Virus record (IMG/VR): IMGVR_UViG_3300021356_000152
Location: 1-25,174 of that record
Strand: one strand, 5' to 3'
Source: a virus
Length of the DNA: 25,174 nucleotides
The notes beneath the pieces were generated by a model, which worked only from the letters and a program-made list of their open reading frames with translations, ran no database searches and was not told the DNA's origin. Shown here piece by piece: positions 1 through 25,174 of the stretch. Position numbers and translations under genes: made by a program. Positions within the stretch are counted from its first letter, which is position 1, and each line of letters starts with the position of its first letter.

Positions 1-401
1 AGCTCGGTGTGATCGTAGTTCCCTTCCGTGGTAGAGTGCTCAAGGTTGCGGGTGACCGCACCTTCGAGCCTTGGACCATCACGGTTCTGAACGACACCGA
101 CTTCATGATTCGTGAAGCCATGGAAGCATGGGTTCGTGCTATCAATAGAGAGCAAGAGAACACAGGTTTGCAGAATCCTGCAGACTATCAAGCAGACATG
201 GTTGTTACTCAACTAGATCGTGAGGGTGCTGAAATTGCAGCATATCGTTTCTACGGTACATTCCCCACGAACGTTTCGGCTATTGACCTAGCATTCGACT
301 CCAACGATACCGTTGAAGAATTCACCGTTGAACTACAAGTCCAGTGGTGGGAAAACGAAGGCAAGGCAAAGAAAAAATCCTCAAATAGGATCCGTCGTTG
401 A
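1..401 (+). CDS. 19: Tail tube protein gp19 (5' truncated by window edge)
   Basis: This is the C-terminal part of the T4-type tail tube protein, which polymerises into the inner tube of the contractile tail through which DNA passes. The frame is open to the left edge (first full codon at base 3); the GTG at base 9 is an internal codon, not a start. The visible protein contains the family-typical stretches FEPWTITVLND and YRFYGTFPTNVS and ends in a basic tail (KAKKKSSNRIRR). It lies directly upstream of the portal gene gp20, as in T4 and cyanomyoviruses. The family and gene order are established knowledge; the call rests on both. The N-terminal part of the gene is outside the window. Confidence 0.9.
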   Translation, partial: LGVIVVPFRGRVLKVAGDRTFEPWTITVLNDTDFMIREAMEAWVRAINREQENTGLQNPADYQADMVVTQLDREGAEIAAYRFYGTFPTNVSAIDLAFDSNDTVEEFTVELQVQWWENEGKAKKKSSNRIRR

Positions 402-405
402 TCGA

Positions 406-412
406 CTAAATA
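406..412 (+). promoter_or_regulatory. Late promoter (CTAAATA) for gp20
   Basis: CTAAATA lies in the short gap after gp19, 26 bases before the gp20 ATG. It resembles the T4 late element TATAAATA read by gp55 sigma, and the same motif recurs at nearly the same distance (22-26 bases) before four other genes here. Calling it a late promoter is inference from the motif, its position and the presence of gp55 in this window. Confidence 0.65.
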
Positions 413-438
413 GACCGTAAGCAAACTAGAGTAACATA

Positions 439-2088
439 ATGGCACAAGAGAACAATCATTCTCTGTTTGGATTTTCACTCAATAGGCGTAAGGATGCTGC
501 CCCTAAAAAGGCAGTATCCTTTGTGCCTAAAGATTCACAGGATGCTTCTGCCCCCATCGTTGCAGGTGGATATTTTGGGCAATACGTTGATCTAGATGGT
601 CACGTAAAAAATGAATGGGAACTTATCATGCGTTATCGTGATATGTCCATTCACCCAGAATGTGATGCTGCAATCGATGACATTGTAAATGAAACTATTG
701 CAGGGGAACTTGACGACTCACCAGTGGAGATCGAACTATCAAACCTTCCTAAAGTTAGTCAATCACTAAAGACTAAGATCAGGGAGGAGTTTCACTATGT
801 CTTGCGTTTGCTAGATTTTGATCAAAAAGCATACGACATTTTCCGTCGTTGGTATATTGATGGTAGAGTTTTCTATCATAAAGTTATTGATTTAGAGAAT
901 CCCAAGAACGGTATCACTGAACTCAGATACATTGACCCTCGCAAGATCCGCAAGGTCAAAGAGATCATGAAACAGGATACTCGTGATATGGCACCCCAAC
1001 AAACTGAAAATAAAGTTGGACAAAAGACTGTAGAGTATTACATCTACAATCAAAAAGGTATTAGAGGCAATGACAATACTGGTGTGAAGATCGCACCTGA
1101 TGCAATTACATATTGTCATTCAAGTATCGTTGATATGAACCGCAATATGGTTCTATCACACTTGCACAAAGCAATCAAAGCATTGAATCAACTGAGAATG
1201 ATCGAAGATTCTCTGGTGATTTATCGTTTGTCACGTGCTCCCGAACGTCGTATTTTCTACATCGACGTGGGTAATCTTCCTAAGGTAAAGGCAGAACAAT
1301 ACCTCAAGGAAGTGATGTCCCGTTACCGCAACAAACTAGTTTACGATGCGGCAACTGGTGAGATCCGTGATGACAGAAAGTACATGTCAATGCTAGAGGA
1401 TTTCTGGCTCCCCCGTCGTGAAGGTGGTCGTGGCACAGAAATCACAACTCTGCCTGGTGGTCAAAACCTGGGTGAACTGGAAGACGTGAAGTATTTCCAG
1501 AAGAAACTCTACAAGGCACTCAACGTTCCTCCCTCCAGAATCGAGTCTGACAGCACTTTCAACATTGGTAGATCTGCAGAGATCACCAGAGATGAGGTGA
1601 AGTTCCAAAAATTTGTCACCCGTCTCCGCAAAAATTTCTCCACTCTCTTCAACGATATTCTCAAGACCCAACTGGTCCTCAAGGGTATCATCACTCTTGA
1701 AGATTGGGAGGATATGAAAGAGCATATCCAATATGATTACGTTGCAGATAATCATTTCTCTGAACTAAAGCAGAATGAAATGATCAACGAACGACTGACC
1801 ATTGCTACTACTATGGATCAGTTTGTTGGTAAGTTCTATTCTGTTGAGTATATCCGTCGTCAAGTTCTCAAGCAAACTGATGCTGAGATCAAGGAGATTG
1901 ATGATCAGATTGAAAAAGAGAAAGAAGCAGGTATTATCATGGATCCCATGGAAGCTGAAATGATGGCTAACGGTGGGATGGATATGGAAGCAGGACAAGG
2001 TGAAGTTGTTGCCGACGATCCTGCTGCTGGGAATGCTCCCGCTCCTGGGGGTATTGACCCAAAAGACTATAAAAAAGGAGAGTTCTAA
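439..2088 (+). CDS. 20: Portal vertex protein gp20
   Basis: The T4-type portal forms a ring at one capsid vertex. It nucleates head assembly and is the channel for DNA packaging and ejection. The 549-aa length is close to T4 gp20 (about 524). The cyanomyovirus signature around PERRIFYIDVGNLPK begins at residue 268, within a region widely used as a cyanophage marker. The C terminus is low-complexity (Met/Gly/Ala/Pro-rich) and ends in KDYKKGEF. The ATG at 439 follows the late motif at 406-412; only a weak purine stretch precedes it. Gene order gp19-gp20-(67)-gp21 agrees with T4. Confidence 0.97.
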   Translation: MAQENNHSLFGFSLNRRKDAAPKKAVSFVPKDSQDASAPIVAGGYFGQYVDLDGHVKNEWELIMRYRDMSIHPECDAAIDDIVNETIAGELDDSPVEIELSNLPKVSQSLKTKIREEFHYVLRLLDFDQKAYDIFRRWYIDGRVFYHKVIDLENPKNGITELRYIDPRKIRKVKEIMKQDTRDMAPQQTENKVGQKTVEYYIYNQKGIRGNDNTGVKIAPDAITYCHSSIVDMNRNMVLSHLHKAIKALNQLRMIEDSLVIYRLSRAPERRIFYIDVGNLPKVKAEQYLKEVMSRYRNKLVYDAATGEIRDDRKYMSMLEDFWLPRREGGRGTEITTLPGGQNLGELEDVKYFQKKLYKALNVPPSRIESDSTFNIGRSAEITRDEVKFQKFVTRLRKNFSTLFNDILKTQLVLKGIITLEDWEDMKEHIQYDYVADNHFSELKQNEMINERLTIATTMDQFVGKFYSVEYIRRQVLKQTDAEIKEIDDQIEKEKEAGIIMDPMEAEMMANGGMDMEAGQGEVVADDPAAGNAPAPGGIDPKDYKKGEF

Positions 2089-2091
2089 ATA
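2085..2091 (+). promoter_or_regulatory. Late promoter (CTAAATA) for the gp67-like gene
   Basis: CTAAATA overlaps the gp20 stop codon (TAA at 2086-2088) and ends 24 bases before the ATG at 2116. The spacing is nearly the same as for the other CTAAATA sites. It probably drives the gp67-like gene and the overlapping gp21. Confidence 0.6.
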
Positions 2092-2115
2092 ATATTATAT
2101 TGAAACGAGGATATT

Positions 2116-2397
2116 ATGCCAAGTGATGCTGCGATGAACATTGTTAATACCGTCTTTGCTGGTGGTAGTAAAGCGGACGTGATGGATCAAATTGGTGATC
2201 AACTCTCTGCAGTTGCTTCTGATAAGATCGAGAAAGCAAAGCAAGAGGTGATGGCTAAGTACAGTCAAATTCACCAACCACTAAAAGATATCGAGGACGA
2301 ACTAACTGTCCAAGATTGTGATCCTGCTACAGGTCTACCCTATGAGACTGAAGCAGAAGTTAGTGATGAACAACCCGATGACCCCCAGGAAGAATGA
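2116..2397 (+). CDS. Prohead core protein gp67-like, small acidic protein
   Basis: This 93-aa protein has a helical, Lys/Glu-containing middle (residues about 30-60) and a very acidic tail ending DEQPDDPQEE. It sits between the portal (gp20) and the prohead protease (gp21). In T4 that place is held by gp67 and gp68, small internal core proteins degraded by gp21 during head maturation. Sequence recognition is weak, so the gp67 assignment rests mainly on position, size and acidity. A good ribosome-binding site (CGAGGA) precedes the ATG. The stop overlaps the gp21 start by four bases (ATGA), which suggests translational coupling. Confidence 0.65.
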   Translation: MPSDAAMNIVNTVFAGGSKADVMDQIGDQLSAVASDKIEKAKQEVMAKYSQIHQPLKDIEDELTVQDCDPATGLPYETEAEVSDEQPDDPQEE

Positions 2398-3041
2398 AAC
2401 TAATCACCGAACAAATCGAAAACGTAGAGATTCTTGTCGAAGAGAAGAACGGCAAAAAGTCCCTATATATTGAAGGTGTTTTCCTCCAAGGGGACATCAC
2501 CAACAGAAATGGTCGAAAGTATCCTATGGAGACGCTTCGTAAAGAAGTAGACCGTTACACTAAAACTTTCATCGAGAGCTCTAGAGCACTTGGTGAATTG
2601 GGTCACCCTGATGGACCAACTGTGAATCTCGACCGTGTGTCGCATCGTATTATTTCTCTCAAAGAGGATGGTACTAATTTTATTGGGAAAGCAAAGATCC
2701 TAAATACCCCCATGGGCAAGATTGCCTCATCCCTTCTAGACGAGGGTGTGAAACTGGGTGTCTCTTCTAGAGGCATCGGTTCCCTAGTCAAGCAAGAAGG
2801 TTGCAATGTTGTCGGTGACGACTTTATGTTGGCAACTGCTGCTGACATTGTTGCAGATCCCTCTGCTCCTGATGCTTTTGTAGAAGGAATCATGGAAGGC
2901 AAAGAGTGGGTATGGGACGGTGGAAAACTCAGAGAACAAAGAGTTGCAAGTTACAGACGTTCGATTAACGAAGCAGTTAAGAGAAGAGATCTAGAACATG
3001 CAAAACTTTCCGCGTTCGATGACTTCCTTAAAAATCTTTGA
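2394..3041 (+). CDS. 21: Prohead core scaffold protein and protease gp21
   Basis: gp21 is the maturation protease of T4-like phages. It assembles inside the prohead with the scaffold, then cleaves core and capsid proteins after (I/L)xE motifs. At 215 aa it matches T4 gp21 (about 212 aa). The core motif LGELGHPDG with His71 and the later GVSSRGIGSL stretch (Ser124/Ser125) fit the His/Ser layout of prohead proteases; naming those residues as catalytic is inference. The ATG overlaps the preceding stop codon. gp22 and gp23, its expected substrates, follow directly. Confidence 0.95.
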   Translation: MKLITEQIENVEILVEEKNGKKSLYIEGVFLQGDITNRNGRKYPMETLRKEVDRYTKTFIESSRALGELGHPDGPTVNLDRVSHRIISLKEDGTNFIGKAKILNTPMGKIASSLLDEGVKLGVSSRGIGSLVKQEGCNVVGDDFMLATAADIVADPSAPDAFVEGIMEGKEWVWDGGKLREQRVASYRRSINEAVKRRDLEHAKLSAFDDFLKNL

Positions 3042-3043
3042 CC

Positions 3044-3051
3044 TATAAATA
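3044..3051 (+). promoter_or_regulatory. Late promoter (TATAAATA) for gp22
   Basis: An exact copy of the T4 late consensus TATAAATA lies just after gp21. It is followed 27 bases later by AGGAG (3079-3083), which is 10 bases before the gp22 ATG. The same TATAAATA-27-AGGAG-10-ATG layout precedes gp23. Confidence 0.85.
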
Positions 3052-3093
3052 ATCTTAGAAATTAGAACACTATCTGACAGGAGAAACATACCA

Positions 3094-4101
3094 ATGTCAC
3101 AAGAGACAGATCTACAGCAATCGGAGGTCATCGACGAGAACGTCGTGACCAAGGGTGCAAAACCAGCAGAAAAAATGGACTCATCGAAAGGTGGTGCCGA
3201 AGATCTGGGTGGTCCCGACGTGAAAACCGTCAAGCCCGATTCTGATTCTGCTGCTATCGGCAAGAGAGCTGCTGCAAAGTCTAGCAAGACTGCTGCTCCT
3301 GCTGCTAAGCCTTCTGACGCATCTTCCAAAATGGAAGAGACTGAAGCAGAAGAAGAAGTCATTGCAGAAGACGAAGAGTTCGACGGTTATGAAGTCGTCG
3401 TCGATGTCACTGCTGACGTTAATGCCCTTGTAGAGGGTGAAGAGCTTTCCGAAGAGTTTAAGACTAAGGCTGCTACAATCTTTGAAGCAGCAGTGAAGAC
3501 CAAGATTCAAGAAGAACTTGAACTGGTGCACGCAGCTTACGAAGAAACTCTAGAGGAAGAACTCACGAAAACTCGTGAGGAGCTAGCTGAGAAGGTTGAT
3601 GAGTTCCTGAACTATGTCGCAACCCAGTGGATGTCTGAGAACGAACTGGCAATCGAGCATGGTATCAAGAATGATATCGCAGAAAACCTGATCACTGGCA
3701 TGAAGAGCCTTTTCGCAGAGAACTATATTGAAGTTCCTGAAGAGAAGTTCGACCTGTTCGATGATATGGTCGAAAAACTAGATGAGATGGAAGCTAAACT
3801 CAATGAGCAGATCGAAGTTAATGTCGGTCTGAATCGTCAACTTGGTGAGCAAGTTAAGCATGGGATCGTGGCATCTATTGCAGACGGTCTAGCAGATACC
3901 CAAAAGGAGAAGCTAGCAGGTCTTGCAGAAAATGTTGAGTTTGAAAGTGAAGATCAATATCGTGAGAAAGTGCAAATGCTGAAGGAATCTTATTTCCATC
4001 GTGAAGCAGCTGCACCTTCCGAAGACACCGAAGTTGATCAGGCAACTGTTCCTGGGTCCTCAATGGATGTCTATGTCCGTGCCCTCGGACGTTTCAACTG
4101 A
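3094..4101 (+). CDS. 22: Prohead scaffolding core protein gp22
   Basis: gp22 is the main internal scaffold of the T4-type prohead; it guides gp23 assembly and is then destroyed by gp21. The 335-aa protein is very acidic and largely helical. A disordered Ala/Lys/Ser/Glu-rich N-terminal third (residues 1-100) is followed by long Glu/Lys heptad-like segments (about 120-250). The C terminus is short and ordered (SSMDVYVRALGRFN), as in other cyanophage gp22 proteins. T4 gp22 is shorter (about 269 aa); the extra length is in the low-complexity N-terminal part. The position between gp21 and gp23 supports the call. Confidence 0.92.
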   Translation: MSQETDLQQSEVIDENVVTKGAKPAEKMDSSKGGAEDLGGPDVKTVKPDSDSAAIGKRAAAKSSKTAAPAAKPSDASSKMEETEAEEEVIAEDEEFDGYEVVVDVTADVNALVEGEELSEEFKTKAATIFEAAVKTKIQEELELVHAAYEETLEEELTKTREELAEKVDEFLNYVATQWMSENELAIEHGIKNDIAENLITGMKSLFAENYIEVPEEKFDLFDDMVEKLDEMEAKLNEQIEVNVGLNRQLGEQVKHGIVASIADGLADTQKEKLAGLAENVEFESEDQYREKVQMLKESYFHREAAAPSEDTEVDQATVPGSSMDVYVRALGRFN

Positions 4102-4109
4102 TACAACTT

Positions 4110-4117
4110 TATAAATA
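4110..4117 (+). promoter_or_regulatory. Late promoter (TATAAATA) for gp23
   Basis: An exact T4 late consensus TATAAATA lies in the gp22-gp23 gap. AGGAG follows 27 bases later (4145-4149), and the gp23 ATG comes 10 bases after that. This matches the gp22 leader exactly in spacing although the leader sequences differ. Confidence 0.88.
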
Positions 4118-4159
4118 AAAACAAACCACTACTTTTAACCTTTTAGGAGATACAAGCAA

Positions 4160-5518
4160 ATGTTCCGTTCCGAACAATTGCAGGAAAAGTGGGGTCCTGT
4201 TCTTGATCATAGTGATCTTCCCCAGATTGCTGACAAGTACAAGAAGGCCGTCACTTCCGTCCTGCTAGAAAACCAAGAAAAATTCCTTGCTGAAGAGCGT
4301 GGGATGATCACCGAAGCAGCACCTACGATGTCTGCTGGTGTTACAGGCACTGGTTTCAGTGGCACAGCAACCGCAACTGGTCCTGCTGCAGGTTTCGATC
4401 CCGTGTTGATCAGCCTGATCCGTCGTTCCATGCCTCAGCTGATTGCGTATGACATCTGTGGTGTCCAGCCCATGACTGGTCCTACAGGTCTGATCTTCGC
4501 AATGCGTTCCCGTTACGGCACCGACCGTACCAGTGGCACCGAAGCATTCTTCAACGAAGCAGATTCTGAGTTCTCCTCAGAGAACAGCGGCAACAGCCTG
4601 GCATCGAACACCCAGACTGGTTCCAACCCCAAGCTCCTCAACGATGGTGGCACCTACACCCAAGGTGGTCAAGGTATGACCACTGCTCAGGGTGAAGCAC
4701 TGGGTGACGGCACCTCGGGTAACGAGTTTGCTGAAATGAACTTCTCGATCGAGAAGGTCACCGTGTCTGCAAAGACACGTGCTCTGAAAGCAGAATACAC
4801 CCTGGAACTGGCTCAGGACCTCAAGGCAATCCATGGTCTGGATGCTGAGTCCGAGTTGGCAAACATCCTCAGCACTGAAGTCCTTGCTGAGATCAACCGT
4901 GAAGTTGTTCGTACCATCTACCGCATTGCACGTCCTGGTGCACAAAACAATGTGGCAACCACTGGTACTTTCGACCTTGACGTTGACTCAAACGGTCGTT
5001 GGTCCGTTGAGAAGTTCAAGGGTCTCCTGTTCCAGATCGAAAGAGATGCAAACGCAATCGGTCATGAGACTCGTCGTGGGAAGGGCAACATCCTGATCTG
5101 CTCTGCAGACGTGGCATCTGCTCTGTCCATGGCTGGTGTGCTTGACTATGCACCCGCACTCGCAGGCAACAACGGTCTTGTGCCCGACGATACCTCCAGC
5201 ACCCTGGTTGGTACACTCAACGGTCGCATCAAGGTCTACGTTGATCCTTACTCTGCTAACGTGGCTGACGATCACTTCTACGTTGCTGGTTATAAGGGTT
5301 CCTCCGCATATGACGCAGGTCTCTTCTACTGCCCCTACGTGCCCCTGCAAATGGTTCGTGCTGTGGGTCAGAACAGCTTCCAGCCCAAGATCGGCTTCAA
5401 GACTCGTTACGGTATGGTTGCTAACCCCTTCGCAGAAGGCACCAACCAAGGTGAAGGTGCACTCAATGCGAATGCAAACCGTTACTACAGACGTGTCAAG
5501 GTTGCTAACCTCATGTGA
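4160..5518 (+). CDS. 23: Major capsid protein gp23
   Basis: This is the major head protein of T4-like phages (HK97 fold). It assembles around the gp22 core and is cut by gp21. The protein is 452 aa, shorter than T4 gp23 (521 aa), as is usual in cyanomyoviruses. The motif ITE|AAP places the predicted gp21 cut after Glu52, removing a charged helical N-terminal segment. Family-typical stretches include the MPQLIAYDICGVQPMTGPTG region (about 92-111) and KIGFKTRYGMVANPF near the C terminus. It has a strong AGGAG ribosome-binding site, its own late promoter and a terminator, consistent with high late expression. Confidence 0.98.
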   Translation: MFRSEQLQEKWGPVLDHSDLPQIADKYKKAVTSVLLENQEKFLAEERGMITEAAPTMSAGVTGTGFSGTATATGPAAGFDPVLISLIRRSMPQLIAYDICGVQPMTGPTGLIFAMRSRYGTDRTSGTEAFFNEADSEFSSENSGNSLASNTQTGSNPKLLNDGGTYTQGGQGMTTAQGEALGDGTSGNEFAEMNFSIEKVTVSAKTRALKAEYTLELAQDLKAIHGLDAESELANILSTEVLAEINREVVRTIYRIARPGAQNNVATTGTFDLDVDSNGRWSVEKFKGLLFQIERDANAIGHETRRGKGNILICSADVASALSMAGVLDYAPALAGNNGLVPDDTSSTLVGTLNGRIKVYVDPYSANVADDHFYVAGYKGSSAYDAGLFYCPYVPLQMVRAVGQNSFQPKIGFKTRYGMVANPFAEGTNQGEGALNANANRYYRRVKVANLM

Positions 5519-5539
5519 TTCTTATTCACAACTCAATCA

Positions 5540-5565
5540 AGAGGGTCTTCGGACCCTCTTTTTTT
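5540..5565 (+). terminator. Rho-independent terminator after gp23 (UUCG loop)
   Basis: AGAGGGTC (5540-5547) pairs with GACCCTCT (5552-5559) around a TTCG tetraloop closed by C-G, followed by a run of T to 5565. This is a textbook intrinsic terminator with the very stable C(UUCG)G loop, 21 bases after the gp23 stop. Confidence 0.93.
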
Positions 5566-5571
5566 ATGTCT

Positions 5572-5578
5572 CTAAATA
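5572..5578 (+). promoter_or_regulatory. Late promoter (CTAAATA) directly after the gp23 terminator
   Basis: CTAAATA ends 25 bases before the ATG at 5604 and starts six bases after the terminator's T-run. The terminator-plus-late-promoter arrangement is repeated before gp3 (6145-6183). Confidence 0.65.
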
Positions 5579-5603
5579 ATAGTTACCGTATGCCTTACCC
5601 TTC

Positions 5604-5828
5604 ATGGACGACGAATTAGAACAGTTTGTGCCAGAAGAGGGGGAGTGGTACTGCACAATGACCATGGGTATAGACGAGGTTCGTGCTCTATATCAGTCTA
5701 TCGATGGGTGGTTGCAATATTGGCCAGGTGCTCCTGCTAGACCTTACGATGAACAGGAGTATCTACACACCATGAAGAAACGTTTGTTTGCTATGCTCTG
5801 CGATTACAACTTCAGCAAAGACGACTAG
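5604..5828 (+). CDS. Small acidic protein of unknown function
   Basis: The 74-aa protein is not recognised as a named family. It is acidic, with several aromatic and Trp residues (EGEWYC, DGWLQYWPGAPARPYDEQEY), and looks like a compact folded domain. It has its own terminator-isolated late promoter, 25 bases upstream, so it is probably made late, after or with the capsid genes. The ATG at 5604 lacks a strong Shine-Dalgarno sequence. Small ORFs between gp23 and gp3 are common in cyanomyoviruses. A head or tail accessory role is possible from position only. Confidence 0.7.
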   Translation: MDDELEQFVPEEGEWYCTMTMGIDEVRALYQSIDGWLQYWPGAPARPYDEQEYLHTMKKRLFAMLCDYNFSKDD

Positions 5829-5964
5829 GCATAAATTTTGTTTAAGTCGATACACTATATGTCAGGAAACCAGTATAATTAGTAACAGAATTATGCGAGG
5901 TGAAAAAATGTAATGAGAAACCCCCTCCCTTGTATATCATGTGTAATTTTGCATGGAGGTGAAC
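5829..5964 (+). promoter_or_regulatory. Leader region with start-stop codon pair and possible -10 box
   Basis: This roughly 135-base gap holds TATAAT at 5874-5879 with no convincing -35 element. A good Shine-Dalgarno sequence (GAGGTG, 5897-5902) stands five bases before ATGTAA (5908-5913), an immediate start-stop pair. A second ATG at 5913 opens a 34-codon ORF that overlaps the next gene in another frame. The real ribosome-binding site of the next gene is GGAGG at 5955-5959. Function is unknown; it may be a regulatory leader. Confidence 0.35.
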
Positions 5965-6138
5965 ATGCGATCTCTCCTATCTCGCAATCAGTTAGACGAA
6001 TGGCGTCACTTTGAGGACACCATAGATGACCTAGAATTAGAACAACAAAAACTCAATGATTACTACACTTGTCTAATTGAATGTGATGCCCTAAACCAAA
6101 ACGAATGTAAAAGAATATGTAAATCAATCCTTATGTAG
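5965..6138 (+). CDS. Small protein of unknown function (57 aa)
   Basis: The protein is mostly helical and charged, with four cysteines in its second half (YYTCLIECDALNQNECKRIC), a spacing that could allow disulfides or metal binding. I chose ATG 5965 over the in-frame ATG 5953 because GGAGG (5955-5959) sits five bases before 5965 and would be inside the coding region if 5953 were used. The gene ends just before a strong terminator. No family is recognised. It is expressed either from the promoter at 5572 or from the leader region upstream. Confidence 0.65.
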   Translation: MRSLLSRNQLDEWRHFEDTIDDLELEQQKLNDYYTCLIECDALNQNECKRICKSILM

Positions 6139-6144
6139 TGCGAC

Positions 6145-6172
6145 AGAGACCCTGAAAGGGGTCTCTTTTTTT
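6145..6172 (+). terminator. Rho-independent terminator
   Basis: GAGACCC (6146-6152) pairs with GGGTCTC (6159-6165) across a TGAAAG loop, followed by seven T residues. It closes the small-gene unit and isolates the gp3-uvsY-uvsW transcript. Confidence 0.92.
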
Positions 6173-6176
6173 GTGT

Positions 6177-6183
6177 CTAAATA
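6177..6183 (+). promoter_or_regulatory. Late promoter (CTAAATA) for gp3
   Basis: CTAAATA begins five bases after the terminator T-run and ends 24 bases before the gp3 ATG at 6208, the same spacing as the other CTAAATA sites. Confidence 0.65.
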
Positions 6184-6207
6184 TAGTTGTTAAGAGTCTC
6201 TCGGATC

Positions 6208-6765
6208 ATGGGTTGGTACACTAAACAACTATCAAATAGAAACTATCTAAGTCCTGGTGGATTTAAGTTCCTGCTGGATCGTTCACCCAAGACTAGTTTC
6301 TTGTGTAAGACTGCAGTAATCCCTGAGATTTCTATCGGTGTGATTGAAAGACCAACACCTTTCGTCAGTGTTCCTTCAGAGGGCAACATTCAATACGGAA
6401 CATTCTCCATTGAGTTTCTAGTTGATGAGAACCTAGAGAACTATCTGGAAATTCATAACTGGATCCGTGGCATGGGTATCCCTGAAGACTTTGATGAGAG
6501 GACCGAATTCAATGACAAGTACACCATCTCAAGATTGACATCAAACTTTGAAATTGTCACAACTGATGCTACACTAGAGGTACTAAACAACAATCTGAAT
6601 CCTGCTTTTGATATTGTTTTCAAAAACCTTTTCCCAATCTCACTAGGGTCTCTACCATTTGACGTGAGTATTGGTGATGTTGAACCACTAACAGCAACTT
6701 GTACATTCAGATATCTAACTTACGAAATCAGATCTACCAATAAGGGCACTCGTATTAAATCATGA
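6208..6765 (+). CDS. 3: Tail completion and sheath stabiliser protein gp3
   Basis: gp3 caps the top of the T4 tail tube and sheath once they reach full length. The 185-aa protein is close to T4 gp3 (176 aa) and has the cyanophage-typical N terminus MGWYTKQLSNRNYLSPGGFK and the C-terminal block with PLTATCTFRYLTYEI. ATG 6208 is preferred over the upstream TTG at 6187 because it begins the conserved MGWYTKQ sequence and keeps the 24-base spacing from the late promoter. The stop overlaps the uvsY start (ATGA). It is a late structural gene at the head of a recombination gene cluster, as in other cyanomyoviruses. Confidence 0.9.
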   Translation: MGWYTKQLSNRNYLSPGGFKFLLDRSPKTSFLCKTAVIPEISIGVIERPTPFVSVPSEGNIQYGTFSIEFLVDENLENYLEIHNWIRGMGIPEDFDERTEFNDKYTISRLTSNFEIVTTDATLEVLNNNLNPAFDIVFKNLFPISLGSLPFDVSIGDVEPLTATCTFRYLTYEIRSTNKGTRIKS

Positions 6766-7193
6766 ATCTAGACGAACTACAGAATGAATGGCGTGAAGAT
6801 TGTAAAATTGATAAGGACTACGAGAAACTAGCAGATGTGTCTCGTCAAGTCCCTTCACTTCATGCGAAGTATCTAGAATACTATAACAACTTCTCTCTCA
6901 TGAAGAAAGAACGAGAGATGAGGTATAAGAATTTACTTCGTGAAAAAACTGAATACTACCTAGGCAAAGCACCCGCAAGAGTGTATGCAGAAAAACCATT
7001 TGACTTGAAGATTCTCAAGCAAGATCTGCCACTGTATATGGAATCGGATGAGGAGATACAGCAGGCAGTGATGAAACTAGAGTATCTGGATACCATCATA
7101 AATACATGTGATAGCATTTTGCGAATGATCAACGGTAGAACCTACCAGATCAAAAATGTTATCGAATGTGAAAAATATTTTGGTATACAATGA
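6762..7193 (+). CDS. uvsY: UvsY recombination mediator
   Basis: UvsY loads the phage recombinase UvsX onto ssDNA coated with gp32 and is needed for recombination-dependent replication and repair. The 143-aa protein matches T4 UvsY in length (137 aa). It is mostly helical and charged, with the family-like KYLEYYNNFSLMKKEREMRYKNL segment split about residues 36-58 and a conserved C-terminal helix with LEYLDTIINTCDSILRMING. It overlaps gp3 and uvsW by four bases on each side. Placement next to uvsW supports the call. Confidence 0.9.
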   Translation: MNLDELQNEWREDCKIDKDYEKLADVSRQVPSLHAKYLEYYNNFSLMKKEREMRYKNLLREKTEYYLGKAPARVYAEKPFDLKILKQDLPLYMESDEEIQQAVMKLEYLDTIINTCDSILRMINGRTYQIKNVIECEKYFGIQ

Positions 7194-8665
7194 GAGTTGC
7201 AATTTCCAAGAAGAACGAAGTATATCTCAGAATTTCTGCACCACCTCATATCAATTATGAGTTGTCTGATTACTTCACGTTTGATGTTCCAAACGCAAAG
7301 TATCTACGTTCTCAACGGAAATATAAATGGTGGGACGGCAAGATCAAACTATACTCCCCAGGTACAGGTGAATTGTACGTGGGTCTCTACCCATATCTGA
7401 TCGAGTGGTTAGAGCAGAACAACTATGAATATGAAGTAAAGGACAGCAAGTTCTATGGTCTCCCTGTACAAGAGACTGACAATGTAAATCACCTTGCAGT
7501 CAAAGGATTTCTAAGGACACTGAACCTCAAGCATCAACCAAGAGACTATCAGGTAGATGCAATCTTCCAAGCAATCAAATACCAACGCAGACTGATCCTG
7601 TCACCTACAGCATCTGGTAAGTCCATGATGATCTATGGATTGATCAGATGGCACATGAGATATGATAGACAGATTCTATTGATTGTGCCTACCACCTCAC
7701 TGGTGGAGCAGATGTATAAAGACTTTGAAGACTATGGTTGGCAAGCATCTGCATACTGCCACAAGATCTACGGTGGTAAAGACAAGTACGATAAAGATAA
7801 ACCAGTTGTGATCTCAACGTGGCAGTCTATTCACAAAGAATCTAGAGAGTGGTTCGATAGATTCGATGTGGTGATTGGTGATGAAGCACACAACTTCCAA
7901 GCAAAATCACTGACAAACATCCTAACGAAGATGCATCAATGCAGACATCGTATTGGATTTACTGGTACGTTGTCAGGTGCAAAGACTCACCAGTTAGTTC
8001 TAGAAGGATTGTTTGGTAAGGTCAACAAAGTTACCAAGACATCAGAACTACAACGTGCAGGATATCTTTCCAAACTGAGAATCAAAGTGATTGTTCTCAA
8101 GCATCCTAGTCAGAAGTTTGAGAATTTTCAGGACGAGATGGACTACATCGTAGGACATGATCAACGTAATAAGTTCATCAAAAATCTTGCTAAGGATCTT
8201 CCTGGTAATACACTCATCCTATTCAACCTAGTTGAGAAGCACGGAGACCCTCTTTTTGAACTCATAAATAGTAGCATCACAGATAGACCAGTACATTATG
8301 TAACAGGTGAAGTTGATGTAGAAGAACGTGAACGCATTAGGGAACTGACAGAAGATTCTGAACGTTCTCTTATTGTTGCTTCCTACGGAACTTTCTCCAC
8401 AGGAATCAATATCAAAAATCTTCACAACGTTATATTTGCCTCCCCATCCAAGTCAAAGATTCGCAACTTGCAATCGATTGGAAGGGTTCTTCGGAAAGGT
8501 GAAAACAAAACAACCGCAACTCTATATGATATTGCAGATGACATTTCTGGTAATCACTACCGAAACTATACTCTCAATCATCTAATAGAACGGATAAAAA
8601 TATATAACGAAGAAGACTTTGATTATGAGATCATAGAAGTCAAATTACGAGACAAGAATGATTAA
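7190..8665 (+). CDS. uvsW: UvsW RNA-DNA and DNA helicase
   Basis: UvsW is a superfamily 2 helicase that unwinds R-loops and branched DNA, which shifts T4-type replication from origin-dependent to recombination-dependent. At 491 aa it is close to T4 UvsW (about 503 aa). Visible motifs are Walker A ASGKS (residues 141-145), DEAH (231-234), motif III FTGTLSG, and motif VI QSIGRVLRKG. The N-terminal 100 residues match the small UvsW substrate-binding domain. The start codon overlaps uvsY by four bases and the stop overlaps the next gene by eight. Confidence 0.97.
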   Translation: MRVAISKKNEVYLRISAPPHINYELSDYFTFDVPNAKYLRSQRKYKWWDGKIKLYSPGTGELYVGLYPYLIEWLEQNNYEYEVKDSKFYGLPVQETDNVNHLAVKGFLRTLNLKHQPRDYQVDAIFQAIKYQRRLILSPTASGKSMMIYGLIRWHMRYDRQILLIVPTTSLVEQMYKDFEDYGWQASAYCHKIYGGKDKYDKDKPVVISTWQSIHKESREWFDRFDVVIGDEAHNFQAKSLTNILTKMHQCRHRIGFTGTLSGAKTHQLVLEGLFGKVNKVTKTSELQRAGYLSKLRIKVIVLKHPSQKFENFQDEMDYIVGHDQRNKFIKNLAKDLPGNTLILFNLVEKHGDPLFELINSSITDRPVHYVTGEVDVEERERIRELTEDSERSLIVASYGTFSTGINIKNLHNVIFASPSKSKIRNLQSIGRVLRKGENKTTATLYDIADDISGNHYRNYTLNHLIERIKIYNEEDFDYEIIEVKLRDKND

Positions 8666-9083
8666 CTACATTAAAAAAGACGAAGAGTTTCTCGGCATTA
8701 TTAAACTACAAACTCGTGAGGAGATCATTGCCAAGGTTTTGGTCTCCGATGAGGATGAAGAAACATCATTGATTCTCATCTCAGAACCCGTGGTTGCAGA
8801 GACTTTCAAAAAGAAAGTTGAGGATGAGGACGGCATCAAAGAAATTATTGGTTTGACATTTAATAAGTGGATGCAGTTTTCTGATGCAGAGTTTTTTGTA
8901 TTGAAAGAAGAAGACATTATTACTATTGCCCCCGTCTCTGCAGAGATGTCACATTATTATACTCTGTACCAAGTACAAGAGTCCGACGTTGAAGTTGATC
9001 AAGTTGAACCAAAACATGTCAAAGGGTATATTGATAAAATTTCTTCCTTCAAACAGAAATTAGAAAATATATTTAAGCTCTAA
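8658..9083 (+). CDS. Probable Sm-like (LSm-fold) phage protein
   Basis: The 141-aa protein overlaps the end of uvsW by eight bases. Residues about 10-50 show an Sm-like beta pattern: small residue, charged turn (TREEIIAKV), an acidic loop (SDEDEET), then ILISEPVV. The C-terminal part (about 95-141) is a charged helical tail. A similar pattern occurs in the 95-aa protein at 19601-19888. Sm-like folds are commonly oligomeric RNA-binding proteins, but no such activity can be read from the sequence here. The fold call is inference from pattern. The protein lies between uvsW and the gp55 promoter. Confidence 0.6.
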   Translation: MINYIKKDEEFLGIIKLQTREEIIAKVLVSDEDEETSLILISEPVVAETFKKKVEDEDGIKEIIGLTFNKWMQFSDAEFFVLKEEDIITIAPVSAEMSHYYTLYQVQESDVEVDQVEPKHVKGYIDKISSFKQKLENIFKL

Positions 9084-9130
9084 ATCTCTGAACCCTCTAC
9101 AAGGATTATTGTACTCAGAAAATGGTAAGG

Positions 9131-9146
9131 TGTCAATACCTTGACA
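9131..9146 (+). repeat. Inverted repeat overlapping the -35 box of the gp55 promoter
   Basis: TGTCAA-TACC-TTGACA is a perfect six-base inverted repeat whose right arm is exactly the -35 element TTGACA. A second nested repeat, AAGGT/ACCTT, overlaps it. It looks like an operator for a dimeric regulator, or a hairpin in an upstream transcript. No regulator is identified. Confidence 0.6.
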
Positions 9147-9169
9147 TTAAGATAATCTCTTGATATAAT
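9141..9169 (+). promoter_or_regulatory. Consensus sigma-70 promoter for gp55
   Basis: TTGACA (9141-9146), a 17-base spacer and TATAAT (9164-9169) form an exact bacterial sigma-70 consensus, read by the host RNA polymerase. The predicted start lies about 9176, some 17 bases before the gp55 ATG. It allows expression of gp55, gp47 and gp46 before phage late transcription. Confidence 0.92.
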
Positions 9170-9192
9170 CTGGTCAACGGTGATAAAGATAA

Positions 9193-9684
9193 ATGATGTA
9201 CACCACCATGCCAGCAAAGAAGAAAGAACATTACCTAAACAATAAGGAGTTTCTTGCTGCTCTTATCGAATATAAGACTGCTGTAAACTATGCCAAAGAG
9301 AAGGGTTTGGTCAAACCTCGTATCTCAAATTATTTGGGTGAATGTTTTCTGAAGATTGCTACGCATCTATCGTATCGTCCTAACTTTATTAACTACATGT
9401 ATAAGGACGACATGATTTGTGATGGTATTGAAAATTGCATTCAGTACATCGATAACTTCGATCACAATAAATCTTCCAACCCATTTGCATACTTCACACA
9501 GATTGTGTTCTATGCATTCCTGAGACGTATTGCCAAAGAGAAAAGGCAACTGGATATTCGACAGAAGATTGTTGACAAACTAGACTACAGTCAGTTATTC
9601 TATGGTGATGCTGACGATGTTGCATCCATGTCTGACATGAACAGCATCAAAGAACAAATTAACTCGTCATATTATAATCGATGA
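9193..9684 (+). CDS. 55: Late transcription sigma factor gp55
   Basis: gp55 is the T4-type sigma factor that directs host RNA polymerase to TATAAATA late promoters, working with the gp45 sliding clamp and the co-activator gp33. The 163-aa protein is near T4 gp55 (185 aa). Typical parts are the PAKKKEHYLNNKEFLAALIEYK N terminus (split about residues 6-27) and the sigma region 2-like segment around NPFAYFTQIVFYAFLRRIAKEK. ATG codons at 9193, 9196 and 9208 are all possible starts; MPAKKK at 9208 fits the family best, but the upstream sequence does not decide. It lies directly behind the perfect host promoter. No gp33 is seen in this window. Confidence 0.92.
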   Translation: MMYTTMPAKKKEHYLNNKEFLAALIEYKTAVNYAKEKGLVKPRISNYLGECFLKIATHLSYRPNFINYMYKDDMICDGIENCIQYIDNFDHNKSSNPFAYFTQIVFYAFLRRIAKEKRQLDIRQKIVDKLDYSQLFYGDADDVASMSDMNSIKEQINSSYYNR

Positions 9685-10709
9685 AAGTCCTCTTGATTAC
9701 CGATCAACACTTCGGAGTTCGTAATGACAACCAAACTTTCCAAGAAATTTATAGAGAATACTACGGCACGGTAGTCATCCCTTTCATCAAAAAGAATAAG
9801 ATCAAGAACATCATCTGTCTAGGTGACACCTTTGATAAAAGAAAGTCTATCAACTTTCAGTCTCTAGATGCAGCAAAAGAGATGTGGTTTGATCCATTGC
9901 AAGAGATGGGTGTTCACATGTGGATGTTGGTGGGTAACCATGACATCTATTACAAGAATACAGTGCAGATCAATGCACCAAATCTGCTGTTGAACGAATA
10001 CACTAACATCACAGTAATCGATACAGTTGGTGAGATTGGCATTGAGGATACCAGCATTCTAATGATGCCTTGGATTTGTGATGACAATATGGATGAGATC
10101 ATGTCCGCAGTCAAAGAGACTCAAGCAAAGATTTGTATGGGTCACCTAGAACTGAAAGGTTTCATGGCACACCCTGGTTATGTGCATGAGCATGGACTTG
10201 ACATGAGTATGTTCAGTAAGTTTGACGTTGTTTGCTCTGGTCACTATCACACCAAATCAACTAACGGAAACATCAACTACCTAGGCAATCCCTATCAGTT
10301 GTATTGGAATGATGTGTATGATGATCGTGGATTCCATGTTCTAGATACAAAGACAAGCAAACTAAAGTTCTATAAGAATCCATACAACACCTTTGAAAAG
10401 ATTGTCTACGACGATGGTGTTGGTGATCTTCCAAAACTAAAGAATCGATATGTAAAACTTATCGTACAGAAGAAATCTGACTTCCACAAGTTTGACAACT
10501 TTGTGAAATCACTGTATGATATGGGGGTCGCAGACCTTAAAATCATTGAGGATCTGACTGTCGAACTATCTGATCTCGACGAAGACGTTGAGACTGAAGA
10601 TACTCTTACTCTCCTTGAAAACTATATTCAGGACGTTGAGACTGATATAGATAAGGGGATGGTTACGGATATCGTCAAGTCTCTTTATCAAGAAGCTGTA
10701 GCACTATGA
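9681..10709 (+). CDS. 47: Recombination exonuclease subunit gp47 (SbcD/Mre11-like)
   Basis: gp47 is the nuclease subunit of the gp46/gp47 complex, which resects DNA ends for recombination and helps degrade host DNA. Metallophosphoesterase motifs are all visible: TDQHFG (Asp8, His10), LGDTFDKR, GNHD (85-88), a GH motif in MGHLELKG, and SGHYHTK. The 342-aa length matches T4 gp47 (339 aa). The C-terminal 90 residues are acidic and helical and should bind gp46. It overlaps gp55 and the following small gene by four bases each, so the unit is probably translated in a coupled way. Confidence 0.97.
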   Translation: MKVLLITDQHFGVRNDNQTFQEIYREYYGTVVIPFIKKNKIKNIICLGDTFDKRKSINFQSLDAAKEMWFDPLQEMGVHMWMLVGNHDIYYKNTVQINAPNLLLNEYTNITVIDTVGEIGIEDTSILMMPWICDDNMDEIMSAVKETQAKICMGHLELKGFMAHPGYVHEHGLDMSMFSKFDVVCSGHYHTKSTNGNINYLGNPYQLYWNDVYDDRGFHVLDTKTSKLKFYKNPYNTFEKIVYDDGVGDLPKLKNRYVKLIVQKKSDFHKFDNFVKSLYDMGVADLKIIEDLTVELSDLDEDVETEDTLTLLENYIQDVETDIDKGMVTDIVKSLYQEAVAL

Positions 10710-10963
10710 TGGTCTATATTCTAGTATCAGAAGAAAAGGGTGGTGTCTATGCTTCCATGAACAATCAGACTGGTCAAAAGGTCGTTCAGATGTTCAAGGC
10801 AGAGGATGATGCTGAGAGATTTCGTCTATTACTAGAAGCAGACGAGAGAGATCAAGATCTACAAGTGCAATGCACAGAACAAGAAACTGTAATCACAAAC
10901 TGCAAAGTATTTGGATACAGTTACTCAATTATAGACTCTGACGAATTTATTATCCCAACATGA
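10706..10963 (+). CDS. DUF3110-like protein between gp47 and gp46
   Basis: The 85-aa protein begins MMVYILVSEEKGGVYAS and has a middle block FKAEDDAERFRLLLEADE that closely resembles the DDAERY...LLEA signature of DUF3110, a small family known mainly from cyanobacteria. The C-terminal CKVFGYSYSIIDSDEFIIP also fits that family's pattern. The family call is from memory of the motif, not a search. It is inserted between the two subunits of the gp46/47 nuclease with four-base overlaps on both sides, which suggests joint expression and perhaps a role with that complex. Function is unknown. Confidence 0.65.
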   Translation: MMVYILVSEEKGGVYASMNNQTGQKVVQMFKAEDDAERFRLLLEADERDQDLQVQCTEQETVITNCKVFGYSYSIIDSDEFIIPT

Positions 10964-12684
10964 TTGTCTTTGAAAAGATTCGGTGGAAGAACTTCCTGAG
11001 CACAGGTAATCAGTTCACTGAAGTTAAGTTGAACCCACAGAGAGGAACACTCATCGTTGGGCAGAATGGTGCTGGCAAATCTACCATCTTGGATGCGTTG
11101 TGTTTTGTACTGTTCAACAAACCGTTCCGTAAAATTAACAAACCCCAACTAGTAAACTCTATCAATGAGAAAGATTGTCTTGTAGAAATTGAGTTTACGA
11201 TTGGCAAGAATGATTACAAAGTTGTGCGTGGCATCAAACCTAATAAGTTTGAGATTCATCGTAACGACAAACTAATCGATCAAGATGCTGCAGCAAAAGA
11301 CTACCAGGCATATCTTGAGAAGAACATTCTGCAACTGACCTACAAGTCATTCACTCAGGTTGTGATCCTGGGTAGCAGTACCTTTGTTCCTTTCATGCAA
11401 CTGCCTGCTGCTCATCGTCGTGAGGTGATTGAAGATCTGCTAGACATTCGTATCTTCTCCACCATGAACAATCTGTTGAAGGATCGGTTCAAGATGAACG
11501 AGGTTGAGTGTCGTTCTACTGATCGTGACATTGTGTTCAAGAAGCAGCAGATTGAGATGCAGGAAGAACACATTCAAGAAGTCAGAGCAAATAATAGAGC
11601 ACGTATTGATACGGCAAAGAAGAAACGTGAGGATCTATCTGATGAAAATGATACTCTTCAGATGCAAGTCAAGAACCTCAACTATATGCACAAGGTAAAG
11701 ACTGAGCAACTTGGTGATCTTACTGAGGCAGTCAAGACAATGGATCAGATGAAGTCTATCCGTTGGAAGATCAATGACAAGATCAAGACAGGTGATAAGC
11801 AGATTCAGTTCTATACTGACAATCAGACTTGTCCTACATGCACCCGTCCTATTGATGATTCTTTCCGTACAGAACAACTAGCAAATCTAGATAAGAAAGG
11901 TGTTGAATATCATGGTGCATTGAGTGATCTTGATAGCAAGATGAGTGTTCTGCAGGGTAAACTTGACGATTTCAAATTGAAATCTGAGGATATCCAAACA
12001 TTGTCTGTAGAAATCCAGAACAAGAACTTTACAATTTCCAAGAACAATGATATAATTTCTGAGAAAGAGAAGGAGATTGCGACTCTTGAGGAGCAATTGA
12101 ATTCTCAATCTAAGAGTGTGAAGAAACTTTCTCTCTTCGAGAAAGAACTTCTGGAGTTGCAAGGAAAACTAACGTCTTCTAAGAAACTACAGCAGTGTTA
12201 CACTCTGATCTCTTCTCTCCTGAAAGATGATGGGATCAAGTCTAAAATTGTGAAGACTTACATTCCTGCTATCAATCAGAGAATCAATAGTCGTCTACAA
12301 TCTATGGACTTCTTTGTCAACTTCCAACTTGACGAAGAATTTAATGAGGTGATTAAATCTCGTTTTCGTGATGACTTTACCTATGCCTCATTTTCTGAGG
12401 GAGAGAAACAAAAGATCGACTTGGCACTACTCTTTACCTGGAGAAGTATTGCCAAGATGAAAAACTCAGTTAGCACCAACCTCCTCATACTTGATGAAGT
12501 TTTTGATTCTAGTCTTGATGCCACAGGTACTGAAGATCTTCTGAAAATCCTTCGTGATCTGTCAGAAGATACAAACATCTTTGTCATATCTCATAAAGGG
12601 GAGGTGCTAGTTGACAAGTTTCCTCGTATAATTAAGTTTGAGAAACAACAAGACTTCTCTAAACTTATCGTAGAAGAAACATGA
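10960..12684 (+). CDS. 46: Recombination ATPase subunit gp46 (SbcC/Rad50-like)
   Basis: gp46 is the SMC-like ATPase partner of gp47. Visible in order: Walker A GQNGAGKS (residues 34-41), a first coiled coil, a zinc-hook CPTC (Cys291-Cys294) for dimerisation, a second coiled coil, the ABC signature FSEGEKQK, Walker B LLILDEVFDSSLD, and a histidine switch in VISHKGE. The 574-aa length is close to T4 gp46 (560 aa). It overlaps the upstream DUF3110-like gene and the downstream 44-aa ORF by four bases each. Confidence 0.97.
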   Translation: MIVFEKIRWKNFLSTGNQFTEVKLNPQRGTLIVGQNGAGKSTILDALCFVLFNKPFRKINKPQLVNSINEKDCLVEIEFTIGKNDYKVVRGIKPNKFEIHRNDKLIDQDAAAKDYQAYLEKNILQLTYKSFTQVVILGSSTFVPFMQLPAAHRREVIEDLLDIRIFSTMNNLLKDRFKMNEVECRSTDRDIVFKKQQIEMQEEHIQEVRANNRARIDTAKKKREDLSDENDTLQMQVKNLNYMHKVKTEQLGDLTEAVKTMDQMKSIRWKINDKIKTGDKQIQFYTDNQTCPTCTRPIDDSFRTEQLANLDKKGVEYHGALSDLDSKMSVLQGKLDDFKLKSEDIQTLSVEIQNKNFTISKNNDIISEKEKEIATLEEQLNSQSKSVKKLSLFEKELLELQGKLTSSKKLQQCYTLISSLLKDDGIKSKIVKTYIPAINQRINSRLQSMDFFVNFQLDEEFNEVIKSRFRDDFTYASFSEGEKQKIDLALLFTWRSIAKMKNSVSTNLLILDEVFDSSLDATGTEDLLKILRDLSEDTNIFVISHKGEVLVDKFPRIIKFEKQQDFSKLIVEET

Positions 12685-12815
12685 TCCACGCATTTGGGCA
12701 TTGGCTCGGTCAACATCCATCGATCTTTGCCGTCTTAGGGGGTCTAACATTGGCCCCCATAAGTTTCTACATGCATGACTCTATCAAACACCCTGAAAGA
12801 TATCAGCATAAATAA
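12681..12815 (+). CDS. 44-aa membrane peptide downstream of gp46
   Basis: This short ORF starts at ATG 12681, overlapping the gp46 stop (ATGA), and ends in TAATG that overlaps the next start. The peptide begins MIHAFGHWLGQHPS and contains one hydrophobic segment (about residues 15-31, FAVLGGLTLAPISFYM) followed by a charged tail, so it is probably a single-pass membrane protein. The double coupling to its neighbours argues that it is real despite its size. No family is recognised. Confidence 0.6.
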   Translation: MIHAFGHWLGQHPSIFAVLGGLTLAPISFYMHDSIKHPERYQHK

Positions 12816-13027
12816 TGCCTGGTGACGATTATTCTAAATACAAATTCGGTGGTTTTGAAGTCACTGACGTAAACATTCTCAGACTCATTTCTGAACTGGA
12901 GGGTTCATATCAACTGCTCAAGTACATGGGATTTAAGGAAGACATGGAGACGTTAGATGAAATCAAAAAAAGGTACTATAAAAAATACTTCCAAATCATC
13001 AAAGAAAATAAAAGTAAGGGGGATTAG
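12815..13027 (+). CDS. Small protein of unknown function ending inside tRNA-Ala
   Basis: The 70-aa protein has an acidic, helical N-terminal part (DVNILRLISELEGSYQLLKYMG) and a very basic C terminus (KKRYYKKYFQIIKENKSKGD). It starts in the TAATG overlap with the 44-aa ORF. Its last three codons (GGG GAT TAG) lie within the 5' end of the tRNA gene, overlapping it by ten bases. No family is recognised. Because the mature tRNA would be cut from the same transcript, mRNA and tRNA products compete if both come from one RNA. Confidence 0.65.
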   Translation: MPGDDYSKYKFGGFEVTDVNILRLISELEGSYQLLKYMGFKEDMETLDEIKKRYYKKYFQIIKENKSKGD

Positions 13028-13090
13028 CTCAGTTGGTAGAGCACCTGCTTTGCAAGCAGGCTGTCAGGAGTTCGAGTCTCCTATCCTCCA
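13018..13090 (+). tRNA. tRNA-Ala (anticodon UGC)
   Basis: The 73 bases fold into a full cloverleaf. The acceptor arms are GGGGGAT (13018-13024) and ATCCTCC (13083-13089). The D-stem is GCTC/GAGC, the anticodon stem CCTGC/GCAGG holds loop TTTGCAA (anticodon TGC), and the T-stem AGGAG/CTCCT has loop TTCGAGT. The discriminator is A13090 and CCA is not encoded. The G3:U70 wobble pair, the main identity element for alanine, is present. It would read GCA, GCG and GCU codons, which are common in the capsid genes here. Confidence 0.97.
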
Positions 13091-13109
13091 TAACCAAGGG
13101 TACTCAAGA

Positions 13110-13280
13110 ATGAAAATCAACCTTTGGTATTGCGTTGACATGGGTCAATGGCGTTGGACACTGATGGATGACCGTGACAGTCCATATCGGATGGAGTCTG
13201 GTCAACGTCCATTTCTTCGTGATGCTATGAACGACGTTGCCAATACCGTGGAATACATGCTAGAAACGAAACAACAATGA
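13110..13280 (+). CDS. Small Trp-rich protein of unknown function
   Basis: The 56-aa protein begins MKINLWYCVDMGQWRWTLMD and contains a helical C-terminal half (RPFLRDAMNDVANTVEYMLE). The open frame extends upstream to 12957 through the tRNA, but the only sensible start after the tRNA is ATG 13110, with AAGGG (13096-13100) as a modest ribosome-binding site. The N-terminal beta-like strands followed by a helix suggest a small compact domain. Its stop overlaps the start of the 30-aa ORF. The family is not recognised. Confidence 0.65.
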   Translation: MKINLWYCVDMGQWRWTLMDDRDSPYRMESGQRPFLRDAMNDVANTVEYMLETKQQ

Positions 13281-13369
13281 GCACAAAACAGAAGCCAGCA
13301 CCTCAGGGTCAGTACAAGCATCCCTGGTACAAGGCAATCGAAAGAATGGAAGGACAGAAGAAGAAGTGA
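13277..13369 (+). CDS. 30-aa basic peptide (putative)
   Basis: ATG 13277 overlaps the previous stop (ATGA) and the ORF ends in TGA at 13367-13369. The peptide is short and Lys/Gln/Pro-rich, with HPWYKAIERMEG in the middle and a KKK end. The coupled start favours translation; the size makes it uncertain. No function can be assigned. Confidence 0.45.
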   Translation: MSTKQKPAPQGQYKHPWYKAIERMEGQKKK

Positions 13370-13373
13370 CCAC

Positions 13374-13398
13374 CACCCCTTGACTGGGGTCTTTTCTT
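13374..13398 (+). terminator. Weak terminator-like hairpin after the small genes
   Basis: ACCCC and GGGGT flank a TTGACT loop and are followed by CTTTTCTT. The stem is short and the T-run is interrupted, so termination would be partial. The loop is the -35 box of the promoter at 13380-13408. Confidence 0.4.
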
Positions 13399-13408
13399 GG
13401 GATATAGT
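13380..13408 (+). promoter_or_regulatory. Sigma-70 promoter for the CobT-like gene
   Basis: TTGACT (13380-13385), a 17-base spacer and TATAGT (13403-13408) match the sigma-70 consensus in ten of twelve positions. The gene's Shine-Dalgarno GAGGA (13422-13426) and ATG 13432 follow. This is an early- or middle-type host promoter. Confidence 0.7.
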
Positions 13409-13431
13409 ATGTACATCAAGTGAGGAACAGG

Positions 13432-15516
13432 ATGTCCATCGAAGTCAAGGGTCAACTTGCGAAACTGCTGGCAACCGAAGATCTGCTGATCGAACACCGT
13501 AAGGTATCGACAGCATCTTTTGATGTCAAGAATCGGGTCCTGACACTACCCATCTGGAAAGATCTGACCAATGATGTCTATGATCTCCTGGTGGGTCATG
13601 AAGTAGCACATGCTCTCTACACTCCAGTTGAATGGAATGTAGATGGTATCCCTCAGTCATACCTGAACATTGTTGAGGATGCTCGTATTGAACGGAAGAT
13701 CAAGAAGACTTACCCTGGTCTGCTCCGTTCGTTCTTCAATGGTTACCAAGAACTTTGGCAGAAAGACTTCTTCTCTGTCAAGGATAATGACGCCAACAAA
13801 CTTCCACTGATCGATCGTATCAATCTGCACTTCAAGATCGGTGACTATCTGATGATTGAGTTCAATGCTCAAGAATCGGAGTTCGTTCGCATGGTTTCTG
13901 AGACTCAGACCTATGCTGATGTGACTACAGTTGCTGAATTGATCTACAAATATGTGGGTGATCAGCAGAAAGATCAGAAACCTGTTGCACCTCAGGACAG
14001 TAAAGATGGTCAAGAACAATCATCTGGTGATCCATTGCCAACTCCTGAGGCATCTGAGGAGTCCTCTGAGGACGTTGAGGAGCAATCTCCTAGTCCGACT
14101 GAGGTAGAATCCTCTGAGGACACTTCTGGTGCCCCTGAGGGTGGTATCGAAGCAGGTGATACTGACCGTGCTCTGGAAGAGAGTATGATGGAACTGAACG
14201 ATAATCAGTCCAGAGACATCAATTATGCAACTCTTCCTCAGTACAATCTTGATGATATCATCGTAGATTACACTGAAGTTATTTCCCACATGGAAGAACG
14301 GTTGTGGTCTACTGAGGGTGAATACTTTGACTATCATCGGGCATACGTTGAGAGGACTCTGAAGAGGTTCCGTGACTCTTCAATCAAGACTGTCAACTAT
14401 CTGGTCAAAGAATTTGAAGCAAAGAAAGCAGCAGATGGGTATGCTCGTCGTGCAACTTCCCGTACAGGTGTGCTTGATATGAGCAAACTGCACACTTACA
14501 AGTGGAATGAAGATGTCTTCAAAAAGATCACCACAATTCCTGACTGCCAAAGTCACGGGATGATCTTCTTCTTGGACTGGTCTGGTTCAATGAGTTGTAT
14601 CCTAAAGGATACAGTTAAGCAACTGTTGAATCTTGTGTGGTTCTGCCGTAAAGTGGGTATTCCCTTTGAAGTTTATTCTTTCACTGAGAGTATTGACTAT
14701 GGTGACAACACACATCATGCTATTGATAACATCAAAACAGGTGATATCTTTGTCAGTGACTCCATGCGTCTGACGAACTGGTTGAGCAGTCGTTCTACCA
14801 AGGCAGAATTTGAGAAGTGTGTGAAGTATCTGTGGGGTCAAGTCTCTACTGATGGACTTGCTAGTTACAAGTTCTCTCTCGGTGGCACTCCTTTGGCAGA
14901 CACTATTCTGATGACACCTCAGATTGCCAAACGATTCAAGAAGATGAATAAGATTCAAAAGTTGTCCTGCATTTATCTGTCTGATGGTGAGTCTTGTATG
15001 CTTCGTACTGCTATTGTTCGTGATAGTCAGGAGTACAATCATGAAACCTCTCGTTATGAAAATGTTGAGAGGGCATATGGCAGGCAAGTTCGTAATTGGG
15101 ATCGTCTTATTCTTCGCAGCAAAAACTATACTGCCGAAGTTGATTCTAACGGTTGCTCGGTTACTCGTGGTTGTCTTGACTATGTGAAGAAATTGATGCC
15201 TGATGTCAACCTTCTGGGTGTTCGATTGATTGAAAAACGTTCTATCAAGTGGTATCTTCAGTGCTTGAATGCAGATTATACTGATGCCAGTATTGATCAA
15301 CAGTGGAAGAAAGATCGTTCTGTTTCCCTCAAAAATGTCGGATACGATCAAGTTTATTTGCTTCCCTTTGATAAATCATTAGGTAGTGATACTGAACAGA
15401 TCTCTGTGAATGATGGTGCAAGCAAAGCACAACTTACTAAAGCATTCAAAAAACACATGGGATCTAAGATGACAAACAAAAAAGTCCTTACAAACTTTAT
15501 TTCACAAATCGCATGA
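13432..15516 (+). CDS. cobT: CobT-like protein: HExxH domain plus von Willebrand factor A domain
   Basis: The 694-aa protein has three parts. The N-terminal domain carries GHEVAH (HExxH at 56-60) followed by VEDARIE (81-87), a zinc-metallopeptidase-like set. A Ser/Glu/Pro-rich acidic linker follows (about 190-260). The C-terminal VWA domain has the MIDAS motif DWSGS (Asp382, Ser384, Ser386). Bacterial CobT, a cobaltochelatase subunit, has a similar acidic linker and VWA domain, and cyanophage homologues are often named CobT or peptidase. GTG 13420 is in frame, but ATG 13432 is chosen because GAGGA lies five bases before it. With CobS it probably forms an AAA+/VWA remodelling pair; cobalt insertion is unproven. 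Confidence 0.85.
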   Translation: MSIEVKGQLAKLLATEDLLIEHRKVSTASFDVKNRVLTLPIWKDLTNDVYDLLVGHEVAHALYTPVEWNVDGIPQSYLNIVEDARIERKIKKTYPGLLRSFFNGYQELWQKDFFSVKDNDANKLPLIDRINLHFKIGDYLMIEFNAQESEFVRMVSETQTYADVTTVAELIYKYVGDQQKDQKPVAPQDSKDGQEQSSGDPLPTPEASEESSEDVEEQSPSPTEVESSEDTSGAPEGGIEAGDTDRALEESMMELNDNQSRDINYATLPQYNLDDIIVDYTEVISHMEERLWSTEGEYFDYHRAYVERTLKRFRDSSIKTVNYLVKEFEAKKAADGYARRATSRTGVLDMSKLHTYKWNEDVFKKITTIPDCQSHGMIFFLDWSGSMSCILKDTVKQLLNLVWFCRKVGIPFEVYSFTESIDYGDNTHHAIDNIKTGDIFVSDSMRLTNWLSSRSTKAEFEKCVKYLWGQVSTDGLASYKFSLGGTPLADTILMTPQIAKRFKKMNKIQKLSCIYLSDGESCMLRTAIVRDSQEYNHETSRYENVERAYGRQVRNWDRLILRSKNYTAEVDSNGCSVTRGCLDYVKKLMPDVNLLGVRLIEKRSIKWYLQCLNADYTDASIDQQWKKDRSVSLKNVGYDQVYLLPFDKSLGSDTEQISVNDGASKAQLTKAFKKHMGSKMTNKKVLTNFISQIA

Positions 15517-15656
15517 AGTGTAAAGTTCAACTATATGTTGCTGGTAAAGTCTTTGATGAGATAGTAATCTGCAGAGACTACCAACATGCCAGACACATCG
15601 CATTGGCACGAAACCCAGGTGCTCAAGTGATTGGTGTGACAGCAGTGTTCACCTGA
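15513..15656 (+). CDS. 47-aa protein between the CobT-like and CobS-like genes
   Basis: ATG 15513 overlaps the CobT-like stop (ATGA) and the ORF ends just before a strong terminator. The sequence (MKCKVQLYVAGKVFDEIVIC, then RDYQHARHIALARNP and GAQVIGVTAVF) reads as beta-beta-alpha-beta, a compact folded domain. The coupled start and its position at the end of the CobT transcript argue that it is a real gene. No family is recognised. Confidence 0.65.
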   Translation: MKCKVQLYVAGKVFDEIVICRDYQHARHIALARNPGAQVIGVTAVFT

Positions 15657-15668
15657 CATACTGTCCTC

Positions 15669-15690
15669 GGGGGGTTCCCACCCCCCTTTT
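15669..15690 (+). terminator. Rho-independent terminator between the CobT-like and CobS-like units
   Basis: GGGGGGT (15669-15675) pairs with ACCCCCC (15680-15686) around TCCC, followed by TTTT. The stem is strong and pure G-C; the T-run is short. Confidence 0.85.
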
Positions 15691-15693
15691 ACA

Positions 15694-15702
15694 TGCTATA
15701 AT
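15694..15702 (+). promoter_or_regulatory. Extended -10 promoter for the CobS-like gene
   Basis: TGCTATAAT is an exact extended -10 element (TGnTATAAT) four bases after the terminator. No -35 match is seen at the right distance, as is usual for extended -10 promoters. It lies 19 bases before ATG 15722. Confidence 0.65.
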
Positions 15703-15721
15703 TTAGAGGTACTCAAGAGAG

Positions 15722-16813
15722 ATGGATTCAATGCCTGCCAAGTCTACCCTGACCACTGAGCAAATTGCCGATTATCTGGTCAGTAACTATGGTAAGAACA
15801 TTACCACCGACAGTGTTCGTGCTGCTGCAAATTACTTCGGCACCTCGTACCCTACTGTCTGTGCACGTATCGAGAACTACAAAGTTTCTCGTGGTAACTG
15901 GCAAATCAATATTGATAATCTGGAGAAGACATATAATGCACCTGCTGCCCCTAAGGAGGATATGAATTTTGTCCCAACTAAAGACGAGACCTTTGTTCCT
16001 TTCGGTAACTTTTCTGACCTGAAGAAGATCATCAAATCTAAGATCTTCTACCCTACTTTTATCACTGGTCTGTCAGGAAATGGTAAGACCTTTGGTGTGG
16101 AACAGGCATGTGCTCAACTAAATAGGGAGCTCATTCGGGTGAACATCACCATTGAAACCGATGAAGATGACCTTATTGGTGGTTTTCGTCTTGTTGACGG
16201 CAATACTGTTTGGCACAACGGTCCAGTCGTCGATGCTCTGGAGAGGGGAGCTGTGCTGCTTCTAGATGAGATCGACCTTGCCTCTAACAAGATTCTGTGC
16301 CTGCAGTCTGTGCTTGAGGGTAAGGGTGTCTTCCTGAAGAAAATTGGTCGGTATGTTCGACCTACCAATGGTTTCCAAGTGATTGCCACTGCAAACACCA
16401 AAGGTCAGGGTTCTGACGACGGTCGATTCATTGGCACCAACGTTCTGAACGAAGCATTTCTTGAACGTTTCCCTGTCACCTTCGAGCAGTCCTATCCTTC
16501 TGTTGCTGTAGAGACTAAGATTCTCAAGAATGTCTGCACCAAGTTTGATAAGTGTGATGACGATTTCATTGAGAAACTTGTTATGTGGGCAGATGTGATC
16601 CGCAAGACTTTCTATTCTGGTGGTGTTGATGAGATTGTCACTACCCGTCGTCTGGTTCACATCATTCAGGCATACAGCATCTTTGGTGATCGTATCAAGT
16701 CAATCACCAACTGTGTCAATCGTTTCGACGATGACGTGAAGCAGTCTTTCTTGGAACTGTACACCAAGGTGGATGCTGGTGAGACTCTGGTTGACAATGA
16801 AGCACCTTTCTGA
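15722..16813 (+). CDS. cobS: CobS-like MoxR-type AAA+ ATPase
   Basis: This 363-aa protein is the well-known cyanomyovirus CobS. The N-terminal 60 residues (TTEQIADYLVSNYGKNIT...SYPTVCARIENYK) look like a helix-turn-helix domain. The ATPase core has Walker A GLSGNGKT (116-123), Walker B AVLLLDEIDLAS and an arginine-finger region in NEAFLERF. Bacterial CobS is the ATPase ring of aerobic cobaltochelatase. MoxR-family ATPases more generally work with VWA partners, and the CobT-like VWA protein is encoded just upstream. Biochemical role in the phage is not established. ATG 15722 and in-frame ATG 15731 are both possible starts. Confidence 0.9.
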   Translation: MDSMPAKSTLTTEQIADYLVSNYGKNITTDSVRAAANYFGTSYPTVCARIENYKVSRGNWQINIDNLEKTYNAPAAPKEDMNFVPTKDETFVPFGNFSDLKKIIKSKIFYPTFITGLSGNGKTFGVEQACAQLNRELIRVNITIETDEDDLIGGFRLVDGNTVWHNGPVVDALERGAVLLLDEIDLASNKILCLQSVLEGKGVFLKKIGRYVRPTNGFQVIATANTKGQGSDDGRFIGTNVLNEAFLERFPVTFEQSYPSVAVETKILKNVCTKFDKCDDDFIEKLVMWADVIRKTFYSGGVDEIVTTRRLVHIIQAYSIFGDRIKSITNCVNRFDDDVKQSFLELYTKVDAGETLVDNEAPF

Positions 16814-16819
16814 TAGACT
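16791..16819 (+). promoter_or_regulatory. Possible sigma-70 promoter in the end of cobS
   Basis: TTGACA (16791-16796), 17 bases, TAGACT (16814-16819). The -35 box is perfect and the -10 matches four of six. It lies partly in coding sequence and would give a leader of about eight bases for ATG 16834, so it may instead serve gp45 downstream or be chance. Confidence 0.35.
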
Positions 16820-16833
16820 ACATCTGTTATATT

Positions 16834-17136
16834 ATGACTGCAATGCACAACTGGAAGTACAATGAAGAAGAACTTCTAAAAGAGTTAGGGGAGTATATCT
16901 CCCAAACATATCACCAGCATTATTCTGCTGGTGAACAAAAGATTCAGACTCTTGATTTGATTGAGTCTGTGGGTGATGCTGAGGCATTCTGCCGATCCAA
17001 CATCCTGAAGTATGCCTCTCGTTATGACAAGAAAGGCACTGCCCGACGTGATATCATCAAGATCTTGCACTATGCACTCTTGCTGCTACACTTCAATGAT
17101 AAAAATGCAAACCGTGAGGAGTATCCTAACCGATGA
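16834..17136 (+). CDS. DUF3310-like protein (SaV-type nucleotide kinase family)
   Basis: The 100-aa helical protein carries ILKYASRYDKKGTARRDIIKILHYALLLL at about residues 57-86, which matches the YxxRY.KK...D..Ka..Y pattern of DUF3310, common in phages. Some members are annotated as nucleotide kinases on weak grounds. The match is from motif memory and no activity is claimed. It precedes gp45 and overlaps it by four bases (ATGA), so it belongs to the replication operon. Confidence 0.7.
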   Translation: MTAMHNWKYNEEELLKELGEYISQTYHQHYSAGEQKIQTLDLIESVGDAEAFCRSNILKYASRYDKKGTARRDIIKILHYALLLLHFNDKNANREEYPNR

Positions 17137-17798
17137 GTAAAGTAAAGGTAAGTGACGATCTGACTAAGATCCTTAAGAATTTCAGTACAATCAATAAGTC
17201 GATTGTTATTGAACCTGGCAATGTTGTCTCTACTCTATCAGTCAACAAAAACATTCTTGCAAAAGCAACTGTTACAGAGGAGTTCTCTAAGCAAGTTGCT
17301 ATCTATGACCTTGGTGTTTTTCTGGGTGGTGTTAGTCTTTTTGATGCACCTGTCTTTGATCTTCAGTCCGACTCTTTCGTAACTGTTCAGAACGAGAAAG
17401 GTCGTTCAAAGTCTCGGTATTACTATGCCGATCCTGAGATCATTGTCAAACCTCCCAGCAAGGATATTCAACTGCCTTCTGTTGATGTTCAGTTTGATCT
17501 GCCTCAGGAAGATCTGCAGAAATTGCTGAGTGCATCTTCGGTTTATCAGGTTCCTGACCTCTGTGTGTATTCTGAAGATGAGAAAATTCAGGTCTCTGTA
17601 CGAGACAAGAAGAATGACACCAGTAACTCCTTCAATGTCACTGTTGGTGAGACTGTAGAAGAATTCTGCTATTGCTTCAAGGTCGAAAACCTCCGCATGA
17701 TTCCTGGTAACTATCGTGTTGAGATCAGTAAATCTAACATTGCACTCTTCACCAACAGGGACTATGATGTGAAGTATTGGATTGCACTTGAACCATGA
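17133..17798 (+). CDS. 45: Sliding clamp DNA polymerase accessory protein gp45
   Basis: gp45 is the trimeric DNA clamp of T4-like phages. It tethers the DNA polymerase and also acts as the mobile activator of late transcription with gp55. The 221-aa length is close to T4 gp45 (228 aa). The beta-rich two-domain pattern is evident, with EFSKQVAIYDLGVFLGGVSLF in the first domain (about 49-69) and the C-terminal FKVENLRMIPGNYRVEISKS. Upstream and downstream genes overlap by four bases. The clamp loader genes gp44 and gp62 follow in the same operon. Confidence 0.95.
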   Translation: MSKVKVSDDLTKILKNFSTINKSIVIEPGNVVSTLSVNKNILAKATVTEEFSKQVAIYDLGVFLGGVSLFDAPVFDLQSDSFVTVQNEKGRSKSRYYYADPEIIVKPPSKDIQLPSVDVQFDLPQEDLQKLLSASSVYQVPDLCVYSEDEKIQVSVRDKKNDTSNSFNVTVGETVEEFCYCFKVENLRMIPGNYRVEISKSNIALFTNRDYDVKYWIALEP

Positions 17799-18307
17799 AC
17801 ATCTTTGTAACCCACCCCAGTCCTACTGAGTGTGCACATGTGCTGCCCGACAAGCACATTGTCAAGATGCCTCTAGAGACCTGTCAGATGCTTGCTATTG
17901 TGGCATCTGACAAGTGGGGTCATGGGTATGGCACACTGCCCAAGATGAACGGAGAACCGTACAGCACAGAGAAGGGTGCGTTTCGTAACCACCCTTGCAC
18001 CATCTGGGCAGGAGAATCCGTTCATAATTCTTGGTGGTTGATCAGTCACGGATTTGCACTCTGCAAAGAGTATCAACACCGATATGAGAAAGAACACTCT
18101 TGTCTCAAAACTATCATTGCAGCAACCAAGATCTTCCCTGTCGGTGACGTTCGTCTTATTACACCATTCGTGAGAGCAATGCCCGATGAGTTTAAATATG
18201 ACACAAGCATTGACACTTTTACTGCTTACAAGAATTACATTAGCAGCAAACCTTGGGTTGCATCTAATTATGTTCGTGACGGATCCCGCAAACCGAGTTG
18301 GGTATGA
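17795..18307 (+). CDS. Conserved phage protein of unknown function (DKHIVKMPLE family)
   Basis: The 170-aa protein begins MNIFVTHPSPTECAHVLPDK and contains HIVKMPLETCQMLAI (about 21-35), a motif I recognise from many phage proteins of unknown function. Conserved-looking His and Trp residues (HPCTIWAGESVHNSWWL) suggest an enzyme active site or nucleic-acid-binding surface. A distant link to pyrimidine-dimer glycosylase-like proteins has sometimes been suggested for such sequences, but I cannot confirm it here. It overlaps gp45 by four bases and lies three bases before speD. Confidence 0.75.
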   Translation: MNIFVTHPSPTECAHVLPDKHIVKMPLETCQMLAIVASDKWGHGYGTLPKMNGEPYSTEKGAFRNHPCTIWAGESVHNSWWLISHGFALCKEYQHRYEKEHSCLKTIIAATKIFPVGDVRLITPFVRAMPDEFKYDTSIDTFTAYKNYISSKPWVASNYVRDGSRKPSWV

Positions 18308-18310
18308 TGA

Positions 18311-18646
18311 ATGAAACACATTTTATTTACTCTTACAGGTGCTAATCCTGGATTGATGGATGATGAGCACTTTGTAAGAGATGTTGTATACAGTGCATCT
18401 AAGAAATGCAAGTCTACACTGCTTGCTATCAACTCTCACAAGTTTGAACCTCAGGGTGTTACTTGTGTTGCCATGCTTGCTGAGTCTCACATCAGCATTC
18501 ATACTTGGCCAGAGAAGAAGATGGCAGTTTGTGATGTCTTCACATGTGGAGACCACACTACACCCATGGATGGTGTAGAATATATGAAGATGATGTTCGG
18601 TGCCACCGACATGATCTGCAATGAGTTTACCCGACCTTTGGAGTAA
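18311..18646 (+). CDS. speD: S-adenosylmethionine decarboxylase proenzyme (speD)
   Basis: This enzyme makes decarboxylated AdoMet for spermidine synthesis. The 111-aa protein is the short prokaryotic class. The self-cleavage site is AESHISIHTWPE, with cleavage between Glu58 and Ser59 to form the pyruvoyl group. His64 and Cys79 occupy the same relative positions (+5, +20) as the catalytic His68 and Cys83 in the Thermotoga enzyme. It is a known cyanophage auxiliary metabolic gene. Here it lies inside the clamp operon, between the unknown 170-aa gene and gp44. Spermidine could help DNA condensation or translation during infection. Confidence 0.95.
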   Translation: MKHILFTLTGANPGLMDDEHFVRDVVYSASKKCKSTLLAINSHKFEPQGVTCVAMLAESHISIHTWPEKKMAVCDVFTCGDHTTPMDGVEYMKMMFGATDMICNEFTRPLE

Positions 18647-18653
18647 TTTTTGA

Positions 18654-19604
18654 ATGATTCGTAATGATTTTATCTGGGTCGAGAAGTATCGTCCTAGGAA
18701 AGTGAATGACTGCATCATCCCTGATGCATCTAAAAAGGTTTTCCAATCGTTCGTAGACAAAGGTGAGATTCCTAACCTGCTTCTGGCAGGGTCTGCTGGT
18801 ATTGGTAAGACCTCTGTTGCCAAAGCACTCTGTGAAGAACTGGGTGCTGACTATATAATTATCAATGGATCTGATGAAGGACGTTTTCTGGACACAGTAC
18901 GGAACCAAGCAAAAGGTTTTGCTTCGACCGTCTCACTACAAGACTCTGCTTGCAAGCACAAAGTCATCATTATTGACGAAGCTGATAACACAACCAATGA
19001 TGTACAACTCCTCCTACGGGCGTCTATTGAGGAATTTAATCGCAACTGCCGATTCATCTTCACCTGTAATTACAAAAACAAAATTATCGAACCTCTCCAC
19101 TCCCGATGCTCGGTGGTCGAGTTCTCAGCTCGAGGACCAGAAAAAGCAGCATTGGCTGGACAGTTCTTCAACCGTGTCAGGTCTATTCTTGAGAAAGAAG
19201 ATGTACAATTTGATGACAAGGTTGTCGCAAAACTAGTACAAAAACATTTTCCAGACTTCAGACGCACCCTCAATGAACTACAAAGATACGCTGCTACTGG
19301 TGCGATTGATTCTGCTATCCTTGCTTCTGCAGATGATCTCAATATCAATGGACTCATCTCATCACTCAAGAACAAGAAGTTCGCAGAAGTTCGTAAGTGG
19401 GTAGTTCAAAATCTGGACAATGATACTGCTCTCTTATTTCGTAAGATCTATGAGGCAACCTATATTCACCTGAAACCGATCTCTATTGCCCAAGCAGTTT
19501 TGATCCTAGGTAAATATCAATACCAAGCAGCATTTGCTGCTGACCAGGAGATCAATACCCTGGCATGTCTAACTGAAATCATGATGGAGTGTGAATTCAA
19601 ATGA
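18654..19604 (+). CDS. 44: Clamp loader large subunit gp44
   Basis: gp44 is the AAA+ ATPase that, with gp62, opens gp45 and loads it on primer-template DNA. Visible motifs are Walker A GSAGIGKT (46-53), Walker B VIIIDEADN, and the sensor/arginine-finger motif HSRC. At 316 aa it matches T4 gp44 (319 aa). The N terminus IWVEKYRPRKVNDCI is typical of RFC-like loaders. GGAG (18639-18642) is a weakly placed ribosome-binding site 11 bases before the ATG. The stop overlaps the next gene by four bases. Confidence 0.97.
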   Translation: MIRNDFIWVEKYRPRKVNDCIIPDASKKVFQSFVDKGEIPNLLLAGSAGIGKTSVAKALCEELGADYIIINGSDEGRFLDTVRNQAKGFASTVSLQDSACKHKVIIIDEADNTTNDVQLLLRASIEEFNRNCRFIFTCNYKNKIIEPLHSRCSVVEFSARGPEKAALAGQFFNRVRSILEKEDVQFDDKVVAKLVQKHFPDFRRTLNELQRYAATGAIDSAILASADDLNINGLISSLKNKKFAEVRKWVVQNLDNDTALLFRKIYEATYIHLKPISIAQAVLILGKYQYQAAFAADQEINTLACLTEIMMECEFK

Positions 19605-19888
19605 ACGTAAAACTAATTCGTATGTGGTCTGGTGAAGATGTCGTGTGCGACCTTCTAGAGACCAAAGACAATACTATTGTCATCACCAATCCTATCGTTG
19701 CTATCCCCTCAGGTAAGGGTCAGATGGGGTTTGCTCCCTGGTCACCTATCCTCAAGGGTAAGGGCACTGAACTGGAGATCCCTAGGAGTTATGTGGTCTA
19801 TATCTCAGAGACTCAGGATGAGATTGTGGACCAGTATACTGAGATGTTCTCAGTTCTCAAGACACCACAGAAAAAACTGATTGTTTGA
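19601..19888 (+). CDS. Probable Sm-like phage protein in the clamp-loader operon
   Basis: The 95-aa protein has the pattern IRMWSGEDVVCDLLETKDNTIVITNPIVA (about 5-33), followed by MGFAPWSPI and a hydrophobic strand SYVVYIS, an Sm-like beta-barrel pattern. It recalls the 141-aa protein at 8658-9083. The fold call is inference from pattern. It starts with an ATGA overlap with gp44 and is followed after two bases by the 55-aa membrane protein. Such proteins are conserved beside gp44 in cyanomyoviruses; their role is unknown. Confidence 0.65.
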   Translation: MNVKLIRMWSGEDVVCDLLETKDNTIVITNPIVAIPSGKGQMGFAPWSPILKGKGTELEIPRSYVVYISETQDEIVDQYTEMFSVLKTPQKKLIV

Positions 19889-19890
19889 TT

Positions 19891-20058
19891 ATGAAAACTA
19901 AAATTCGGGCACAAGTCAAGTCTCGATTTTACTACTACTTCTGGGGCACTGCCACTATTGCAGTTGTCCTTGGGCAGTTGTATGTTGGGGCTGGATATCG
20001 TATAATGGCACAGGGTGTAAACAACCTTACCTACGGACTCTACAAGGCACTCAAATGA
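19891..20058 (+). CDS. 55-aa membrane protein
   Basis: The ATG at 19891 follows the previous stop by two bases, and the TGA overlaps the methylase start (ATGATG). The basic N terminus (MKTKIRAQVKSRF) is followed by a hydrophobic segment of about 20 residues (YYYFWGTATIAVVLGQLYVG) and a short soluble tail. The topology suggests a single-pass inner membrane protein with the N terminus inside. Similar small proteins occur in this position in other cyanophages. No function is known. Confidence 0.65.
   Translation: MKTKIRAQVKSRFYYYFWGTATIAVVLGQLYVGAGYRIMAQGVNNLTYGLYKALK
19978..20006 (+). promoter_or_regulatory. Possible promoter inside the 55-aa gene, upstream of the methylase
   Basis: TTGTAT (19978-19983), 17 bases, TATAAT (20001-20006). 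The -10 box is perfect, the -35 matches three of six. It would start transcription about 42 bases before the methylase ATG and could express the methylase, gp62 and regA separately. Confidence 0.4.
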
Positions 20059-20888
20059 TGCGTACAACTGATCGATCCCCTCTTCGTTATCCTGGTGGCA
20101 AAACCAAAGCAATTACTCAACTGCAGGACTGGGTGCCTGCATTCACTGAGTACCGTGAACCCTTCCTAGGTGGTGGCAGTATGGCAATCAATGTTGCCAA
20201 GCACATGCCTGGGAAGTCTGTATGGGTGAACGACCTGTATGTACCTCTGTACAACTTCTGGATTCAACTGCGTGACAATGCAGAAGAACTATCCGAACGT
20301 CTGTTCAAACTGAAGACTGACCTCAACAAACAGACTGAAGAATGCCGTAAGGTGTTCAATCAGTTTGCCAATGAGATTGACGATGCTACTGGTGTGGACC
20401 AAGCAGTCATGTTCTGGATGATGAACAAGTGTTCATACTCTGGTCTGACTCAGAACTCTTCGTTCTCCCCCACTGCATCGAACAGTAACTTCAGTCTTCG
20501 TGGCACAGAGATGCTGCTGGAGTACAGCAAACTGATTCAGAACTGGAAGATCACTAACGTGGACTATTCAGAACTGCTGCAGACTCCTGGTCAGGATGTC
20601 TTTGTGTTCCTTGATCCTCCCTATGACATCAAGGACTTCCTCTACGGCAAAGACCGTGAGATGCACAGGAACTTTGACCACCATGTGTTTGCTGACCATG
20701 TTGATGGTTGCCTGCACAAGTTCATGATTACCTACAACGTGAACGACTGGTTGGAGGAACGTTACAAGAACTATTACCAACGTTATTGGAAACTTCAGTA
20801 CGGTATGGTTCACCGTCAAAACAACAAGAAGACTGAACTTCTTGTCACTAATTACAACTGTGGTTCACCTCTGGAGGCATTGCTTTGA
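20055..20888 (+). CDS. dam: Dam-type DNA adenine N6-methyltransferase
   Basis: The 277-aa protein has the D12 class layout: N-terminal RYPGGKTK (residues 11-18), the AdoMet-binding motif EPFLGGGSMA (about 34-43), and the catalytic DPPY (187-190) within VFVFLDPPYD. The target may be GATC as for T4 Dam, but the target-recognition region cannot be read by eye; GATC sites are frequent in this window. It may protect phage DNA from host restriction or influence replication timing. The gene sits between gp44 and gp62, which are adjacent in T4. ATG 20055 and 20058 are both possible starts. Confidence 0.93.
   Translation: MMRTTDRSPLRYPGGKTKAITQLQDWVPAFTEYREPFLGGGSMAINVAKHMPGKSVWVNDLYVPLYNFWIQLRDNAEELSERLFKLKTDLNKQTEECRKVFNQFANEIDDATGVDQAVMFWMMNKCSYSGLTQNSSFSPTASNSNFSLRGTEMLLEYSKLIQNWKITNVDYSELLQTPGQDVFVFLDPPYDIKDFLYGKDREMHRNFDHHVFADHVDGCLHKFMITYNVNDWLEERYKNYYQRYWKLQYGMVHRQNNKKTELLVTNYNCGSPLEALL
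20873..20877 (+). promoter_or_regulatory. Ribosome-binding site that sets the gp62 TTG start
   Basis: GGAGG lies seven bases before TTG 20885, an unusual start codon that overlaps the methylase stop (TTGA). The strong site and the conserved N terminus beginning there support the TTG choice. Confidence 0.7.
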
Positions 20889-21289
20889 GTTTCGATACTA
20901 ACTATCCTCTTAAGGACTATCTCAACTCTATCAATCTCAATAAGAATGATCTTATGGATGGTGAAGATCCATTGTGGGAGAAGAAGTATCCTGCATGGAT
21001 TGTCAACAAACTTCTCTCAGCACACAGTGACACTTTGTTCCTCTCTAATGAGATGAACATGAATTCTTTTCTCGATAACAAACTTCAATTTCACTTTTAT
21101 CTAAATAGTGTGAGGAAACGTAAACGGTTTGCCCCTTTTCTTAAATCTGAAAAGGAAAGTGATCTTGATACGGTTAAAAAATACTATGGGTTTAGTAATG
21201 ACAAGGCACGTTCTGCTCTGCGAGTTCTGACCCAGGAACAACTTATTTACATGAAAGAGAAATTGAAAACTGGAGGAAAGAACAGATGA
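20885..21289 (+). CDS. 62: Clamp loader small subunit gp62
   Basis: gp62 joins gp44 in the clamp loader and is specific to T4-like phages. The 134-aa protein has the family-typical YPLKDYLNSINLNKNDLMDG and DPLWEKKYPAWIVNKLLSAH (about 7-46). T4 gp62 is larger (187 aa), but cyanophage versions are of this size. Translation starts at a TTG codon behind GGAGG, overlapping the methylase stop. The rare start codon may lower its level relative to gp44, which is needed at four copies per gp62. The stop overlaps the regA start region. Confidence 0.9.
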   Translation: MSFDTNYPLKDYLNSINLNKNDLMDGEDPLWEKKYPAWIVNKLLSAHSDTLFLSNEMNMNSFLDNKLQFHFYLNSVRKRKRFAPFLKSEKESDLDTVKKYYGFSNDKARSALRVLTQEQLIYMKEKLKTGGKNR

Positions 21290-21723
21290 TGCAGGAAGAA
21301 ATTCAGTGGACCGAAGAGTCCATGGTGCAGGTTACGTTGAAAGAACCTGATGATTTCCTAAAGGTTAGAGAGACCTTGACTCGCATCGGTGTGGCATCTC
21401 GTAGAGAGAAAAAGATCTATCAGTCTTGCCACATCCTACACAAGAAAGGAAAGTATTATATCGTGCACTTCAAAGAGTTGTTTGCTCTGGATGGTAAGAG
21501 AGCAAACCTTTCTCTGAATGATGTGCAACGTCGCAACAGAATTATTCAACTACTGGTTGACTGGGAACTGGTGGCAATTGATTCGTCTGGTCAAGAGAAG
21601 ATTGCTGATGCAGCACCTCTGAATCAGATCAAAGTCATTGCTTTCAAAGATAAGGACAACTGGACTTTGGAATCAAAATATAACATTGGCAAGAAGAAGG
21701 TCGTAGAGTCTCCTGCACAATAA
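21286..21723 (+). CDS. regA: RegA translational repressor of early genes
   Basis: RegA binds the start regions of many early T4 mRNAs, including its own and gp44/gp45, and blocks translation. The 145-aa protein has the family-typical start with LKEPDDFLKVRETLTRIG and the middle QSCHILHKKGKYYIVHFKEL, plus the RANLSLNDVQRRNRI segment. T4 RegA is 122 aa; the extra residues are at the C terminus. It follows gp62 as in T4 (45-44-62-regA). The TAA stop overlaps a late promoter. Confidence 0.95.
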   Translation: MMQEEIQWTEESMVQVTLKEPDDFLKVRETLTRIGVASRREKKIYQSCHILHKKGKYYIVHFKELFALDGKRANLSLNDVQRRNRIIQLLVDWELVAIDSSGQEKIADAAPLNQIKVIAFKDKDNWTLESKYNIGKKKVVESPAQ

Positions 21724-21726
21724 ATA
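21719..21726 (+). promoter_or_regulatory. Late promoter (AATAAATA) at the regA stop codon
   Basis: AATAAATA differs from the T4 late consensus in one base, overlaps the regA stop (21721-21723) and ends 22 bases before ATG 21749. It marks the switch from early replication genes to a late membrane and envelope module. Confidence 0.65.
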
Positions 21727-21748
21727 ACTGTGCCCTATTCTTCTATTC

Positions 21749-22069
21749 ATGGCTGACACAAAACCAGCTAAGGTAGAAGAGAAGGAAGACCTTGATGATG
21801 GTCCTGATCGGAGTGAAATTCTTGGTAATCTAGTGAAAGTTGCTGTACTTATTTGGTCTGCTTCTCTTCTCACTTTTAGTTACGTTAGACTTCCTAACGG
21901 ACAAAAAATCCTTGATTTTGACCCCACATTTATTGCATCCGTGTTCTCTGGATCTTTAGCTGCCTTTGGATTGAGTCCTGCCAAATCTGGTGGTGCTGGA
22001 AATGGTAAAGCAGTTGCTAAAAAGAAAGATGAACAACCCCCTGTCGTTTCTGCTGTGGAGCCTAAGTAA
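21749..22069 (+). CDS. Late two-span membrane protein, holin-like topology (unknown function)
   Basis: The 106-aa protein has an acidic N terminus (residues 1-26), two hydrophobic segments (about 29-46, VKVAVLIWSASLLTFSYV, and about 58-76, FDPTFIASVFSGSLAAFGL), and a Gly/Lys-rich C-terminal tail. Size, two spans and charged tail resemble class II holins, but the sequence is not one I recognise as a holin. The late promoter 22 bases upstream supports late expression, and the next genes are also membrane or exported proteins. The holin idea is inference from topology and context only. Confidence 0.6.
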   Translation: MADTKPAKVEEKEDLDDGPDRSEILGNLVKVAVLIWSASLLTFSYVRLPNGQKILDFDPTFIASVFSGSLAAFGLSPAKSGGAGNGKAVAKKKDEQPPVVSAVEPK

Positions 22070-22350
22070 TGCAAAAAGTAATTAACGGTCTAGCAGTGTT
22101 GTCATTTCTTGGCACAGCTGCTATAATCGGTGGAGGGACATACATCTACCTCCAACGTGATGCCCTCATTGAGGGTGTTAAAGAACAGGTCACCAAACAT
22201 GCCACTGAGGCAATCACAGGTGCCCTTCCTGGTCTAATTGATTCTGCTATGCCAGAACTACCTGATGTAACTGGTGGTGCTCTACCTGCTGCTCCTGCTG
22301 CTGGTGGTGGTGCTCCTGCAGTCACTGGTCCTGCAATTCCTTCATTCTGA
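22069..22350 (+). CDS. Small single-span membrane protein with Pro/Ala/Gly tail
   Basis: Starts in a TAATG overlap with the previous gene. The 93-aa protein has one hydrophobic segment near the N terminus (about 5-28, INGLAVLSFLGTAAIIGGGT...), a charged amphipathic helix (DALIEGVKEQVTKHATEAI) and a Pro/Ala/Gly-rich tail. I recognise similar short proteins in cyanomyoviruses, but no function is known. It is co-transcribed with the holin-like protein and the exported peptidase. Confidence 0.65.
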   Translation: MQKVINGLAVLSFLGTAAIIGGGTYIYLQRDALIEGVKEQVTKHATEAITGALPGLIDSAMPELPDVTGGALPAAPAAGGGAPAVTGPAIPSF

Positions 22351-22355
22351 TTATT

Positions 22356-23045
22356 ATGAAAAAATTTCTACTCCCTCTGTTGCTTTCTCTGGCAGCAACT
22401 CCTGCACTAGCAGATCATAAGGAGGGACATATCAAAGGATACAACACCATGGATGCTATGGGATGTATGCTTCTGAAAGAATGCACAAAGGGAGTAGATC
22501 AAATCCATTCTATTGATGATCTTCGAGCAGAATATCCTGATGCTGATTGGGATATTGTTGCTGATGAGTTCAATAAAATCATGCTTGCATTTGCTCGCAT
22601 TGGAGTAGATGTGCACCTTGCTGATTCCAAGTATTTCCCTATTGGACATCGAGGTGTTTATCACACAGTATCTAATCACTTCTATCTCAATCGTGCTTAC
22701 ATGCATCGTCCACATGTACTCATGAGTGTGACACGTCACGAGGGATGGCACGCTGCTCAGGATTGTATGGCAGGTTCTATCAAGAACAATATGATTGCTA
22801 TCATCCGACCTGAGGAAGATGTTCCTATGATTTGGAAGGAGATGGTGAAACGCACCTATCCACCCCATGCACAACCCTGGGAAGCAGAAGCAACCTGGGC
22901 AGGTAAGACTGAGGGTATGACTCAGAAAGCACTAGAGTCGTGTGCAAACAACAGTATGTGGTCTGACTATGAACCAACTCCACTTACTAAAAAGTGGTTG
23001 ATCGAGGAAGGATTTATCGATGGAGATTCAACCAATAAGAACTAA
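22356..23045 (+). CDS. Exported putative zinc metallopeptidase (HEGWH)
   Basis: The 229-aa protein starts with a clear signal peptide (MKKFLLPLLLSLAATPALA), with cleavage predicted before Asp20. Residues 128-132 are HEGWH, an HExxH zinc-binding motif. A downstream WEAEATWAGK (Glu176/Glu178) offers the third glutamate ligand of gluzincin-type peptidases. Cysteines at 37, 43, 137 and near 196 could form disulfides outside the cytoplasm. A late membrane-module context suggests action in the periplasm or on the envelope near lysis, or packaging in the virion. The zinc-peptidase call is inference from motifs. Its 3' end overlaps the next gene by 26 bases. Confidence 0.7.
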   Translation: MKKFLLPLLLSLAATPALADHKEGHIKGYNTMDAMGCMLLKECTKGVDQIHSIDDLRAEYPDADWDIVADEFNKIMLAFARIGVDVHLADSKYFPIGHRGVYHTVSNHFYLNRAYMHRPHVLMSVTRHEGWHAAQDCMAGSIKNNMIAIIRPEEDVPMIWKEMVKRTYPPHAQPWEAEATWAGKTEGMTQKALESCANNSMWSDYEPTPLTKKWLIEEGFIDGDSTNKN

Positions 23046-23823
23046 TGTCATAGGTGATATCAAAGTTCAACAACAACCTGACTGGGTGCTGAATGCACCC
23101 CAAGCAATCCCACCTGTTGTGCCTATAACGCAGCAGGTGGGTATTCCTATTGTTGATATGCCTGGGTGTGTTGAGGCACATGAACAGAGTGACAGGAGTG
23201 ATTCTATCAAAACAGATGATGCGAGAGGCACAAAGATCTTCTGTGATAGTGGAATGCCATCGTTCAATCCGATTAACTATACTCCAGATCAAATGAAATT
23301 TGAGTACAGTGCACCTGTACCCAAAGTCAATCCACCCGAACCACCAGAGTCACCAGAAGTCAAACCACCTAAGACAGAAGCACCTGCTGCTACTGCTAAG
23401 GTAGATTGTCCTACACCAGCACAGGAAGCAAAGGAACCTGTAGGTACACTGGTAGAAGGATTCAGAAAGAAAGTTGTTGCCTATGAGTTGAAAGGTAACG
23501 AATGTGTCCAGATAACAGAAGCAGTCCCACTACCTCAACAGATAGTAGCAGGACTGCCTAGTGGTGGTCAGGTTGTACAGGTTGGTGGCATTGCTGTCAT
23601 TGCAACCTCGTCAGCACTGCTAGCAAAACCTCTTGCTGACATACTTCTGAAGGCAGTGAAACCCACAGTGAAGAAGGTCATGAAGAAGATTGCAGCAATT
23701 AGAAAGAAACCTATTCCTGTGAAGTCGTCAGGGGAACGCCGAGCAGAGCAGCGTCAGATGAATCATGCAGTGAAGGCATTGCGGTCTGTGTTTCCGAGAC
23801 GGAAGAAGAAACGGAAGGGATAG
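23020..23823 (+). CDS. Proline-rich protein with one membrane span and a basic tail
   Basis: The 267-aa protein has a Pro-rich N-terminal half (PKVNPPEPPESPEVKPPKTE about 104-123), a hydrophobic segment (about 180-205, GGIAVIATSSALLAKPLADILL region), and a strongly basic C terminus (RRKKKRKG). The layout resembles a TonB-like span-to-surface protein in reverse orientation or a virion structural protein; neither can be shown. Three cysteines lie in the first half. It starts inside the peptidase gene and its 3' end overlaps the convergent minus-strand gene by 113 bases. Confidence 0.65.
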   Translation: MEIQPIRTNVIGDIKVQQQPDWVLNAPQAIPPVVPITQQVGIPIVDMPGCVEAHEQSDRSDSIKTDDARGTKIFCDSGMPSFNPINYTPDQMKFEYSAPVPKVNPPEPPESPEVKPPKTEAPAATAKVDCPTPAQEAKEPVGTLVEGFRKKVVAYELKGNECVQITEAVPLPQQIVAGLPSGGQVVQVGGIAVIATSSALLAKPLADILLKAVKPTVKKVMKKIAAIRKKPIPVKSSGERRAEQRQMNHAVKALRSVFPRRKKKRKG

Positions 23824-24601
23824 CATGAACGTGTGGGTGTGTATGTCCTGGTGGATTATTTACAACCACATCTGCACAGATTTTATACATGGGACTTTTG
23901 GGATGAAACCGAATTCCCTTGAGCATCAAATCTCCACAATTTTTTAATCTTGCGATCTCAAAATCTAATCTCTTGTTAGCAGTCAACTGTTGCTGCAATG
24001 CAATCTGAGTTGCTGCTGCTTCTTTACATTGATCTTGCAACTTTTTATCTAGTGGTCTACTCCAAGTCACAGAGAAACCAACACCTAGATTGTAGTTATC
24101 TTTTTGACCCGTTCTTATAGGAACACGATAAAGCACAGACCCAGGATTATCAGGGGCACCATCCTCATCGAGATCCCGCATATCATACACAGGATCATAA
24201 TAATATGGCTCGTATGGTTTGGTAGCAGATGCACTTCCCGTTACATATGGTGTGAAGTTCATAGTGGGACCTTGACACTGGATCCCCCCGCCGTAAGTGT
24301 TAGTGATATATGGACCCTGTAAAACCTGAATTGCCTGGTTGGTCACTGAGCCCGAACTGTTTGCCACTGGCGCTGCAGTAGCAGAGACTCCACCAACTTC
24401 AGCAAGTGCCTGTGTTGGGAAGAGTCCACTTAGGATTACTGCGAGAAGATACTTGTAGTGTCCGTTACGCTGGTAACCTCGGTCACCCTCTGAATAATTG
24501 TGTGGTTGCTTAAACCAGGACCTGAATACGTTTCGGTAAACTGGAACGCTGCTCCTGGTGTTGTTTGTGTGAACGTTGGCTTGCTGCTGATGCCTGTCCA
24601 T
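23711..24601 (-). CDS. Secreted structural-type protein; start codon unclear
   Basis: This minus-strand protein resembles a cyanophage protein I recognise by its EVGGVSATAAPVANSSGS and LQGPYITNTYGGGIQCQGPT stretches. A signal-peptide core (YLLAVILSGLFPTQALA) ends just before EVGG. The only canonical start in frame is ATG 24601, 48 residues before that core, and those residues overlap the upstream gene out of frame. No ATG, GTG, TTG or CTG lies near the signal peptide. The real start is probably between about 24481 and 24448 at a non-standard codon, or the sequence holds an error or frameshift. The tail end is His-rich (GHTHPHVHAI) and then Ser-rich. Confidence 0.7.
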   Translation of the reverse strand: MDRHQQQANVHTNNTRSSVPVYRNVFRSWFKQPHNYSEGDRGYQRNGHYKYLLAVILSGLFPTQALAEVGGVSATAAPVANSSGSVTNQAIQVLQGPYITNTYGGGIQCQGPTMNFTPYVTGSASATKPYEPYYYDPVYDMRDLDEDGAPDNPGSVLYRVPIRTGQKDNYNLGVGFSVTWSRPLDKKLQDQCKEAAATQIALQQQLTANKRLDFEIARLKNCGDLMLKGIRFHPKSPMYKICADVVVNNPPGHTHPHVHAIPSVSSSVSETQTAMPSLHDSSDAALLGVPLTTSQE

Positions 24602-24879
24602 GTCGAAGTCACTCCGTCAATAGTTACATTGTTAGTGCCTGTCCCTGGAGACAGGTTTCCATTTGCAGTAATACCACTACCCGTTGCCGAGTATTGATAT
24701 CCTGTGTTGTAGTCCATCGAATTGATGGTTTCAGTTATTTTACTTGTAGTCTCTGTATGGCTCGTCATTGAGCCCTGGGTGAAGTTTGGCACCACGGGGA
24801 CTGACCAGGCTGGGGCAGTCAACCCGTGAATTACACCAAGAACCAACCCGAGACCGATTGCTTCTTGTAGTCTAGTCAT
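24436..24879 (-). CDS. Secreted Thr-rich structural-type protein
   Basis: The 147-aa protein starts at ATG 24879 in a TAATG overlap with the upstream gene. A signal peptide is likely: MTRLQEAIGLGLVLGVIHGL followed by TAPAWSV, cleavage near residue 27. The mature part is Thr/Ser/Gly-rich (SHTETTSKITETINSMDYNT) and beta-like, as in fibre or adhesin proteins. It belongs to a three-gene minus-strand set known from cyanomyoviruses but without assigned function. A virion-surface role is inference. Confidence 0.65.
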   Translation of the reverse strand: MTRLQEAIGLGLVLGVIHGLTAPAWSVPVVPNFTQGSMTSHTETTSKITETINSMDYNTGYQYSATGSGITANGNLSPGTGTNNVTIDGVTSTWTGISSKPTFTQTTPGAAFQFTETYSGPGLSNHTIIQRVTEVTSVTDTTSIFSQ

Positions 24880-25174
24880 TAGTCGATTACAGTAATTTCA
24901 GAAACGAATTGTCCTGTAGCAGATGTGCCAGCTCCACCTGCGGTCAGTGTCATTCCATGTGTGCTATCAATAGTACCTGCCAGAGTGCCAGCAGATCCAG
25001 CTGTGTAAGAAGTAATTGAACCGAAGTTAGGAACATCACCCACAGTTGGAGCACTTGCTGGGATAGCATCACCTTGGGTATAAGAAGCACTAAATGAGAA
25101 TGCTTCACCAGATGTTGCTTGTGATGCTGTAATCGTTGTAGAAGCAGCAGTAAAACCATCACTGGTCATACCAA
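24879..25174 (-). CDS. Thr/Ser/Gly-rich structural-type protein (5' truncated by window edge)
   Basis: The frame is open to the right end of the window, so the N terminus is missing. The visible C-terminal part is about 98 residues, low in charge and rich in Ala, Ser, Thr and Gly (FTAASTTITASQATSGEAFS), with alternating small and hydrophobic residues typical of beta-rich fibre or repeat proteins. It ends EITVID and its stop overlaps the next start. Its neighbour's composition is similar, so the two may be distant relatives. Confidence 0.6.
   Translation of the reverse strand, partial: GMTSDGFTAASTTITASQATSGEAFSFSASYTQGDAIPASAPTVGDVPNFGSITSYTAGSAGTLAGTIDSTHGMTLTAGGAGTSATGQFVSEITVID

Follow-up and report, generated by a model that had tools for sequence, protein, structure and literature searches.

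In T4-like cyanophages, the gene families T4-GC 218, 219, 234, 235 and 237 have been described as a mobile cluster of hypothetical genes of the cyanomyoviruses (Sullivan et al. 2010, PMC3037559), and the passage of that paper concerned with the cluster gives it no function, no late promoter and no link to podophages or siphophages. The late motif of the cyanomyoviruses, NATAAATA, has likewise been published (PMC2984593). A second point of reference is the lysis region of T7, in which the tail fibre gene is followed by the gene of the two-span type II holin (17.5), the small terminase gene, the Rz/Rz1 spanin genes (18.5/18.7) and the large terminase gene. The breaching of the cyanobacterial envelope by cyanophages is poorly understood, and in the cyanomyovirus genome and proteome literature examined endolysins are named, while the word "holin" was not found where it was searched for.

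In this study, we analysed a 25 kb record of the IMG/VR type (25,174 nucleotides, referred to throughout as the window), which is derived from a marine T4-like cyanophage of the family Kyanoviridae, as judged from its relatives. Its distal part holds a set of genes that is, on the evidence of gene order and promoter motifs, a mobile, late-transcribed cassette in which two late operons, A-B-(C or P)-D and G-F-E, converge. Its products probably open or remodel the envelope of the host as infection ends.

Gene Content and Layout of the Cassette

The clamp loader gene 62 and regA are followed by genes A, B, P and D on the plus strand, and these are faced by the convergent genes E, F and G on the minus strand. 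The features of the locus are:

regA: 21286-21723, directly upstream of A
T4-type late promoter motif AATAAATA: 21719-21726, plus strand, RNA start predicted near 21732
Predicted short leader of A: 21732-21748, plus strand, no Shine-Dalgarno sequence
Gene A: 21749-22069, plus strand, small two-span membrane protein, phrog_721/DUF6450 (8.6e-35)
Gene B: 22069-22350, plus strand, one N-terminal span and an Ala/Gly/Pro-rich tail, phrog_568 (3.2e-37)
Gene P: 22356-23045, plus strand, signal peptide and HExxH (HEGWH), zincin-like metallopeptidase by sequence, phrog_591 (1.1e-111)
Gene D: 23020-23823, plus strand, Pro-rich N-terminal region, one span and a strongly basic tail, phrog_570 (4.8e-103)
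Gene E: 23711-24601, minus strand, exported, start within F in the -1 frame, convergent with D, phrog_848
Gene F: 24436-24879, minus strand, signal peptide, beta-rich by inspection of the sequence, phrog_650/DUF6322
Gene G: 24879-25172, minus strand, export signal in relatives, phrog_564

The contig ends inside G, leaving the 5' end of that gene and its own late promoter beyond the record. All seven of these genes match phage families without established function; beyond the DUF6450 and DUF6322 assignments, Pfam, NCBIfam and PADLOC were uninformative on the function of A to F and P, and searches of PDB sequences with profiles of A, D, E and F and with the sequences of P and E returned no credible match. 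A sequence-only reading of this DNA had proposed that four genes behind one promoter form an undescribed set of membrane and exported proteins. All four open reading frames exist at exactly the positions proposed, each matching a conserved phage family, and hydropathy bears out the topologies given for them (A with two spans, B with one, P with a signal peptide, D with a span and basic tail). The idea that the genes form a functional set also stands, but the unit is larger than four genes, since E, F and G (23711-25172, on the other strand) belong to it, and it is not undescribed, its cassette having appeared in 2010 as the mobile cluster of hypothetical genes (PMC3037559, in the passage cited above). 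Elsewhere in the window, a tRNA-Ala (TGC) gene (13018-13090) lies inside a called open reading frame (12957-13280), the first part of which is therefore probably spurious.

The families of the cassette correspond to GC218 (A), GC219 (C), GC234 (D), GC235 (E), GC236 (F), GC237 (G) and GC414 (B, "plasmid stability"). The A, D, E and G families stand together in the window, with B beside them, and by family assignment the locus is the cassette of Sullivan et al. 2010. In Syn9 the cassette comprises gp161-167, with A-B-C-D facing E-F-G, and P-HM2, S-RIM2, S-MS29 and S-SM1 have a Syn9-like cassette with variations. Among IMG/VR loci the genes upstream of D come in several orders (A-B-C-D in 21, B-P-A-C-D in 8, A-B-D in 5, A-B-P-D in 2, and others), the window having the order A-B-P-D. 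The usual third gene, C, encodes a protein of ~210 residues with an N-terminal span and a Gly-rich C-terminus; it is not in the cluster of the window, where its slot is held by P (GC945), and it may lie in the unsequenced remainder of the genome. Elsewhere P is found beside the baseplate hub gene (S-RIM2, S-SM1) or after psbD (S-MS29, Syn9), and when IMG/VR was searched with P alone, 44 of the 80 loci retrieved had at least one of A, B, C and D in the fetched flanks. In a comparison of six isolates, A, E and P were all present in Syn9 and S-SM1 and, when searched for, all absent from S-PM2, S-SZBM1, S-CREM1 and P-SS2. In addition, HMMs of all the cassette families found no match in the 25 kb of S-CREM2 that were examined.

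Such differences in position and order between genomes, like the remarks on cluster mobility in the relevant passage of Sullivan et al. (PMC3037559), could be accounted for if the cassette were kept by its own mobility, as the label of B might suggest, and had no task in the envelope. We consider this very improbable, as none of the genes was recognised as coding for a recombinase or nuclease, the dual-coded start of E and the presumed catalytic residues of P are strictly conserved, and the set is common to unrelated phage types. B itself is a protein of 93 residues with one span that matches phage families only, one of which is labelled "plasmid stability", and no independent support was found for that label. 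The same label has served elsewhere as an argument for cassette mobility and pseudolysogeny.

Late Promoter Motifs of Genes A and G

The sequence ATAAATA occurs six times on the plus strand of the window and not at all on the minus strand (~1.7 copies expected per strand). Two copies precede prohead-core and major-capsid-like genes (3094 and 4160), two are intragenic, and of the remaining two one stands ~8 nt from a start and the other upstream of A. Of the distinct upstream regions of relatives, 53 of 98 for A and 20 of 59 for G have the late motif at 90 nt or less from the gene, against a background of 1.2%, whereas it is at or near background upstream of B (1/73), C (0/56), D (0/76), E (0/79) and F (0/61) and is found upstream of P in 3 of 85 regions. 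Motifs precede A and G and not the inner genes, and for this reason A and G are, by motif distribution, the heads of two late operons. The distance from motif to ATG is fixed at 28-32 nt for A, also where the upstream gene is other than regA, and NATAAATA at this conserved distance is, on comparative grounds, a predicted T4-type late promoter.

The proposal of a late promoter before A is thus upheld by a conservation far above chance and by the fixed spacing. The proposal that it marks a switch after the replication genes is plausible, the motif being absent before regA and gene 62 in the relatives (0/14 each, background 1.2%). The RNA start is predicted near 21732, where 21735 had been suggested. 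A conserved block, GCC(T/C)TTA.CTC, surrounds the predicted start in the window (21727-21748) and in relatives. A hairpin in the leader of A was rejected, as its mean stem (5.1 versus 4.1 in shuffled sequences) is too weak and it lies partly upstream of the predicted start.

Membrane and Exported Proteins of the Cassette

Gene A encodes a protein with two spans by hydropathy, and two transmembrane segments were independently recorded for its relative by the depositors of P-SSP7. Its size and two spans are those of a class II holin, and the small residues of its second span are conserved. The N-terminus is acidic and the C-terminus Lys-rich on inspection of the sequence, and the N-in/C-in topology of holins was considered for it. 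Family searches gave no match to a holin family, the only hits being DUF6450 and unlabelled PHROGs. In shape, A is class-II-holin-like. In D, hydropathy places the span before a 62-residue tail containing 22 Lys/Arg, and no export signal was seen by eye.

The product of P has an RHEGWH motif, and this motif, E176 and E178 downstream of it, as candidates for the third zinc ligand, and four Cys (37, 43, 137 and 196) are invariant in aligned relatives; P thus carries, by alignment, the invariant HExxH of zincins and gluzincins. The AlphaFold model of P is confident (pLDDT 83.7, pTM 0.80). None of the PDB folds compared with it reaches an E-value of 0.001, although zincins recur, with weak statistics, among the nearest. 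Those of its significant structural relatives that are named belong to cyanophages, one being a "Proteolytic enzyme" (S-SCSM1), and a relative in S-SCSM2R is annotated "SprT-like". The motif and its conservation are observed directly, and they suggest that P is an exported zinc peptidase.

Relative to F at its stop, gene E occupies the -1 frame in all phages examined but one, with its hydrophobic signal spanning that stop. The ATG of E is kept within F: all 58 distinct F genes having the relevant Trp have an A before TGG, a count of related rather than independent sequences. Only 56% of the Thr codons in F end in A, and Thr and Ser codons alike follow the rule of A before TGG. Because this ATG is kept inside F, E opens with an extension of ~50 mostly polar, basic residues ahead of its signal peptide. 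A programmed frameshift from F to E, suggested by the -1 frame, was rejected in view of the in-frame ATG in 58/58 sequences with the Trp. The AlphaFold model of E was poor (pLDDT 63); resemblances to beta-pore and ring proteins were for this reason disregarded, and no fold is given. A mutual relationship of E and F was not credible.

Sec signal peptides with AxA sites are attributed to P, E, F and G, the AxA sites having been read by eye in P, E and F, and G being exported in relatives. A signal peptide was also recorded for the F relative by the P-SSP7 depositors. No lipobox, the outer-membrane lipoprotein signal of spanins, was seen by eye. Predicted topologies and export signals together make action on the envelope well supported.

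Relatives in T7-Like Phages, a Siphophage and Host Chromosomes

HMM searches identified A, F and E in the T7-like phages P-GSP1, P-SSP10 and KBS-P-1A, and D, B, A, G, F and E in the siphophage MED4-184. In T7-like cyanophages, including P-SSP7, the order is fibre, D', A, F, E, a small protein and the small terminase. D' gives a borderline HMM match to D (E about 0.01) and was recognised by position and by its composition, being Pro-rich with one span and a basic tail; the P-SSP7 depositors noted one transmembrane segment. A 54-residue amphipathic protein (phrog_2738/402) is encoded near the cassette in T7-like and siphovirus cyanophages (L172:4763-4927, with relatives in L173, L175, L187 and L199).

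The placement of the set after the tail-fibre genes of T7-like cyanophages, the late motifs upstream of the capsid genes of the window, and the 18 hypothetical proteins of S-SM1 virions (Sullivan et al., PMC3037559) would all agree with some or all of the products being tail or head accessories, whose signal-like segments would be membrane-active at entry. This seems improbable to us, however, since the Sec signal peptides with AxA sites fit poorly with virion assembly in the cytoplasm, solved structures hold no relative of D, E or A (nor credibly of F), and S-SZBM1 and S-CREM1 form virions without A, E and P.

When 84,980 species genomes were scanned with E, the matches were mostly phage contigs, together with three freshwater picocyanobacterial assemblies with G-F-E, and most of the matches in bacterial genomes look like mis-binned phage contigs. 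In two of the freshwater Synechococcus-type assemblies (L212, L214), G-F-E is convergent to a Pro-rich D', which matches the podophage D' family phrog_9426 (2e-4), whereas the contig of the third (L213) ends before D'. The locus looks chromosomal because genes that, read by eye from translations, appear to be those of ndh, citrate synthase, trpB and NAD kinase lie on the same contigs. Its neighbours code for a small exported protein and for a membrane protein with weak similarity to bestrophins. About a dozen other Synechococcales genomes contain distant relatives of E; one such gene (L215:2907-4956, on a 3.2 Mb Synechococcales chromosome contig) is seemingly split by a transposase-like ORF.

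Possible Function in the Host Envelope

The sequence-only reading had also suggested an envelope or lysis system. The envelope part is supported by the topologies and export signals, and lysis is plausible, though unproven, from the position of the T7 holin. Lysis or late envelope disruption with A as a holin-like pore is the best mechanism that we can offer; it is not established, and we advance it tentatively, at a little short of an even chance. Late in infection, the two-span A would form a holin-like pore in the inner membrane. D would be anchored by its C-terminal span, with its basic tail in the cytoplasm and its long Pro-rich part reaching outwards, and could tether the exported E, F and G across the periplasm. 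As periplasmic or outer effectors, E, F and G would act jointly with A and D to open the outer layers, the task of spanins in T7, and P may cut periplasmic or outer-membrane proteins. The main argument for lysis is the positional replacement of the T7 holin in T7-like cyanophages. Against it, no endolysin gene adjoins the cassette, A matches no holin family, and neither a lipobox nor another classical spanin signature was seen.

The set cannot be required for lysis in general, since S-PM2, S-SZBM1, S-CREM1 and P-SS2 are lytic and yet are without A, E and P. In addition, the relationship of cassette parts to cellular genes weakens a purely lytic reading, and freshwater chromosomes that keep G-F-E-D relatives beside ndh and NAD kinase fit a benign role in the envelope. 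Potentially, then, the envelope is remodelled without lysis, with exported, beta-rich E, F and G, anchored by D and A, forming a late surface or periplasmic structure, and with the cassette taken from a cyanobacterial envelope locus. Such a structure might prevent superinfection, give the cell stability, or affect grazing or adhesion. The same convergent layout on the freshwater chromosomes (with D' in two of three), the distant E relatives on other Synechococcales chromosomes, the lack of the cassette in some lytic phages, and a number of Sec-exported proteins (four) that exceeds the needs of a lysis set all speak for remodelling. We nevertheless hold it to be doubtful, if quite possible, as a strict late promoter comes late for superinfection exclusion, the podophage set occupies the T7 holin slot, and no relatives of A were found at the freshwater chromosomal loci.

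Returning to envelope disruption, a more specific proposal is that the cassette is a late, cyanobacteria-specific means of breaking through the outer envelope, not related to any known holin/spanin set, common to T4-like, T7-like and siphovirus cyanophages, derived partly from a host envelope locus and equipped with an optional exported metallopeptidase. In this specific form we think it rather unlikely. Cyanobacteria are not known to have a Lol lipoprotein pathway; if they lack it, classical lipoprotein spanins would then be unusable, which could explain a special system. The cassette offers directly testable candidate genes in abundant marine phages, given its presence in three unrelated phage types, its late control and its occurrence at the T7 holin place.

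Comparison with Known Systems

The closest described relative is the T4-GC 218/219/234/235/237 cluster, whose families the window shares except that P replaces the missing C. What appears to be new here, as read from the sequences compared, is the finding of D-A-F-E in T7-like cyanophages at the place of the T7 holin, of D, B, A, G, F and E in a siphophage, and of G-F-E-D relatives on freshwater Synechococcus chromosomes, together with an exported, HExxH zincin-like P in the slot of the third gene and a start of E inside F whose ATG is strictly kept.

Among peptidases, P resembles the gluzincins and zincins (SprT-like, minigluzincins, PprI type) in having HExxH and an invariant downstream Glu. 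It differs from them in being predicted to be exported and in its invariant Cys, and no solved structure matches it above threshold.

Unlike the T7 lysis region, the cassette has the additional genes D, G and P, its A matches no holin family, its E and F are exported proteins rather than an Rz/Rz1 pair, and no lipobox is apparent. The cassette of T7-like cyanophages nonetheless occupies the same genome position as the T7 lysis region, and the two have in common a small two-span protein and one gene that starts in the -1 frame of another.
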